The notes beneath the pieces were generated by a model that was not told the origin of the DNA, ran no database searches, and was given only the letters and a program-made list of their open reading frames with translations. DNA of 64,000 nt from Thermococcus cleftensis (GTDB lineage Archaea; Methanobacteriota_B; Thermococci; Thermococcales; Thermococcaceae), in assembly GCF_000265525.1 (NCBI RefSeq), contig NC_018015.1, positions 1,276,322 through 1,340,321 of the forward strand. Direction: 5' to 3'. Both the position numbers and the translations under genes were made by a program. Of the stretch, positions 1 through 64,000 are shown piece after piece. Numbering within the stretch: the first letter of the stretch is position 1; each line of letters starts with the position of its first letter.

Positions 1-2
1 TC

Positions 3-1004
3 AAGAAGCACAACGTTCTCCCCCAGCTGAGCGTCACGCTCACAATTCCCGGTGACTACGCCGTGCTGATTCCCAAGCCCGTTGGTGCTCAGAGACATGT
101 CAAGATATCCCGCAAGATAAGGGAGCAGAGCGAGCGCGAGAGGCTCCGCATTCTCGGCCTGAGCGTCGATCTGGGTGAGTGGGGGATACTCTGGAGAACC
201 GCCGCCGCCTACAAGGACTGGAACCTCCTCAGAGACGAGATAATAAAGCTCTCCAAGCTGGCCGACAGCCTCAAGAAGGCAGACTCCCACGACGCCCCCG
301 CGCTCATCATTGAGGGAAGAAACATCTACGAGGTCGAGTTCGGCGGCGGGGCGAAGAAGAAGCTCGACGAGATACGGAACAGGGTCGTTCCGACCGTTGA
401 TGGCCATCACCAGCTCAAGGCGTACGATTTGGAGCTCGGCTTTGCCGTCGAGATAGCGGAGGGGATACTTTCCAGGGTTCCTGGACAGAGGGAGAAGGTT
501 AAGCAGGGGCTCTGGGAGGCCCTAGTTGAGAACAAGGGACCGAGGAGGGGCTGGCTCTTCAGCCTGGAGCATTACAAGCCGGACGGTCAGAGGATAAAGA
601 TAGGCCCCGGTGAGGTTCAGGAGGTGTCAATGGAGCCGCTCAAGGTCACGGTAAAGAGGCACCTCAAGCCCGGCAAGTTCTACGACGGCCTCGACCTGCC
701 CATAGAGTTCGGCGACTACGTGATAACCGAGATAGAGGCTGGAAAGTGGTGGTTCGTGCACCGCTACTACGACCGCGACGGCAACCTGAAGGGCGAGTAC
801 TACAACATCAACACGCCGGTCGAGATATACCCGGACAGGGCCCGTTACGTGGACCTCGAGGTGGACATAGTCAGGTGGCCCGACGGCAAGAAGGAGATAA
901 TCGACAAGGAGAAGTTAGCTGAACACTACGAGGAGGGCGTAATAAGCGAGAAGCTCTACCGGGCGGTGCTGAGAATAGTCCAGGAGGTTTACGAGCGGAT
1001 TTGA
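3..1004 (+). CDS. Ribonuclease FAU-1 (AU-rich RNA-binding RNase E/G-like), 5' truncated by window edge
   Basis: The reading frame is open from base 3, so the first in-window GTG (63) is not the true start and the N-terminal part lies outside the window. About 333 residues are visible, the C-terminal two thirds of a family usually around 470 residues long. I recognise it from overall resemblance to the Thermococcales FAU-1 family, which joins an RNase E/G-like RNA-binding region to a C-terminal DUF402-type region. The stretch with the [13 protein letters not shown] motif near the C-terminus is typical of that last region. Known members bind AU-rich RNA and have been linked to 5S rRNA processing. 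A T-rich run follows the stop and would serve as terminator. It converges on radB. Confidence 0.8.
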
Positions 1005-1007
1005 GCC

Positions 1008-1022
1008 GTTTCTTTTTTCAAA
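1008..1022 (+). terminator. T-rich terminator after FAU-1
   Basis: A run of T with few interruptions follows the FAU-1 stop codon directly, as expected for archaeal oligo-T termination. No hairpin is seen. Confidence 0.4.
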
Positions 1023-1067
1023 CTCTCCAAATATTGCCAAATCGTAATACCGGTTGAGTAATATCCC

Positions 1068-1733
1068 TCAGTCCCCGACGTCCTCTATTCCCTTCTCGGT
1101 AATCCTGAAGTAGACCATTCCACCTTCCGGCCGGAGACGGTGCCTTTCGAGTATGGCAAGCCTTAAGCCAGGCTTTGGTAGTTTGTCGAGCCTCAGAATA
1201 TCCTTCGTCCTGTAGTTGAGGGTGTGCTCGGCCACGGGCTTCATCTGCCCTCTCCTGCTGTCGAAGTGGACCTGGTTGATGACGATGACGGGGACGTCGT
1301 TCTTCCTTGCTATCCAGAGGAGAACCTGGAGTTGCTTCCCGAGTTCTGAGCTCAGGCCTTTCCTGCTTTCCTCCACTCTGTAGTGTGCGGTTATTGAGTC
1401 TACAACCACGAGGGAGAAGTTTCTATCCACGACCTTCTTCAGGCTCCCTATCGTCCTGCGCTGCTCCTTGAAGTCGAGGGGCGTGAAGAGAATGAAGCGC
1501 TGAAGGGCCTCCTCCGGCTCGAACCCCCTAGCTTTAGCCATCTGGCTCAACCTCTCGGGGGAGAAACCCCCTTCCGTGTCCACGTACGCGACCTTTCCCC
1601 CGCTCAGGAGGCCTATCTGGAGGGCCAGAGTCGTCTTCCCCGTGGCGAAGTCTCCGTAAATCTGGGTGAGAACCCCGGGAGCGATGCCCCCGCCCAGGAG
1701 CTCGTCCAGTGATTTTACCCCGGTTGAGAGCAT
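1068..1733 (-). CDS. radB: DNA repair and recombination protein RadB
   Basis: RadB is the short archaeal RecA/Rad51 paralogue. It binds DNA and ATP and modulates RadA and Holliday-junction processing. The 221-residue product begins MLSTGVKSLDELLGGG, as in other RadB proteins, with Walker A (GDFATGKTT, residues 27-35) and a Walker B ending in VVVDS. It lacks the N-terminal HhH domain of RadA, the normal RadB architecture. I chose ATG 1733, which has GGTGG five bases upstream, over the in-frame GTG at 1742. The gene starts just after the stop of the upstream metallo-hydrolase, so the two are probably one transcript. Confidence 0.93.
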   Translation of the reverse strand: MLSTGVKSLDELLGGGIAPGVLTQIYGDFATGKTTLALQIGLLSGGKVAYVDTEGGFSPERLSQMAKARGFEPEEALQRFILFTPLDFKEQRRTIGSLKKVVDRNFSLVVVDSITAHYRVEESRKGLSSELGKQLQVLLWIARKNDVPVIVINQVHFDSRRGQMKPVAEHTLNYRTKDILRLDKLPKPGLRLAILERHRLRPEGGMVYFRITEKGIEDVGD

Positions 1734-1744
1734 CGGTTCCACCG

Positions 1745-2380
1745 CTAGACGGTGAACTCCTCGTAGTGCTCCAGGGGCTTGACGAGGGCCCAGATACGCC
1801 TTTTCTGGAGTTCCTCGCGGAGCTTGTCGGGACTTCCCGTTCCATAGACCCCGTAGTGCATTGGGATAACTATCCTGGGCCTGATGTCCTCCACTATCTG
1901 GGCCGCTTCGCGCTCGTTGGCGGTTGAGCGGCCGCTTATGGGTACGAGGAGGACATCGACCTTCCCCCTGAGCCTCTGAAGGGTGGGGGTTGAGTATGTA
2001 TCGCCGGTGTGGAAGAGCCTCTTGTCGCCCTCTATCAGATAGCCCAGCGGATACTGGCTAGAGGGGTGCTCCATGTAGATGGCGGTAACTCTGACCCCGT
2101 TCTCGAGCTCGATGGTTTCCCCGTCCCTTATCTCTCTGACCCTGGTCACTCCATCGCTGATGGCCATCATGTAAACCGGCTTCGGCCCTATCACCGTGGC
2201 ACCACGGAGCCTTGAGAGGAGTTCTACTTTGCCGTAGTGGTCGGTATGTTCGTGGGTTATCAGTATGTAGTCCACCTCGCCTATCCTGTCGTCATCAACC
2301 TCTGGGTAAGGGTCGATCAGCAGTCTCACGCCGTTGGTCTCGACCCAAAAGCACGCGTGTCCGTACCAGATAATCTTCAT
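1745..2380 (-). CDS. Metallo-beta-lactamase-fold hydrolase (UPF0173-like)
   Basis: A 211-residue MBL-fold protein with the metal-binding signature THEHTDH near residue 45, a second histidine-containing strand (HTGDT) and a C-terminal PMHYG loop, which supply the usual two-metal ligands. The substrate is unknown; relatives are described only as predicted Zn-dependent hydrolases. ATG 2380 is preferred because GAGGTGG sits at the right distance, while the upstream GTG (2392) falls inside that site. It lies immediately upstream of radB in the same direction, which suggests co-transcription but does not reveal its role. Confidence 0.85.
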
Positions 2381-2466
2381 CTGCTCTACCACCTCTGGAG
2401 GTTTCGGCGAGGTGGACTTAAAGTTTTTCCTGAGGAACTCGGGGGACGCCCTTGCCCGGCGCAGGC

Positions 2467-2475
2467 TTTATATAT
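2467..2475 (+). promoter_or_regulatory. TATA box of the DUF1614 gene
   Basis: CTTTATATATCC is a near-consensus archaeal TATA box, about 65 bases before the chosen start codon at 2537. This implies a leader of roughly 40 nt. Confidence 0.6.
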
Positions 2476-2536
2476 CCTCCTTCCCCTTCAAATTGTGAGA
2501 GCGGAAATCCAGGCCCTCAAAGGGCGGGAGGCTGTG

Positions 2537-3244
2537 ATGATGGGCAACCGCCGCCTGATAGTTCCTCCGGTTTCGCTCCCGGTGCTCATAATAATGGGAC
2601 TCATCTTCATCATTGCATTCGTTTTTTTCTCCGGGGCGGTCATGGCGGCGTTTGAGAAACTCGGAATTCCGCCTGAGGTTGCTTACTCTCTCTTCTTGCT
2701 GGCCCTTTTTGGGAGCTTTATCAACATACCCGTGGCCGAGGAGACCTCCTACGAGCCCGTTCTGAAAGTGAGGGAGGTGAGGTTCTTTGGCATACCCTAT
2801 CCGGTCCCCGTCTTCGACTGGGAGGAGAGGAAGGTGATCATAGCAGTGAACGTCGGTGGGGCCATCGTTCCCGTTAGCGTGGCCTTGTACGAGATCCTAA
2901 GAATGATCTATCAAGGCAACTGGGGACTGCTTTTCAATGCCCTTCTTGCAGTTCTCATAGCGGCCCTCTTCAGCCACGCCGTTGCTCGGCCGGTAAGGGG
3001 TCTCGGCATAGCCATGCCGTTCTTCCTTCCGCCCATCATAGCTATAGCACTCGGCTGGCTCCTGGGAGGGAGCAACCCGAACGCGATAGCCTACATAAGC
3101 GGAACCCTTGGGGTTCTCATAGGGGCCGACCTCATGAACTGGAACCGAATAAAGAGGCTTGGCGCGCCGATGGTCAGCATAGGAGGGGCCGGAACCTTCG
3201 ATGGAATCTTCCTCGCCGGAATAATTGCCGTTCTTCTGGTATGA
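2537..3244 (+). CDS. DUF1614 family integral membrane protein
   Basis: A 235-residue hydrophobic protein with about six membrane segments, the first right at the N-terminus (LPVLIIMGLIFIIAFVFF). Glycine-rich membrane loops near the C-terminus (GGAGTFDGIFLAG) and the overall pattern match the DUF1614 family of archaea and some bacteria, whose function is unknown. The frame is open far upstream to 2237, but that part lies antisense to the MBL gene. ATG 2537 or 2540, after GGGAGG and a clear TATA box, is the sensible start. Confidence 0.8.
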   Translation: MMGNRRLIVPPVSLPVLIIMGLIFIIAFVFFSGAVMAAFEKLGIPPEVAYSLFLLALFGSFINIPVAEETSYEPVLKVREVRFFGIPYPVPVFDWEERKVIIAVNVGGAIVPVSVALYEILRMIYQGNWGLLFNALLAVLIAALFSHAVARPVRGLGIAMPFFLPPIIAIALGWLLGGSNPNAIAYISGTLGVLIGADLMNWNRIKRLGAPMVSIGGAGTFDGIFLAGIIAVLLV

Positions 3245-3298
3245 CGGTGGGTTTTTAAGGCAAGGATTAGACATTCCCATGACAAAGAGGTGGTGCTC

Positions 3299-4138
3299 AT
3301 GATAGTGGTTGGAAGCGGTGCCAGGCATCTTGAGGACGAGATAAGGGCCCTTGGAGGCGAGCTGATTGAGGTCGAGATAAGGAAGTTTCCGGACGGCGAG
3401 AAGTACGTTCGCGTTCTCGGCTCCGGTGAAGAGGCTACCGTCGTCCAGTCCACCTTCGCGCCCCAGGACGAGAAGATAATCGAGCTCCTTCTCATAGCCG
3501 ATGCCCTCCGGGAGCGGGGGGTGGAGAGGCTTAGAGCCGTCGTTCCATACTTTGCCTACAGCAGGCAGGACAGGGTTACAAAGGAGGGCGAGCCGGTAAG
3601 CGTTAGGGCGGTGATGAGGGCTCTCGGGTTATACTACGACGAGCTCTACGTCTTTGACCTTCACAACCCAGAAACGCTGAAGTTCTTCCCTGGAAAAGCC
3701 GTGAACCTCTCACCGGCGAGGGCAATAGCGGAGTACTTCGCGGAAAGGTTGGGTGAGGGAATAGTCCTTGCCCCAGACAGGGGCGCGCTGGAGAGAGCGG
3801 CGGCGGTTGCGGAAAAGCTCGGCCTCGAGTACAGCCACTTTGAAAAGAGGAGGATTTCGCCCACAGAGGTTCAGATGAGGCCTGTTGATGTGGACGTTAA
3901 AGGGAGGAACGTGCTTATAGTGGACGACATCATAAGCACCGGTGGGACGATGATTAAAGCGGCGAACCTGCTCAGAGAGATGGGCGCGGAGAAGGTTTTC
4001 GTTGCCGCCACCCACGGGGTCTTTGCGGAGGGAGCCATAGAGAGGGTGAGCAGGGCTGTGGACGAGCTGGCTGTCACCAACACCATACCAACCCCCGTTT
4101 CGAGGATAAGCATAGTGCCCGATGTGTTGGCCCTGTGA
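3299..4138 (+). CDS. prs: Ribose-phosphate pyrophosphokinase (PRPP synthetase)
   Basis: Makes PRPP from ribose 5-phosphate and ATP, feeding nucleotide, NAD and histidine synthesis. The 279-residue product shows the FPDGE motif, the [11 protein letters not shown] ribose-5-phosphate/ATP region and the PRPP-binding loop [10 protein letters not shown]. These mark the short archaeal class of the family. The start is ATG 3299, preceded by GGTGGTGCTC; an upstream in-frame GTG at 3290 lies inside that ribosome site. A TATA-like TTTTTAAG lies near 3252. The gene is single, followed by the rRNA operon in the same direction. Confidence 0.95.
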
Positions 4139-4227
4139 TTTTCCCTCATTTTCCACGGTGGAGGTACAAAAATTTTTGCCGTTTTTATGTCTAAATTTGT
4201 GCATTTTGTCGGAGAATTTTGACTGTC

Positions 4228-4244
4228 TCTTTTTTAAAAATAGG
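4228..4244 (+). promoter_or_regulatory. Candidate rRNA operon promoter
   Basis: TTTTTTAAAAATAGG, in an AT-rich island before the very GC-rich rRNA leader, is the best TATA candidate and would place the start near 4260. Alternatives at about 4183 (TTTTTATG) and 4270 cannot be excluded by eye. Confidence 0.4.
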
Positions 4245-4542
4245 GCCGCTTAAGGGTTTTGCAAAAATTTTGTATCGGTGGGGTTCCGCCCTATTGGGTG
4301 GAGCGCCCGAACAGGGCGCGACAAAACCCGGGCGCCAAGACGGCGGCGTCGGGGGGACAGGGTGCAAAGCACCCACAATGAACCCCGCCCTCCAGCCCGG
4401 GTCACAGCAATGTGCGCTCCCGAGGAAACGCCGAAAGGCGGACCCCTCGGGGGTAAGGCAGGCCCGGCACCTCGACCAAACCCCGGACGGACATAGGTAC
4501 TTCCCCTTTGAGGGAAGTCCCACCGGCCGTACTCCTTGCTCA
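4245..4542 (+). other. rRNA operon leader (5' external spacer)
   Basis: About 300 bases of GC-rich leader between the probable promoter and 16S. It contains several self-complementary stretches and, near its end, the left half of the 16S processing stem. No protein gene is supported; open frames here on both strands are only a product of high GC content. Confidence 0.7.
4457..4491 (+). other. 16S processing stem, left arm (bulge-helix-bulge)
   Basis: This 35-base arm pairs with 6042-6076. Outer helix CACCTC/GAGGTG, then a 4-bp helix GACC/GGTC flanked by 3-nt bulges AAA (4478-4480) and TAA (6057-6059), then CCCCGGACGGA with its complement. That is the canonical bulge-helix-bulge cut by archaeal splicing endonuclease, giving pre-16S that is ligated into a circle. 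Confidence 0.9.
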
Positions 4543-6029
<1,487 letters not shown>

Positions 6030-6041
6030 ATCGCCGGAAAG

Positions 6042-6076
6042 TCCGTCCGGGGGGTCTAAGAGGTGCCGGGCCTGCC
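6042..6076 (+). other. 16S processing stem, right arm
   Basis: Complement of 4457-4491 apart from the internal bulges. The TAA bulge at 6057-6059 is the expected cleavage side of the bulge-helix-bulge. It ends five bases before tRNA-Ala. Confidence 0.88.
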
Positions 6077-6081
6077 ATCGT

Positions 6082-6158
6082 GGGCCGGTAGCTCAGCCTG
6101 GGAGAGCGTCGGCTTTGCAAGCCGAAGGCCCCGGGTTCGAATCCCGGCCGGTCCACCA
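6082..6158 (+). tRNA. tRNA-Ala (TGC)
   Basis: A cloverleaf in the 16S-23S spacer: acceptor GGGCCGG/CCGGTCC, anticodon stem CGGCT/AGCCG with loop TTTGCAA (anticodon TGC), T-loop GGGTTCGAATCCC, and encoded CCA at 6156-6158. tRNA-Ala in this spacer is usual for euryarchaea. Confidence 0.97.
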
Positions 6159-6225
6159 CGAAGAGGTGCACATCCCGAGCACGGCTCGGGGTGGAAGGGT
6201 CCGAGACCCCGAACAGGGGTCACGA

Positions 6226-6271
6226 TGAGGACCGTGCACAGGCCGATTGACCCAAAAAATGCCCAGCCCCC
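6226..6271 (+). other. 23S processing stem, left arm
   Basis: Pairs with 9314-9359 over more than 40 positions: an outer helix of about 27 bp, a short internal loop (CAAA at 6254-6257 opposite GATA at 9329-9332), then an inner helix leading into the 23S ends. The loop marks the expected endonuclease site but is a relaxed, not a perfect 3-4-3, bulge-helix-bulge. Two small hairpins (CCCGAGC/GGCTCGGG and GACCCC/GGGGTC) lie between tRNA-Ala and this arm. Confidence 0.85.
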
Positions 6272-6284
6272 TGAGTAGGGGGCA

Positions 6285-9305
<3,021 letters not shown>

Positions 9306-9313
9306 CCTGAAAG

Positions 9314-9359
9314 GGGGGCTGGGCATTTGATAGGTCAATCGGCCTGTGCACGGTCCTCA
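9314..9359 (+). other. 23S processing stem, right arm
   Basis: Near-perfect complement of 6226-6271, closing the 23S precursor stem. About 110 bases follow before the next gene; they hold a T-rich patch (9373-9382) that may end the operon. Confidence 0.85.
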
Positions 9360-9470
9360 AGCCCTTAAATCTCGTTTCCCTTCTGGTTGATTGCATTGCT
9401 ATGTTGAACCCCCAGTTATGATGCTTCTCCGCAACTGTTAAAATCCTCCAGCGGAGCTTTTCTTGGTGGT

Positions 9471-9950
9471 ATGATGATACTGCTCGTTCTCGATCTGGAC
9501 GGCACCCTGTGGGATCACCCCGACGCCTCCCGACTCAGTCCATCCTACGAGTTCCACGGCGATTATCTGGTTGATTCTACAGGCGAGGAACTCCATCTCT
9601 TTCCAGGGGTCAGGGAGTTCCTCGAATGGTCGGGTGAGAGGTTCGTTCTGAGCATAGCGAGCTGGAACGTTGAAGAGAAGGTTAGACCAATCCTCGAAGG
9701 CTTTGGCCTTTGGGACTACTTCAGGTTTCCAAAGATAGAGAACCACCCGGACAAGGCGGATATGATAACGAGAACGCTCCGAGAGCTGGAGCTTTCGGGA
9801 TACGATGTTGGGGGAGTCATCTACGTGGACGACAGGGATATACACATCGATGACGTCAAGATGGCCGTTCCAGGGGTTGATTTCATTCACATGTGGGTGG
9901 ACGTAAAGAGTTTTGAGGAGCTAATGCAACTGCTTGAAAAGCTGGGGTGA
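9471..9950 (+). CDS. HAD-superfamily phosphatase, MDP-1-like
   Basis: A 159-residue HAD hydrolase. Motif I LDLDGTLWDH at the N-terminus carries the nucleophile and acid/base Asp pair, motif II is IASWN, and motif IV is YVDDRDIHIDDV. The WDH sequence after motif I and the small size without a cap domain resemble the magnesium-dependent phosphatase-1 group. The substrate is not deducible. GGTGGT lies just before two adjacent ATGs (9471 and 9474), and either may be used. A TATA-like TGTTAAAATC is near 9437. The next gene starts six bases after the stop. Confidence 0.85.
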   Translation: MMILLVLDLDGTLWDHPDASRLSPSYEFHGDYLVDSTGEELHLFPGVREFLEWSGERFVLSIASWNVEEKVRPILEGFGLWDYFRFPKIENHPDKADMITRTLRELELSGYDVGGVIYVDDRDIHIDDVKMAVPGVDFIHMWVDVKSFEELMQLLEKLG

Positions 9951-9955
9951 TTGCT

Positions 9956-10522
9956 ATGGAACTACTTATTGTAAAGGGCAGGCGTATAGACTACGACGGT
10001 TCGGCCATTCAAAGCCACTGGGCCTACAGGAACTTTGGACTCCTTGGCAACTCACTCGTCGTCTTCCGTGGAAAGTGCGACGTCAAGGTCGAGGAGATGA
10101 TTGACATCGAGGACCTCCGCCAGAGCAAGGAAATCAGGAGCGACGACATGGTGCACTACATAATCGAGGTCTTCGATTTGGTGAACACCCTCTTCGCCTC
10201 AACCCTTCAGAAGCTCTTCATAGCGAGGCTCTGCGAGGTCCTGGCTGAATATGGCGTGAAAACCCACAGAAAGGGCGATGACATCTACGTCAACGGTAAA
10301 AAGCTCAGCATCTCTATAGCCACGGTTTCTCCCGTCAGCGTCAAAATCCACATCGGGATAAACGTCGAGGCGAAGGGTATTCCTAAGGGCGTAGATGCCA
10401 TCGGCCTGAAGGAGCTAGGTATAATTGACGTGGAGGGCTTCATGGAAAAAACCGGAAAGGCCCTCATGGAAGAGTTCAAGAAAGTGAAGAAGGACAGCCT
10501 CAAGGTAAGATGGGCTCAGTAG
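9956..10522 (+). CDS. DUF366 family protein
   Basis: A 188-residue protein beginning MELLIVKGRRIDYDGSAI, which matches the DUF366 family restricted mostly to archaea. It has conserved charged segments and no membrane region; its function is unknown. The start ATG 9956 has GGGGTGA overlapping the stop of the HAD gene, so the pair is probably translated from one message. Its 3' end overlaps the convergent kinase-like gene by seven bases. Confidence 0.8.
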   Translation: MELLIVKGRRIDYDGSAIQSHWAYRNFGLLGNSLVVFRGKCDVKVEEMIDIEDLRQSKEIRSDDMVHYIIEVFDLVNTLFASTLQKLFIARLCEVLAEYGVKTHRKGDDIYVNGKKLSISIATVSPVSVKIHIGINVEAKGIPKGVDAIGLKELGIIDVEGFMEKTGKALMEEFKKVKKDSLKVRWAQ

Positions 10523-11127
10523 AGGAGGAACAACAGGCTTCCGACCAGCGGAACCGCCAGGTTGTCGTCGAGCCAGGGCTGGTATTCCGCGAGCATCAGA
10601 AGGGCCGCCCAGCCTATTTTTCCCATTGCACTCGCGTTGAGGAAGATGAACGCTATCATCGCCGCGGTCACGAGATAGCCGAGGCTGCCGGTCCAGTGCT
10701 TCTTGAGCTTGACGTTGAAGCCGTTGCGTTTGAAGTAGAAGTGCCTGATTATCCCGGTGACGCCGTCGCTTATCGCCATGGCAAGCAAGAGGGCAGTCGC
10801 ATAGCTTCTCGGCAGGATCAGGGGTATAGCCGAGGCCGAAAACGCGAAGAACACCTCGCCGTAGTTGTGCTCTATCTGGTACCACGAGAACTCTCTCTTT
10901 TTGATATGGGGCCAGAGCTGAAAGACCCCGAAGATGAACGCCGCCGCGCTGAAAACCTCCGCGGGTATTTTCCCGTAGTAGAACATCAGAACAGCGGGAA
11001 CGATGCTGAAGTGGATTATCTTCCTGTTCACCCACACCCATTCCGGCCCGAGCTTCTTTGTGATGCCTATCGCAAGGAGTATGAACGTCGCGGCGATGGC
11101 CGCGTAGATTACCCAGCCGGGGAGCAT
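10516..11127 (-). CDS. Phytol/dolichol kinase-like membrane protein
   Basis: A 203-residue polytopic membrane protein with about six segments. The motif NRKIIHFSIVPAVLMFYYG near residue 35, followed by charged ISDGVTGIIR and the loop KKHWTGSLGYLV, is typical of CTP-dependent phytol/dolichol kinase family proteins, in which the WTGSLG-type loop binds nucleotide. It may phosphorylate an isoprenoid alcohol for lipid or glycan-carrier salvage; that is inference. Start ATG 11127 follows GGTGGAAAGC; the open frame upstream of it is read-through into the neighbour. It lies 31 bases downstream of the unknown 294-residue gene, so co-transcription is likely. Confidence 0.72.
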   Translation of the reverse strand: MLPGWVIYAAIAATFILLAIGITKKLGPEWVWVNRKIIHFSIVPAVLMFYYGKIPAEVFSAAAFIFGVFQLWPHIKKREFSWYQIEHNYGEVFFAFSASAIPLILPRSYATALLLAMAISDGVTGIIRHFYFKRNGFNVKLKKHWTGSLGYLVTAAMIAFIFLNASAMGKIGWAALLMLAEYQPWLDDNLAVPLVGSLLFLLY

Positions 11128-11158
11128 GCTTTCCACCAAAAATGAGAGGGGGTTGGGG

Positions 11159-12043
11159 TTAATATGGGTTGCTCCCGAAGGCCTTCCCAACGGTCTCCAG
11201 CGCGGTGATGAAATCACTCGCATGGACGACGATGTGCCACTCCTCGGTTCTTGTCAGTTCTCCCCTGGATTTGCCAACAAGTTCGCCATAAAGTCCCTGA
11301 ATTTTAACCCTCGGTTCCGTCGTCGAGAGCTTGAGCGTTATCTCGACTGGCCTTCCGTTCTCCCAGACGATGCCGACTTTCAGTCCCGCCCTTGTCTCCC
11401 TCCTCTTCTTCAGGCCGAGCTTCAGATAGCCGAGCCGTTCCTCAGGGACGCCGTTCTCTTTGGCCTTCTCCCTGAAATACTCCTCCGCAAGCGTCAGCCC
11501 GTGAAGCCCAAGGGAGTATCCAAATACGGGGATTCCGAGGTCTTTTCCCCTCCTCCCCTTGTAGGTGTAGACCTCTATCCTTCCTCCCGAGCCCCGGGAG
11601 GCCGTGTAGAATCCGTTTCCACCCCCGTCTCTGAAATCGCCGAGGAACTCCACCAGCCCATCGTACGCCGAAAATGGCAGCGAAAAGCTCGCCCACGTCC
11701 CCCAAACACGTGGAGGAACCGAGACGAAGCCGAGCTCCTCAAGGTGATATTCCTTGGGCCTGGGCCTGAGCACCAGAAAACCCCTTTCCGTGAGCTCAAG
11801 CTCCAGGGAAGACCTCTCACCCGGAACCACTGTAAACTTGCCATCACCTTCAAAGTCCCTCGCCTTTAGAAGGCGGCCCCTGCGAACCCGCCGTTCCTCC
11901 CGCGAGCTGACGACCACCGGGATGGGTGTTTTCTTCCCGCTCTCCCGGTCGTAGGGCACCTTAAAGCCCGCCTTGAGGAGCTCTTCCTGGATTTCCAGAG
12001 AAGCAGGGAAGAAAACCTGTGCCCTCCTCAGTTCAACTTCCAT
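11159..12043 (-). CDS. Conserved hypothetical protein (294 aa), function unknown
   Basis: I do not recognise a family. The product is soluble, rich in charged residues and beta-prone, with no signal peptide, membrane segment or evident catalytic motif. An N-terminal basic linker ([11 protein letters not shown]) is followed by a conserved-looking central part with many Gly/Ser turns ([19 protein letters not shown]). ATG 12043 with upstream GGAGGG is a strong start, and a TATA box (TTTATAAAC on the minus strand, near 12090) drives it divergently from lysS. Its codon use matches the neighbours. It precedes the kinase-like membrane gene. Confidence 0.7.
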
Positions 12044-12172
12044 GGACAGCCCTCCTTTACTCCCGCAGGTAGTTTTACCCTTTTAGTTTATAAAATTTTC
12101 CGTTCTTGGGTTGTTCAGTTTGCCGAGCTTAAGCTTAAAAGGCCCTCGTCAGAGCTAAGCGCGGTGGTGAGA

Positions 12173-13753
12173 ATGGTTCACTGGGCTGACTACATGGCCG
12201 AAAAGATAATCCGCGAAAGGGGCGACAAGGAGGAGTACGTGGTAGAGAGCGGAATCACGCCGAGCGGTTACGTTCACATAGGAAACTTCCGCGAGTTCTT
12301 CACGGCCTACATAGTGGGTCACGCTTTGAGGGACAGGGGAAAGAAGGTTCGCCACATTCACATGTGGGACGACTACGACCGCTTTAGAAAGGTGCCGAAG
12401 AACGTTCCGCCCGAGTGGAAGGAGCACCTCACGAAGCCGGTTCGCGAGGTTCCCGACCCATGGGGCTGCCATGACAGCTACGCCGAGCACTTTATGGAGC
12501 TTTTTGAGGAGGAAGTTAGGAGGCTCGGCATAGAGGTGGACTTTCTCCACGCCTACGAGCTGTACAAGTCTGGCGAGTACGCCGAGGAGATAAAGCTCGC
12601 CCTTGAAAAGCGCGATGAGATAAAGGCCATACTCGACAAGTACCGCGAGAGGGCCAAGCAACCCCCTCTGGAGGAAGACTGGCAGCCGGTGATGGTCTAC
12701 TGCCCGAAGTGCAGGAGGGAGGCCGAATTCATCTCCTGGGACGGCGAGTGGAAGGTTTCCTACCGCTGTCCCCACTGCGGGAGCGAGGGCGAGACCGACA
12801 TAAGGGAGGGCAACGTCAAGCTCCGCTGGCGCGTGGACTGGCCGATGCGCTGGGCACACTTCAAGGTGGACTTCGAGCCTGCAGGGAAGGACCACCTAGC
12901 GGCAGGCGGCTCATACGACACTGGCAGGGAGATCGTTGAGAAGGTCTTTGGCTGGCCTGCACCCATAGACCTGATGTACGAGTTCGTCGGAATCAAGGGG
13001 CAGAAGGGCAAGATGAGTGGCTCGAAGGGTAATGTGATACTCCTCAGCGACCTCTACGAGGTTCTTGAGCCAGGAATAATCCGCTTCATCTACGCCAAGG
13101 CGAGGCCCAACAAGGAGCTCAAGATAGACCTCGGCCTCGGCCTGCTCAACCTCTACGACGAGTTTGACAGGGTGGAGAGGATTTACTTTGGTCTGGAGAG
13201 TGCAAAGAACCTCGAGGAGGAGGCCGAGCTGAAGAGAACCTACGAGCTTTCGATGCCGAGGGTTCCGGAGAGGCTGACTGCTCAGGCCCCCTTCAGGTTC
13301 CTCGTTACACTCGTCCAGATGCCACACCTGGACGAAAATGGCATAATCCGCGTCCTCCAGGAGCAGGGACACGTTCCTGGGGAGCTGAGCGGTGAGGACG
13401 TTGAGCGCATAAGGCTTCGCATAAGGCTCGCTAGAAACTGGGTCGAGAAGTACGCTCCGGAGAACGTGAAGTTCAGCCTCCTTGGGAAGGTTCCGGAGCT
13501 CGAACTCAGGCCGGAGGTACGGGAGGCCATGCTCGAGGTCGCGGACTGGCTTGAGAGCCGCGAGAAGTTCACCGTTGATGAACTCAACAACGTGCTCTAC
13601 GATGCCGCCAAGAAGCGTGGGATACCCAGCAAGGAGTGGTTCAGAGCACTCTACAACCTCTTCATAGGCAGGGACCGCGGCCCGAGGCTCGCGAGCTTTC
13701 TGGCCTCGCTCGATAGGGAGTTCGTCGTTAAGCGCCTCCGCATGGAGGCGTGA
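12173..13753 (+). CDS. lysS: Lysyl-tRNA synthetase, class I
   Basis: Charges tRNA-Lys. This is the archaeal class I enzyme, not the class II form of most bacteria. The 526-residue product has the HIGN signature (residues 35-38), the KMSGS motif (near residue 285) and two zinc-ribbon Cys pairs (CPKC and CPHC, near residues 180-205). Length and order match the family. ATG 12173 sits behind GGTGGTGAGA. A TATA box (GCTTAAAAGG) at about 12132-12141 gives a short leader. It appears to be a single gene. Confidence 0.97.
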
Positions 13754-13872
13754 TTTCTTTTTTCAAGTTTTGCCGGTGTGATTCACAGTATTTTCGGGTG
13801 CTCCCTTCATCTGCCGAAGTTTCTCGGCAACAGGTTTTTATCCCTCCACTCCAACTGAATCCGGTGGTGCTC

Positions 13873-14457
13873 ATGGAGTTCAACCTCATAATCACCGGAG
13901 TCGGCGGTCAGGGAGGATTAACCCTTTCGCGCATCGTTGGGAACGCGGCGATGCACGAGGGCTACAACGTCCGCATAGGGGAGACCCTGGGAATGAGCCA
14001 GCGCTACGGGAGCGTTCTAAGCTACCTGCGCTTTGGGGAGGAGGTCTACTCGCCCCTCATCGAAGAAGGTAGAGCCAACCTCATGTTGGCCCTCGAGCCG
14101 GCCGAGGCACTAAGGAACGCCCGCTTTCTGGGTAAAAACAGCGTGGCCGTCATCAACGCCTACCCCATACATACCGCAACGACCCTCGTTGGCAAGGAGC
14201 GCTATCCTTCCCTGGAGGAAATCGAGGAAGCGGTAGCGAGAATCTGCCCGGTTCACATGATGAACTTTCAGCGCAAGGCGGATAGGATAAACCCCAGAAC
14301 GCTCGGTGTCCTGATGCTCGGCTATGCCTACGGGAAGGGCCTGGTACCGCTCAGGAAGGAGTCCCTCTACGAGGGTATAAGGCTCACCCTGAGGGAAAAG
14401 CTCTGGGAGGTCAACTTCAGGGCCCTGGAGCGGGGAATCGAACTCGCGAAGGACTGA
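13873..14457 (+). CDS. iorB: Indolepyruvate:ferredoxin oxidoreductase, beta subunit
   Basis: IorB with IorA oxidises aryl pyruvates from aromatic amino acids to acyl-CoA, reducing ferredoxin. The 194-residue product begins MEFNLIITGVGGQGGLTLSR and contains the GETLGMSQRYGSV segment characteristic of the gamma-type domain of 2-oxoacid oxidoreductases. ATG 13873 follows GGTGGTGCTC, and a TATA-like TTTTTATCC lies near 13836. The iorA partner, usually adjacent in Thermococcales, is absent from both flanks here: lysS is upstream and a convergent MFS gene downstream. Confidence 0.9.
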   Translation: MEFNLIITGVGGQGGLTLSRIVGNAAMHEGYNVRIGETLGMSQRYGSVLSYLRFGEEVYSPLIEEGRANLMLALEPAEALRNARFLGKNSVAVINAYPIHTATTLVGKERYPSLEEIEEAVARICPVHMMNFQRKADRINPRTLGVLMLGYAYGKGLVPLRKESLYEGIRLTLREKLWEVNFRALERGIELAKD

Positions 14458-14467
14458 GCTTTTCTTT

Positions 14468-15634
14468 TCACTTGTTGTGCTTTATGAAGAAGGCGTAGAA
14501 TATCGCCGTCGCTATCACGTAGAGCGTCGCCGTTGCGTAGAAGGGATAACTCAGGGACATTCCGAAGAGCAGACCGCCGACGTAGTTTCCACCGCCGCGC
14601 ATAAATGTGGAGAATGCCCTCCTGATTCCCGCCGCGGTCGCCTTCTCCTCCGTTGAGAAGAATCCCATCATGAAGGAGTCGTTTATGGGCCACACGATGT
14701 TCATGAGGATCGAGCGGATTATGTAGAGGGCCGCCGCCAGCAAGAAGGTCTCTATCGAGGGGAATATGGCGAAGAGAAAGGCCGCCATGCTCTGGAAGGA
14801 CGTTATGACCTTGACCGGCCCTATCCTGTGAACCAGCCTCGGAAGGCCGAAGGAGCCCAGGCCCATCGCGAGCTGCTGGAGGAAGAATACCCCGCTTATG
14901 GTCGCGAGCGTCTGTCCGAACTGGAGCTTGAAGTAGATGCTCATGTAGGGTATCGTTATTCCGGCACCGAAGCCTATCAGAGCACTCGGCAGGGAAAACT
15001 TGAGTATCTTCACGACCAGCTCACGGTTCCAGTTTATCTTCGGGTTCCTGACCGGGACGTCGCTTATTATGAGCAGCGCCGGGATCACGAGGGCGAACTG
15101 GAGGAGCGCAAGCGAGACGACCAGCCGGTAGGCGGTCCCCTCACTCAGCCCCAGTCCGGTGAAGAAGTCGGGTGCAAAGCCCGCTATCAGGACTCCAAGG
15201 GCGTTGAATATCGTCCCGAGGCCAAAGCTTATCGAGAAGGCGTGGTGTCTCCGTTCCTCGCCGACCTCCTCGCTGAGGAGGGCGGTGAAGTTTGGCTGTC
15301 TCATACCCATGTTGGCGCCAACCAGGAAAAACCCGATGGCGAGGACGTAGTCGTTCACCGCCGCCACCTGGAGGAGTCTCCCGGCCAGCCCCAGGAGGGC
15401 GGAGATGATGAGGGTTTTTCTGTAGCCAAGTCTCAGTGAAACCTGGCCGGCTACCAGAAAGAACAGCCCGCCGGTAAACGTCTGTATCGAGAAGAACGTC
15501 CCCATCTGTGCCATGTCGTAGCCGAGAACGGCCAGATAGAACGGCATAATGAATATGGAGAACTGGAGGAAGAGCTGACCGGCCGCGTTCGCCGCTATGA
15601 GTATCTTCGCGTCCCTTCCGTAGCCTGAGAGCAT
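14468..15634 (-). CDS. MFS transporter (12 TM)
   Basis: A 388-residue polytopic membrane protein with the major facilitator pattern. A basic loop between segments 2 and 3 (LRLGYRKTLI) is the MFS signature position, and a second half with a similar layout follows. The substrate cannot be read from the sequence. ATG 15634 is close behind a TATA box (TTATAAAC, minus strand, about 15656-15663), so the transcript has a very short leader and no strong ribosome site. It is divergent from the PhoU-like gene and convergent with iorB. Confidence 0.82.
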   Translation of the reverse strand: MLSGYGRDAKILIAANAAGQLFLQFSIFIMPFYLAVLGYDMAQMGTFFSIQTFTGGLFFLVAGQVSLRLGYRKTLIISALLGLAGRLLQVAAVNDYVLAIGFFLVGANMGMRQPNFTALLSEEVGEERRHHAFSISFGLGTIFNALGVLIAGFAPDFFTGLGLSEGTAYRLVVSLALLQFALVIPALLIISDVPVRNPKINWNRELVVKILKFSLPSALIGFGAGITIPYMSIYFKLQFGQTLATISGVFFLQQLAMGLGSFGLPRLVHRIGPVKVITSFQSMAAFLFAIFPSIETFLLAAALYIIRSILMNIVWPINDSFMMGFFSTEEKATAAGIRRAFSTFMRGGGNYVGGLLFGMSLSYPFYATATLYVIATAIFYAFFIKHNK

Positions 15635-15722
15635 AGTGAAACGTCCCTCATAGCGTTTATAAGCCTATCGAATCGAAGCCTTTTATACCTCCCGCGCCTT
15701 CTATATATTGGCGGTGGTATCT

Positions 15723-16637
15723 ATGGAGTTCAGAAAGATACAATTTACCGGCAGGAGTTCATACATAATCTCACTCCCAAAGAAATGGGTCCGGGAGCAC
15801 GGGCTTGGCCAGGGCGACGTCGTTCCCCTCTCCATAAACCCTGACGGGAGCATAACCATCTTCCCCAAGGAGCCGAGGGAGGTAAGCGAGAAGAAGGTTC
15901 TCCGCATATCGAGGGAGTACTCTCCCGACATGGCCGTCCGCCTGGTAATATCTGCCTACATTCAGGGCTACGACGTCCTCGAGATACACCTGGCGGAGGA
16001 GATGCCGATATACAAGGTCAAGATGCGAAAGGTTCTCCAGAGCCTTCCGGGAGTGGAGATAATCCTCGACGAGCCCCAGCGCATCGTCGCCAAAAGTCTC
16101 CTCGACGAGGAGGAGGTCAATCTGGCCGAACTCCTAAACAGAATACGCTCCCTCATAATATCTATGCTTGGTGACCTTGAGCTCCTCATTCAGAACCCTG
16201 GGGACGGTGAAATACTCCGGGACATCAGCGATCTCGAGAATGAGCTGGACAGGTTCTACTTCCTCATAATCCGCGCGGTGAACAGGCTCCTAACCAAGCG
16301 CGGTGTCACCGAGGAGAGTGGGATAATAAGGAGAACCTTTGACCTGCTCGGCATACTCTTCATAGTCCGCAACATCGAGCGCATAGGGGATCACATAATG
16401 CGCATAGCCGAGAACCCGGGGGAAATCAACGTTCCCTACTTGAAGGAGAAATTCGACCAGATGATGGCCCAGATAGAGGCGAGGGACTTGGGCAAGATAG
16501 ACAGGTTGATGCTCGAGCTGAAGGAGGAGATACGCTCCATCGACTACCGCCAGTCAATCGCGCTTGAGAGCTACCGCAGGATTCTGGAGTACCTCGAGAA
16601 TATAGGTGAGACCGTCATCAACATGGCCCTCAGCTGA
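15723..16637 (+). CDS. PhoU-domain regulator with N-terminal AbrB-like domain
   Basis: A 304-residue protein. The first 50 residues (RKIQFTGRSSYIISLPKKWV, then DVVPLSINPDGSITIFP) form an AbrB/SpoVT-type swapped-hairpin DNA-binding domain. Residues from about 115 on form a helical PhoU-like region with the metal-contact motif RNIERIGDH. Archaeal proteins of this shape are thought to control phosphate uptake or related genes. No pst genes are adjacent, so the target is unclear. ATG 15723 follows GGTGGTATCT. It is monocistronic between divergent MFS and the asparaginase-like gene. Confidence 0.85.
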   Translation: MEFRKIQFTGRSSYIISLPKKWVREHGLGQGDVVPLSINPDGSITIFPKEPREVSEKKVLRISREYSPDMAVRLVISAYIQGYDVLEIHLAEEMPIYKVKMRKVLQSLPGVEIILDEPQRIVAKSLLDEEEVNLAELLNRIRSLIISMLGDLELLIQNPGDGEILRDISDLENELDRFYFLIIRAVNRLLTKRGVTEESGIIRRTFDLLGILFIVRNIERIGDHIMRIAENPGEINVPYLKEKFDQMMAQIEARDLGKIDRLMLELKEEIRSIDYRQSIALESYRRILEYLENIGETVINMALS

Positions 16638-16697
16638 TTTCTCCTCGTTTCCATAACCCTTTTAACCGTTCGAGGGCTTTTTATTACGGTGGTTCTC

Positions 16698-17618
16698 ATG
16701 GTCGCGATAATAGTTCACGGCGGCGCCGGAACGATAAGGAAGGAGGAGCGCATTCCGAAGGCCATTGCTGGTGTTAAAGAGGCCGTTTTAGCGGGCTGGA
16801 GGGAGCTTAAGAGGGGCTCAGCTTTAGACGCGGTCGAGGAAGCGGTGAAGGCCCTCGAGGACAATCCGGTCTTCAACGCGGGAACGGGGAGCGTTCTTAC
16901 CCTCGACGGGAAGGTGGAGATGGACGCGGCAATAATGCGCGGAAAGACCCTCGATGCAGGAGCCGTTGCGGGAATATGGGGAGTTAAGAATCCGATAAGC
17001 GTCGCGAGGAAGGTGATGGAGAAAACCGACCACGTGCTTCTCAACGGCGAGGGAGCTGTAAAGTTTGCGAGGCTTCTCGGCTTCGAGGAGTACGACCCGG
17101 TTACCGAGGAGCGGCGGAAGCAGTGGGAGGAGCTGAGGAAGAAGCTCATCGAGAGGGGCGAAACGAGGCACTGGAAGAAGCTGAACGAACTCATCAGGGA
17201 GTATCCCGAGGTGCTGAGGAGCACGGTCGGGGCGGTGGCTTTTGACGGCGAGGAGGTAGTCGCTGGAACCTCAACCGGGGGAGTTTTCCTCAAGATGTTC
17301 GGAAGGGTCGGTGACACTCCGATAATCGGCGGCGGCACCTACGCCAACGAAGTTGCCGGGGCTTCCTGCACGGGCCTCGGCGAGGTCGCGATAAAGCTGG
17401 CGTTAGCCAAAAGTGCCACCGACTTCGTCAGGTTGGGCATGGACGCCCAGAGCGCGAGCGAAGCCGCGATAAGCCTCGCGACCAAGTACTTTGGCCCCGA
17501 TACCATGGGCATCATAATGGTTGACTCCAGGGGCAACGTCGGCTTCGCGAAAAATACTAAACACATGAGCTACGCCTTCATGAGGGACGGCATGGAGGAA
17601 CCGGAGGCTGGTGTTTAG
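16698..17618 (+). CDS. Isoaspartyl peptidase / L-asparaginase (plant-type, Ntn hydrolase)
   Basis: A 306-residue Ntn hydrolase that self-cleaves before a threonine to form alpha and beta subunits. It hydrolyses isoaspartyl dipeptides and/or asparagine. It starts VAIIVHGGAGTI, has NAGTGSVLT and the STVGAVA site, whose Thr (about residue 176) becomes the nucleophile, followed by GTSTGG. ATG 16698 follows GGTGGTTCTC. The stop codon overlaps the GTG start of the next MFS gene by one base, so the two are translationally coupled. This is consistent with, but does not prove, import or export of a related amino acid. Confidence 0.92.
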   Translation: MVAIIVHGGAGTIRKEERIPKAIAGVKEAVLAGWRELKRGSALDAVEEAVKALEDNPVFNAGTGSVLTLDGKVEMDAAIMRGKTLDAGAVAGIWGVKNPISVARKVMEKTDHVLLNGEGAVKFARLLGFEEYDPVTEERRKQWEELRKKLIERGETRHWKKLNELIREYPEVLRSTVGAVAFDGEEVVAGTSTGGVFLKMFGRVGDTPIIGGGTYANEVAGASCTGLGEVAIKLALAKSATDFVRLGMDAQSASEAAISLATKYFGPDTMGIIMVDSRGNVGFAKNTKHMSYAFMRDGMEEPEAGV

Positions 17619-18802
17619 TGGGCGCTACCAGGGACATTTGGTACCTGCACTTCGCGACGTTCTTCTTCTTTCTCGGAATAGCCCTAGTCGGCCCTCTCAT
17701 ATCGCCCTTCGCGATATCCCTCGGCGCCGACCCGTTCCTGGTTGGAATAGTCGCCGCGGTCTCCGCGGTCGTGGCCCTCGTGACGAAGCCCCTCGGCGGC
17801 TTCCTCGGCGACAGGGGGCTGAGGTTCCACCTGATGGTGGCCGGGACGGTTCTGGGCATCGTCGCCGGGGTTCTCTACGTGCTCTCCTACTACACCTCCC
17901 AGCTCTGGCTCTTCGCCCTCGGTAGGGGGCTTCACGGTTTCGCGATGGGCATATTCTTCCCGCCGAACCTCTCCACGGCCATAGACCTCGCGCCCAAGGG
18001 CCGCGTTGGAGAGACCCTTGGCTGGAGGGGCACGATGTTCTCGCTCGGCAACCTCATCGGTCCCGCTTTGGGGGGCTACATAACCGATTTCTCGGGCTTC
18101 ACCGTAGCCTTTTCAGTCGCGGCCTTTCTTTCGCTGGTCTCCACGCTTCTCGTCCTCAACGCCTACCGTCACGTGGGCAAGCACCTGCCCAGGCGGAGGA
18201 AGAGCGAGGAGAGGGCCAGCTACCGGCAGCTCCTCAGCCCCTTCTTCGTCTTCGCATCCCTTGGCCTGCTCTTCATGAGCCTCGCCTACAGCGGCCTCAA
18301 CACGTTTTTACCTGCTATCTACAAGGTCTCGGGCCTTGGAACGGCCGCCTTCGGGACTTACGCCAGCATAATGGGCGCCTCCTCCCTCTTTACAAGGGTC
18401 ATAGGGGGAAGGCAGGCCGACCTCAGGGGCCCCGTCAAAGTAGCCTCTTTGGGTCTTTCCCTAATCATAGCGGCCTACGTTATTCTCAACGCCAGCCTCT
18501 TCCCTCCCGGGGCCTACGTCAGCGCCGCGATAATCGGAGCCGGCTTCGGTCTGGCCGTTCCGTCGCTCCAGATGATGGCCCTGGCCTACCTCCCCGAGAG
18601 GATACGCTCCTTTGGCTCGGGCATATACACGATGTTCTTCGACCTCGGTTTCCTCATCGGTCCGGTTCTCCTCGGTTACGTGGCCAAAGCTTCGGGCTAC
18701 GGCGCCGTCTTTCCGCTTCTCCCCTGGATAGCCTTCCTGGCCCTGCTCTCGGTTCAGTTCCCAAGGTTTTTAAGCTCTGGAAGTGAGCCGGGTGGGGGGT
18801 AG
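17618..18802 (+). CDS. MFS transporter coupled to the asparaginase gene
   Basis: A 394-residue MFS protein with about 12 membrane segments and the loop GGFLGDRGLRF between segments 2 and 3. It opens with GTG 17618 overlapping the TAG of the upstream gene. The radical SAM gene starts two bases after its stop. Three genes therefore form a tight operon whose products (peptidase, transporter, radical SAM) have no obvious common pathway. The substrate is unknown. Confidence 0.83.
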   Translation: MGATRDIWYLHFATFFFFLGIALVGPLISPFAISLGADPFLVGIVAAVSAVVALVTKPLGGFLGDRGLRFHLMVAGTVLGIVAGVLYVLSYYTSQLWLFALGRGLHGFAMGIFFPPNLSTAIDLAPKGRVGETLGWRGTMFSLGNLIGPALGGYITDFSGFTVAFSVAAFLSLVSTLLVLNAYRHVGKHLPRRRKSEERASYRQLLSPFFVFASLGLLFMSLAYSGLNTFLPAIYKVSGLGTAAFGTYASIMGASSLFTRVIGGRQADLRGPVKVASLGLSLIIAAYVILNASLFPPGAYVSAAIIGAGFGLAVPSLQMMALAYLPERIRSFGSGIYTMFFDLGFLIGPVLLGYVAKASGYGAVFPLLPWIAFLALLSVQFPRFLSSGSEPGGG

Positions 18803-18804
18803 AG

Positions 18805-19773
18805 ATGCTCGTCAGGGTCTCCTACGGAACGGCGATAGCTATGGGACTGATAAGGGCCAGAATGCTTGCCAGACCAACCACCGCGTACCTCATGACCTAC
18901 CATGAGGGCCGCTGTCGCAACAACTGCGCCTTCTGTCCCCAGGCGAGGGAGAGCAGGGCGGACCTGAAGAAGCTCTCCCGAATAACCTGGCCAGCTTTCG
19001 AGGTGGAGGAGGTCGTTGAGGCCCTGCCCTCGGGCCGCTTTGCGAGGATATGCCTCCAGACGATAGACTACCCTGGAATGGTCGAGGACACCCTCAGCCT
19101 GCTCCGCGAGCTCCAACCCCTTGGACTGCCGGTTTCCGTCTCGATAACGCCGGTTGAGAAAACCGTCCTCAAGAAGTTTCGCTCCCTTGGGGTGGACTAC
19201 ATCGGCGTTGGCTTGGACGTGGCGAGCGAGAGGCTCTACCCTGAGATAAAGGACTCCCCCTACTCTTGGGGCGATATGTGGGACTTTACCAAGGACATCA
19301 TCGATGTGTTCGGCCCAGGGAAGGCCCTAATCCACATCATAATAGGCCTCGGCGAGACCGACAGGGAGGCCGTCGAGACATTGGCCCGGGCATACTCGAT
19401 GGACGCCGACGTTTCCCTCTTCGCGTTCACTCCGGTCAGGGGGACCCGCTTGGAGAACCACCGACCCCCGACTCTCGCCCGCTATCGCAGGATTCAGTTG
19501 GTCAGCTACCTCCTCCGTGAGGGTCTGGTCGGGGTTGATGAGTTGGAGTTCGATGGAAACGGCAATCTTGTCGGCCTCGGCCTGTCCAGGGAGAGGCTCC
19601 TCGAGCTCGTTCCGCCCGAGGTCTTTACAACTCACGGTTGCCCCGGTTGCAACAGGCCTTATTACAACGAGAGGCCCAGAAAAGAGCCGTACAACTTCCC
19701 GGTAAAGCCTGAAACGGAGTACGTGGAAAGGATCCTTGACTCTATCCTCGGAGGTTCCTCAGAACCTCGTTGA
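18805..19773 (+). CDS. Radical SAM protein, biotin/lipoyl synthase-like (possible LipS subunit)
   Basis: A 322-residue radical SAM enzyme. The cluster motif CRNNCAFC (CX3CX2C, about residues 32-39) binds [4Fe-4S]-SAM, and a C-terminal CPGCNRPYYNERP motif supplies further cysteines that could hold an auxiliary cluster. Such biotin-synthase-like proteins in Thermococcus include the two-part lipoyl synthase LipS1/LipS2; assignment to either is inference from the motif layout. A biotin synthase role is less likely, since no bio genes adjoin. Its last 32 bases overlap the convergent TPR-like gene. Confidence 0.65.
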   Translation: MLVRVSYGTAIAMGLIRARMLARPTTAYLMTYHEGRCRNNCAFCPQARESRADLKKLSRITWPAFEVEEVVEALPSGRFARICLQTIDYPGMVEDTLSLLRELQPLGLPVSVSITPVEKTVLKKFRSLGVDYIGVGLDVASERLYPEIKDSPYSWGDMWDFTKDIIDVFGPGKALIHIIIGLGETDREAVETLARAYSMDADVSLFAFTPVRGTRLENHRPPTLARYRRIQLVSYLLREGLVGVDELEFDGNGNLVGLGLSRERLLELVPPEVFTTHGCPGCNRPYYNERPRKEPYNFPVKPETEYVERILDSILGGSSEPR

Positions 19774-20233
19774 ACTCCTCAAGGGAGAACTCCTCCGCCA
19801 CCTCCTCTCCCCGGGCCAGCCTGACGAGTGCCAGGGCGAAGCTGTGAAGTTCCTCGTCCTCCTTTATCAGGCCCAGCGTGACGTCCATCTCGCTCGCCAG
19901 TTCGCCGAGCCGGCCGTTCTGCTTCATTATGAAGAGTATGTCCCCCAGCCGTTTCACGCCCAGCCGGTAGAGGTCGAGACTCGGCGCCCTGTGGATTCCC
20001 CGTAAGGCGCACTTGACAGCCCCGCGGTAGTTGTCCTCTTGGACGAAGATATCGGCCATTCTGAAGCATGCCTCGAAGTAGAACTCCGGCTCTTCTTCCC
20101 TCGCGAGATCCATTATCTCGTCGAGCTTCTTCTTTGCCGTCTCGAGGTCGCGCCTGTTCTCGGCTTCTATAGCCTCGCGGAAGAGCCTCACGATTCTCTC
20201 CCTTCTGTTGAGGGGTTCGTACTTAATCACCAT
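19742..20233 (-). CDS. TPR-like helical protein coupled to RIO2
   Basis: A 163-residue, fully helical, acidic-basic protein. Repeats of about 35 residues ([20 protein letters not shown], and later FRMADIFVQEDNYRGAVKCA) have the spacing of tetratricopeptide repeats, which suggests a protein-binding scaffold. ATG 20233 with GGGTGAGGGAG lies within the last codons of the RIO2 gene (11-base overlap), so translation is coupled. A link with RIO2 or ribosome maturation is inferred from this only. Confidence 0.7.
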   Translation of the reverse strand: MVIKYEPLNRRERIVRLFREAIEAENRRDLETAKKKLDEIMDLAREEEPEFYFEACFRMADIFVQEDNYRGAVKCALRGIHRAPSLDLYRLGVKRLGDILFIMKQNGRLGELASEMDVTLGLIKEDEELHSFALALVRLARGEEVAEEFSLEEFNEVLRNLRG

Positions 20234-21155
20234 CTCCCTCACCCCTGCTCTCCCTCCAGGCCTCCTCAAAGGCAGGCCAGATTTCATCAAAGTTGCGCTC
20301 AACCCTCCACCTTCTGCGGAACGCGTTCAGGAGAACTGTTACGTCCCTTTTTAGCAGCTCGTAGCTCTCGGGGTGGGCGGTGGTTATGTACTGCGCCCAG
20401 TCGATGATGAGTATTCCCCCCTCTGTCAGGACGATGTTGAACTCGCTCATATCCGAGTGCACTATGCCGAAGCGGACTATCTTGAGGTACTCCTCGAGGA
20501 CCTTCTCGAGTATCTCCCCCGCCTCCTCCCTGCTCAGATCGGTATCGCGAAGCTCCGCCAGCTCGGTGCCCTCGACGAACTCCATGACCACCACGTGCCT
20601 GTTCCATGCTATCGGCCTCGGAACCCTCGCTATCGGGCTAAGCAGTGTCAGCGCCTCGTACTCCTTCTTGGCTATCAGCCTCGAAACGTAGAGCCAGCTC
20701 GTGTGGTGCTTGTCCTTGAAGACGTGCCTGTGGTAACTGGCTCTCCTCGATGCGGTTCTCCCACCTATGCGGTTGAACTTGACCGCCACCCTCTCGCCTG
20801 AGGGCGTTATTCCAACATAGACGTCAGCGTCCTTACCCACCCCAACCTGGGCGGGATTTATGGCCTCCACCACTCCCTTTCTCGCGAGGGCCCTTATCGC
20901 CAGGACGTCGTAGCCGTGTATCGTGAGCTGGTAGCCTATGTAGCCTATGTCTCCCCTCCTCACCACCAGGCCCCAATCGTCGAGCTTTCCGAGCCTGAAG
21001 GAGGCCGTCTCAACGTCCACTCTCGCGAACCTCGCCACGTCCTCCAGGGGAACCCATCGGTGGTGGCGCATGTTCAGCTCTACCCCTCTGAGTATCCGGA
21101 AGTCAAGGTCCCTGAGGTTGGGATAAGCTTCGAGCGCCAGGAGTTTGCTCACCAT
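20223..21155 (-). CDS. rio2: RIO2-type serine/threonine protein kinase
   Basis: RIO2 is an atypical kinase/ATPase acting in small-subunit ribosome maturation. The 310-residue product has an N-terminal winged helix (residues 1-85), a glycine-loop equivalent VGVGKDADVYVG, the catalytic segment HSDMSEFNIV and the metal-binding IDWAQ. The RIO2 signature is the winged helix plus the long flexible loop after the P-loop. ATG 21155 is preceded by GGGAG. It is followed by the overlapping TPR-like gene. Confidence 0.93.
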   Translation of the reverse strand: MVSKLLALEAYPNLRDLDFRILRGVELNMRHHRWVPLEDVARFARVDVETASFRLGKLDDWGLVVRRGDIGYIGYQLTIHGYDVLAIRALARKGVVEAINPAQVGVGKDADVYVGITPSGERVAVKFNRIGGRTASRRASYHRHVFKDKHHTSWLYVSRLIAKKEYEALTLLSPIARVPRPIAWNRHVVVMEFVEGTELAELRDTDLSREEAGEILEKVLEEYLKIVRFGIVHSDMSEFNIVLTEGGILIIDWAQYITTAHPESYELLKRDVTVLLNAFRRRWRVERNFDEIWPAFEEAWRESRGEGDGD

Positions 21156-21253
21156 CTTCTCTCCCTGAACCTGCTTTTTTGTCGAGATTTATAAAAGTAG
21201 TTGGCCGCTCCTGCCCAACAGACTTTTAAACGTTAAACTGTCTATCGAAAACC

Positions 21254-22378
21254 ATGCGCAGGAAGCTCCTCGCCCTTGTGAGCCTCGGCTGGATATTCAA
21301 TTACGCCCATAGAATGGCCGTTCCACCACTGATACCGATGATAAGGGCCGAGCTGGGCATAAGCAACGCGGAGGCCGGACTTCTGATGACGGCCCTCTTG
21401 CTTCCCTACGCCCTTATTCAGGTTCCTGCCGGTTATATCGGGGACAGGATAGGAAGGAAGTATCTCTTGCTCATCAGCATAATCGGATACTCCATATCAT
21501 CGGCCCTCATAGTCTTCGCCCGCCAGTACTGGGAGTTGATTGCAGTTCGCGCACTCTACGGCCTGTTCTCCGGCCTGTACTACGCCCCGGCCACCGCGCT
21601 CATAAGCGATGTTTACAGGGAGAGGAAGGGTTCCGCTCTGGGAGTCTTCATGGTGGGCCCTCCCGTTGGGAGCGGGATAGCCCCCCTGATAGTGGTTCCG
21701 ATAGCGGTGAACCTCAAGTGGCGCTACGCCTTTCCGGTGCTCTCGGTTATGAGCCTTGCCGTCGGAATAGCGCTCGCTCTCGCCGTCAGAGGCGAGGTTT
21801 CCAGGCCGTCCCGAGTCAGGTTTTCGATTCCGCGGAACGTCATTCCCCTTAGCGTTGCAAACTTCATAGTTCTGGCGGCCTTCTTCGGCCTCCTCACGTT
21901 CCTCGTTTCGTTCCTCGTGAACTCGGGGGTTTCGGTGCAGGAAGCTTCCCTGTTCTTCTCCCTGCTGTCCCTCATCGGCATAGCCGGGTCCATCTTCGGC
22001 GGCGCCCTCTACGATAGAATCGGAAAGAGGAGCATAGCTATGGTCTTTGGTCTCAACGCCCTCCTAACGCTGGTTCTGGCGCTGACGGCCTTGCCGTGGG
22101 TTGTTGTCCCCCTGGGCCTGACCTTCTACTCGGTCGGGGCCATCGTTACCGCCTACACCGCGGAGAAGGCGGGTGAGGAGAACCTTGGTCCTGTCATGGG
22201 CTTCGTTAACATGGTTGGCTTCCTCGGTGCCACTGTTGGGCCATACTTCATCGGACTCCTGATAGACAAAACTGACTATGAGAGGGCCTTTCTGGCCATG
22301 CCGGCGATGTATCTGGTTGCCTTAGCGATAATAAAAGTTGAGGAAGTGGCTGAAAAGAGAGAAATCAGCCGTACATGA
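21254..22378 (+). CDS. MFS transporter, leaderless
   Basis: A 374-residue transporter with 12 predicted segments and the MFS loop [10 protein letters not shown] after segment 2. The sequence resembles the organic-acid or nitrate-type MFS proteins, but the substrate is not assignable. A TATA box (CTTTTAAACG, 21221-21230) lies about 25 bases before the ATG and there is no ribosome site, so the message is probably leaderless. Its 3' end overlaps the convergent PAN gene by 14 bases. Confidence 0.83.
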
Positions 22379-23561
22379 CCTCGTGCATCGCTATCTGCTG
22401 GGCCAACCTCTGCTCTGCTCCGAAGACCTTCTCTATGGCCTTGAGGAAGTCTTCCTGGGTAACGTACTCGCGCCTGTCCCTTATTGCGAACATTCCCGCC
22501 TCGGTGGCTATGGCCTTCAAATCGGCACCGCTCGCTCCCTCGGTCATCTCCGCGATTACGCGCAGGTCCACGTCCTTAAGGTTCATCTTCCTCGTGTGCA
22601 CCTTGAGTATCTCCAGTCTTCCCCTGAAGTCGGGGAGTGGAACTTCTATCAGCCTGTCAAAGCGTCCGGGCCTTAGCAGGGCCGGGTCGAGTATGTCCGG
22701 CCTGTTGGTGGCCGCTATCACTTTCACGTTGCCCCTCGGGTCGAAGCCGTCCATCTCGGCGAGCAGCTGCATAAGGGTCCTGTTCACTTCCCTCTCGCCG
22801 CCGGTGGTTTCGTCCATTCTCTTCGCTCCGATGGCGTCGATCTCGTCGATGAAGATTATGGTTGGGGCCTTTTCTTTGGCGAGTTCAAATAACTCGTGGA
22901 CGAGCCTTGCTCCCTCGCCGATGAACTTCCTCACCAGCTCGCTACCGACGACGCGTATGAAGGTTGCGTTGGCCTCGTGGGCCAGGGCCTTGGCCATCAG
23001 CGTCTTTCCGCAGCCGGGAGGTCCGTAGAGGAGGACTCCCTTGGGCGGCTCTATTCCGACCCTCTCAAAGAGCTCGGGGTGCTTGAGCGGGAGCTCTATC
23101 GCCTCCCTCAGCTCCTGGAGCTGCTTGTCCAGGCCGCCGATGTCATCGTAGCTGACCTTGGGCCTCTCTATGACCTCGAAACCGAGGACGCTCGGGTCCT
23201 TCTCGCTCGGGAGAAGCTCGACGACGGCCATGGTTCTCTGGTCGAGGGCTACCCTGGAGCCAGGCTTGAGCTTGTCTCTCTCTATCCAGGGGGCTATCCT
23301 GACGACAAAGCGTGGTCCGTTGAAGTTCTGGACTATGGCCCTGTCATCGTCGAGGACCTCGAGGAGCGTTCCTGCGAAGGCCGGTGGCTGTCTTAACCTC
23401 GACATCTCCATTCTGAGGCGCGAGAGTTCCCTTTCCAGCCTCTCTTTGTCAGCCTCGAGGGTTCTCACCTGTAGCTCGAGCTGTCTTATGCGTCTCTTGA
23501 GATACGTGACGTAATCATCGTACTCGTCCGATGGTTTGACACCAACGTTTTCAACGCTCAT
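22365..23561 (-). CDS. pan: Proteasome-activating nucleotidase PAN
   Basis: PAN is the hexameric AAA+ ATPase that unfolds proteins and feeds them to the 20S proteasome. The 398-residue product has an N-terminal coiled coil (residues 12-60), an OB-fold domain, Walker A GPPGCGKT, Walker [12 protein letters not shown], and the second region of homology [19 protein letters not shown]. It ends MYG, the HbYX motif that opens the proteasome gate. ATG 23561 follows GAGGTGAAAATT. A TATA box (GTATATAAGG) lies upstream on the minus strand. Confidence 0.97.
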
Positions 23562-23636
23562 AATTTTCACCTCTCACATGGAATTATCTGAAGAAGGGTC
23601 TTTTTAACTCTATCCTTCTCCCAATGTTGATGCGTT

Positions 23637-23648
23637 GCCTTATATACT
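23637..23648 (-). promoter_or_regulatory. TATA box of PAN
   Basis: AGTATATAAGGC on the minus strand is close to the archaeal consensus and lies about 80 bases before the PAN start codon, implying a leader of roughly 50 nt. The PAN-cas6 spacer (23562-23775) otherwise holds only the divergent cas6 promoter (ACTTTAAACA, about 23727-23736). Confidence 0.6.
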
Positions 23649-23775
23649 TTTGGCCTCGGACGTGCGGATTTGCTGGACGATGCTTCGAGGTAATTTCCAG
23701 GTGGTTTAATTTGCGAAATTCTTATTAACTTTAAACACGGAGTATAAGGGAGGTTATACCGAGGGGTGGGTTGTA

Positions 23776-24525
23776 ATGAGGGTGGAGATAAAGTTCAGGC
23801 CCGCGGAGGAGGGCACTATTCTTCCGTTCAACTACAACTACGACGTTTACACGCAGCTCCTCGAGAAGATGGCGATAGTTTCTCCCGAGATTGCTAGGGA
23901 AGCCGAGGTGAGCCATGTCGATTACTTCACTTTCTCTCGCATAATGGTGAGGAAGCGCGAACTCATTCCAGACCGCGGGATAAGGGTTCTCTCAGATGAC
24001 GTTTCTCTCTACGTCTCCTCCTCATCGAGCGAGCTGATAAAGGCCGTCGTTGAGGGCTTCATCGATAGTCCCGTTCTCCAGATAGGTGATGCCGCCTTCA
24101 TTGCCGAGGACATAAAGGTTCTCAAGGAGCCTAAAATCGAGAGAAGCGCCCTTTTCTCGACCCTCAGCCCGATAATGGTAAGGACCGTCAAGCTCAGCGG
24201 TAACAGAATGAAGATATGGGATCTCTACCCCAACGAGGAGAGCTTCTTTGACAAGCTCCGCAAGGTAATGCTAATGCGTTACTCAGCTATAATAGGACAG
24301 ATGCCCGAGGAGAGGGATTTCTCAATCGAGGTCGTTAAGTTCAAGCCCGTTAGGATACTCGTCAAGGACACCTACTACCGCGGTTCTCTCATGATATTCC
24401 GCTACACCGGCTCGAGGGAGATAGCCCGCTTCGGCTACGAGAACGGCTTTGGGGAGAAGACCAGGTACGGCTTTGGAATGGTCAAGGTGATAGATGAAGA
24501 GCAAGAACCAGGAGGCCGAGAATAA
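23776..24525 (+). CDS. cas6: CRISPR-associated endoribonuclease Cas6 (orphan)
   Basis: Cas6 cuts CRISPR precursor RNA within its repeats. The 249-residue product has the double RAMP-type ferredoxin fold pattern, the mid-protein segment IKVLKEPK...STLSPIMV, and the C-terminal glycine-rich motif GYENGFGEKTRYGFGMVKV, all shared with the Pyrococcus enzyme. The Tyr-His-Lys residues described as catalytic there do not align clearly; a lone His47 is the nearest candidate. No CRISPR array or other cas gene lies in the window. GGGGTGG precedes ATG 23776. The last 44 bases overlap the convergent transferase gene. Confidence 0.88.
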   Translation: MRVEIKFRPAEEGTILPFNYNYDVYTQLLEKMAIVSPEIAREAEVSHVDYFTFSRIMVRKRELIPDRGIRVLSDDVSLYVSSSSSELIKAVVEGFIDSPVLQIGDAAFIAEDIKVLKEPKIERSALFSTLSPIMVRTVKLSGNRMKIWDLYPNEESFFDKLRKVMLMRYSAIIGQMPEERDFSIEVVKFKPVRILVKDTYYRGSLMIFRYTGSREIARFGYENGFGEKTRYGFGMVKVIDEEQEPGGRE

Positions 24526-25390
24526 ACTCTATCCCCCAGACTATAGCCACCAGCCGCGGCTCCGTTACCCTGACCCTTCTCATTATCAGCCCCAGAAAGC
24601 TCGGGTATGGTGGAGCTTTTAGCGTTCCGTCCGGCATCACTTCCGTCCTCCCGTGCTTTCTGACGCCGAAACGGACGCCGAGGGCCTTTATCGTGAAGTC
24701 CAGGAAGTGCGGGACCAGCAGAACCGCCGCGCAGACTTCGACCTTGCCGGTTATCCCTACCAGCCCTATCAGCGCGCCTAGGCTCAGGGTTCCGGTATCT
24801 CCCGGAAATACCCTCGCTGGATAGCGGTTCCACCAGAGGAAGCCGAGGGCCGCTCCCGTCCCGGTGAGTGCCAGCCACCTGGCCGGGCCGTCTGTTATGG
24901 CGGCGAGGAAAGCCAGGGCTATCGCGCTCGTCCCCACCTCCAGCCCGTTGAATCCCGCGAGTATGTTCACAAGGTTGGCGGAGCCCGTGACGAAGAGAAC
25001 GGCGAAGACTGGGTACAGGATTCCTAGATTTATCGTGTATCCAAAAACGCTCACCTCGCTGGAGGCGCCGAGAAAGGCCGCGGGAACGGCCGCCAGCAGG
25101 GACAGCGCAACCTTGTGGGACTGCTTTAATGCCGTCAGGTCGTCTATCACCCCAACGACGCCAAAGAGCAGGAACGTGATGAGGGCCCTCGCGGTTTCAG
25201 CGTCGAGGAACGGCGCGAGGGCAAAGGGAATCGTGATGAGCAGTGCCAGCCCGCCCATCTCGGCCACTTCCGGGCGGTTGGGCTTGTGTATGTCCCTTCC
25301 CACCACCCCTGCGTTCTTCAAGGTTTTGGCCAGGTAAGGCGTCAGGATGAGCGTCAGGGTTAAACCTATAAGCGGAGCCACCTCAATCAT
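24482..25390 (-). CDS. Glycosyl-1-phosphate transferase, MraY/WecA/Alg7-like
   Basis: A 302-residue membrane protein with about ten segments that should attach a sugar-1-phosphate to a polyprenyl or dolichyl phosphate, starting a lipid-linked glycan. Diagnostic are the HKPNRPEVAEMGGLALL segment after helix 1, GVVGVIDDLTALKQ (Asp pair), NILAGFNGLEVG and FPGDTGTLSLGA. Later comes a cytoplasmic loop with GRTEVMPDG in place of bacterial histidines. The start ATG 25390 follows GGTG; the open frame upstream of it is non-coding. It diverges from the HAD-GT2 gene by 57 bases, and both likely serve glycan assembly. Confidence 0.87.
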   Translation of the reverse strand: MIEVAPLIGLTLTLILTPYLAKTLKNAGVVGRDIHKPNRPEVAEMGGLALLITIPFALAPFLDAETARALITFLLFGVVGVIDDLTALKQSHKVALSLLAAVPAAFLGASSEVSVFGYTINLGILYPVFAVLFVTGSANLVNILAGFNGLEVGTSAIALAFLAAITDGPARWLALTGTGAALGFLWWNRYPARVFPGDTGTLSLGALIGLVGITGKVEVCAAVLLVPHFLDFTIKALGVRFGVRKHGRTEVMPDGTLKAPPYPSFLGLIMRRVRVTEPRLVAIVWGIEFILGLLVLALHLSP

Positions 25391-25447
25391 ACTCAGGCAC
25401 CCTACCCCGTTACGAGCGTTCGAAAATAAATCCTTCGGTGAAATGGC

Positions 25448-26770
25448 ATGGACATCAAGCTGGTGGTCTTCGACCTTGACGGCACCCTCGTCGGTGCGCC
25501 GAAGCCCTTCGCTCAACTCAAGGAGGAGCTTAAGACACGCCTTCTGGCAGAGGGCATTCCAGAGCGCCTTCTTGGCGATCTCACGCCGATGTACGAGAGC
25601 CTTCAGAGGATAGCCCGGGAAACCGGACGGGAATTCGGGAAGCTTTACGCTCACCTCGTGAGGCTTGAGACGGAGAGAATGGAGGAAAGCTTTCTCTTTG
25701 ATGGTGTTATCGACGCCCTAGACTTCTTGAGGAGCCGGGGAGTTCGGCTGGCGGTGATGACCCGAAGCTCCAGGGAAGCAGCGCTCAGGGCCCTTGAGAT
25801 GCACGGAATTTCTGATTACTTCGATGTGGTCTCCACCAGGGACGACGTTCCGGCCGATGAACTCAAGCCCAATCCCGGCCAGCTGGAGCGCATAGTCTCG
25901 ACCCTCGGCGTCCCCCCCGAGAAGACCCTCGTCGTCGGCGACCACGGCTACGATGTTCTTCCGGCCAGGGAGCTGGGCGCGCTCTCCGTTATTGTGACCT
26001 CCCATGAGTCGGGAAGAATGAGCTTCTCGGTCGATGCCGAGCCGGACTTTGAGGTTCCCACGATGAGGGAATTCACGGCTCTCGCTGAGAATCTCCTGAG
26101 CACCTACATCGTTGTCCCCGCATACAACGAGGAGCGGATGGTGGGCAAAGTCCTCGACGATCTCCTCCGCTACTTCAGGCGCGATGAGATAGTGGTTGTG
26201 AACGACGGCTCCATGGACAGAACGGGGGAGATAGCGCGTTCTCGGGGCGTTCGAGTCCTAACCCACCTCATCAACCGGGGTCTTGGCGGGGCCCTTGGAA
26301 CTGGAATAGCGTACTCCCTCAGGAAAGGCGCTCGGCTGGTGGTTACCTTCGACGCCGACGGCCAGCACCTTGTAAGTGACGCCCTCCGCGTCATGAGGCC
26401 AGTCGCTGAGGGAAGGGCCGACTTCGCGGTCGGCTCTAGGCTCAAGGGCGACACCAGGGAGATGCCCTTCGTGAAGCGCTTTGGCAACTTCATTCTCGAC
26501 GCCATAACTGCCGTCTTCGCCGGAAAGTACGTGAGCGACAGCCAGAGCGGGCTGAGATGCTTCAGTAGGGACTGTGCCGCGAAGATAAGGATAACCTGCG
26601 ACCGCTACGCAGTCTCCAGCGAGATCATCATCGAGGCTTCTAAAGCAGGTTGCAGAATCGTTGAGGTTCCAATCAAGGCTGTCTACACGGAGTACTCGAT
26701 GAAGAAGGGTACCAACATACTCGAGGGCGTCAAGATAGCCCTCAACCTGCTGTTTGACAAGCTGAGGTGA
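25448..26770 (+). CDS. HAD hydrolase-family 2 glycosyltransferase fusion
   Basis: A 440-residue two-domain protein. Residues 1-210 are a HAD phosphatase (FDLDGTLVG; motif IV VVGDHGYDV). Residues 215-440 are a GT2 glycosyltransferase resembling dolichyl-phosphate mannose/glucose synthases (YIVVPAYNEERM, VVNDGSMDRT, FDADGQH, then QSGLRCF). The HAD half could act on a sugar or lipid phosphate produced or used by the GT half; that is inference. ATG 25448 follows GGTGAAATGGC. The stop overlaps the start region of the DUF2304 gene, an arrangement common for GT2-DUF2304 pairs. Confidence 0.88.
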   Translation: MDIKLVVFDLDGTLVGAPKPFAQLKEELKTRLLAEGIPERLLGDLTPMYESLQRIARETGREFGKLYAHLVRLETERMEESFLFDGVIDALDFLRSRGVRLAVMTRSSREAALRALEMHGISDYFDVVSTRDDVPADELKPNPGQLERIVSTLGVPPEKTLVVGDHGYDVLPARELGALSVIVTSHESGRMSFSVDAEPDFEVPTMREFTALAENLLSTYIVVPAYNEERMVGKVLDDLLRYFRRDEIVVVNDGSMDRTGEIARSRGVRVLTHLINRGLGGALGTGIAYSLRKGARLVVTFDADGQHLVSDALRVMRPVAEGRADFAVGSRLKGDTREMPFVKRFGNFILDAITAVFAGKYVSDSQSGLRCFSRDCAAKIRITCDRYAVSSEIIIEASKAGCRIVEVPIKAVYTEYSMKKGTNILEGVKIALNLLFDKLR

Positions 26771-26775
26771 TGGTG

Positions 26776-27147
26776 ATGTACGCGGTGCAGTACATGGCTA
26801 TAGCGGTTGTTCTCGTGCTGATGGTGTATGTCCTGGGAAGGTACGGGAAGAAGGAGTTCGAGTGGGGCGACTTCCTTTTCTGGGAGACCATACTCCTCGG
26901 CCTTCTGATAGTTTCCATCTTCCCCATCGAGATAGCCAACGAGATAAAGAAGCTCCTGGGGCTGGGAAGGGGCCTCGATGCCCTCTTCGTCATAGGTATT
27001 GGCCTTTCGTATATCCTGATCTTCAAGGTCTACCTCGCCGTGGACAAGACCGAGAGGGAAATCACCGAACTCACGAGAAAGGTGGCGATGGAACTGGAGG
27101 AGATAAACGAGAAGCTGGAAAGAATCGAGGAGAGGCTCAATCCCTGA
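26776..27147 (+). CDS. DUF2304 small membrane protein
   Basis: A 123-residue protein with three membrane helices followed by a charged C-terminal coiled coil (TEREITELTRKVAMELEEIN). DUF2304 proteins accompany GT2 glycosyltransferases and may dock them at the membrane. Several start codons sit in a row (GTG 26767, ATG 26770, ATG 26776). I favour 26776 because GAGGTGATG just before it acts as ribosome site. It overlaps the convergent dCMP deaminase by 11 bases. Confidence 0.78.
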   Translation: MYAVQYMAIAVVLVLMVYVLGRYGKKEFEWGDFLFWETILLGLLIVSIFPIEIANEIKKLLGLGRGLDALFVIGIGLSYILIFKVYLAVDKTEREITELTRKVAMELEEINEKLERIEERLNP

Positions 27148-27673
27148 ACTCCCCGAAGAGTTCCTCGAGGAACGCCCTCACTCTCTCCTTCGGCAGCTTG
27201 AACTGCCTTATCTTCACTATCCCCTTTTCCTGCGCCTCCCTGAGGAGTATCTCGGTGGCCTCGTTGGGGTACATCTCCTCGTAGACTATCTCCTTTATGC
27301 CCGCGTTTATGACCAGCTTGAAGCAGGTGTCGCAGGGAAAGTGGGTGACGTAGAGCGTCGCTCCCTCAAGGCTTATGCCCTTCCTTGCCGCCATCGCTAT
27401 GACGTTCTGCTCCGCATGAACAGCTCTGTGACAGTGGCCATCGACGATCAGGCAGCCGATGTCTATACAGTGGTCCATTCCCCTTGGCGCCCCGTTGTAG
27501 CCGGTGGCGAGAATGTAGCCGTCCTTGACCGCAACTGCACCTACCCTCAAGCGCGGGCAGGTTGCCCTGAGAGAGACCAGCTTGGCTATGAGCATGAAGT
27601 ACTCGTCCTTGGTGGGGCGGATTCCCTTTATCCTCTCCGCCTTTTCCCTGTCGAGGAATATCTCAACCGGCAT
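27137..27673 (-). CDS. dCMP deaminase family protein
   Basis: A 178-residue zinc-dependent deaminase with the signature HAEQNVIAMAARKG (zinc His and catalytic Glu) and PCDTC (two zinc Cys). An extra Cys/His cluster (HCIDIGCLIVDGHCH) is typical of dCMP deaminase/ComEB proteins. It would convert dCMP to dUMP for thymidylate synthesis. ATG 27673 begins six bases after the stop of the M48 protease gene, and the three genes from 28833 down probably form one operon. Confidence 0.9.
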   Translation of the reverse strand: MPVEIFLDREKAERIKGIRPTKDEYFMLIAKLVSLRATCPRLRVGAVAVKDGYILATGYNGAPRGMDHCIDIGCLIVDGHCHRAVHAEQNVIAMAARKGISLEGATLYVTHFPCDTCFKLVINAGIKEIVYEEMYPNEATEILLREAQEKGIVKIRQFKLPKERVRAFLEELFGEFRD

Positions 27674-27679
27674 ACCACA

Positions 27680-28468
27680 TCACTGCACACGGTTGTTGAA
27701 CATGTTGTTCCCGCTCATCTCCACCAAGATTCTGAATATCCTCTCGTCGTAACTCGGGTGGGTCTCGATTATCTGAACCTTCTGTTTCCTCTCGATGGAC
27801 GGCTCGATGCTAGGGAGGGCGCCCATCTTGACGCCAACGCGCAGGTCCTCGTAGTACTTGAGCTCTTCGAGGGCGCGCTTGAGGTTCATCGGCGTGTCGA
27901 GCAGTCTCAGCGCGGTCTCGTCCGCCTGGAACTCGCGCTCCTTGTGGAAGTTCGCCCTGGTTACCTCGTAGAGGGCGAGCAGAGTAACGGCCGCCAGGCT
28001 TACGGCGAGGCTTCTGGTGAGGAGTACGAGCACGACTGTGAAGAGCACCATGAGGTACCTCCCGTAGGCGAGGAGGGGGAACGTCCTGGTGTCGCCGTTC
28101 TTTATGTGGCCCAGCTCGTGGGCTGCGACCGCTAGTATTTCCCCCTGGTCTAAAACTTCGAAGAGGCCGAGGGAGAGCACTATAGTGTTCTTGAAGGAGT
28201 ACGCCGTGGGTATGTAGTCGTCGAGGATATATACTCTGGGCATTGGAAGGCCTGCCTTTTTGGCCATCTCTGCTATGCCGTCGTAGAGCCAGGGCATCTC
28301 TTCCCTCTGGAGGGGAACGTAGTTCCCCTTTACGTCCATGGTGGAGACCCAGAGGTAGAGAGCCAGCACTGTTCCGAAGGCCACCAGCGATATCTCTAGG
28401 CCCAGCTCCGCCAGCGCTATTACCGCCAGCAGAACTTCAAGGGCTATAACGATGAACAGCATCTTCAT
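27680..28468 (-). CDS. M48-family membrane metalloprotease (HtpX-like)
   Basis: A 262-residue membrane protease. Two N-terminal helices are followed by the zinc motif HELGH (AVAAHELGHIKNGDT), two further helices, and the third zinc ligand in REFQADETAL. HtpX-like enzymes degrade damaged membrane proteins. The start overlaps the stop of the BlaI-like regulator (TGATG), so the two are translationally coupled; an internal ATG at 28462 is also possible. This coupling recalls the bacterial BlaI-BlaR1 pairing of repressor and membrane metalloprotease. Confidence 0.88.
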   Translation of the reverse strand: MKMLFIVIALEVLLAVIALAELGLEISLVAFGTVLALYLWVSTMDVKGNYVPLQREEMPWLYDGIAEMAKKAGLPMPRVYILDDYIPTAYSFKNTIVLSLGLFEVLDQGEILAVAAHELGHIKNGDTRTFPLLAYGRYLMVLFTVVLVLLTRSLAVSLAAVTLLALYEVTRANFHKEREFQADETALRLLDTPMNLKRALEELKYYEDLRVGVKMGALPSIEPSIERKQKVQIIETHPSYDERIFRILVEMSGNNMFNNRVQ

Positions 28469-28833
28469 CACTTCTTAATCTTGGACAGGTACGCGTAGGT
28501 CGCCTCCTTGAAGTTCGTCATGAGAGCGTCCAAGATGCTCTGGACGACCTTCTCCTCGAACTCCTCTCTCGTGGTGGTTATTGTGTAGACGTATCTCATT
28601 CCTCCCCTTCCTTTCTCGACACTCCTCTTGAGCAGCCCCCTTTCACAGAGGCGGTTCATGAGTATGCTTATCGTCGAGCGCCTTATGTCAGGGTGCTTTT
28701 CTTTCATGTACTCGTAGACCTGGCCTGCCGTCGCCACCTTGACCTTCCACATGTGCTCCATTATCTCGGCCTCGAGGGGCGGGAGAACGGCTTTCATTCC
28801 TTCTTCAGTGAGCTTGAACTCGTGCGGTTCCAT
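28468..28833 (-). CDS. BlaI/MecI-like winged-helix repressor
   Basis: A 121-residue winged-helix regulator. The segment LPPLEAEIMEHMWKVKVATA, then VYEYMKEKHPDIRRSTISIL and RLCERGLLKR, matches the penicillinase-repressor family, with the C-terminal helices used for dimerisation. ATG 28833 follows GGTGATGGGC. It heads the operon with the M48 protease and dCMP deaminase, and probably controls its own promoter: a short palindrome GATAGGGTATC (28863-28873) lies between the TATA box and the start codon. Confidence 0.8.
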   Translation of the reverse strand: MEPHEFKLTEEGMKAVLPPLEAEIMEHMWKVKVATAGQVYEYMKEKHPDIRRSTISILMNRLCERGLLKRSVEKGRGGMRYVYTITTTREEFEEKVVQSILDALMTNFKEATYAYLSKIKK

Positions 28834-28862
28834 GCCCATCACCGTCCTTTCTCTTGGTATTT

Positions 28863-28873
28863 GATAGGGTATC
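28863..28873. promoter_or_regulatory. Possible operator of the BlaI-like operon
   Basis: GATAGGGTATC has 4-bp inverted arms around three bases and lies about 30 bases before the regulator start codon, downstream of its likely TATA element (CTTTTTAGCC, minus strand, about 28890). An operator role is inferred from position. Confidence 0.3.
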
Positions 28874-28968
28874 GTGGCTAAAAAGTTTTTGTGCAGGAGT
28901 GTTCTCTTCTGTACTGTGGCCGCCGGGAATTAGATTTTTAAAGTCAGTGATTGAGTAGTTATGGGCCT

Positions 28969-29046
28969 GGGCCGGTGGCTTAGCCAGGATAGAGCGTCGG
29001 CCTCCGGAGCCGAAGGTCGCGGGTTCGAATCCCGCCCGGCCCGCCA
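28969..29046 (+). tRNA. tRNA-Arg (CCG)
   Basis: Acceptor GGGCCGG/CCGGCCC, anticodon arm TCGGC-CTCCGGA-GCCGA (anticodon CCG), T-arm GCGGGTTCGAATCCCGC, discriminator G and encoded CCA. A TATA box GATTTTTAAAG lies at about 28933-28943. Confidence 0.96.
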
Positions 29047-29050
29047 GTTA

Positions 29051-29074
29051 CAAACTTCGCCTGTGCGAAGTTTG
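29051..29074 (+). repeat. Hairpin after tRNA-Arg, shared with tRNA-Val
   Basis: CAAACTTCGC-CTGT-GCGAAGTTTG is a perfect 10-bp stem with a 4-nt loop, five bases after the tRNA CCA end. The block from CCA through the hairpin to GATCA is the same as that after tRNA-Val (47369-47403) except for one loop base. It may be a 3' processing or termination element. Confidence 0.75.
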
Positions 29075-29236
29075 ATCAGAGTTGGTGGCTCCTCCTAGAG
29101 GCTTTCTTGTTCAGTGGTTTCTTCAGTCACTTGGAGTGTCTGGGTTTGGAAGCTTTTGGTTGAGAAACTCGTTGCCCAAGACTGTCCACCAACCGTTATA
29201 AGGGATCACCTTTAACTTTCCCGTTAGGTGTCAGTT

Positions 29237-30361
29237 ATGGAAAACCATCACCTTTTCGATTTGTCGGACTACAAGGTTTTAATCCCGAAGAAGCCCGATA
29301 TCCATTACCTCTACATCGAGATAACCAACCGCTGCAACCTCCGGTGCGAGATGTGCTTCAAGCAGTACTGGGAGGACCCAGAGGGAGACATGGACTGGGA
29401 GCTGTTCCTCAAAATCCTCGACGACGCCGAGGAGCTTCCGGAGCTTGAGATGATATACTTCGGCGGAATCGGCGAGCCGACCGTTCACCCGCGCTTCATG
29501 GACATGGCCAGAGAGGTCAAGAAACGCGGCTTCGCCCTCGGCATAAGCACCAACGGCTTCCTTCTAACGGACAAGAGGATAGAGGAGCTTGTAAAGCTTG
29601 GCCTCGACCTGATTTACTTCTCCATAGACTCCGTTCCAACTCAGCCCGTTGACATCGGCCACATAAAGCCGGACTACACGAGCTCGCGCATAAGGAAGAT
29701 TCAGGAGGTGAAGGAGAAACTGGGAAGCGACGTTCCGCACATCGGCGTCGAGGTCGTCGCAACGAAGGAGAACTACGAGGAGCTGCCGGAGATAGCGCAC
29801 TACGTCGGCTCCCTCGGCGTTGATACGCTCCTGATCTCAAACCTTATCCCAATAACCAAGGAGCACTCCGAGCTAATCGTTTATGATGGGAGCGTCGATA
29901 TGAAGCCCATCGTCGATAAGCTGGAAGCAATTTACCACGGTTACCTGCACAAAATAGCCGAGTTCTCCCTGAGAACCGAGAGGAAGTGCGAGTTCGTCGA
30001 GAAGAAGGTCGCCGTTGTCAGGTGGGACGGCGAAGTAGCCCCATGCTACCGCTTCCTGCACACCTATCCCGAGATAGTCTTCGGTAGGGAGAAGAAGGTT
30101 TACGCCCACTCCTTCGGCAACGTCAGGGAAAAGAGCCTGGCGGAGATTTGGACGAGCAGGGAATACAGCTGGTTCCGCTACGTTGTTAAAAACTCCCTCT
30201 ACCCGAGCTGTACCGACTGCCCCCTCAACGAGTCCTGCTCCTTCGTCCAGGACACCAACTACGACTGCTGGGGAAATACCCCCAGCTGTGCCGACTGTTT
30301 ATGGGCTAGGAGAATAGTGCTCTGCCCGATTCCCGAGAAGGGCATGAAGGGCTTCTGGTGA
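29237..30361 (+). CDS. cmo: Radical SAM/SPASM protein, tungstopterin cofactor modification (Cmo-like)
   Basis: A 374-residue radical SAM protein with CNLRCEMC (CX3CX2C) near residue 35 and a C-terminal SPASM-like cysteine array (CTDCPLNESC, then CADC). It lies directly upstream of the aldehyde oxidoreductase gene. In Thermococcales this neighbour is called Cmo and is believed to serve maturation of tungsten cofactor enzymes. ATG 29237 follows AGGTGTCAGTT, and a TATA-like GTTATAAGG lies near 29194. The 232-base gap to aor holds a strong hairpin and its own promoter-like AT tract. Confidence 0.85.
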   Translation: MENHHLFDLSDYKVLIPKKPDIHYLYIEITNRCNLRCEMCFKQYWEDPEGDMDWELFLKILDDAEELPELEMIYFGGIGEPTVHPRFMDMAREVKKRGFALGISTNGFLLTDKRIEELVKLGLDLIYFSIDSVPTQPVDIGHIKPDYTSSRIRKIQEVKEKLGSDVPHIGVEVVATKENYEELPEIAHYVGSLGVDTLLISNLIPITKEHSELIVYDGSVDMKPIVDKLEAIYHGYLHKIAEFSLRTERKCEFVEKKVAVVRWDGEVAPCYRFLHTYPEIVFGREKKVYAHSFGNVREKSLAEIWTSREYSWFRYVVKNSLYPSCTDCPLNESCSFVQDTNYDCWGNTPSCADCLWARRIVLCPIPEKGMKGFW

Positions 30362-30372
30362 CTACATTCTTT

Positions 30373-30425
30373 CGTTTTCCGTCAGTTCGGTTTTTTCTGG
30401 CTTCTCCCGGGGACTGACGGAAACG
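30373..30425 (+). repeat. Hairpin in the cmo-aor spacer
   Basis: Arms 30373-30386 and 30413-30425 pair over about 13 positions (core TTCCGTCAGT/ACTGACGGAA), leaving a 26-nt T-rich loop. It starts 12 bases after the cmo stop. It could end the cmo transcript or protect its 3' end. The rest of the spacer is AT-rich with no gene. Confidence 0.55.
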
Positions 30426-30593
30426 GGAAGTGGTTTGAAGTGGAAAACAACCATTCGGGTTTTCGACCGATTGTATTGGAATGTTAAACAAAAATGCTTA
30501 ATTTGTTCATCATTGTCCCTTTTTTTGCTTTCGTCAAATTTATTAGCATTAATGTACAAAAATGATTCCAAGAACCTTCGGAGGCATGAATGT

Positions 30594-32411
30594 ATGTTCG
30601 CGTACTGGGGTAAGATTTTGAGGGTGAACCTGACAGATGGAACCATCAAGGAAGAGACCTTCGACGAGAAGTTCGCCAAGAAGTGGCTCGGGACGAGGGG
30701 GTTCGGCATCTACTACCTCCTCAAGGAGATGGACCCGACCGTGGATCCCTTCAGCCCGGAGAACAAGATGATTTTCGCCACCGGGCCTCTGACCGGAACC
30801 ACCGCTCCCACCGGTGGGAGGTACATGGTGATAACCAAGAGCCCGCTGACGGGCTATATTGCAATGGCGAACTCGGGTGGATTCTTTGGTGCGGAGCTCA
30901 AGTTCGCGGGCTGGGACGCCATCATAGTGGAAGGAGCCTCCGACCACCCGGTTTACCTCTACATAAACGACGAGAGCGTTGAGATTCGCGACGCCAGCCA
31001 CCTCTGGGGCAAGACCTCCACCGAGACCGAGGAGGCCCTCAAGGAGGAAATCGGAGACAAGAGAATCCGCGTTGCACTCATAGGTCCGGCAGGTGAGAAC
31101 CTCGTAAGGTTTGCGGCCGTAATGAACGATGAGCACAGGGCCGCCGGTAGGGGTGGCGTTGGTGCAGTGATGGGAAGCAAGAAGCTGAAGGCGATAGTCG
31201 TCCGCGGACACAAGCGCGTTGAGGTTGCCGACAGGGCAAAGTTCACGAGCGTCGTCAAGGAGAAGACCGACAAGCTCAGGAACGACCCGACCGCCGGCGG
31301 TGGACTGCCGAAGTATGGAACGGCCGTTTTAGTTAACATCATCAACCAGAACGGCCTCTACCCGACGAGAAACTTCCAGTACAGCCAGTTCGAGTACGCA
31401 GAGGAGCAGAGCGGTGAGGCCATGGCGGCCAAGTACCTGATAAGGAACAAGCCGTGCTACGCCTGTCCGATAGGCTGTGGAAGGGTCAACAAGCTCCCGA
31501 CCACGGGGGTCACGGAGGGGCCGGAGTACGAGAGCATATGGGCGCTCGGAGCGCACAACGGAATAAACGACCTCGCGAGCATAATCGAGGCCAACCACTG
31601 GGCCGACGAGTACGGTATGGACACCATAAGCCTCGGCGGAACCCTCGCGACTGCGATGGAACTCTACGAGAAGGGCCTGCTCAAGCAGGAGGACCTCGGA
31701 GAGGAGGCTCCGCCCTTCAGATGGGGCAACACGGAAGTTCTGCACTACTACATCGAGAAGATAGCCAAGAGAGAAGGCTTCGGTGACAAGCTGGCCGAAG
31801 GTGGCTACCGCCTGGCCGAGATGTACAACGGTACAGAGTACTTCATGGGCGTCAAGAAGCAGGAGCTTCCTGCATATGACCCGAGGGGAGCAGAGGGACA
31901 CGGCCTCGGCTACGCCACCAACAACCGCGGTGGCTGCCACATCAAGCAGTACATGATAAGTCCCGAGATCCTCGGCTACCCCTACAAGATGGACCCGCAC
32001 GACATCGGTGACGAGAAGGTCAAGATGGTCATACTCTTCCAGGACCTAACTGCCCTCATTGACGCCGCTGGACTGTGTGTCTTCACGACCTTCGGTCTCG
32101 GAGCGGACGACTACCGCGACATGCTGAACGCGGCCCTTGGCTGGGACCTCTCGACCGAGGAGTACCTCAAGATAGGCGAGCGCATCTGGAACGCCGAGAG
32201 GCTCTTCAACCTCAGGGCCGGCCTCGACCCGCTCAAGGAGGACACCCTACCCAAGAGACTGCTTGAGGAGCCCGTCAGGAACGGGCCGAACAAGGGGCAC
32301 GTCGTCAGGCTGCACCTGATGCTTCCGAAGTACTACAAGTTCCGCGGCTGGACCGAGGACGGAAAGATAACCGAGGAGAAGATGAAGGAGCTCGGTATCG
32401 ACGAGTTCTGA
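30594..32411 (+). CDS. aor: Aldehyde:ferredoxin oxidoreductase (tungsten enzyme)
   Basis: AOR oxidises aldehydes from amino-acid and peptide fermentation to acids, reducing ferredoxin. The 605-residue length equals that of the Pyrococcus enzyme and similarity is continuous. Seen are GPLTGTTAPTGGRY and NSGGFFGAELKFAG (pterin binding), the [4Fe-4S] motif CYACPIGC (near residue 290) with its distant fourth Cys in AAGLCVF, and the PAYDPRGAEGHGLGYATNNRGG pterin region. ATG 30594 is the family start, with GGAGG upstream; upstream frame extension is non-coding. The gene follows cmo. Confidence 0.97.
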   Translation: MFAYWGKILRVNLTDGTIKEETFDEKFAKKWLGTRGFGIYYLLKEMDPTVDPFSPENKMIFATGPLTGTTAPTGGRYMVITKSPLTGYIAMANSGGFFGAELKFAGWDAIIVEGASDHPVYLYINDESVEIRDASHLWGKTSTETEEALKEEIGDKRIRVALIGPAGENLVRFAAVMNDEHRAAGRGGVGAVMGSKKLKAIVVRGHKRVEVADRAKFTSVVKEKTDKLRNDPTAGGGLPKYGTAVLVNIINQNGLYPTRNFQYSQFEYAEEQSGEAMAAKYLIRNKPCYACPIGCGRVNKLPTTGVTEGPEYESIWALGAHNGINDLASIIEANHWADEYGMDTISLGGTLATAMELYEKGLLKQEDLGEEAPPFRWGNTEVLHYYIEKIAKREGFGDKLAEGGYRLAEMYNGTEYFMGVKKQELPAYDPRGAEGHGLGYATNNRGGCHIKQYMISPEILGYPYKMDPHDIGDEKVKMVILFQDLTALIDAAGLCVFTTFGLGADDYRDMLNAALGWDLSTEEYLKIGERIWNAERLFNLRAGLDPLKEDTLPKRLLEEPVRNGPNKGHVVRLHLMLPKYYKFRGWTEDGKITEEKMKELGIDEF

Positions 32412-32712
32412 GGCAAGTTTTCCACGTTGGTTTATTTTCCATATTTTGTAGATTTTCCAGTATGTGGTATTCTTGGTATATAATTGGGAGTTGACTGGTC
32501 AATTGGGCACGATTTATTCAATCTTAAGTTACGATATGGTATGCAATTAGTTTACAAATATCAACAAAATTCCCGGAAATTTCGCCCGATATGTTCAACG
32601 TACGTTTTGATGTCCGAAAACCTTATATTTGGGTGTCCACATTAGAACCTTGATGACGGGTATAATACCCAGATGGATACTAAAACACACCGTTGAAAAG
32701 AGGTGTCTCGAA
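32412..32712 (+). promoter_or_regulatory. AT-rich upstream region of the subtilisin gene
   Basis: About 300 bases without a gene and clearly more AT-rich than the surroundings. A strong TATA box TTATATTT (32623-32630) sets a start near 32655. Two palindromes flank it: TTGACTGGTCAA (32491-32502) and GGGTATAATACCC (32658-32670), the latter just past the predicted start. Both are operator candidates. Confidence 0.6.
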
Positions 32713-34689
32713 ATGAAAGGTTGGAAGGCGTTGGTGGTTGCCCTGTTACTCGTTGGAATGATGGCGGGTGCGGTTGCAGCCGTGCCGGCCAAGCCCGCGG
32801 TTGCCCCGCAGGCCCAGAAGAACTACGGCCTCCTGACCCCTGGGCTGTTCAAGAAGGTTCAGGGAATGAACTGGAACCAGGAGGTAAGCACCGTCATGAT
32901 GTTCAACAGCCCGGCCGACAGGGACAGGGCCCTTAGGGTTCTCAAGGCTATGGGTGCTGAAATTAAGTACACCTACAAGATTATCCCTGCGGTTGCCGTC
33001 AAGATGAAGGTCAGGGATCTGCTCGTGGTCGCCGGCATGATCGACACCGGCTTCTTCGGCAGCACGAAGGTTTCCGGAATAAGGTTCATTCAGGAGGACT
33101 ACAAGGTTCAGGTCAACGTTGAAACCGAGGGTCTTGACGAGTCGGCCGCTCAGGTCATGGCCACCAATATGTGGAACCTCGGTTATGATGGTTCTGGAAT
33201 AACCATTGCCATCATCGACACCGGTATCGACGCCTCCCACCCGGACCTCCAGGGCAAGGTCATCGGCTGGGTGGACTACGTGAACGGAAAGACCACCCCC
33301 TACGATGACCAGGGCCACGGAACCCACGTCGCTTCCATAGCAGCCGGAACCGGAGCGGCCAGCAACGGCCAGTACAAGGGAATGGCCCCCGGTGCTAAGC
33401 TCGTGGGCATCAAGGTCCTCGGTGCCGATGGTTCGGGGAGCATATCTGACATCATAGCCGGCGTGGACTGGGCGGTCCAGAACAAGGACAAGTACGGGAT
33501 AAGGGTCATCAACCTCTCCCTTGGCTCGAGCCAGAGTTCAGATGGCACCGACTCACTCAGCCAGGCCGTTAACAACGCCTGGGACGCTGGACTCGTTGTG
33601 GTGGTTGCCGCTGGAAACAGCGGGCCTGACAAGTACACCGTCGGCTCACCGGCAGCGGCCAGCAAGGTCATCACCGTCGGCGCCGTCGATAAGTACGACG
33701 TCATAACCGACTTCTCGAGCAGGGGACCAACCGCCGACAACAGGCTCAAGCCCGAGGTCGTCGCTCCGGGCAACTGGATCATAGCGGCTAGAGCCAGCGG
33801 AACCCAGCTCACTGACGTTACCATCGGTGACTACTACGTCGCCGCCCCGGGAACCTCGATGGCCACCCCGCACGTCGCCGGAATCTCCGCTCTCATACTC
33901 CAGGCCCACCCGGACTGGACCCCTGACAAGGTCAAGACCGCCCTCATCGAGACCGCCGACATAGTCAAGCCCGACGAGATAGCGGACATCGCCTACGGTG
34001 CCGGTAGGGTGAACGCCTACAAGGCGGCCTACTACGACAGCCTCTCCAAGCTCGTCTTCACCGGCTCCGTCGCCGATAAGGGAAGCGCCACCCACGCCTT
34101 CGATATCAGCGGAGCCACCTTCGTCACGGCCACGCTCTACTGGGACAACAGCGGAAGCGACCTTGACCTCTACCTCTACGACCCGAACGGCAACCAGGTT
34201 GATTACTCCTACACCGCCTACTACGGCTTCGAAAAGGTTGGCTACTACAACCCGACCGCCGGAACCTGGACGCTCAAGGTCGTCAGCTACAGCGGTGCAG
34301 CCAACTATCAGGTTGACGTCGTCAGCGACGGCTCTCTGAGCCAGTCCGGCGGAACCACTCCCACCCCGACCGAGCCAACCGTCGATGAGCAGACCTTCAC
34401 CGGGTACGTCCACGACTACTATGACAAGAGCGACAGCTTCACCATGACCGTGAACAGCGGCGCCACCAAGATAACCGGCGACCTCGTCTTCGACACCAGC
34501 GCCCACGACCTTGACCTCTACCTCTACGACCCGAACGGCAACATCGTGGACCGCTCCGAGAGCTACGACAGCAACGAGCACGTCGAGTACAGCAACCCCG
34601 CCCCTGGTGACTGGACGTTCCTCGTCTACGCCTACAACACCTACGGCTGGGCCTCCTACACCCTCTACGGAAAGGTCTACTACGGGTGA
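32713..34689 (+). CDS. Secreted subtilisin-like serine protease (Tk-SP type)
   Basis: A 658-residue secreted protease. A signal peptide covers about residues 1-25 ([20 protein letters not shown]), then comes an inhibitor-like propeptide to about 135. The subtilisin domain has catalytic Asp169 (IIDTGID), His202 (GHGTHVA), oxyanion Asn302 (GNSGP) and Ser382 (GTSMATPH). Two beta-jelly-roll (PPC-like) domains follow, about 455-555 and 570-658, joined by a Thr/Pro linker and each carrying [12 protein letters not shown]. The layout matches Thermococcus Tk-SP, whose last domain is removed on maturation. ATG 32713 follows GAGGTG. Confidence 0.93.
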
Positions 34690-34732
34690 ACCCTTTTAAC
34701 CCCTCTTTTCTTTCGTTTCTGGGGTGATCGAA

Positions 34733-36502
34733 GTGAGGAAGCTTCTGGCAATAACCCTGCTCACGCTCATGCTTTTATCCGCCGTGCCGATTCGCGCTGG
34801 AGAGGCTCAAATCAGGCCCTACGTCTACGAGCCTACCGTCCCGGACACAGCCTTTGCAGTTCTGGCCCTTTACAGAACTGGAGACTACGGAAAGGTTCTG
34901 GAGGGCTGCGAGTGGCTGATGGCGATAAGGACGCCCTTCGACTCCTGGGGCTTCGCCAGCGGGGAGGAGCACGAGGCCAAGTACACGGCCATGGCGATGC
35001 TCGCGTTGATGAGGGGCGAAAACATCGCCCGCGGCAGGTACGGCAAGACCCTCAACAGCGCCGCATACTGGCTGATATACAAGCAGAACCCTGACGGCTC
35101 CTGGAACGACTACACCGACACGGCACTGGCGTTAATAGCTCTCAGGGAGTTCGTTGATGGGGGCTACATCAACGAGACCCTCGTGGGCTTCAGGAAGCAG
35201 GTGGAAGAGGCCATAAACCGCGCCCAGGGCTGGCTGATGGGAACCGAGCCCGGGACAGATACGGAGCGGATATTTGGCTACATGGCGCTCGGTGAAAGGG
35301 AGAAGCTCAGGGAGATGGAAGTGGAAGGCGAGATGAAAGCCTACCGCGCCTTCGCCCTCGCCTACCTCGGCGAGGAGGTTGAGCTTAGCGGGGACTTTGA
35401 CTCCACAGTCGCCGTGGCAATGGCACTCTACGCGACGGGAGATGAGAAGTACCGCGAGGAACTGCTCAAGAGGGAGCACTTCGGCTTCTGGGGCGTCCTT
35501 CACTACCGCGTCCTTGATCTGTTGAGCGTTTCCAAAATCAAGGGCTTTGAGGAGCTCCGTCCCATAGCCTGCCCGTACCTCTCCAAGATAAACCCCACCG
35601 ACGACTGGGAAAGGGTAATCCTGGCAGACTACCGCCTTCTCTGCAACGAGACCCCCGAGTTGCCCTCCGGCATCTCAGGCCTTCTTCCCTGGCAGGTGGC
35701 GGAGCTCGCGAGGGTTAAGGCCCTCATGGGCTTGGACTACGACGACGAGGTGGACTACCTCCTCTCAACTGGAAAGGGCGGCGTCTGGAGGGACTTCTAC
35801 AACACCGAATACGTTGTGGAGGTTTTCAGGTTCCTCAACGTAAGCTACAACTACTCCCCCTCGCTGGACTATCTCAGTAGGAACCTGACGTGGATGCGCG
35901 AAACTACTGACCCGAAAACCGGGAACCCAGTCTATTACAACGTGCCGACCTACTACTTCGCCTACGGGGTCATAGTTTTCAGCGAGTTCGGAATGGATAG
36001 GGAGCTCAACGAAACCCTGAGCCTGCTTGCGGAGAGGCAGTATCCCAACGGGGCCTTCCCCTACACCCAGGGTTCTATAGCCGGGATTACCTCGACGGCA
36101 AGGGTCGCCTGGGCGCTTCAGGAAGCGGGGCTTGAGGACTCTGAGATTTACGAGAGGGCGGTCTCGTTCCTCAGGAACCTTCTCTACGCGGAGATACCCG
36201 GCCCGGAGGTGGAGGGCGAAACGGCGAAACTGGCCAACGCCACCTTCCTGCTCGTGAGGGACGGTTTTTACATCGGCAACGCAACGGGGAAGGCAGTGGT
36301 TGGGGGCCTGGACGGCTACGTCGTCATTTACCCGTCGAAGAACCCCCTGGCAATAACCGCCTACGGGGTCAATGGATTCCGCGCCACCGAACCTGAGACG
36401 GGGGAAGGAAAAACGGCCTACCTCTACATCGGGGCCGGAGTCCTGCTGATTAGCCTGGCCGGGATCGTGGTCCTGAGAGGCAGGAGAAAGGGGAAGAAGT
36501 AA
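34733..36502 (+). CDS. Cell-surface protein with prenyltransferase/squalene-cyclase-like repeats
   Basis: A 589-residue exported protein. A signal peptide (LLAITLLTLMLLSAVPIRAG) is followed by helical repeats with QNPDGSWNDYTDTALALIAL and QYPNGAFPYTQGS. These GxW-type motifs mark the alpha/alpha toroid repeats of terpene cyclases and related adhesion proteins. The C-terminus has one membrane helix and a basic tail (GRRKGKK), placing the toroid outside the cell. Cyclase catalytic DxDD motifs are not seen. GTG 34733 follows GGGGTGATCGAA. It starts 43 bases after the protease and may share its function in protein or polymer handling. Confidence 0.72.
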   Translation: MRKLLAITLLTLMLLSAVPIRAGEAQIRPYVYEPTVPDTAFAVLALYRTGDYGKVLEGCEWLMAIRTPFDSWGFASGEEHEAKYTAMAMLALMRGENIARGRYGKTLNSAAYWLIYKQNPDGSWNDYTDTALALIALREFVDGGYINETLVGFRKQVEEAINRAQGWLMGTEPGTDTERIFGYMALGEREKLREMEVEGEMKAYRAFALAYLGEEVELSGDFDSTVAVAMALYATGDEKYREELLKREHFGFWGVLHYRVLDLLSVSKIKGFEELRPIACPYLSKINPTDDWERVILADYRLLCNETPELPSGISGLLPWQVAELARVKALMGLDYDDEVDYLLSTGKGGVWRDFYNTEYVVEVFRFLNVSYNYSPSLDYLSRNLTWMRETTDPKTGNPVYYNVPTYYFAYGVIVFSEFGMDRELNETLSLLAERQYPNGAFPYTQGSIAGITSTARVAWALQEAGLEDSEIYERAVSFLRNLLYAEIPGPEVEGETAKLANATFLLVRDGFYIGNATGKAVVGGLDGYVVIYPSKNPLAITAYGVNGFRATEPETGEGKTAYLYIGAGVLLISLAGIVVLRGRRKGKK

Positions 36503-36521
36503 ATCCCCTCTTTTCTGGTTT

Positions 36522-37577
36522 TCAGGTGGTTGAAGCTTCCTCGTCGTTGTAGAGCTCGTCGCCGACGGTGATCCTCTCCTCAAAGCCCTTCGAGCCCTCG
36601 AGCGTCTGGATCCTGAACATGTAGCTCTTGTACCAGTTGTAGCTCGGCCTGACCTTGACCGGCAGGAGCTTCCAGGCGCGCGTCTCCTCCTCGTAGCCCC
36701 AGTTCACGTACTCGTTGAAGTTCCTGATTATGTCGGTGATGACAACATTGAACTCGTTGAGGAGCAACCTCTGGATCTCGCGCCACTTGTCGAGTGAGCT
36801 CTCGCGCCTCGTTATGCCGAAGTAGCCGGCGCAGCCGGGCCCTTTAAGCGTCGCTATCCCCCTGCCGACGAAGGCCCTTATCGCCTCAACGGTCTCGGGC
36901 GGGTCGGTTATGAAGGTGTCGAACTTGTGGAGCGCGTAGTCCGGGAGTGGCTCCCTGAGATCGAAGGTGAACATCTCGATGTTCTCGTAGCCGAGTTCAT
37001 CTGCAGTTTTCTCGATGAACTTCACGAGCCTCTCGTCAATGTCGAGGACAGCTATTCTCTTCGGCAGGCCGGAGAGCATGAGGGCTATGCTGGTCAGGTC
37101 GTCGTCGCCGAGAACGAAGACCTCCTTGTTTTCAAGGTCTCCCCTCGTGTGCATCAGGGCTATCCTCGCCACGGTGGTTTCTGGCGTAACGTAGGCCTGG
37201 TCGAAGTCGTGCTTCGGCTGCGGGCGGTCCTTCACTATCTCCCTGAACTGCTCGAGCAGGTCGCTGAAGGCATCTAATTCGACCGTCTTACCCTCGCAGT
37301 GGGAGCAGGTGTAGTCCTTCCTCGCGCCGATCCCGTACTTCTCCACCAGCTTCCTGCCGCTCTGGGTGAGGACGACGTTCGGACCGTCGAAGGCGACGTA
37401 GCCAAGCTCGTGGAGCGCCGTTATGACCGCCACGACGAGCGGAAGCGGCTCCTCACTGAGATCCACTATCCTCCAGACGTCACCGCTGGCCTGAACTGCG
37501 CTCAGAACGTTCTCGATGGTTCTCTCGTAAACCGGAATGCTCGTCTTCTCCTTAACCTTCTCCACTATCTCGATCAT
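36522..37577 (-). CDS. bpsA: N4-bis(aminopropyl)spermidine synthase (branched polyamine synthase)
   Basis: BpsA adds two aminopropyl groups to spermidine, giving the branched polyamine that protects nucleic acids at high temperature. The 351-residue product has an N-terminal helical domain with a CSHC pair, then a Rossmann domain with LGDDDLTSIAL (decarboxy-SAM site), VLDIDERLV and the catalytic-type FITDPPET motif. The former family name is DUF43. ATG 37577 has GGAGGTGCTTGCG before it; the frame open beyond it is in the divergent promoter. The C-terminal YNDEEAS tail is acidic. Confidence 0.93.
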   Translation of the reverse strand: MIEIVEKVKEKTSIPVYERTIENVLSAVQASGDVWRIVDLSEEPLPLVVAVITALHELGYVAFDGPNVVLTQSGRKLVEKYGIGARKDYTCSHCEGKTVELDAFSDLLEQFREIVKDRPQPKHDFDQAYVTPETTVARIALMHTRGDLENKEVFVLGDDDLTSIALMLSGLPKRIAVLDIDERLVKFIEKTADELGYENIEMFTFDLREPLPDYALHKFDTFITDPPETVEAIRAFVGRGIATLKGPGCAGYFGITRRESSLDKWREIQRLLLNEFNVVITDIIRNFNEYVNWGYEEETRAWKLLPVKVRPSYNWYKSYMFRIQTLEGSKGFEERITVGDELYNDEEASTT

Positions 37578-37686
37578 CGCAAGCACCTCCAGAAGGATTT
37601 TTGGTTCGTAAACGGGGTTAGGGTGGGCCTCTTTTAAGGTTTTTCCCGGCGGCAAGTTTAATAAGTGTCCGGCGTTACTGGCCACG

Positions 37687-38427
37687 ATGATAAGGCCAGT
37701 TGAGAAAGACTTCGTCAAGCGCTACCGCTTGGAGTACAACCTCGAGGCCCTTGAAAGGGTGAGGGAGAAAATCGGGGAGAGGGCATACTCCCGGCTGAGG
37801 GCGCTGGTGGAATACCGTCTTAGCGGGAAGGACTTCGACCGCTCGCCGATCGGAGTTAAGATAGCCCTCGCCTTCTCCGCCGGCTCCGACAGCACGGCGA
37901 CGCTGAGGATACTCCGCTGGGCCGGCTTCGACGTCGTGCCCGTAACGGCCAGGCTTCCCCAGATGAACGAGAGCGTTATTGGGAGGGCCAGCTCCGAGGG
38001 AGCGGTTTTTGTTGATGTGCCCGGTTACCTCGACGTGATAACCGACCAGATGGACAAGGGCGCTCCAATATGCGGTAAATGCCACTCCATGGTCATGGAG
38101 GCCGTTGAGCGCTACTCCCGGGAGAACGGGATAGGGATCCTCGCCAGCGGCGACCTCCTTAGCTCGGGGCTGATATCGATCTACGAGACCGATGGGCTGG
38201 TGACCCTCAACCTTCCCGCATTCCTTGCCCTCGACAAGGCCGAGATAATCGAGCTGATTGGAGGAAAGTACGATCTCAGGTTTGGCTGTCCGTTGCTCTG
38301 GGAGACCTTCAGGAGGGCACCGAGCGTCAAGCGGTTTGCAATACAGCGGGTTCTCCGCGAGTTGAGGGCCAGGGCCATAACACCGGAGATAGCCGAGGCT
38401 CTGATACTCGACGTTCTCACCCGCTGA
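37687..38427 (+). CDS. PP-loop superfamily ATPase, possible RNA or sulfur-modifying enzyme
   Basis: A 246-residue ATP-pyrophosphatase. The PP-loop SAGSDST near residue 62 (LAFSAGSDSTATLRIL) and a CGKCHS pair near 130 resemble tRNA thiolation and ThiI/TtuA-like proteins, but no exact family is assignable. Residues such as ASGDLLSSGL look like a substrate loop. A TATA box (AGTTTAATAAG, 37654-37664) lies about 25 bases before the ATG and no ribosome site exists, so the message is probably leaderless. It is divergent from bpsA. Confidence 0.75.
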   Translation: MIRPVEKDFVKRYRLEYNLEALERVREKIGERAYSRLRALVEYRLSGKDFDRSPIGVKIALAFSAGSDSTATLRILRWAGFDVVPVTARLPQMNESVIGRASSEGAVFVDVPGYLDVITDQMDKGAPICGKCHSMVMEAVERYSRENGIGILASGDLLSSGLISIYETDGLVTLNLPAFLALDKAEIIELIGGKYDLRFGCPLLWETFRRAPSVKRFAIQRVLRELRARAITPEIAEALILDVLTR

Positions 38428-38490
38428 TTCCACAATTCTGACCCAAAAGGTTTAAATCTGTCATTCTGAATCCCACCCAGGTGGTGAGTA

Positions 38491-39024
38491 ATGGTCACGA
38501 AGGAAGAAGTCGAAAAGATCGTTAATGAGATAGTCGATGGGAAGTTTGTCAGATCCATCGAGGTGAACGATAAGGGGGACGTTACAGTCACGCTCGCCAA
38601 GGACACTCCAGATATAGACAACGTCCTCATAAGGCTCCACTCGGAACTTGGGAAGCTCGAGGGAATCGGCTTGATAACCATCAACCGCGAGCGCGAAGTT
38701 CAGGACGGCGGCGAAAACGTTAAGCTCACGGAGGACATGATCCTTGAGAAGCTCAAGGAGGTTATCGACCCAGAGATCGGAATCGACGTGGTGAACCTCG
38801 GCCTCATCTACGAGGTTAAGGTTAGGCCTGACAACACCGTCTACGTCAAGATGACGATGACCACTCCCGGTTGTCCGATGACTATGTGGATATTAAGGGC
38901 CGTCGAGGACAAGATACTGGAGATCCCCGGCGTCAAGGACGCCGAAATCGAACTAACATTCGACCCGCCCTGGACGCCCGACAGGATAAGTCCCGAGTAC
39001 AAGAAGAGGCTGGGCCTTTACTGA
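38491..39024 (+). CDS. DUF59/MIP18-type iron-sulfur assembly protein with N-terminal extension
   Basis: A 177-residue protein whose C-terminal 100 residues are a DUF59 (MIP18/SufT-like) domain: VIDPEIGIDVVNLGLIYEV and TTPGCPMTMW with the conserved Cys, then FDPPWTPDRIS. Such proteins aid Fe-S cluster assembly or transfer. The first 70 residues resemble a small alpha-beta domain of unknown role. GGTGGTGAGTA precedes ATG 38491, and a TATA box (GGTTTAAAT) is near 38450. The ferredoxin gene follows on its own promoter. Confidence 0.85.
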   Translation: MVTKEEVEKIVNEIVDGKFVRSIEVNDKGDVTVTLAKDTPDIDNVLIRLHSELGKLEGIGLITINREREVQDGGENVKLTEDMILEKLKEVIDPEIGIDVVNLGLIYEVKVRPDNTVYVKMTMTTPGCPMTMWILRAVEDKILEIPGVKDAEIELTFDPPWTPDRISPEYKKRLGLY

Positions 39025-39113
39025 TCCATTCTGTCAATTTCTGTTCATTGACGGGCTATTCGCTCCCTTTTTCCACGGATTTTCGCCCTTTGGGGTTCTT
39101 TTCCCCGACGAAA

Positions 39114-39123
39114 AGTTTATATT
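39114..39123 (+). promoter_or_regulatory. Ferredoxin promoter (BRE and TATA)
   Basis: CGAAAAGTTTATATT gives a near-perfect BRE plus TATA box 33 bases before the ATG. This predicts a short leader containing GGTGATG and high expression. Confidence 0.7.
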
Positions 39124-39149
39124 CGCCGGAGTTCATCTAAGTCCGGTGA

Positions 39150-39359
<210 letters not shown>

Positions 39360-39360
39360 A

Positions 39361-39378
39361 GTCTCTTCTTTTTCCCTT
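39361..39378 (+). terminator. T-rich terminator after ferredoxin
   Basis: A pyrimidine-rich TCTCTTCTTTTTCCC run directly after the ferredoxin stop, between two convergent genes. No hairpin is needed in archaea. Confidence 0.4.
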
Positions 39379-39427
39379 CATTGCACGTTGCTTTTCTGGG
39401 AGATTTAGTAAGATAAAAGAAGAACGG

Positions 39428-40600
39428 TCACTCCAGGCTAAGCCCGAACTTCTCCGCCTGCTCCAGAACGTATTCCCGTATCTCCCTCGCCTTCGGAAGA
39501 TCTGCAACGATCTCGCCGTTCTCGATGAGCGGTTTGAGGAGCGGTTCGACCTTTGCACCGCAGACAGGGCACTTTTCCAGCTTTTTATCCGCTGGAACCC
39601 TGTGGTAGTGGCCGTTCTCACAGCGGTAGATCTGCTTCCTCCCGCTCAGCTTGCCGCGCTTGGTGATGGGCTTCCCCTCAACCTCGACTATGTCAAGGGA
39701 GAAGTCCACGGGTTTCGCGCTCGCTATCGCTGAGCCCACGCCGAAGGCATCGGCTACGTCAACTATCTCCCTTATGCTATCCTCGTTCAGGCCACCGCTC
39801 ACGAATATCTTAACCCAGTTGTAGCCCCTCAGGTCGAGCTCCCAGCGAACCTCCTCTATGATGCGCCTGAAGTTGCCCCTCCTTGAGCCTGGAGTGTCGA
39901 GCCTGACGGCGGTGAGCCTCTCTCCCAAAGCTTCAGCCGCCATTAGGGCCTCGAACTTCTCGTCGCACAGCGTGTCCACCAAAGCAGTTCTCGGGACTTC
40001 TGGTTCAACCACCTCGTCGAAGTACTTCCAGGCCTTGACCTGGTCGCCAACCGTGAGGATCAGCGCGTGCGGCATCGTCCCGACGGGCTTTTCTCCCATC
40101 ATCTCCGCGCCGAGGACTCCGCTCACACCGTCGCAGCCGCCTATGAAGGCCGAGCGGTCTATCATCGGAGCGATGGCAGGGTGCATGTGCCTTATGCCGA
40201 AGGAGTAGACCGGCTTGAAGTTGGCCGCTATCTTCACCCTCAGTGCCGCGGTGGCTATGCCGCTCGCCTGGCTGAGCATGCCGAGTAAAGCGGTTTCATA
40301 AATCCCGAACTCCTCGTAGTAACCCTCGATCTGCATAACCGGCTCGTAGGGGTGGAATATCGTGCCTTCTCTCATCGCGTAGACGTTCACCGGCAGGCCT
40401 TCAAGGAGCTTGGCAACCTCCTCGATTCCCGCCAGAACACCCCACTTCCAGCCCTTTGGAAGTCCCGTCGTGGTTATGTCGGCGAAAACCTTCCTGTGAA
40501 TGCCTTTCTCGACTAGTATCTTCCGCGTCCTGATGAAGTAAACGTCGGTGGTCTTTCCGGCTTTTATATCCTCCTCGTGGGCGATGTAGAAATCCCTCAT
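39428..40600 (-). CDS. pncB: Nicotinate phosphoribosyltransferase
   Basis: Joins nicotinate to PRPP in NAD salvage. The 390-residue archaeal form shows the GVLAG...P region, FGIRHMHPAIAPMIDRSAFIGGCDGVS (substrate site) and VRLDTPGSRRGNFRRI (phosphate site). A C-terminal zinc ribbon (CENGHYH...CPVCG) is added, as in Thermococcales. ATG 40600 follows AGGTGAGGAAG; six extra in-frame residues upstream are unlikely to be translated. Confidence 0.92.
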   Translation of the reverse strand: MRDFYIAHEEDIKAGKTTDVYFIRTRKILVEKGIHRKVFADITTTGLPKGWKWGVLAGIEEVAKLLEGLPVNVYAMREGTIFHPYEPVMQIEGYYEEFGIYETALLGMLSQASGIATAALRVKIAANFKPVYSFGIRHMHPAIAPMIDRSAFIGGCDGVSGVLGAEMMGEKPVGTMPHALILTVGDQVKAWKYFDEVVEPEVPRTALVDTLCDEKFEALMAAEALGERLTAVRLDTPGSRRGNFRRIIEEVRWELDLRGYNWVKIFVSGGLNEDSIREIVDVADAFGVGSAIASAKPVDFSLDIVEVEGKPITKRGKLSGRKQIYRCENGHYHRVPADKKLEKCPVCGAKVEPLLKPLIENGEIVADLPKAREIREYVLEQAEKFGLSLE

Positions 40601-40679
40601 CTTCCTCACCTGAAACAACTTTTTCCTCTCTGGATTTAAGGCTTTTCTGAGTAAAGTTTATCGGGAAAACTGCAAATCA

Positions 40680-41483
40680 ATGAACATGGTGACCCTGAAA
40701 CCTCTAAACGAACTCGTCTCCCTGAAGGGGAGAAGGGCACTCATAACCGGGGCCGCTTCAGGGATAGGCCGCGCGGCGGCGATTAGATTTGCCGAGGCCG
40801 GGGCGGATTTAGAACTCGTGGATCTCAACGAGTCCGGGCTGGAGGAGACGAAGGCCCTCGCGGAGGAGTTCGGGGTGAGCGTTAGCACCCACCGCGTTGA
40901 CCTCTCCAGGAAAATTGAGATAGACGCGCTCTGGAAGGAATTGGAGGGCAACGAGCCGGACATACTCGTCAACAACGCCGGCGTCTACTGGTTCAGGGAC
41001 TTCACGGAGGTCGATGAGGGCTTCTACGAAAAGGTCATGGAGATAAACCTCCACTCCGTCTTCTGGATGTGCCAGCACTTCGTCAGGGCGCGAAAGGATA
41101 AAGGCGGCGTCATCATCAACGTCAGCTCGATAGAGGCGTTCCTGCCCTTCGCGAGGGGCCTTGCCCACTACGACGCGGCCAAGCTTGGCGTTGTGGCGCT
41201 GACGAGGGCGATAGCGAGGGACTACGGGAAGAAAATCAGGGCGAACGTTATAGTCCCCGGTGGGATAGAGACCGAGGGCGTGAAGAGGCTCAAGAAGGAG
41301 GCGATAATGAAGCTCGACGTGGAGAAGATAAGCATATCCTTCAACTTCAACGCGCGCCTCCCGATGGGCCGCTTCGGTCAGCCGGACGAGGTGGCGAGGG
41401 TGATGCTCTTCCTCGCGAGCGACCTTGCCAGCTATATCAACGGAGCCGTGATCCCCGTGGACGGCGGCTTTCTCTCAACCTAG
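40680..41483 (+). CDS. Short-chain dehydrogenase/reductase (SDR)
   Basis: A 267-residue classical SDR: GAASGIGRAAA (cofactor loop), NNAG, the catalytic Ser in INVSS, and the YDAAK Tyr-Lys pair, followed by VIVPGGIETEG. The Asp after the second strand (LELVDLN) favours NAD(H). The substrate is not assignable. A TATA box (AAGTTTATCGG) lies about 25 bases before ATG 40680, with no ribosome site, so the gene is probably leaderless; ATG 40686 is the alternative. The 3' end overlaps the convergent UPF0282 gene by nine bases. Confidence 0.85.
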   Translation: MNMVTLKPLNELVSLKGRRALITGAASGIGRAAAIRFAEAGADLELVDLNESGLEETKALAEEFGVSVSTHRVDLSRKIEIDALWKELEGNEPDILVNNAGVYWFRDFTEVDEGFYEKVMEINLHSVFWMCQHFVRARKDKGGVIINVSSIEAFLPFARGLAHYDAAKLGVVALTRAIARDYGKKIRANVIVPGGIETEGVKRLKKEAIMKLDVEKISISFNFNARLPMGRFGQPDEVARVMLFLASDLASYINGAVIPVDGGFLST

Positions 41484-42377
41484 CCTGAAGGGCAGTTCCA
41501 CCTTTTCGCCCCCTTCCCTTTTGTGAAGCTCCCTCCTGTAGGCTTCTAGCGGCCTGTCCTCGACCTTCAGGTAGGCGGCGAAGGTCTTGGGCCTCTCCTC
41601 CAGCTCGTCGAAAAAGCGCGGGTAGTTCCTGTCCCTCACTATGTGATGGTCGAGGATTATCTCCGCCCCTGTTTCGCGGATTATCTCGTTGAGGTTTTTA
41701 ATGCCCGCCTCCCAGCTTCCCTCGGCGCGCTTACCGAGGTATGTCGGCGGGCCACCGGTTACGAGCAGGTCTGGAACTTTCTCGATTATCCACTCCACCG
41801 CTTTTCTGTTGAGGAGCTGAATATCGCTCGCGTGGATTACTCTCTCAGAGCCGTCGTCAATGAGCGTCATCACAACGAAGCCGAGCCTGGAACCTTCGCT
41901 CCCGTGGGGAACCGCCGGTGAGAACTCAAGCCTAACCCCGCCGAGGTCAAATTTTCTCCCGTCCGCGAACTCTATCTTCTCTGCTATCGGCTCCGCCTTC
42001 TTGAGGAAGGCCCAGGCGCGCTTTCTCTGGCTGAAGTTGATGTTTTCTTTAGGGTGCTTGATGAAGAGGAGCTTTCCCGAGTAGATTTCTTTGGCATACT
42101 CCTCGCTCGAGCTCTCGTAGAGACCCTCGAAGAAGGGCGTGTGGTGGTCGTAGTGGTAGTGAGAGATGGTCACCACGTCCGCTTTCCTCGCGTAGCCCTG
42201 GAGCTTCCTCCTCATTTTCTGGAGGGTTTCAAGCTCTATCTTAGCCGGCGGCAGGCCGTAGCGCTTCGGCCCGAGGGCCACACCGGGGTCGATGAGGATT
42301 TTTATTCCTCTGGCCTCTACAAACGTTGCCAGGCTCCTCACGCCGAGGCTTTCTGACGCGAGTGGAACAACTCTCAT
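41475..42377 (-). CDS. UPF0282 metallo-beta-lactamase-fold protein
   Basis: A 300-residue MBL-fold protein. Metal motifs: ISHYHYDHHTPF near residue 75, a later AVPHG and HASDIQL, and the C-terminal LDHH. This set defines the archaeal UPF0282 family, which has no proven function. ATG 42377 starts VVPLASESLGVRSLATFVEA like other members. The upstream ATG (42389) would lie at or before the predicted transcription start, 22-25 bases from the TATA element at 42407-42415, so it is less likely. Confidence 0.87.
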   Translation of the reverse strand: MRVVPLASESLGVRSLATFVEARGIKILIDPGVALGPKRYGLPPAKIELETLQKMRRKLQGYARKADVVTISHYHYDHHTPFFEGLYESSSEEYAKEIYSGKLLFIKHPKENINFSQRKRAWAFLKKAEPIAEKIEFADGRKFDLGGVRLEFSPAVPHGSEGSRLGFVVMTLIDDGSERVIHASDIQLLNRKAVEWIIEKVPDLLVTGGPPTYLGKRAEGSWEAGIKNLNEIIRETGAEIILDHHIVRDRNYPRFFDELEERPKTFAAYLKVEDRPLEAYRRELHKREGGEKVELPFRLG

Positions 42378-42406
42378 GGCTCTTCCCATGAACTTTCAGA
42401 CTAAAC

Positions 42407-42415
42407 CTTAATAAG
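42407..42415. promoter_or_regulatory. Two-way TATA element (UPF0282 gene and C/D sRNA)
   Basis: CTTAATAAG reads nearly the same on both strands. On the minus strand it places the UPF0282 start near 42385; on the plus strand it places a start near 42436, directly before the C box of the sRNA. One element may serve both. Confidence 0.45.
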
Positions 42416-42437
42416 CCATACCCGTTAGTGAAGGTTG

Positions 42438-42496
42438 ACCGATGAAGAGTGTCATCCCTCCTGATGCCAAGATGATGACATTATCCCCACCTGAGG
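42438..42496 (+). ncRNA. C/D box methylation guide sRNA with two 23S targets
   Basis: All four boxes are present with canonical spacing: C box GATGAAGA (42441-42448), 12-nt guide, D' box CTGA (42461-42464), 7-nt linker, C' box ATGATGA (42472-42478), 12-nt guide, D box CTGA (42491-42494). The D' guide pairs over 10 contiguous bases with 23S at 8794-8803, and the D guide over 9 with 8816-8824 in the peptidyl-transferase region. The fifth-base rule predicts 2'-O-methylation at G8797 and G8819. The sRNA would be used by fibrillarin, Nop5 and L7Ae. Its 3' end abuts the ribosome site of the next gene. Confidence 0.85.
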
Positions 42497-42503
42497 TGGT
42501 CCC

Positions 42504-42968
42504 ATGCTTGGTTTCTTCAGGAAAAAGAAGAAGGAAACCTACGGGCCGCTCGTCTACCTGAGCGAGCCCACGATACTCTACCACACCCGCACTGAGAAGG
42601 CCATTCTTGAGATACTCGAGGAGAAGCTCGGCTCCAACAACTTCGTGGTTCCCTCCGACTACGGTCTCAGGACAACCGACCACATGATTCCAGATGCCGA
42701 GATATTCGTGGCCATAGCGATAGTCGGGAAGTTCACCTCCCTCGTCGTCAGGGAGATTGAGATGGCCAAAAAGCACGGAAAGAAAATCTACACCCTCGAC
42801 GTGGCCAGAAAGGGCGATGAGATACTCTACCTCTTCGAGGAGGGAATCCCCGAGAGGATAGAGTGGCTAACGCCGGAGGAAACCCAGGAACTCTACGCGG
42901 CCTTCCGCGGCGAGGACTTCTCGGGATTCATGAAGTTCTTCTTCGGAGACAGAAAAAGACAGTGGTGA
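42504..42968 (+). CDS. Conserved hypothetical protein (154 aa), Rossmann-like
   Basis: No named family recognised. After a basic N-terminus (FFRKKKKE), the soluble product has alternating strands and helices, with PDAEIFVAIAIVGKFTSLVVREIEMAKKHGKKIYTLD in the middle. That arrangement of acidic-loop strand, helix, then GKKIYTLD strand is like nucleoside 2-deoxyribosyltransferase or TIR-type folds; this is only a fold-level guess. GGTGGTCCC precedes ATG 42504, and the ribosome site directly follows the D box of the sRNA. It converges on the Nfn large subunit. Confidence 0.6.
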   Translation: MLGFFRKKKKETYGPLVYLSEPTILYHTRTEKAILEILEEKLGSNNFVVPSDYGLRTTDHMIPDAEIFVAIAIVGKFTSLVVREIEMAKKHGKKIYTLDVARKGDEILYLFEEGIPERIEWLTPEETQELYAAFRGEDFSGFMKFFFGDRKRQW

Positions 42969-42983
42969 AAAAAAGAAAAGAAC

Positions 42984-44417
<1,434 letters not shown>

Positions 44418-45260
44418 TCAGACCACCCCCTTGGATTCGAGGTAGTGCTTCTTTGCAATCTCCTGCTCGCGAACGAAGCGGGAGTCGCGCCTTATGACGT
44501 CGTCCCAGTCCACCTTGTGGGCGTCGAACATCGGGCCATCCCGGCAGGCGAACTTTATCTCGCCGTCGTAGAGTATCCTGCAGGAACCGCACATACCGGT
44601 TCCGTCCACCATTATCTGCCTTACCGTGACGATTGTTGGGATTCCGTACTCCTTCGTAAGCTCAGCCAGCTTCTTGAGCGACCCCAGCTTTCCACCGCCA
44701 AAGACTATGTCCACCTTATCCTTCTCGATGAGCTCCTTCAGAACGTCGAGGTAGTGCCCCTTGATTCCGCGCGAGCCGTCCTCCGTGGTGAGGTAGTGCT
44801 CGTCCGCGACGGGCTTCGCCAGGAACTTCTCCGGGTAGGAGTGGGCTTTGTCCTCGAAGGTCTGAATCGAGATGGTGTAGTTACCCGCCTCCTTCATGGC
44901 CTTGAGCGTGGCGTAGTTCTCCGCCTGGCCGCAGACTGCGTCGGAGACGAAGACGACGTTTCCGTAGTGCTTGACCTCGATCGGCGTTCCGAGCGGTCCC
45001 GCAACGGCGTAGAGGGAGTCTCCAACGTCGAAGTTGTCCCAGAGGTCGAAGGTGGTCTTCCCGTGCCTCCTGATGAACATGCCTATCCTTCCGGTCTCCC
45101 TGTCGGCATAGTAGATGGACATGGGAATCCTTTCGCCCTTCTCATGTATCATCAAAACGACAAACTGGCCCGGTTTCCAGGCTCTTGCCACGTGCGGTGC
45201 CTCGACCTCCATGAAGAAGTCCCTAACGTCGAGTTCTTCTTTGGCAGTTATCCGGTACAT
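44418..45260 (-). CDS. Nfn small subunit (ferredoxin-NADP reductase-like; sulfide dehydrogenase beta)
   Basis: A 280-residue FNR-like protein: an N-terminal FAD barrel (PGQFVVLMIHEKGERIPMSI), a nucleotide domain, and a C-terminal [2Fe-2S] site MCGSCRILYDGEIKFACRDG with an Asp (DGTGMCGSC) that can act as fourth ligand in this family. It pairs with the downstream large subunit, whose start follows the stop directly. ATG 45260 has GGTGATGCATCC before it. A TATA box (CTATATAAAAG) lies upstream and beyond it GTTGAGAAC, a match to the core of the SurR motif. Confidence 0.9.
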   Translation of the reverse strand: MYRITAKEELDVRDFFMEVEAPHVARAWKPGQFVVLMIHEKGERIPMSIYYADRETGRIGMFIRRHGKTTFDLWDNFDVGDSLYAVAGPLGTPIEVKHYGNVVFVSDAVCGQAENYATLKAMKEAGNYTISIQTFEDKAHSYPEKFLAKPVADEHYLTTEDGSRGIKGHYLDVLKELIEKDKVDIVFGGGKLGSLKKLAELTKEYGIPTIVTVRQIMVDGTGMCGSCRILYDGEIKFACRDGPMFDAHKVDWDDVIRRDSRFVREQEIAKKHYLESKGVV

Positions 45261-45318
45261 GGATGCATCACCTTGAGCATTTGTTCAAGTTTGTTCACTT
45301 TTGGTTTAGGACGAGTGG

Positions 45319-45331
45319 CTTTTATATAGAT
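45319..45331 (-). promoter_or_regulatory. TATA box of the Nfn operon
   Basis: ATCTATATAAAAG on the minus strand, about 60 bases before the small-subunit start. A clear match to the archaeal consensus. Confidence 0.6.
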
Positions 45332-45345
45332 TTTTTAAACCAAAG

Positions 45346-45354
45346 GTTGAGAAC
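45346..45354. promoter_or_regulatory. SurR-like core motif upstream of Nfn
   Basis: GTTGAGAAC fits GTTn3AAC, the core of the redox regulator SurR site in Thermococcales. It lies upstream of the Nfn TATA box, a position compatible with activation. Only six bases are fixed, so chance occurrence is possible. Confidence 0.3.
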
Positions 45355-45439
45355 GGCGGTACCTGAAGGACGGCGTATAAGCCCCGTGCCGGGAGAAAGG
45401 CTTTTTACGCCCCGACCCCAAGTAACCGGGGGGATAAAA

Positions 45440-46222
45440 ATGGTCGAAATACCCAAGAGCCACCCGCGCTACTGGAGCCTGTACTACCGGGAGAAGATCA
45501 TCGAGGGCATGGAGAAGGGGATGACCGCGAAGGCCGGACTGATAGCCCACGGCCGCGGTGAGGCCTTTGACTACCTCATCGGGGAGAAGACGATAGAACC
45601 CGCCGAGAGGGCCATGCGCGCCGCCGTCGCGAAGCTTCTCCTGGCGAAGCACACCGTCGTTTCCGTAAACGGCAACGTCGCGGCCCTTGTTCCAGAGGAG
45701 ACGGTGGAGCTGGCAAGAGCCCTAAACGCCAAGCTAGAGATAAACCTCTTCTACCGAACCGAGGAGCGCGTTAGAGCCATAGCGGAGGAGCTCAGAAAGC
45801 ACGGGGCGGAGGAGATACTCGGGATAAACCCGACCAAAAGAATCCCCGGCCTTGAGCACGAGAGGGGGAAGGTTGACGAAAACGGCATCTGGAAGGCTGA
45901 CGTTGTTCTCGTCCCGCTTGAGGACGGTGACAGGACGGAGGCCCTCGTGAGAATGGGCAAGTTCGTGATAACGGTGGATCTAAACCCCCTCTCGCGGAGC
46001 GCCAGAATGGCGGACATAACGATAGTAGACAACGTAGTTAGGGCGTACCCCAGAATGACCGAGCTGGCGAGGGAGATGAAGGATTACAGTCGGGAGGAGC
46101 TTCTCGGCATACTTGAGGAGTATGACAACGGCAAGACCCTGAGCGACGTTCTCCTTCACATGAGGGACCGGCTAACCCGACTTGCAGGCGAGGGAATCTG
46201 GAGAAGGAAGGAGCTCGAGTGA
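45440..46222 (+). CDS. 4-phosphopantoate--beta-alanine ligase (phosphopantothenate synthetase)
   Basis: The archaeal enzyme that joins 4-phosphopantoate and beta-alanine using ATP in coenzyme A synthesis, replacing bacterial PanC after pantoate kinase. The 260-residue product contains IPKSHPRYWSLYYREKI, GLIAHGRGEAFDYLIGE, AALVPEETVELA, INPTKRIPGLEHERGKVD and ITVDLNPLSRSARMADITIVDN, all conserved in this family. ATG 45440 follows GGGGGGATAAA; the open frame reaching back to 45263 is promoter sequence. It abuts the convergent HTH gene with no spacer. Confidence 0.93.
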   Translation: MVEIPKSHPRYWSLYYREKIIEGMEKGMTAKAGLIAHGRGEAFDYLIGEKTIEPAERAMRAAVAKLLLAKHTVVSVNGNVAALVPEETVELARALNAKLEINLFYRTEERVRAIAEELRKHGAEEILGINPTKRIPGLEHERGKVDENGIWKADVVLVPLEDGDRTEALVRMGKFVITVDLNPLSRSARMADITIVDNVVRAYPRMTELAREMKDYSREELLGILEEYDNGKTLSDVLLHMRDRLTRLAGEGIWRRKELE

Positions 46223-46954
46223 TCACAGCTCCTTTTCAGTCTTTTCCACCAGCCTCCTGAGGCCGGTTATGAGCTCGGTCTCGCTCGCAACGTTGGAAAC
46301 CACCAGCGGGACCCTTTCACGCTCGGCCAGCTTGACCGCGAGCTCGTCGAGCTTCTTTACGCCGTGGAGAACAACCACCGCCGGCTTGAGGCCCTGGACG
46401 CGGACCGCTATCATTGGGCTTCTCCCAGTAGTGACCTTGGTGAATATCAGCGCCCGCTCCGTCGTCCAGCCGTAGAGCTTGAGGAACTCTTCACTGCTCA
46501 TCTCGAGGATCGCCCTTATGCTATCAACGACGGTGTAGCCGTAGATGCGCCTGTCGAGAAGGTGTATGTTGGCGACTACTTCCCCCTTGATAGCATTCAC
46601 GAGGTCCTTTATGGTTATCGGGAGCGCAAACTCCCTGATGTCAAGTATAGCGCTCGTTGGTAGCTCACTACCGATGGTCTTGCTGAAGGCCCTAATGACG
46701 TTTCCCCCGCGCTTTTCGTCTATCTCAAGGAGCGCTTCAACGAACTTCCTAATGGTAGATGCTCCAGGACTCTTTCTCCTTCCGCCTTCGTAGTCGCTTA
46801 TGACCGAAGAAGAGACGCCGAGGTATTCGGCCAGCTCTGTCTGGCTGATTCCGAATATCTCGCGCCATTTGCGCATTGTCTTGCCGGGGTCTGAGGAAAG
46901 GGTTATTTCCCCCGCTATCCTCTTTGCCAGAGCTTCTTTTTCCTTTTCAAGCAT
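46223..46954 (-). CDS. HTH (XRE-like) transcriptional regulator with C-terminal sensor domain
   Basis: A 243-residue regulator. Residues 25-75 form a Cro/C1-type helix-turn-helix (GISQTELAEYLGVSSSVISDYEGGRRKSPG); residues 95-243 form an alpha-beta domain of the archaeal COG1709 type whose ligand is unknown. The TATA element (TTATAACG, minus strand, about 46974-46982) lies 20-25 bases before ATG 46954 and no ribosome site is seen, so the transcript is probably leaderless. Autoregulation is plausible but not shown. Confidence 0.82.
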   Translation of the reverse strand: MLEKEKEALAKRIAGEITLSSDPGKTMRKWREIFGISQTELAEYLGVSSSVISDYEGGRRKSPGASTIRKFVEALLEIDEKRGGNVIRAFSKTIGSELPTSAILDIREFALPITIKDLVNAIKGEVVANIHLLDRRIYGYTVVDSIRAILEMSSEEFLKLYGWTTERALIFTKVTTGRSPMIAVRVQGLKPAVVVLHGVKKLDELAVKLAERERVPLVVSNVASETELITGLRRLVEKTEKEL

Positions 46955-46985
46955 AGTGGAGGATATTCGTCAATCGTTATAAGCT

Positions 46986-47400
46986 TTTCGGCAATTGCCT
47001 AACCCTTTCCTGCCTGGATCATATAAAACAGGTAATCTGGGGGAGACAACTTTGCATTTCAAAACATGCACCTCCACTTCTGCCAGCGCTTGCGAAGGGA
47101 GCTTTTGGAAAAAAGCTTGACCAAAAGTTCGTAGCTCTCCGTCGAAAAGCCCAGCAGGGGAGGATTTTACCCATTAAATGCCATCTTCCAGAAGAGAACA
47201 CGTTAGGTAAGCCCCGATAAGGTGTTTACTCTCCTCCTGACGCCCGAAGGGCGTCGATTTAAAGGTTAAACCCACACCAAAGAAGCACTTTGAAAAGTTC
47301 CACCTCAAAAACAGTCACTCAAAGAGAAAATCACTCAAAATTGTAGCTTTCAAGAAGAGCTACGAACTTGATCAAACTTCGCGCAGGCGAAGTTTGTAAC
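46986..47400. repeat. Repeat-rich, gene-free spacer before tRNA-Val
   Basis: About 415 bases with no convincing gene. It contains a hairpin-like GCTTTTGG...CCAAAAG (47101-47127), an inverted pair GTTCGTAGCTCT (47127-47138) / AGAGCTACGAAC (47356-47367) enclosing about 217 bases, the hairpin GACGCCCGAAGGGCGTC (47239-47255), and the tRNA-linked hairpin at 47373-47396. The ends look like decayed terminal repeats. A short minus-strand open frame (47019-47201) lacks a ribosome site. Confidence 0.5.
47373..47396 (-). repeat. Hairpin after tRNA-Val, shared with tRNA-Arg
   Basis: Perfect 10-bp stem CAAACTTCGC/GCGAAGTTTG with a 4-nt loop, located five bases after the tRNA CCA on the minus strand. The block 47369-47403 matches the one after tRNA-Arg with one base difference. 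Confidence 0.75.
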
Positions 47401-47478
47401 TGGTGGGCCCGCGGGGCTTCGAACCCCGGACCTCCGCCTCGTGAGGGCGGCGTCATAACCAGACTAGACCACGGGCCC
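47401..47478 (-). tRNA. tRNA-Val (CAC)
   Basis: Minus strand: acceptor GGGCCCG/CGGGCCC, anticodon arm CCGCC-CTCACGA-GGCGG (anticodon CAC), T-arm CGGGGTTCGAAGCCCCG, discriminator A and encoded CCA. Confidence 0.95.
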
Positions 47479-47520
47479 GTCCCGGCAATAGTGGGGGGAG
47501 GGGGAAATATAAAGCTTTCG

Positions 47521-48315
47521 CTAGACCGTCTCCAGTATCTCCTTAGGTGCCCCCGCGAACTCCACCAGATACTCCGCCTCAACGATGTGGAGCCTGCCCG
47601 GAACGACCATTACGTGGGGCTGTCTCCCAAAGTCCTCCATTAGCATATCCTTCACATAGCCTGCCCTGAGGGTCGGACTGAGCGAACCGGCTCTAGCCAG
47701 GATGACAACGAGCGTGTCCGGCGTGAAAACGTTTTCTTTTTTCATATCTTCCACCTGGAGGAGTATTTCCATCGCCTCGTTGGCCGTCATGTAGCGGTTC
47801 TGGTCTGCCTTTATGTCGAGAAACAGCATTGTGTGGAGACCGCGCTCTCGGTTTTCCCTTATCACGTCGTAGTGACTCGTGGGGAACCAGTTCTTCTCAG
47901 GGTAAGCCACTGTGGCGCTCTTCCCGAACTTGTATATTTGCAGTCCGGTTATCGCTATTGCGGAATAGATGCTTGGGGCGTGGATAACGTAGCTCTCGAT
48001 TCCAAGTTGCTTAGCCCTTATGCGCAGATCCGCATGGGTCGTTGCAACCATTGGATCACCGGCGGTGAGGAAGGCCACGTCCTTCTCCCTCGCCTCGCTT
48101 AGAACGATGCGCTCGAAGTGTAGCTCAACCTCCTCCCTACTGAGCCTCCTGATAGGCTTTCCAATGAGATTCTCAATCCTCTCGAGCGTTGTTCCGGCAA
48201 GAAGTGAGGTGTAGAACTCGGCAAAAACGAGGTCGCACTTCCTTGCCGCCTCCAGCCCCTTGAGCGTGATGTCTCTCTCGTCGTAAAGGCCCAGCCCTAT
48301 GAAGTAAATCGCCAT
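47521..48315 (-). CDS. dphB: Diphthine synthase
   Basis: Methylates the modified histidine of elongation factor 2 with SAM on the way to diphthamide. The 264-residue product is a tetrapyrrole-methylase-fold enzyme: IYFIGLGLYDERDITLKGLE at the N-terminus, FAEFYTS, FLTAGDPMVATTH (SAM site), HAPSIYSAI and VILARAGS. ATG 48315 follows GGTGAGTCGC; three codons further upstream are also open. It lies in a tRNA-rich stretch, between tRNA-Val and tRNA-Gly, all on the minus strand. Confidence 0.95.
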   Translation of the reverse strand: MAIYFIGLGLYDERDITLKGLEAARKCDLVFAEFYTSLLAGTTLERIENLIGKPIRRLSREEVELHFERIVLSEAREKDVAFLTAGDPMVATTHADLRIRAKQLGIESYVIHAPSIYSAIAITGLQIYKFGKSATVAYPEKNWFPTSHYDVIRENRERGLHTMLFLDIKADQNRYMTANEAMEILLQVEDMKKENVFTPDTLVVILARAGSLSPTLRAGYVKDMLMEDFGRQPHVMVVPGRLHIVEAEYLVEFAGAPKEILETV

Positions 48316-48391
48316 GCGACTCACCAGTTGGTCTTGGAGAAGACGCTTTTAAGCTTACTCCTGCCAGTGCTTGTACAAACAATGGCTGTTA

Positions 48392-48469
48392 TGGTGCGGT
48401 GGCCGGGATTTGAACCCGGGTCACCGGCTTGGAAGGCCGGTGTCCTAGACCAGGCTAGACTACCACCGC
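48392..48469 (-). tRNA. tRNA-Gly (TCC)
   Basis: Minus strand: acceptor GCGGTGG/CCACCGC, anticodon arm CCGGC-CTTCCAA-GCCGG (anticodon TCC), T-arm CCGGGTTCAAATCCCGG, encoded CCA. Eight bases separate it from tRNA-Phe, so the two are likely one transcript. Confidence 0.95.
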
Positions 48470-48477
48470 GCAGAAAG

Positions 48478-48554
48478 TGGTGGGGCGAGGGGGATTTGAA
48501 CCCCCGACACCCGGATCTTCAGTCCGGCGCTCTCCCAGGCTGAGCTACCGCCCC
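48478..48554 (-). tRNA. tRNA-Phe (GAA)
   Basis: Minus strand: acceptor GGGGCGG with TCGCCCC (last pair G-U), anticodon arm CCGGA-CTGAAGA-TCCGG (anticodon GAA), T-arm GGGGGTTCAAATCCCCC, encoded CCA. A TATA-like TTTATAAATC lies upstream (about 48580-48590). Confidence 0.95.
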
Positions 48555-48621
48555 ACGCCCAAAGATAAGGGCAAGGAAGAGATTTATAAATCTTGCGGTG
48601 GCGGGTGAACAGAGCTGAACA

Positions 48622-49494
48622 TTAGATCCTCGGCTCGACGGCGTAAACGGTTCTGTCCTCGCCGATTCCCTCGATCAACCCACGGTGCCTCCTGACGCAG
48701 CTTTCACACTCGCCGCAGTGTATCGGCTTTCCGTCCTCGGTGAAGCCCCTCGGCATGTAGCAGGAGTTGGAGTACTCGTACTTCGCGCCCAGCTCCTTCA
48801 AAAGCCTTGCTATTCCCTTCTTGTCGAGGTCTATGAGCGGTGCAACGACCCTCACATCGGCCATTGTGCCGTATTTCAGCATCTCGTTCATTCTCTCCAC
48901 GAACTCGGGCGTGTTGTCGGGGAATGTGGCCCCTTCCTCCGCGTTGAAGCCCACTACTATGTCCCCGCCGCCGAGCGCATCGAGGAGCGATGCGGCGACG
49001 CTTATCAGAACGACGTTCCTCGCTGGAACCCAGACGCTTTTTGCAGTTTCCTGGGCGACACTCATGTCCTCAAGCTCCTCCGCGGTAACCTTCGGTGTCT
49101 CCCCTCCGACGAGGGTAGTTCCCCTCAGCTTCGAGAACTCCTCCAGAAAGTCGAGGCGGACTATTTTGAGCGGAACGTCCAGCTCCTTCGAAAAGAACTC
49201 AGCAACTTTGTTAGTGACCCTCTCCTCGTTGCTCCCGTAGTTAATGACGAGCATTATAATCTCATCGTAGTTCCTCTTCGCCCAGTACAGGCATGCCGTC
49301 GAGTCAAGACCCCCCGAGAACAACACCACAGCGCGCTTCATTTTTCTCACCCCGCTCAAATCCGATTTTGATGGTTTAAAGTTTTCTGAGAGTTCGATGT
49401 CACTTGTGGCCTCGTTGAGAGCTTCTTCTGTGGCTTTCTCTATTTCTTCGGGGCTCAAATCCCCGCCCAACGAGATTGTTTCCCATTCTTTCAT
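48622..49494 (-). CDS. queC: 7-cyano-7-deazaguanine synthase QueC with unusual N-terminal extension
   Basis: QueC makes preQ0, the precursor of archaeosine in archaeal tRNA. The PP-loop FSGGLDSTA, the [14 protein letters not shown] segment and the zinc site (CYMPRG...CGECESC) are clear. A normal QueC would start at ATG 49341, with GGGGTGAGAAAA upstream (239 residues). The frame continues without stop to ATG 49494, itself behind GGAGGAG at the end of pyrD, adding 51 charged residues ([20 protein letters not shown]...). Either a fusion with a small protein or two nested starts is possible. The core assignment is firm; the extent is uncertain. Confidence 0.88.
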
Positions 49495-49497
49495 GTT

Positions 49498-50403
49498 TTA
49501 CTCCTCCAATGCAAGGCCGACTATCTCCTCAACGCTCGAAAAGCCCTCCTCCTCAAGATACCTCACGATTCCCTCGTTTATCTCCCTGAATACCTTCCAC
49601 CCGCGGAGTGAAACAGCGGTGCCGATCTGAAGGGCTGAAGCTCCAGCGAGGAGGAACTCGACCGCATCCTGCCAGGTGGTTATTCCCCCTATTCCTATAA
49701 TAGGAATATCAAGCGTTCTCGCTAGGTCGTAGACGGCTCTCAGTGCGACGGGCTTGATTCCAGGTCCGGAGTAGCCGCCGACACGGTTGCTGAGGATCGG
49801 CCTTTTCGCGTAGATGTCAATCGCTATTGCCTTCAGCGTGTTTATCGCCGAGACCGCATCGGCTCCGGCTCTTTCCGCGGCCAGGCCAAGCTTGGTTATG
49901 TCATCTATGTTGGGCGTCAGCTTCGCTATCACAGGCCTGTCGGTCGCATCTTTGACGGCCCTGACGACTTCGTAGACGTTCTCCGGCTTCTGGCCGATTT
50001 CCATGCCGTAGCCTTTTGCGTGGGGACAGCTGAGGTTCAGCTCAAAGACATCGGCAACGCCGCTGAGTTTCTCAGCCAGAAAAGCGAACTCTTCAGGCGT
50101 TCCACCGAATATCGAGACTATCAGTGGAAAGTCAAAGGTGTAACCCTCGACCATCTCGAGGAACTCTCTCCAGCCGGGATTAGGAAGGCCCATCGCGTTG
50201 ATGAGACCACAGGGCAGTTCGACGATTGTGGGGTTGTCGTAGCCCTTCCTCGGTTCGATGCCGATGGATTTCGTGACCACCCCTCCGGCGCCCTCCTCGT
50301 GCGCCCTGATCCACTGCTCCGGCACCTTGTCGTTTATTCCAGATGCGAGAATGAGCGGGTTCTCGAATTTTATCCCGAAAAGCTCGACCTCAAGGCTCGC
50401 CAT
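49498..50403 (-). CDS. pyrD: Dihydroorotate dehydrogenase, class 1B catalytic subunit
   Basis: Oxidises dihydroorotate in pyrimidine synthesis. The 301-residue FMN enzyme has GIKFENPLILASGI, VTKSIGIEPRKGYDNP, NAMGLPNPG, ELNLSCPHAKG (catalytic Cys of class 1B), IAKLTPNIDDI and IGIGGITTWQDAVEFLLAGA. ATG 50403 follows GAGGTGTTAAG. It precedes queC by three bases, so the two are co-transcribed. The electron-transfer partner PyrK is not in the window. Confidence 0.95.
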   Translation of the reverse strand: MASLEVELFGIKFENPLILASGINDKVPEQWIRAHEEGAGGVVTKSIGIEPRKGYDNPTIVELPCGLINAMGLPNPGWREFLEMVEGYTFDFPLIVSIFGGTPEEFAFLAEKLSGVADVFELNLSCPHAKGYGMEIGQKPENVYEVVRAVKDATDRPVIAKLTPNIDDITKLGLAAERAGADAVSAINTLKAIAIDIYAKRPILSNRVGGYSGPGIKPVALRAVYDLARTLDIPIIGIGGITTWQDAVEFLLAGASALQIGTAVSLRGWKVFREINEGIVRYLEEEGFSSVEEIVGLALEE

Positions 50404-50479
50404 CTTAACACCTCAAAGTCAAAAGAGAACACGTCCTATTAAGGTTTTGCCTGCGGCTTGTTATTTCTCAGAGAAGCTC

Positions 50480-50803
50480 TAGCGGCGGCGGGCGCGCCCG
50501 GGGGTGGGAACCCTCCACCGCCCGCTTCCACCGGGGCTCGCTCACCCCCGCTACCCCGGGAGCGCCGAACGTCCCGCCTACCGCTGCTCCCTTCCGGGCC
50601 TGGCGGGGTTCGGCGGGTAAAGGGCGTTAGTCCGGCCCTCCAGCCGGACCCCGCCCACCGCCGGCCCCCCGGGACGAGGGATCACCGTTGCACCCCGGCT
50701 TCCACGGGCGGCTTCAGGAACCGCCCCCCGGGCTTCGGCCCCGGCATATCGACGGTTTCCGGTTACAGGGGACGCCGAACCCCCCGGCCTAGCCCGCCGC
50801 CAG
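50480..50803 (-). ncRNA. Signal recognition particle RNA (7S)
   Basis: A GC-rich RNA gene of about 320 nt. On the minus strand it contains the SRP54-binding helix-8 motif CCAGGCCCGGAAGGGAGCAG, and its two ends pair (GGCGGCGGGC with GCCCGCCGCC), as in archaeal SRP RNA. A strong TATA box (CTTTATATATCC) lies about 25 bases before the 5' end. Open frames across this stretch are spurious. Ends are approximate. Confidence 0.93.
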
Positions 50804-50820
50804 CTAACTTATCCGCCCCC

Positions 50821-50833
50821 GGATATATAAAGC
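50821..50833 (-). promoter_or_regulatory. TATA box of SRP RNA
   Basis: GCTTTATATATCC on the minus strand, ideally spaced from the SRP RNA 5' end near 50803. Confidence 0.7.
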
Positions 50834-50888
50834 TTTGGTAGTCCTGAAACCAAAGGTTGCTCACCATCGGATTGAAAAATTTTCATAA

Positions 50889-50902
50889 ATTCGTGAACGA
50901 AT
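50889..50902. promoter_or_regulatory. Palindrome before the proline dehydrogenase operon
   Basis: ATTCGT-GA-ACGAAT has perfect 6-bp inverted arms and overlaps or directly follows the AT-rich TATA region (TTTCATAAATT) of pdhA, 21 bases before its start codon. This is a likely repressor site; the regulator is unknown. Confidence 0.4.
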
Positions 50903-50922
50903 AGGTGCATGGGTGATACACC

Positions 50923-52368
50923 GTGCGCTTAACTGAGCATCCTGTTCTGCGTTTTGAGCGCGGCAGGGAGGTTACAATATACTTTGAGGGAAAGCCCATA
51001 AAAGCCTACGAGGGCGAAACGATAGCAACGGCCCTTCATGCGGCAGGAATACGGGTCCTGAACTATTCCGCCAACGAGAAGCGGCCTAGAGGTCTCTTCT
51101 GTGCCATCGGAAAGTGCTCCTCCTGCCTGATGGTCGTGAACGGGGTTCCCAACGTGAGGACGTGCATAACCCTCGTCGAGGACGGAATGGTCATAGAGCG
51201 CCAGCGCGGAAAGGCCAAGCTGCCAAGAGAAGCCAAACCCCCTGAGTTCAGGAACGCGAAGGTAGTGAAGGCAGACATCGTGATAATCGGCGGCGGTCCC
51301 GCAGGTCTGATGGCGGCCATACACGCGGCCGACGGGGGAGCGAGCGTCGTTCTTCTCGATGAGAACCCCATGCTCGGCGGCCAGCTCGTCAAGCAGACCC
51401 ACAAGTTCTTCGGCAAGCGCGAGCAGTTCGCAGGGGTCAGGGGCGTTGAGATAGCGAGGATTCTGGAGGGCGAGGCGAGGAAAAGGAAGAACATCAAAAT
51501 CTTCCTTGAAACGTCCGCCGTTGGCATCTTTCAGGACGGCGACGAGAAGCTCGTTCTGGCGGTTAAAAACAACCGTGAACTGATAGAATTCAGAGGAAGG
51601 GCGGTCATAGTGGCGACCGGTGCGATGGAGAAGATGATACCCTTCGAGAACAACGATCTGCCCGGAATCTACGGTGCCGGAGCTATACAGACGCTCATGA
51701 ACACCTACGGCGTCAAGCCCGGCGACCGCGTTTTAATCGTCGGTGCCGGCAACGTGGGACTTATTCTGGCGTATCAGCTCATCCAGGCGGGCGTTGAAGT
51801 GAAGGCGATAGTCGAGGCCATGCCAAAGGTCGGCGGCTACTTCGTCCATGCTGCCAAGGTCAGAAGGCTTGGAGTCCCGATACTAACGAGGCACACGATT
51901 CTTCGCGCTGAAGGAAAGGAGAAGGTTGAGAAGGCCGTTGTGGCACAACTCGACGAGAACTGGAGGCCAATCCCCGGAACGGAGAGAACCTTTGAGGTGG
52001 ACGTTATAGCCCTCGCCGTTGGCCTGAGGCCGAGCATCGAGCTCCTCCATCAGGCGGGCTGTCAGATACGCTACGTACGCGAGCTGAGCGGCCACGTGGC
52101 TCTCCGCGACGAGTGGATGGAAACAACGGTCAGGGGAATATTCGTCGCAGGAGATTCGGCCGGAATAGAGGAAGCTACTACTGCGATGCTTGAAGGGAAG
52201 ATAGCGGGAATTGCGGCAACACTGAGACTCGGAATAGCGGACGAAAGCTGGCTGAAGGAGATGGAGAAAGCCCAGAAGGACCTCGTAGAGTTCCGCTCAG
52301 GCCCCTTCGGCAGGCACGTGCTTGAGGGGATTAAAAAGGCCCTTATTGGAGGTGTCGCCAGTGAGTGA
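50923..52368 (+). CDS. pdhA: Dye-linked L-proline dehydrogenase-type complex, alpha subunit (NAD(P)H/FAD)
   Basis: A 481-residue flavoprotein. The N-terminal 90 residues form a [2Fe-2S] ferredoxin-like domain (FCAIGKCSSCLMVVNG...RTC); then comes an FAD site (IIGGGPAGLMAAIHA), a second nucleotide site (VGAGNVGLILAYQL) and a late FAD motif (GIFVAGDSAGIEEATTA). It resembles the alpha chains of the Thermococcales proline dehydrogenase complex, of sarcosine oxidase and of hydrogen cyanide synthase. The downstream order pdhF-pdhX-pdhB matches the first. GTG 50923 follows GGGTGATACACC. The true substrate could differ from proline. Confidence 0.78.
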   Translation: MRLTEHPVLRFERGREVTIYFEGKPIKAYEGETIATALHAAGIRVLNYSANEKRPRGLFCAIGKCSSCLMVVNGVPNVRTCITLVEDGMVIERQRGKAKLPREAKPPEFRNAKVVKADIVIIGGGPAGLMAAIHAADGGASVVLLDENPMLGGQLVKQTHKFFGKREQFAGVRGVEIARILEGEARKRKNIKIFLETSAVGIFQDGDEKLVLAVKNNRELIEFRGRAVIVATGAMEKMIPFENNDLPGIYGAGAIQTLMNTYGVKPGDRVLIVGAGNVGLILAYQLIQAGVEVKAIVEAMPKVGGYFVHAAKVRRLGVPILTRHTILRAEGKEKVEKAVVAQLDENWRPIPGTERTFEVDVIALAVGLRPSIELLHQAGCQIRYVRELSGHVALRDEWMETTVRGIFVAGDSAGIEEATTAMLEGKIAGIAATLRLGIADESWLKEMEKAQKDLVEFRSGPFGRHVLEGIKKALIGGVASE

Positions 52369-52867
52369 AATCCCCGCCTACCTCAGAAACGGTTACATCA
52401 CTCCCGAGGAGCTCTTCTCGATAATCCCGAGGCCGAGCGAGGAGAGGCTGAGGAAAAGACCGGTAGCGATTCCGGAATGCCCGCAGGAGATTCCGTGCGC
52501 CCCGTGCAGGGAGGTATGTCCGACCAACGCGATAAGCATGCCCACCCCGAACGATTTGCCGATTGTGGACTACGACAGGTGCATAGGATGCTCCCTCTGC
52601 GTCCAGATATGCCCGGGCCTGGCCTTCTTCATGGTGCACTACGTTGGCGACAAGGCAAGGATAACGATGCCCCACGAGCTTCTTCCGCTGCCCAAGCGGG
52701 GCGAGGAGGTAATACTGCTCAACAGGGTCGGCGAGCCGGTCGGAAGGGGGAAGGTGATCACGGTAGTTCCCAGGGAAAAGAGCAAGGGAGATACACCGAT
52801 AATCACCGTTGAGGTGCCGATAGAGCTGGCCTGGGAGGTTAGGGCGATTAAGGTGGTGAGAGAATGA
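52361..52867 (+). CDS. pdhF: Complex delta-type subunit with two [4Fe-4S] clusters
   Basis: A 168-residue iron-sulfur protein. Cysteine groups CPQEIPCAPCREVCPTNAI and CIGCSLCVQICPGLAF fit two [4Fe-4S] clusters; a beta-rich C-terminal domain follows. It would carry electrons between the alpha and beta flavoproteins. GTG 52361 after GGAGGTGTCGCCA overlaps the end of pdhA by eight bases. The next subunit does not follow directly: about 200 bases intervene. Confidence 0.78.
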   Translation: MSEIPAYLRNGYITPEELFSIIPRPSEERLRKRPVAIPECPQEIPCAPCREVCPTNAISMPTPNDLPIVDYDRCIGCSLCVQICPGLAFFMVHYVGDKARITMPHELLPLPKRGEEVILLNRVGEPVGRGKVITVVPREKSKGDTPIITVEVPIELAWEVRAIKVVRE

Positions 52868-53055
52868 CCGTCGAGATCCTATCCGATGGGTGCCAGGAGA
52901 TGGAACACCTCAGTAGGGTTCACACTCACATGCCCGAAGGGCACATTTCAGGGGTGAACAGTGGAGTGGCATCACTTGTGGGGGCACCCAATGTCGTGGA
53001 AGCCTGTGTTGGAGTCAGAAACATTCCGCCAGCGCTTTCGAAGAAAGGGCTGTGA
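52864..53055 (+). CDS. Doubtful 63-residue open frame inside the pdh operon
   Basis: The ATG overlaps the pdhF stop (ATGA), as in coupled genes, but the product (MTVEILSDGCQEMEHLSRVH...) matches no family I know and its composition is unlike a conserved protein. The stretch may be a small inserted or decayed sequence rather than a gene. It contains a hairpin TGCCCGAAGGGCA and a distant inverted pair GGGTGCC/GGCACCC. Confidence 0.25.
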   Translation: MTVEILSDGCQEMEHLSRVHTHMPEGHISGVNSGVASLVGAPNVVEACVGVRNIPPALSKKGL

Positions 53056-53074
53056 GGGGCGAGGGGTGATGAAA

Positions 53075-53347
53075 ATGGCCGGGAAGAAAATAGTCTGCCG
53101 CTGTAACGATGTCACCGTTGAGGAGGTCGAGGCGCTCATCGATTCTGGAATTACCGACATCGAGGAGCTCAAGAGGCTCCTCCGCATAGGAATGGGCCCC
53201 TGCCAGGGAAGGACGTGCATCCCGATAGTGCTTGGCATACTCGCGAGGAAGACCGGGAAGAAGCAGGAGGACATTCTGCTTCCAAAGGCGAGGGTCCCGA
53301 CCAGGCCGGTCCGCGTAGAGGTCATAGTGGGTGGTGCCGATGAGTAA
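53075..53347 (+). CDS. pdhX: Complex gamma-type subunit, BFD-like [2Fe-2S] protein
   Basis: A 90-residue protein of the BFD-like ferredoxin class: VCRCNDVTVEEVEALIDSG, then GMGPCQGRTC, giving four cysteines for a [2Fe-2S] cluster. In this complex it would relay electrons from the beta subunit. ATG 53075 follows GGGGTGA. The beta gene starts within its last codons (eight-base overlap). Confidence 0.8.
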   Translation: MAGKKIVCRCNDVTVEEVEALIDSGITDIEELKRLLRIGMGPCQGRTCIPIVLGILARKTGKKQEDILLPKARVPTRPVRVEVIVGGADE

Positions 53348-54506
53348 AATAGCCGTAATTGGCGGGGGGATAATAGGAGTTGCCACCGCCTACGAGCTGG
53401 CGAAGCTTGGGGAGGAGGTAATCCTCCTCGAGAAGAACTACTTCGGCTCGGGCTCCACCTTCCGCTGTGCAACGGGAATCAGGGCACAGTTCACGGACGA
53501 AGCGAACATCAGGCTCATGAAGCACTCCGTTGAGAGATGGGAAAAGCTTGAGGAGGAGCTGGAGAGCGACATAGTCTTCAGACAGACCGGCTACCTGTTC
53601 CTTGCCACGAGTGAGGAGGAGGTTGAGGCGTTTAAGGCGAACATAAAGCTCCAGAACAAATTCGGTGTCCCAACAAGGCTCATCGACATGGACGAAGCGA
53701 AAGAGATAGCCCCGATCCTCAACACCGAGCCCTTCCTCGCCGGGGCGTGGAACCCGAAGGACGGGAAGGCGAACCCCTTCAAGACGCTTTTTGCCTACCT
53801 CTTCCGGGCTAAGGGGCTCGGCGTTGATGCGCGCGAGCACACCGAGGTGGTTGGCTTTGAGCGCGAGGGGAACGCCATAACGACCGTGAAGTTCCGCTAC
53901 AACGGGAGGATCGAGAGGGTTAGGGTAGATGCCGTCCTCAACGCGGCCAACGCCTGGGCGCCGCTCATCAACGAGATGGCTGGCTTAAAGCGGAACCTCG
54001 TTCCCATCACCGCCTACAAGCACCAGCTCGTCAAGACCGAACCCCTCGAGCCCGGACAGGCTGAACCGCTGATCTGTCCGCCGAGCTGGAACGACGCCTA
54101 CATCATCCAGGACGGGGAGGACGGCGGGATAATCTGCGGCGCAGGAATAGAGCACAAGGCTAGGAGCTTAAACGACGTCGAGCCGACCTACGACTTCCTG
54201 CGCGGTGTTCTGGACTACGCGGTCAGGATAGCCCCGCCGCTCCGCTATGCACACATCGTCCGTCAGTGGGCGGGCTTCTACGCGAAAACGCCCGACAGCA
54301 ACCCTGCGATGGGTAAACTCCTTGATAACTTCTATATCGCGGCTGGTTTCAGCGGGCACGGCTTCATGATGGCCCCGGCGGTTGCTCAGGCGATGGCCGA
54401 GCTGATTTCAAAGGGCCGCTCCAAGGTCCCGCTAGACTGGGAGTGGTACGACCCCTACCGCTTCGAGCGCGGTGAGCTGAGGACTTCAGCCTTCCAGATA
54501 GGGTGA
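53340..54506 (+). CDS. pdhB: Dye-linked L-proline dehydrogenase-type complex, beta subunit (FAD)
   Basis: A 388-residue D-amino-acid-oxidase-like flavoprotein, the probable substrate-oxidising chain. FAD site IAVIGGGIIGVATAYELAKL; FAD contacts TFRCATGIRAQFTDE; C-terminal YIAAGFSGHGFMMAPA. Similarity to proline and sarcosine dehydrogenase beta chains is strong, but the substrate cannot be read from sequence. ATG 53340 follows GGGTGGTGCCG within the last codons of pdhX. The operon ends here, next to the convergent vapC. Confidence 0.8.
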   Translation: MSKIAVIGGGIIGVATAYELAKLGEEVILLEKNYFGSGSTFRCATGIRAQFTDEANIRLMKHSVERWEKLEEELESDIVFRQTGYLFLATSEEEVEAFKANIKLQNKFGVPTRLIDMDEAKEIAPILNTEPFLAGAWNPKDGKANPFKTLFAYLFRAKGLGVDAREHTEVVGFEREGNAITTVKFRYNGRIERVRVDAVLNAANAWAPLINEMAGLKRNLVPITAYKHQLVKTEPLEPGQAEPLICPPSWNDAYIIQDGEDGGIICGAGIEHKARSLNDVEPTYDFLRGVLDYAVRIAPPLRYAHIVRQWAGFYAKTPDSNPAMGKLLDNFYIAAGFSGHGFMMAPAVAQAMAELISKGRSKVPLDWEWYDPYRFERGELRTSAFQIG

Positions 54507-54507
54507 G

Positions 54508-54990
54508 CTACTCTCCGTTTTTGTTTTCCTTTATGACCTCAATCAAAGGGATTCCCTCGAAGTCTCTGTCCAGGGTGACGAGCTTTCGAATTCCGTTCTC
54601 GACCATTGAGCCGAGTATCTTTGCATCGTGAAGCAGCAGGCCGTATCTCTCCGCAAGACTCAACGCAAGAAACACATCGGGGTCTTTCACAACCTCCATC
54701 CCGTAACTCGCCACGACGGAGAGAACATCCTCGTTGGATTCTCGGATTAGAGCTTTCCCCTCTTCTCTTTTGAGGAATCGCTTCAGGTCGTATATGCTGC
54801 GCACTCCTTTTCGAGATGCTTTCCTCCTGAGGGTGACGTAAACGCATTCATCGATTACCGTCTCAGAAATCACAGGATACTCCGCGAGAGAAATCAACTT
54901 AACGGCCCGTTCGGTGAGTTCGGTTTCAAAGATTACGTTCAGGAGGACACTGCTATCCACGAAGGTCGCGGTACTCCTCAAGATACTCAC
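54508..54990 (-). CDS. vapC: PIN-domain ribonuclease toxin (VapC-like)
   Basis: A 160-residue PIN domain: the N-terminal acidic motif TFVDSSVLLNVIF, SETVIDECVYVTL, a middle KDPDVFLALSLAERYGLLLHDAKI and C-terminal TLDRDFEGI give the usual cluster of Asp/Glu for Mg-dependent RNA cleavage. GTG 54990 after GGAGGGAGCTTC starts inside the last codons of the antitoxin gene (about 38-base overlap), the typical VapBC arrangement. It lies one base after the convergent pdhB stop. Confidence 0.85.
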   Translation of the reverse strand: MSILRSTATFVDSSVLLNVIFETELTERAVKLISLAEYPVISETVIDECVYVTLRRKASRKGVRSIYDLKRFLKREEGKALIRESNEDVLSVVASYGMEVVKDPDVFLALSLAERYGLLLHDAKILGSMVENGIRKLVTLDRDFEGIPLIEVIKENKNGE

Positions 54991-55144
54991 GAAGCTCCCT
55001 CCACGAAGCCTTTTCTCTCCTTACCTTTCTTTTCCCGGTTGCAAGGGACTTCAACACCTGTGCCCGCGCAAACAGCCCCGCTAGCTCGCCGATTGCTTTT
55101 TCATCAGCCCCCTCCGGAACGCGCACCCTAACCGTTATCTCCAT
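54953..55144 (-). CDS. vapB: VapB-like antitoxin
   Basis: A 63-residue protein (MEITVRVRVPEGADEKAIGE...) with a short beta strand, a helix, and a basic C-terminal tail (GKRKVRREKASWRELREYLE) that would wrap the toxin. ATG 55144 follows GGTGTGGGG; another ATG at 55159 is possible. It overlaps vapC in the usual order. Confidence 0.75.
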   Translation of the reverse strand: MEITVRVRVPEGADEKAIGELAGLFARAQVLKSLATGKRKVRREKASWRELREYLEEYRDLRG

Positions 55145-55174
55145 GCCCCACACCAACATACTTTCCCCTTTTAA

Positions 55175-55933
<759 letters not shown>

Positions 55934-56003
55934 GGTTCTAATCCCTCCTTTCACCAAGGCCAACTTTTTATACCTCCTCGCCCTTCTCCCTCCGGTGGTG
56001 CTC

Positions 56004-57323
56004 ATGAAAATCGTGGTCGTCGGTTCTGGCACAGCCGGAAGCAACTTCGCCCTCTTCATGAGGAAGCTCGACAGAAAGGCCGAGATCATCGTCATCGGAA
56101 AGGAGGAGACAATGCAGTACTCCCCCTGCGCCCTGCCGCACGTCATCAGCGGCACGATAGAGAAGCCCGAGGACGTTGTCGTCTTCCCCAACGAGTTCTA
56201 CGAAAAGCAGAAGATCCAGCTTATGCTCAACACCGAGGTCAGGGCAATAGACCGCGAGAGGAAGGCTGTAATCACCGACAAGGACGAAATCCCCTACGAC
56301 AAGCTTGTCCTGGCGGTTGGCTCTAAGGCCTTTGTTCCACCCATCAAGGGCGTGGAGAACGAGGGAGTGTTCACCCTCAAGAGCCTCGACGACGTGAGGA
56401 GGATAAAGGCCTACATAGCCGAGAGGAAGCCGAGAAAGGCCGTCGTCATCGGTGCAGGGCTTATAGGCCTCGAAGGCGCGGAGGCCTTCGCGAAGCTCGG
56501 CATGGAGGTTCTGGTTGTAGAGCTCATGGACAGGCTTCTGCCCACGATGCTGGACAAGGATACCGCCAAGCTCGTCCAGGCCGAGATGGAGAAACACAAC
56601 ATAACTTTCCGCTTCAAAGAGGGAGTTAGCGAGATAATCGGAAGCCCGGTCAGAGCTGTAAGAATCGGCGACGAGGAAGTCCCGGCCGACCTCGTGCTCG
56701 TTGCCACCGGTGTGAGGGCCAACACCGACCTGGCGAAGGCGGCAGGGCTTGAGGTGAACCGCGGAATAGTCGTCAATGAGCACCTCCAGACGAGCGATCC
56801 TGATATTTACGCAATAGGCGACTGCGCGGAGGTCATTGATGCCGTTACCGGGGCAAGGACGCTCAGCCAGCTCGGGACGAGCGCGGTGAGAATGGCGAAG
56901 GTCGCGGCGGAGCACATAGCCGGAAAGGACGTCGCCTTCAGGCCGACCTTCAACACCGCAATAACCGAGCTCTTCGGCCTCGAGATAGGTACCTTCGGAA
57001 TAACCGAAGAGAGGGCCAAGAGAGAGGGCATTGAAATAGCAGTCGGCAAGTTCAAGGGAAGCACAAAACCCGAGTACTACCCCGGCGGCAAGCCGATAAC
57101 GGTTAAAGTAATCTTCAGGAAGTCCGACAGGAAGCTAATCGGCGCGCAGATAGTCGGCGGCGAGCGCGTCTGGGGCAGGATAATGACGCTCTCGGCTTTG
57201 GCGCAGAAGGGGGCGACCGTTGAGGACGTCGTTTACCTTGAGACCGCCTACGCCCCGCCGATAAGCCCGACCATTGACCCGATAAGCGTTGCGGCCGAGA
57301 TGGCCCTCAGGAGGTTCCGCTGA
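56004..57323 (+). CDS. CoA-disulfide reductase / NADH oxidase-family flavoprotein
   Basis: A 439-residue member of the pyridine nucleotide-disulfide family. The redox Cys lies in QYSPCALPHVISG (near residue 43); FAD site VVVGSGTAGSNFALF; NAD(P)H site VIGAGLIGLEGAEAF; FAD site IYAIGDCAEVID. The C-terminal dimer domain (PITVKVIFRKSDRKLIGAQIVGGE) is typical of CoA-disulfide reductases and sulfur-reducing NSR-like enzymes. Which activity dominates cannot be decided. ATG 56004 follows GGTGGTGCTC. The UbiA gene starts on the base after its stop. Confidence 0.88.
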   Translation: MKIVVVGSGTAGSNFALFMRKLDRKAEIIVIGKEETMQYSPCALPHVISGTIEKPEDVVVFPNEFYEKQKIQLMLNTEVRAIDRERKAVITDKDEIPYDKLVLAVGSKAFVPPIKGVENEGVFTLKSLDDVRRIKAYIAERKPRKAVVIGAGLIGLEGAEAFAKLGMEVLVVELMDRLLPTMLDKDTAKLVQAEMEKHNITFRFKEGVSEIIGSPVRAVRIGDEEVPADLVLVATGVRANTDLAKAAGLEVNRGIVVNEHLQTSDPDIYAIGDCAEVIDAVTGARTLSQLGTSAVRMAKVAAEHIAGKDVAFRPTFNTAITELFGLEIGTFGITEERAKREGIEIAVGKFKGSTKPEYYPGGKPITVKVIFRKSDRKLIGAQIVGGERVWGRIMTLSALAQKGATVEDVVYLETAYAPPISPTIDPISVAAEMALRRFR

Positions 57324-58172
57324 GTGGAGCTCCGGGCTCTACTTTCCCTTCTTCGTCCCAAGTTCGCCCTTCCCTCCCTCGTTCCGGGGTTAGTTGCCTT
57401 CACCATCGCGCGCTACCACTACGGCGTTTTCTTCACGGCGGATTTTCTCATAGCGATGCTCGTGGTCTTTCTCGTCACGTCGGCGGGCCTGGTCATCAAC
57501 GAGTACCACGACTACGAGCTGGATTTGCTGGCCAACAGAACCGAGCTCCCCCTCGTGAGCGGAAAGGTGAGCCTGAGGGTCGCTAAACTCCTCGGCTACG
57601 GCCTCCTCATTCCGGCGCTTGCCCTTTCCGCGCTGATATCCCTCAAAGCCCTTGTCATAACGCTCATCGCCTCTTTCCTCGCCATAGCGTACTCCGCTCC
57701 TCCGATGCGCTTCAAGGCGAGGCCCCTCGTCGATTCGCTGACCAACGGCCTGACCTACGGCCCCGTCACGATGGGGCTCATCTTCGAGTCCCTCGGCCTT
57801 CCGGTGAGATGGGCGGTCGTTTACTCCCTCCCCTTCTTCGTTCTCCTCTCGGCAGGCCACATGATACTCGCGATACCGACCATAGATGAGGACCTCGCCC
57901 TGGGGGCAAGAACGTCCGCCTCGTGGCTCGGGCGGGAGAGGGGAATAAAGGTTGGGATGCTTCTCTTTGCCCTCTCCTCCATCATGGTCGTCGTCTACTG
58001 CCTCCTCGGCTATTACCCGCTTCCCTCTGTCCTTTCGCTCCCTTTTATGGCATATTCTGTCCTTCAACTATGGCACTGGCTCGACGGTGCTGAAAGGCAG
58101 GAAGTGTTCCGGAAGATGGAGGCGGCCTTTCTCATGGGGGCGCTGGTTTTTCTCCTCCCCTTCTTCCTCTGA
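57324..58172 (+). CDS. UbiA-family prenyltransferase
   Basis: A 282-residue membrane protein with about eight segments. The motif NEYHDYELDLLANRTELPLVSG (near residue 58) is the first Asp-rich site, and DEDLALGARTSASWLG the second. UbiA proteins prenylate polar acceptors; archaeal members include DGGGP synthase (second ether bond of lipids), but this is not its closest pattern, and the acceptor is unclear. It begins with GTG directly after the preceding TGA, so it is co-translated with the disulfide reductase. Confidence 0.82.
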   Translation: MELRALLSLLRPKFALPSLVPGLVAFTIARYHYGVFFTADFLIAMLVVFLVTSAGLVINEYHDYELDLLANRTELPLVSGKVSLRVAKLLGYGLLIPALALSALISLKALVITLIASFLAIAYSAPPMRFKARPLVDSLTNGLTYGPVTMGLIFESLGLPVRWAVVYSLPFFVLLSAGHMILAIPTIDEDLALGARTSASWLGRERGIKVGMLLFALSSIMVVVYCLLGYYPLPSVLSLPFMAYSVLQLWHWLDGAERQEVFRKMEAAFLMGALVFLLPFFL

Positions 58173-58234
58173 GCCGTTGGGGTATCAACAAAGTTTAAGT
58201 GCCCTCCCAACAACTTGAGTTTTAGGTGATGGAC

Positions 58235-59980
58235 ATGAGCGTGAACGGAAGGGATAAAATACTGCTCGGTCTTGGGGCCGGAGTGTTGCTGGCGTCGTCA
58301 CTTAGAATCTTCATTGCGGGAGCGTATTCCAGCCTGGAAAAGACGTTCTTCTACGGGGTGAACCTCCCCTCCGGACTGGGGATTCTCCTGCTCCTGCTTG
58401 CGGCATTTCTCGTCGGGCGGCTTAGCAGAAAGGCCGGGGCGGTCATAATGGCCGCCTACGCCATCGCACTCCTCGCCACTGATGCGACGGAATACACGCA
58501 CCTGATAGCGGCCTTTGCCCTTCCAGTGGCTCTGGCCCTCGTCAAGGAGCTTGACGTGAAGTACCTGGCGATCGGCCTCGTTGCCGACCTGAGCCTCCGC
58601 GTTCTGGCCACCGGCGGGGAACCGGCTGATTTCCCCTACACGAGGGTAATCCTGGCCGTCCTTCTGTTCCTCGGCTCATACGCTCTCTGGAAGGAACCGG
58701 GAACCCTCAAGAAGCCCGGCTTTGGGCTGTACGCCTTCGCGGCTCTGCTCGAGCTCGGCCTCATCTACCCCAACGCCGTGATGCGCTACTCCGGAATGAC
58801 TGTCTATTACCTGCCCGAGTTCATCGGCTTCTCCCTGTTCGTGGCCCTGGCGATTCTTCTCGGCCCGTACCTTGCCAGAAAGCCCTCCCTCGCGATGGCC
58901 CTACTCGTCCTAGGCTCGGCCACGCTCTTCCTCAAGCCACTCTCGCTCATCGGTCTCCCCTTAGCTCTCGCGGCTTCAATAGCGCTGGTCGAGAACGCCA
59001 AGGGCAGCAGGGGAGGCGTCATAGGTGCGTTCTACCTCTTCCTCGTCTCAACGCTCGCCATAGGTGCCTACGTGGGCAGGGACATAGGGCTGGCCTTCAT
59101 GGAGGACAGGCTTGAGATTTTGATTCTGGTCGCTTCAGTAATCTACGCCCTCAGCGCCTACGGGAAGGACCGCGAAGTTGGACTCCCAAGCGCGAGGGAA
59201 ATTGCCGGACCGCTGGCCGGCCTCATCGTCGCTTCCCTGATAACCCTGGCACTCTTCAACGCGGGGCCAACCTACGGCGAAGCGAAAAAGGACGTCCTCA
59301 TCTGGACCTACAACGTCCACCAGGGCTTCGGGCCCTACGACGGCACCTTCAACGGCTACGAGCTCGTGAACCTTTTAGCCGGGCAGAGGCCGGACGTGTG
59401 GCTGGCCCAGGAGGTTGTTGGCGGAATGATAGCCAACGGCTACCAGGACGTGCCCCTTTTCATCTCCGCCCGCCTCGGCTACGCCTACGAGTACAAGCCG
59501 GCAGTGGAGGGAAGCTACGGGATAGCGGTCTTCTCCCACTGGCACATGAGAACCGAGGGTGAGCTCAACCTAGAGAGCGTCGGCCAGGCGAGACCGGCAC
59601 AGAAGGTCTTCATCGAGGAACTCGGCCTCACCCTAGTGAACGTCCACATGGGGCTGAGCGAGGAGGAGAGGGCGATGCAGGCCGAGGAGCTGCTCAAGTT
59701 TGCGGAGAGCAAACCGGTGGCCCAGGTAATAGGGGGCGACACCAACGCGGAGCCTGACGAGGAGGCAATAGCAATACTCACGCGCGACTACCGCGACGCC
59801 TTCCCCGAGAGGCCCCCGTACACCTTCCTCTGGGAGCGCAACGGTGTCAGGGACGAGGAGAACATAGACTACATTCTACTCAAGAAGGACTGGCCGGCCC
59901 GGGTTAAGGACTACGGCTGCCTCTGCGACGTCGAGGTTTCAGACCACAGACCGGTGTGGGCGGTCATCGAGCTTCCGTGA
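58235..59980 (+). CDS. Membrane protein with C-terminal endonuclease/exonuclease/phosphatase (EEP) domain
   Basis: A 581-residue fusion. Residues 1-340 hold about ten membrane helices; residues 350-581 form an EEP-type Mg-dependent phosphoesterase: [43 protein letters not shown] and [12 protein letters not shown] enzymes cut phosphodiesters in lipids, nucleic acids or inositol phosphates; here it would face the membrane surface, perhaps acting on a lipid headgroup. ATG 58235 follows AGGTGATGGAC. It follows UbiA by about 60 bases with a TATA-like AAGTTTAAG between. Confidence 0.8.
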
Positions 59981-60011
59981 GGTTTTTTATTTCCTCCCTC
60001 CACTCTTCTCC

Positions 60012-60551
60012 ATGCCGTCGAGGGTCAGGGTGAGCAAGCTGATGGCCTACATTCTGCGCCATTCCCCAGAGGAGTTCGGGCTGAAGCCTGACTCCAGGGG
60101 CTTTGTGCCCCTCAAAGACCTAGTGAGTGCCCTGCGGAGCGTTTATCCCGATGTCACCGAGGAGTTCGTTAGGGAGATAGTCGCCCGCGATGCGAAGGGC
60201 CGCTACGAGATTAGAGGAGACAAAATCCGCGCCCGCTACGGCCACAGCTTTCCGGTCTCTCTAAACCACGAAGAAGATAGGGAGGCCAGAATTCTCTACC
60301 ACGGAACGCCGAGGAGGAACCTCACGCGAATTCTGAAAGAAGGACTCAAACCGATGAAGCGGCAGTTCGTTCACCTAACGACGAGCAAAAGCGAGGCGGT
60401 CGAAACGGGCAGGAGGCACGGGAGGGACGTGGTTCTTCTCGTCATAGACGCCGACTGTCTGAGGAAGAGGGGCCTGAGGATCTACAGAGCCGGAAAGAAC
60501 GTCAGGATAGTCGAGCGCGTTCCTCCGGAGTGCATCACCCTGGCAGTCTGA
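60012..60551 (+). CDS. kptA: RNA 2'-phosphotransferase (KptA/Tpt1)
   Basis: Removes a 2'-phosphate from RNA using NAD+. The 179-residue product has the Arg-His and Arg pattern of the family: [46 protein letters not shown] and [19 protein letters not shown]. In archaea the true substrate is uncertain because splicing leaves no 2'-phosphate. No ribosome site precedes ATG 60012, and a T-rich TATA-like TTTTTTATT lies about 30 bases upstream, so it may be leaderless. The 3' end overlaps the convergent MFS gene by 17 bases. Confidence 0.93.
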
Positions 60552-61770
60552 TGGCTAAAACGAAGGCCAGCCCTAGGGGAATCAGCGTGCTCACGAAGTT
60601 CAGGGTGAAGCTTATCCCCGATAGGTAACCCCCGAGGAGAGGGCCGAGGACCCAGCCGAGGCTCATCATCGCGTTCAGCAGGCCCATCCCCTGGCCGCGT
60701 TCGCTCACCCTCACCCGCTCGGCGACGTAAGTGGAGGCCGAATTCAGCGTCATGGACCACTTCACACCCGAGAGGAAGGCAACGGGGAGCATTAGGTAGA
60801 TGCTTTCCGCGAAGGCGTAACCGAGGAAAGCGATACCGTAGCCGGCTATGGAGAGGAGGTAGAACCTTTTGGCCCCGTACCTGTCGATGAGCCTCCCGAT
60901 GTAGTAGCCGCTCAGGGCGGCCGCGAGGGAATCGATGCCGAAGAGCAGACCGACCCACTCCTCGCCGAAGGTCTCGCCGAAGTAAACCGGGACTACGGAG
61001 TAAACCTGGCCGCTGGCTATCATCATCAGCAGGACGCTGAGGTAGAAGGTTCCGAGGTGGCCCCTCATCAGCCTTCCCAGGGCTTTCTTTCCGACGGTCG
61101 CCCTATCGCTCTCCCGCCCTTCCTGGGGGATCAGGAGAAGCCTCGGCGCCCTTTTCGGCCGTGGTCTCTCGCGCATAGCCAGGGCTATAACCGCGGAAAC
61201 CGCCAGCAGAACGCCGGAAAGCACGAATATCCCCCTTATTCCGATTCTCTTTACAAGGAAGCCGCCGAGGAAGTTCCCGGACATATAGCCGGCGTTCTCA
61301 ACGGTTGAGAAGAGGCCGTAGGCCGAGCCTATCCTCGTGGAAAGCTCCGCTATGAGGGCCGACTTGGCAGGCATCATTGCCGAGCCGAGCGCTCCTTGAG
61401 CCGTTCTCAGGGCGAGTAGGGCCAGGGGAGTCGATACCAGGGCCATCAGGGCGTAGAAGAAGCCCGTGGAGAAGAGACCGAGGGCTATGAAGCCTTTCCT
61501 GTTTCTGGTGGAGTCGGAGAGGTAGCCGAAGGGGTACTGGAAGGCCGTGGAGGTCAGGTTGAATGCCACGCTGAGGAGGCCTACCATGAGCATCGTTCCG
61601 CCGATGAGGCGCATGTAGACGCTCAGGTACGGGAAGGCCATTCCGAAGGAGACGTTGGCGAGGAACATGGAGACCGCTAGGAGGAGGACGTTCTTTCTCT
61701 TCACCTTTAGCCGCCTGAGCTTTCCTGCCTTCTCCCTGCGCCCCTGGAGGATAGCCCTTTCCCTCTTCAT
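60535..61770 (-). CDS. MFS transporter, leaderless
   Basis: A 411-residue MFS protein with a basic N-terminal tail (about 25 residues), 12 membrane segments and the loop [14 protein letters not shown]. The architecture recalls multidrug or sugar-efflux-type MFS; the substrate is not known. A TATA box (TTTTATAAGAGG, minus strand, about 61791-61802) sits 25 bases before ATG 61770 and no ribosome site is seen. Confidence 0.83.
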
Positions 61771-61879
61771 CGGCCGGCCCTACGGAAAGCCTCTTATAAA
61801 ACTTCCTCCGGGAACATGTATGTGGAAACGTGCCATTCGCATGGCTACGTAGGGGTTTCAGAACAAAAAGAGAGGGACG

Positions 61880-63271
61880 TCATCTCTCAGTGTTTGGATC
61901 AAGTGATTTGGGACAGAAGTTTCCAATACATGGGGGCAGAGAATCCTGGCCGTCATCTACAGTGGCAAAGTACATTGCTGCTTCCACGTTGTTGCTGTTA
62001 GTGAGTGTGAGGTTCCTTTTGAGTATTGAGGCGTAGTAAGCCCGGTTGGGTGCCCCTTCCTCTATATCAATGCGATACGTTGCGACTGATTGAGACGTTG
62101 ATGAGTAGCTGAAAGTTATTGATAATGTTCCGATTCCGGGAAGTTTGCTCCAGAGCCAATTTGCCGCGGAACCCCCTAGGGGAGTAGAATAGAAGTTGTA
62201 TCCGGAGCTCCCCTGGAAATCAAACACGAGGTTTGGATACGAACCACGGGAATCCGTTTTGGCCACTTTTATTTCTGCCTTGATGTTACTTGTTGGAAAG
62301 TGAGAATTCGGGAGGTAATCCGTTAGTAAGTGGTTCCTGTTCAGGTCGCTTTCCCCGACGTTATATTCTCCGCTCATCATAACTTCCAAGGGATAAACTC
62401 CGGCAATGGGGATGCTGGCGTATTCCTTCTTCCACTTGTCGTATACTGGAATGTTGTAAACAACGACCACGTACTTCAATGGGAGATTTAGGTATCTGTC
62501 CAAATAACCGTTCTCAGTTTCTATTACGTGTTCTGGCGCATAGCTGACCTTCAGCGTTGAGCCTGAGTATGAATTTCCAAAGTCTAGGACAGGTATTCCG
62601 TCTATGCTTAGACTCCACATTGAATTTGTACTTGTTGTTAATTGAATACCCCATGAAGCGCTGATGCTTCTTATTTCTTTATACCCTCCAGTTTTGACTT
62701 TCAATCCCATGAAGGGGATCCATTCTGTGAAGGTTTTTGAGTCAGCGTAGTATGAGTCTTTAAGGTACTCCCAGTTTTCGATTATGCAGTATCTGTCATT
62801 GAGTTCCTCATAGCCCCAAGGACAGGACGATGTGCCCAAAAGCGAGCGCAGTTTATATTTCAGTCTTGCCGTTATCGGGAGTCTCAGCCCCGGCTTGGTA
62901 TAGGGTTCCGCAACTTCCTCGATTGGGAACATTCCCTTCAATTCGAGGGGTTTTCCGGGCTGAATGCTTTTTACTCCCACCTTTCCGTCCTTTGTGATGT
63001 ATATTGCGAGCGGGGTGGGTACAGCGTGTAGGTTTTCAGTAGTCTCGGCTTCGCGCCACTTTTTGCTTTCCGTCCTCAGAGTCACGAGACCGCTGAGGTG
63101 TCCCTGCTTGAGGAGTTTTACCCCTCCCTCGGGGGAGGGTTGGAATATGAAGACCTTAGCGCCTCCCTGGAGGTAAGTTCTTTCGACACTCAGAAAGTCC
63201 GTTGCCGTCATGCCAAGGGTGGAGGTTAACAGTAGGGTCAGCAACAAGACTCCCACGATTTTGAGTTTCAT
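61880..63271 (-). CDS. Secreted protein of unknown function
   Basis: A 463-residue exported protein: signal peptide MKLKIVGVLLLTLLLTSTLG, then a beta-rich, Ser/Thr/Tyr-rich body with few cysteines (SCPWGYEELNDRYC and CIGNFC look like disulfide pairs). No enzyme motif or membrane anchor is seen. Base composition is visibly lower in GC than its neighbours, which suggests later acquisition. ATG 63271 is preceded only by a weak GGGCGATG; a TATA box (GTTTATAAAAA, minus strand, about 63317-63327) gives a short leader. Confidence 0.65.
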   Translation of the reverse strand: MKLKIVGVLLLTLLLTSTLGMTATDFLSVERTYLQGGAKVFIFQPSPEGGVKLLKQGHLSGLVTLRTESKKWREAETTENLHAVPTPLAIYITKDGKVGVKSIQPGKPLELKGMFPIEEVAEPYTKPGLRLPITARLKYKLRSLLGTSSCPWGYEELNDRYCIIENWEYLKDSYYADSKTFTEWIPFMGLKVKTGGYKEIRSISASWGIQLTTSTNSMWSLSIDGIPVLDFGNSYSGSTLKVSYAPEHVIETENGYLDRYLNLPLKYVVVVYNIPVYDKWKKEYASIPIAGVYPLEVMMSGEYNVGESDLNRNHLLTDYLPNSHFPTSNIKAEIKVAKTDSRGSYPNLVFDFQGSSGYNFYSTPLGGSAANWLWSKLPGIGTLSITFSYSSTSQSVATYRIDIEEGAPNRAYYASILKRNLTLTNSNNVEAAMYFATVDDGQDSLPPCIGNFCPKSLDPNTER

Positions 63272-63416
63272 AGCATCGCCCTGTAGAGTTTTCAATCAAT
63301 TTTTCAAATTCATTTTTTATAAACTTTACTGCATAAAGTTGTTTAATTGCTTGCCAACATATGGATAATCGATGATGGACTACAGTGCCTCTACGTCACA
63401 TTTCTCTTGAAAGCCT

Positions 63417-63430
63417 CGCCCTTCAGGGCG
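63417..63430. repeat. Hairpin CGCCC-TTCA-GGGCG, possible IS200/IS605-type end relic
   Basis: The stretch CTCGCCCTTCAGGGCGG, followed by GAAAGTCAGG, resembles hairpin ends seen at the 3' side of TnpB-type elements in Thermococcales. No transposase is present. The spacer 63296-63461 otherwise holds the promoter of the secreted-protein gene. Confidence 0.35.
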
Positions 63431-63461
63431 GAAAGTCAGGAAATCAGTGGTCAGAAGAAGT

Positions 63462-64000
<539 letters not shown>

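Follow-up and report, generated by a model that had tools for sequence, protein, structure and literature searches.

A 35-nt block shared by two tRNA genes of Thermococcus cleftensis is the left end of a dispersed, near-palindromic repeat of about 300 bp

In the window, that is, the whole 64,000-nt stretch of Thermococcus cleftensis DNA analysed here, two unrelated tRNA genes are followed by practically the same 35 bases. The question is whether such a block serves these genes, as a dedicated tRNA terminator or 3′-processing signal, or whether it is a mobile repeat with tRNA 3′ ends as its target, both of which had been proposed in the original prediction. The features concerned are given below, where R1 denotes a covariance model built for the left end of the element to which the block belongs, and tile C a hairpin module of another type.

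28969-29046, + strand: tRNA-Arg(CCG) with encoded CCA (ARAGORN; Rfam RF00005)
29044-29078, + strand: first 35-nt block (CCA, GTTA, hairpin, ATCA), left end of the element
29051-29074, + strand: left end hairpin behind tRNA-Arg(CCG), stem 29051-29060/29065-29074 (10 bp), loop CTGT
29049-29098 (C1:1305370-1305419), + strand: left-end module behind tRNA-Arg(CCG), R1 match with E 1.1e-14, the copy being one of R1's own seeds
47401-47478, − strand: tRNA-Val(CAC) with encoded CCA (ARAGORN, Rfam)
47369-47403, − strand: second copy of the 35-nt block, behind tRNA-Val(CAC)
47373-47396, − strand: left end hairpin behind tRNA-Val(CAC), 10-bp stem, loop CTGC
48360-48388, − strand: tile C-type hairpin (CAGCC..CTGGCAGG) behind tRNA-Gly(TCC), where the 35-nt block would be

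As predicted, the shared sequence starts at the encoded CCA of both tRNAs, whose identities agree with the ARAGORN calls, the sole difference lies in the tetraloop (CTGT or CTGC), and the 10-bp stem is perfect, with 100% complementarity in both copies. The reported absence of the block behind the tRNA-Ala, tRNA-Gly and tRNA-Phe genes of the window was likewise confirmed, and it is unsurprising because tRNA-Ala(TGC) sits between the 16S and 23S rRNA (Rfam scan), tRNA-Phe is followed 8 nt later by the start of a tRNA-Gly (ARAGORN), and tRNA-Gly(TCC) has the other hairpin listed above. Allowing up to 3 mismatches, the hairpin pattern occurs at 2 sites in the window, where 0.02 were expected and where none of 100 shuffles had two, and at 8 sites genome-wide, with no site for the reversed pattern.

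The homology runs on beyond base 35. Rather than being a stand-alone signal, the block forms the left end of a near-palindromic intergenic element of about 300 bp. Only 35 near-identical bases stood out in the window because no other part of this element is as uniform as the terminal hairpin. Its parts are, in order, an end hairpin, a T-rich arm, a GC hairpin at the centre, the opposite arm and an inverted end hairpin. In the tRNA tails of the genome, the first hairpin passes into the common sequence SATCAARGTTYGTAGCTCC, followed by the T-rich arm and by the central hairpin near position 145, past which the inverted arm is closed by a second hairpin. A complete copy lies behind tRNA-Val(CAC):

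47100-47400, − strand: complete near-palindromic element, position 47100 approximate
47356-47369, − strand: left arm segment, complementary to 47125-47138 at all 14 nt
47239-47255, − strand: central hairpin GACGCCC-TTC-GGGCGTC
47125-47138, − strand: right arm segment, partner of 47356-47369
47100-47117, − strand: right end hairpin (AGCTTTT..AAAAGCT), followed by TGACCA on the + strand
47077-47097, − strand: adjoining hairpin repeat of the other type (CTTCGCAAGCGCTGGCAGAAG, tile C); near-identity to the element of another genome, G002, stops about here

The RNA fold of 47107-47403 has a z of -6.57, i.e. it is 6.57 s.d. better than 200 shuffles. Behind tRNA-Arg(CCG), neither a central GC hairpin nor a right end was seen after the left module, and this copy is therefore taken as a left-part remnant. 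In the genome of the window (G000), R1 matches form six inverted pairs of left and right ends with outer spans of 238-306 nt, among which no gene-enclosing copy is evident, while a seventh pair, 597 nt across, encloses tRNA-Lys and appears to consist of two elements. The Rfam scan of the window returned rRNA, tRNA, SRP and guide RNAs only, with nothing over 29047-29200 or 47100-47400, and the element in locus L073 gave two matches (E 0.23 and 0.88), far under the gathering score. It was also observed that right-end hairpins are followed by ACCA, as in L003:1762-1811 (− strand) and at 47094-47143 of the window, and left-end hairpins by ATCA; this recalls the tRNA acceptor end and may be a coincidence.

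In regard to the distribution in G000, the left end is located within 14 nt of the CCA in 17 of 46 tRNA genes, and all 17 tails show hairpins by eye. Another 5 tRNAs run directly into a further tRNA, and the remaining 24, which have no other tRNA within 60 nt, are without the element. Four of the 19 strong R1 copies are away from direct tRNA 3′ ends: one follows what appears to be a C/D-box sRNA (sR44 as best Rfam match, E 7e-5, under the gathering score), one behind the stop codon of cbf5 (a 337-aa protein with DKCLD, TruB and PUA domains), one behind a GC-rich RNA-like stretch, and one about 300 nt before tRNA-Lys. The other 15 are not independent evidence of a tRNA preference, because the 19 matches are the model's own 19 seeds, many of them found by looking behind tRNAs. 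A less biased count gives 6 of 11 palindromes behind a tRNA, with a pattern that was itself modelled on tRNA copies. Ahead of the element, two species have a GC-rich, RNA-like stretch (GGGACCCCCAGGGGGGCGACA..TGCCCCCCTTA; L073:1440-1500 and L134), possibly an unannotated small RNA, for which Rfam gave nothing above gathering in L073.

Beyond this genome, R1 matches were present in 45 of the 61 genomes of the family sample at E<=0.01 and in 26 of the 28 genomes of the own genus, reaching 56 per genome when left and right ends are counted together; genus g2, which we guess to be Pyrococcus, had them in 0 of 9 genomes at E<=0.01. An order-level sample, overlapping the family sample, had matches in 48 of 61 genomes at E<=0.001, and a strict pattern of tRNA plus hairpin was present in 39 of 61 (reversed control, 0 of 61). 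In genome_contigs, a collection described as 84,980 species from whose scan genomes near the window were possibly excluded, 58 of 58 matching stretches were MAG records titled Thermococcus, Thermococcaceae or Thermococci, and from these titles the sampled family is taken to be Thermococcaceae. The element was found here in Thermococcus and relatives only. In one stretch of G043 (L142), several elements and hairpin tiles are arrayed end to end.

A pattern that requires no tRNA, although modelled on tRNA copies, has 20 of its 60 occurrences in genome_contigs 0-3 nt behind a tRNA; the other 40 were not called behind a tRNA, and two of these look like tRNAs missed by ARAGORN. Many of the non-tRNA occurrences come after other hairpin repeats, and promoters, too, are found directly next to left ends. 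The element thus strongly prefers tRNA 3′ ends, though not exclusively. A strictly tRNA-dedicated terminator or processing signal fails, because the block is frequent away from tRNA genes, and the supposed confinement to tRNA genes is contradicted by the copies behind cbf5, behind the C/D-type sRNA and behind other repeats.

A less strict functional explanation considers the element a selected but immobile 3′-end module, a terminator or a processing or stability hairpin for tRNA and stable RNA genes, with the species differences resulting from terminator turnover. We regard it as possible but rather unlikely. It agrees with left ends placed directly behind RNA genes in sense orientation and with the occupation of the same sites in several species. 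However, the 24 element-free tRNAs of G000 speak against it, as do the left ends that abut promoters and other repeats, and G060, a member of the same genus, has 44 tRNA genes and no R1 match. For this genome 30 of the 44 tRNA loci were taken and 33 tails read; they are without such an element, and many of the 33 show, by eye, a short pyrimidine stretch after the CCA. The tail-reading script marked 4 of these 33 tails as 'A' with no hairpin visible by eye, so the tail-reading rule can err.

The structure of the element bears on the same explanation, in whose favour a T-rich left arm counts. The T fraction of the left arm is 0.34-0.42 at 40-120 nt from the left end. At nt 30-110, runs of T4 or longer are present in 153 of 183 sites versus 63 of 183 for A4 or longer, and runs of T5 or longer in 74 of 183 left arms (40%) versus 16 of 183 for A5 or longer, the T5 share being little above the base shuffle (0.32); the 183 sites come from loci fetched by these same searches, with sites dropped if they were cut by the locus end or matched the model in part only. 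Within 40 nt, T5 or longer runs occur in 0 of the 17 element-bearing tRNA tails of G000 versus 3 of the 24 element-free ones. In some copies, T4-5 follows the central hairpin on one strand.

The central GC stem, on the other hand, keeps its pairing in several different sequences and varies by whole-pair changes, which would favour a 3′-end module. Pair types were counted in a hand-set register on 39 distinct stem-loops, with L076:1087-1115 left out because of a mis-set register; the paired fraction is circular, because the stems were picked for pairing, and only the variety of pairs counts. A MAFFT alignment of the central hairpin, with 59 of 60 stretches after the same one was dropped, placed a gap in the stem. 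Likewise, the seed alignment of the left stem has 16 cells changed on both sides, a number reached in none of 500 shuffles; against this, pairs in which both sides changed are no more numerous than in the shuffles (3 versus 2.9), and the R1 seeds were chosen as hairpins, which inflates the structural support. Among the stem mismatches of 82 distinct hairpins, counted as a test of RNA-level versus DNA-level selection, G.T was found 11 times versus 7 for A.C, which gives no clear RNA-type bias and is not decisive.

Orthologous sites of different species were compared as well. Directly behind the stop codon of 30 orthologous cbf5 loci of the genus, sorted by eye, the present hairpin (tile A) was found in 5 genomes (G000, G002, G049, G079 and G082) and in a degenerate form in G022, tile C in 3 (G037, G052 and G076), tile D in 3 (G008, G056 and G065), and another hairpin in G073. 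The remaining 17 have no recognised module at that point, among them G048 with a hairpin-like stretch some 40 nt on. Tile D (AACGAAAGACAAGGGGGCTNCGCCCC), found behind cbf5 in those three species (L210, L221 and L227), is also located behind the genome's own tRNA-Leu(CAA) in L063. Tile C (CAGCCCTTGC..GCGCTGGCGGAAG) replaces the 35-nt block behind the own tRNA-Met, tRNA-Pro(TGG) and tRNA-Gly(TCC) and adjoins the right end of the Val(CAC) element.

The tRNA-Val(TAC) loci present a similar picture. Between G002 and G039, the upstream DNA together with the tRNA and the left hairpin is 86% identical over 1,556 nt and the downstream DNA 83% over 993 nt, while the element interiors have no match over 60 nt. 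The tRNA and element of G039 are instead 89% identical to those of Val(TAC) in G000 over 381 nt, and the interior of the G002 element is 98% identical to the Val(CAC) element of the window over 249 nt (95.6% over 405 nt with the tRNA included), an identity that stops at the tile C hairpin. Furthermore, in G049 tRNA-Leu(CAA) and an intron-bearing tRNA carry elements that are 92% alike and have identical right parts. This intron-bearing tRNA (L131, with a counterpart in G000) was called by ARAGORN only with the intron option, and its label Ser(AGA) is doubtful; it may be a tRNA-Met.

The differing modules at orthologous sites, together with the 98% match between Val(CAC) and Val(TAC), indicate that cassettes were exchanged. 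Descent is real as well, in view of an interior similarity with a mean score of 59.7 for the same tRNA in other genomes (38 pairs) and 25.7 for other sites (2404 pairs). For example, the Val(TAC) element is 98% identical in G000 and G055, with downstream synteny, and by this comparison is plainly vertical. Judged from these alignments, both vertical descent and element replacement occur. A breakpoint at the tRNA considered for this same pair was dropped, the upstream DNA being merely displaced by about 770 nt in G000. This extra DNA of about 770 nt (L071 607-1417, G000:C1 about 46645-47455) separates tRNA-Val(TAC) from the gene region upstream of it and is extra relative to G002, G055, G039 and G030.

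Near-identical copies at different tRNAs could also have been produced by a true transposable element, MITE-like or REP/BIME-like, whose transposase would recognise the end hairpins and have tRNA 3′ ends as its target. The inverted hairpin ends, the many copies and the site preference are consistent with such an element. Nevertheless, the Y1 transposase (PF01797) has 0 matches in G000 and in the element-rich G026, G049 and G052; it is present in 15 of 61 genomes, including the element-rich G030 and G034. Moreover, no longer gene-carrying copy is evident in G000, and the Val(CAC) element has no match in plasmid and phage collections, from which near records were possibly excluded. Inspection of element flanks by eye found no target-site duplication or clean pre-insertion junction. 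Transposition of this kind is therefore considered improbable. The proposed mobile repeat targeting tRNA 3′ ends thus stands in so far as the element is dispersed, exchangeable and strongly biased towards tRNAs; neither an enzyme nor an insertion junction was found that would show transposition itself.

The reading that we prefer, with a probability of about two in three, is that of an exchangeable, non-autonomous, dispersed near-palindromic repeat of about 300 bp lodged at gene 3′ ends, above all those of tRNA genes. Its anatomy, distribution, tRNA 3′-end preference and replacement at orthologous sites are direct observations. According to this model, the element would belong to a set of hairpin modules (tiles A-D) that can replace one another between a gene 3′ end and its neighbour, and whole cassettes would be copied or swapped between sites. 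Most simply, this could happen by recombination or gene conversion, anchored at one end by the tRNA together with the terminal hairpin and at the other by a different repeat. Such recombination between flanking repeats would account for replacement without a transposase, of which the Y1 type alone was searched. The cassettes would be tolerated and perhaps even kept, because each arm, read inward, consists of a hairpin and then a T-rich stretch, which could end transcription from both sides.

The arrangement of hairpin and T-rich arm recurs from the other side because the right half is roughly the inverse of the left, and this suggests a two-way transcript-ending or 3′-end module. A terminator function is plausible from the sequence features, and within the preferred reading of an exchangeable repeat we give it roughly even odds. 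The full combination is unlikely as a whole: the cassettes behind Thermococcus tRNA genes would be exchangeable, would end transcripts in both directions, and would spread with no dedicated transposase, through recombination for which the tRNA and the terminal hairpin serve as anchors.

Among known repeat families, the element would work most like REP/BIME or ERIC-type palindromic repeats. REP/BIME of bacteria are short extragenic palindromes present in many copies, often behind genes, and arranged in mosaics whose units alternate in orientation; they are associated with RAYT Y1 transposases. The element described here is also a short extragenic palindrome with many copies and mosaics, but it was found here in Thermococcus and relatives only, has a symmetric unit of about 300 bp and abuts tRNA 3′ ends, and membership in REP/RAYT fails on the cognate Y1/RAYT transposase in G000. 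ERIC/IRU and MITEs are imperfect palindromes of 100-300 bp with inverted ends, located in intergenic DNA. The element likewise is an intergenic imperfect palindrome, and it shares terminal inverted repeats and a short unit with MITEs; it differs in having end hairpins together with a central hairpin, and in its position directly behind gene ends. Intrinsic or archaeal T-tract terminators consist of a hairpin and a T-rich stretch behind an RNA gene, as seen in this element as well. The element is, however, much longer than a terminator has to be, and it is symmetric, dispersed and exchanged, with inconsistent T5 runs.

The location at tRNA genes also brings to mind attL/attR remnants of tRNA-targeting integrative elements. 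According to the accessible part of PMC5495485, the pTN3 integrase uses Thermococcus tRNA genes as recombination sites, and the inversion breakpoints of one Thermococcus genome pair fall in tRNA gene pairs; recombination events at tRNA loci are common to both cases. However, in that part of the source the described att sites are portions of the tRNA gene, which is itself the recombination site, while the homology of the present repeat begins behind the CCA, outside the gene, and is alike behind unrelated tRNAs. An origin as attachment sites is accordingly very improbable. The accessible part of the same paper has no mention of such a repeat, nor do those of PMC4247193, PMC5316973, PMC3124441, PMC8371274 and PMC3733652. 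A description of the family was not found in the open-access literature, judged by titles and abstract openings, a scope that leaves out most subscription papers.

In a broader context, Thermococcus genomes are described, in the accessible part of PMC2718504, as having few insertion sequences or repeats and nonetheless a chromosome shuffling unlike that of Pyrococcus. Near-palindromes of about 300 bp at tRNA 3′ ends, with observed swaps, are a candidate substrate for such shuffling and inversions. If the cassette reading is true, the homology between dispersed copies would give recombination longer targets at tRNA loci and would add to the unusual scrambling seen in Thermococcus chromosomes. 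Should the elements end transcripts as well, Thermococcus genetics would have in them a ready-made set of terminators.

The window holds one more inverted repeat, of 46 nt (93%), at 6226-6271 and 9314-9359. It flanks the 23S rRNA, and we take it to be the expected pre-rRNA processing stem.

Follow-up and report, generated by a model that had tools for sequence, protein, structure and literature searches.

The sR55 locus and its surroundings

The window (the whole stretch of 64,000 nucleotides from Thermococcus cleftensis that was analysed) harbours a 59-nt C/D box sRNA at 42438–42496. Its boxes, 12-nt guides and linker can be read directly from the sequence and agree base for base, coordinates included, with the initial annotation (Table 1). 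The C, D', C' and D boxes are predicted to form the k-turn and k-loop of archaeal C/D box sRNAs. A cmscan search of the 64-kb window matched the RNA end to end (model positions 1–65) to Rfam family RF01307 (sR55), at 70.2 bits compared to a gathering cutoff of 35 bits. This RNA represents the copy, in Thermococcus, of an already known archaeal C/D box sRNA, having boxes and D' guide in common with the Rfam family and catalogued under the alias Tko-sR54 in T. kodakarensis; that it might be an unlisted RNA, as had been surmised, is excluded by this full-length match. RNA folding of sR55 yielded no significant structure (z -1.15), as expected because k-turn RNA is folded by protein.

Table 1. Elements of the sR55 locus and its predicted 23S rRNA targets (window coordinates)
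Feature	Position	Strand	Evidence
23S segment paired with D' guide (Gm predicted at 8797)	8794..8803	+	10-bp pairing
23S segment paired with D guide (Gm predicted at 8819, E. coli G2446)	8816..8824	+	9-bp pairing
Putative BRE/TATA promoter (TAAACC TTAATAAG), ~25 nt before sRNA 5' end	42402..42415	+	sequence
sR55 C/D box sRNA (Rfam RF01307)	42438..42496	+	cmscan 70.2 bits, E 5.6e-16
Terminal stem 5' strand ACC, pairing with GGT 42495-42497	42438..42440	+	stem counts over 84 loci
C box ATGAAGA, variable 5th base (k-turn 3b)	42442..42448	+	3b:3n counts, 84 loci
D' guide, 10 bp with 23S 8794-8803	42449..42460	+	pairing search of 23S
D' box CTGA	42461..42464	+	sequence
Linker TGCCAAG, 7 nt	42465..42471	+	sequence
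C' box ATGATGA	42472..42478	+	sequence
D guide, 9 bp with 23S 8816-8824	42479..42490	+	pairing search of 23S
D box CTGA	42491..42494	+	sequence
Shine-Dalgarno core GAGGTG of downstream gene	42493..42498	+	6-nt exact complement of 16S tail
Conserved downstream gene, 154 aa, without Pfam or NCBIfam match	42504..42968	+	present in 84/94 genomes

The gene upstream of sR55 is divergent and codes for an UPF0282/PRK04286 MBL-fold protein. It had been proposed as conserved context, a view ruled out by upstream sequences that differ among relatives and a downstream gene that stays constant. The latter, encoding a protein of 154 aa, starts 7–9 nt past the sR55-matched stretch in 80 out of 84 loci (with GTG as start codon in G093). 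Four loci deviate. In G001, the gene is located on another contig; in G075, G079 and G084, it is separated from sR55 by about 700 nt that include a flavodoxin-like gene, and it has its own GAGGTG leader. The AlphaFold model of the 154-aa protein (pLDDT 81.7) bears a weak likeness to TIR-like folds and to nucleoside 2'-deoxyribosyltransferases (Foldseek, E = 3.2e-3 at best). For comparison with the putative promoter, TATA boxes of T. kodakarensis are located at a median of 23 bp upstream of the transcription start site (TSS) (PMC4247193).

Further RNAs were observed in the same genome. A weak sR55-like paralogue (G000:C1:1687883-1687937, - strand; 30.6 bits, i.e. under the cutoff) has a CATCCCTC-CTGA stretch in common with sR55, next to other guide parts, and has relatives in G052, G061 and G080. 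Additionally, the known H/ACA RNA family Pab19 is represented at 4303–4406 (+ strand) of the window, immediately upstream of the 16S rRNA gene; for T. kodakarensis, Pab19 has been described as a likely cotranscript of the rRNA operon (PMC4247193).

Distribution across Thermococcales and the T. kodakarensis ortholog

An order-wide search detected sR55 above the cutoff in 83 out of 94 Thermococcales genomes, covering all six genera, and in none of 14 control genomes; the genomes lacking a match are mostly incomplete assemblies. Conservation of the boxes in relatives, one of the points on which the annotation should stand or fall, was found throughout the order. The departure of the C box from RUGAUGA, which had been pointed out at the outset, is real, but is no defect, since relatives carry A, G or T at the base in question. 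It occupies k-turn position 3b, the partner of which (3n) is the U of CUGA, i.e. position 2 of the D box. Over the 84 loci, the 3b:3n combinations are U:U (59), G:U (12), A:U (9) and G:C (4). The CCGA form of the D box, seen four times, is always accompanied by the C box ATGAGGA. Because position 3b varies in this way and the folding of k-turns is known to be modulated by the 3b:3n pair (PMC5689011), the deviation represents normal variation at a variable k-turn position. The terminal stem is ACC/GGT in 68 loci, GCC/GGT in 12 and GCC/GGC in one.

The T. kodakarensis (G023) match at 1476852–1476910 coincides with the published sR52 (1476851–1476917; alias Tko-sR54), an ortholog situated identically in front of the 154-aa gene; its expression as a small RNA of about 60 nt is on record (PMC9014305). 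Two further matches in this genome agree with published positions, namely a second sRNA (963854–963913, published as sR31 at 963853–963919) and the 23S rRNA, the match to which falls inside the published gene. Compared to T. cleftensis, sR52 has the C box ATGAGGA instead of ATGAAGA and the linker TGTCGAG instead of TGCCAAG. Its TSS was mapped at 1476850, which is 2 nt before the sR55-matched stretch, and 28,701 small-RNA reads were assigned to it (PMC9014305). A circular form was likewise reported, the circular reads of which drop from 467 to 6 upon deletion of the RNA ligase TK1545 (PMC9014305). Start site, abundance and circularisation are thus taken from published work on this ortholog.

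Guide pairing and predicted 23S rRNA targets

In the whole 23S gene, the longest Watson-Crick runs spanning the N+5 base comprise 10 bp for the D' guide (over G8797) and 9 bp for the D guide (over G8819), each of them unique. The pairings first described for the two guides were thereby reproduced exactly, and the N+5 rule confirms G8797 and G8819, 22 nt apart, as the predicted targets. G8819 directly precedes G8820, the G of GGGGAUAACAG in the peptidyl-transferase segment, likewise as originally described. Following established numbering, G8820 is E. coli G2447, so that G8819 is G2446; E. coli A2451 in turn corresponds to yeast 25S A2820, which places G8819 at yeast G2815 and, provided that no indel intervenes, G8797 at yeast G2793. 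On this alignment with yeast, the predicted targets of the T. cleftensis sRNA, 22 nt apart, are the 23S/25S positions that snR48 and snR38 address in yeast. Yeast, however, employs two separate snoRNAs and Thermococcus one dual-guide sRNA, the likeness drawn here being one of position. The 22-nt spacing recurs in yeast Gm2793 (snR48) and Gm2815 (snR38) (PMC5199042) as well as in human Gm4370/Gm4392 and Arabidopsis Gm2794/Gm2816 (PMC11542601). This common spacing independently supports the equivalence of the sites, and most likely sR55 directs two predicted 2'-O-methylations at the same two positions as the eukaryotic Gm residues. Literature searches on T. kodakarensis rRNA modification retrieved no methylation data, from RiboMethSeq or from structures, for G8797 or G8819, and P. 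abyssi is not entered for either of these sites in the table of a 2024 review, which is restricted to sites also known in plants (PMC11542601).

Pairing of the D' guide with 23S rRNA is universal in the order (10–11 bp), and the guide is almost invariant over 10 nt. Opposite guide position +2, the 23S has A in Thermococcus and in the majority of Pyrococcus genomes, and T in G012 and the remaining genera; the guide carries T where the 23S has A, and A where the 23S has T. Among the 64 genomes for which both the 23S base and the guide base are known, the two are complementary in 62 (23S/guide A/T in 48, T/A in 14). The co-variation is broken by G076 and G077 (A/A). In these two genomes of genus g4, the 23S segment is identical to that of the window over 261 nt and the D' guide of sR55 still fits the other 23S allele, as would be expected after an rRNA exchange between genera. 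When mapped on a tree of the neighbouring protein, guide and target change together in two independent pairs with branch support, two further pairs show no difference in the guide, and none runs in the opposite direction. The D' guide co-varies with its 23S target, but the number of independent events does not suffice for significance in a sign test.

Pairing of the D guide is retained at 9 bp in the tested genomes of Thermococcus, g2, g4 and g5 despite changes in the surrounding sequence. In Pyrococcus, by contrast, the D guide is degenerate, with only 6–7 bp remaining at G2446, and the linker is longer than in Thermococcus copies of the family. A pattern search for a replacement G2446 guide in Pyrococcus retrieved only matches without C/D layout. 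Accordingly, the dual guide near the peptidyl-transferase centre proposed in the initial annotation is strengthened by family match, order-wide conservation, D' co-variation and the expressed ortholog, but its D target is not conserved in Pyrococcus. This uneven conservation, universal for D' and falling off in Pyrococcus for D, would also fit an sRNA in which only the D' guide is functional, G8819 being a weak target of the D guide or one confined to certain lineages. Such a restriction is rather improbable, as the 9-bp D pairing is retained in the four other genera tested and the site equivalent to G8819 carries Gm in yeast (Gm2815), human and Arabidopsis.

Overlap with the Shine-Dalgarno sequence and transcript fate

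The 16S 3' tail of the organism reads GATCACCTCCT, and its GAGGTG complement overlaps the D box as well as the GGU in the terminal stem. This Shine-Dalgarno (SD) overlap occurs in 80 of the 84 loci, and GAGGTG is present at every locus where the 154-aa gene follows; in G001, where sR55 and the gene are apart, the stem consists of GCC/GGC and no SD core is left. In T. kodakarensis, the 3' junction of circular sR52 was placed at 1476917 (±5 nt; PMC9014305), the base preceding the AUG of the downstream gene at 1476918. A circle ending one base before the AUG implies that the mature guide RNA holds the whole SD. It is thus probable that one transcript can take either of two fates, guide RNA or translatable leader. 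The overlap of D box and SD is the only part of the present findings that may be new.

The same arrangement of D box, SD and ATG was observed for a second C/D-like RNA in the genome (G000:C1:1427997-1428060, - strand), the D' guide of which pairs over 10 bp with 23S rRNA around C7139. It had no match in Rfam, and its strict pattern was absent from other Thermococcus.

Through a leader k-turn, L7Ae masks the SD on the mRNA encoding it (PMC5539422), and at the level of sequence the sR55 locus has the same organization, i.e. a k-turn overlapping the SD of the downstream gene in a 5' leader. The L7Ae-binding leader k-turns differ from sR55 in that they are not rRNA guide RNAs. Furthermore, snoRNAs of T. 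kodakarensis can lie in 5'-UTRs, some of them maybe acting as cis-regulators (Jager et al., PMC4247193). Together with the near-fixed start-codon spacing, these parallels raise the question of whether sR55 acts chiefly in cis, as a leader k-turn of the 154-aa gene through which L7Ae masks the SD, with a guide role secondary or absent. The near-invariance of the D' guide over 10 nt and its co-variation with 23S rRNA, the abundance and circularisation of the small RNA in T. kodakarensis, and the persistence of sR55 apart from the gene in G001 speak against this and render it unlikely. That box pattern and guide matches are products of chance can be dismissed: C/D boxes are short, but among 20,000 pairs of 12-mers drawn at random from the same window, only 5 did as well (both runs at least 9 bp over N+5, targets at most 100 nt apart), which bears out the low chance expectation voiced initially, and the family score, the conservation in six genera and the expressed ortholog likewise refute it.

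The reading preferred here, with a probability of about 0.9, is that the sR55 copy forms a 5' leader transcribed from its own promoter and is either trimmed and circularised to guide the predicted Gm8797 and Gm8819, or serves as part of an SD-led mRNA. It builds on the anatomy, family membership, conservation, guide-target co-variation and SD overlap recorded above. A single promoter (BRE/TATA near 42402–42415) would give rise to one transcript starting at the sRNA and providing the 5' leader of the 154-aa gene. Binding of L7Ae to the k-turns of sR55 would be followed by loading of Nop5 and fibrillarin, trimming and circularisation, and the D' guide would direct 2'-O-methylation of G8797 and the D guide that of G8819, adjoining the peptidyl-transferase centre. 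Since bases of the D box and the terminal stem also belong to the downstream SD, each transcript could probably serve as guide RNA or as SD-led mRNA, not both. More tentative, and on balance doubtful, is the extension that such exclusive fates apply across the order, with free L7Ae and Nop5 setting downstream translation and release of the guide leaving an mRNA that begins at or next to the AUG.

If the latter holds true, the capacity for ribosome modification (free L7Ae and Nop5) would set the translation of a nucleoside-deoxyribosyltransferase-like gene. A single archaeal guide for two predicted ribose methylations that eukaryotes install with two snoRNAs may be useful in its own right, and the locus offers a clean order-wide case of a guide RNA whose D box is shared with a ribosome-binding site. 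The competition between sRNP assembly and translation would be directly approachable in T. kodakarensis, for which genetics are available.
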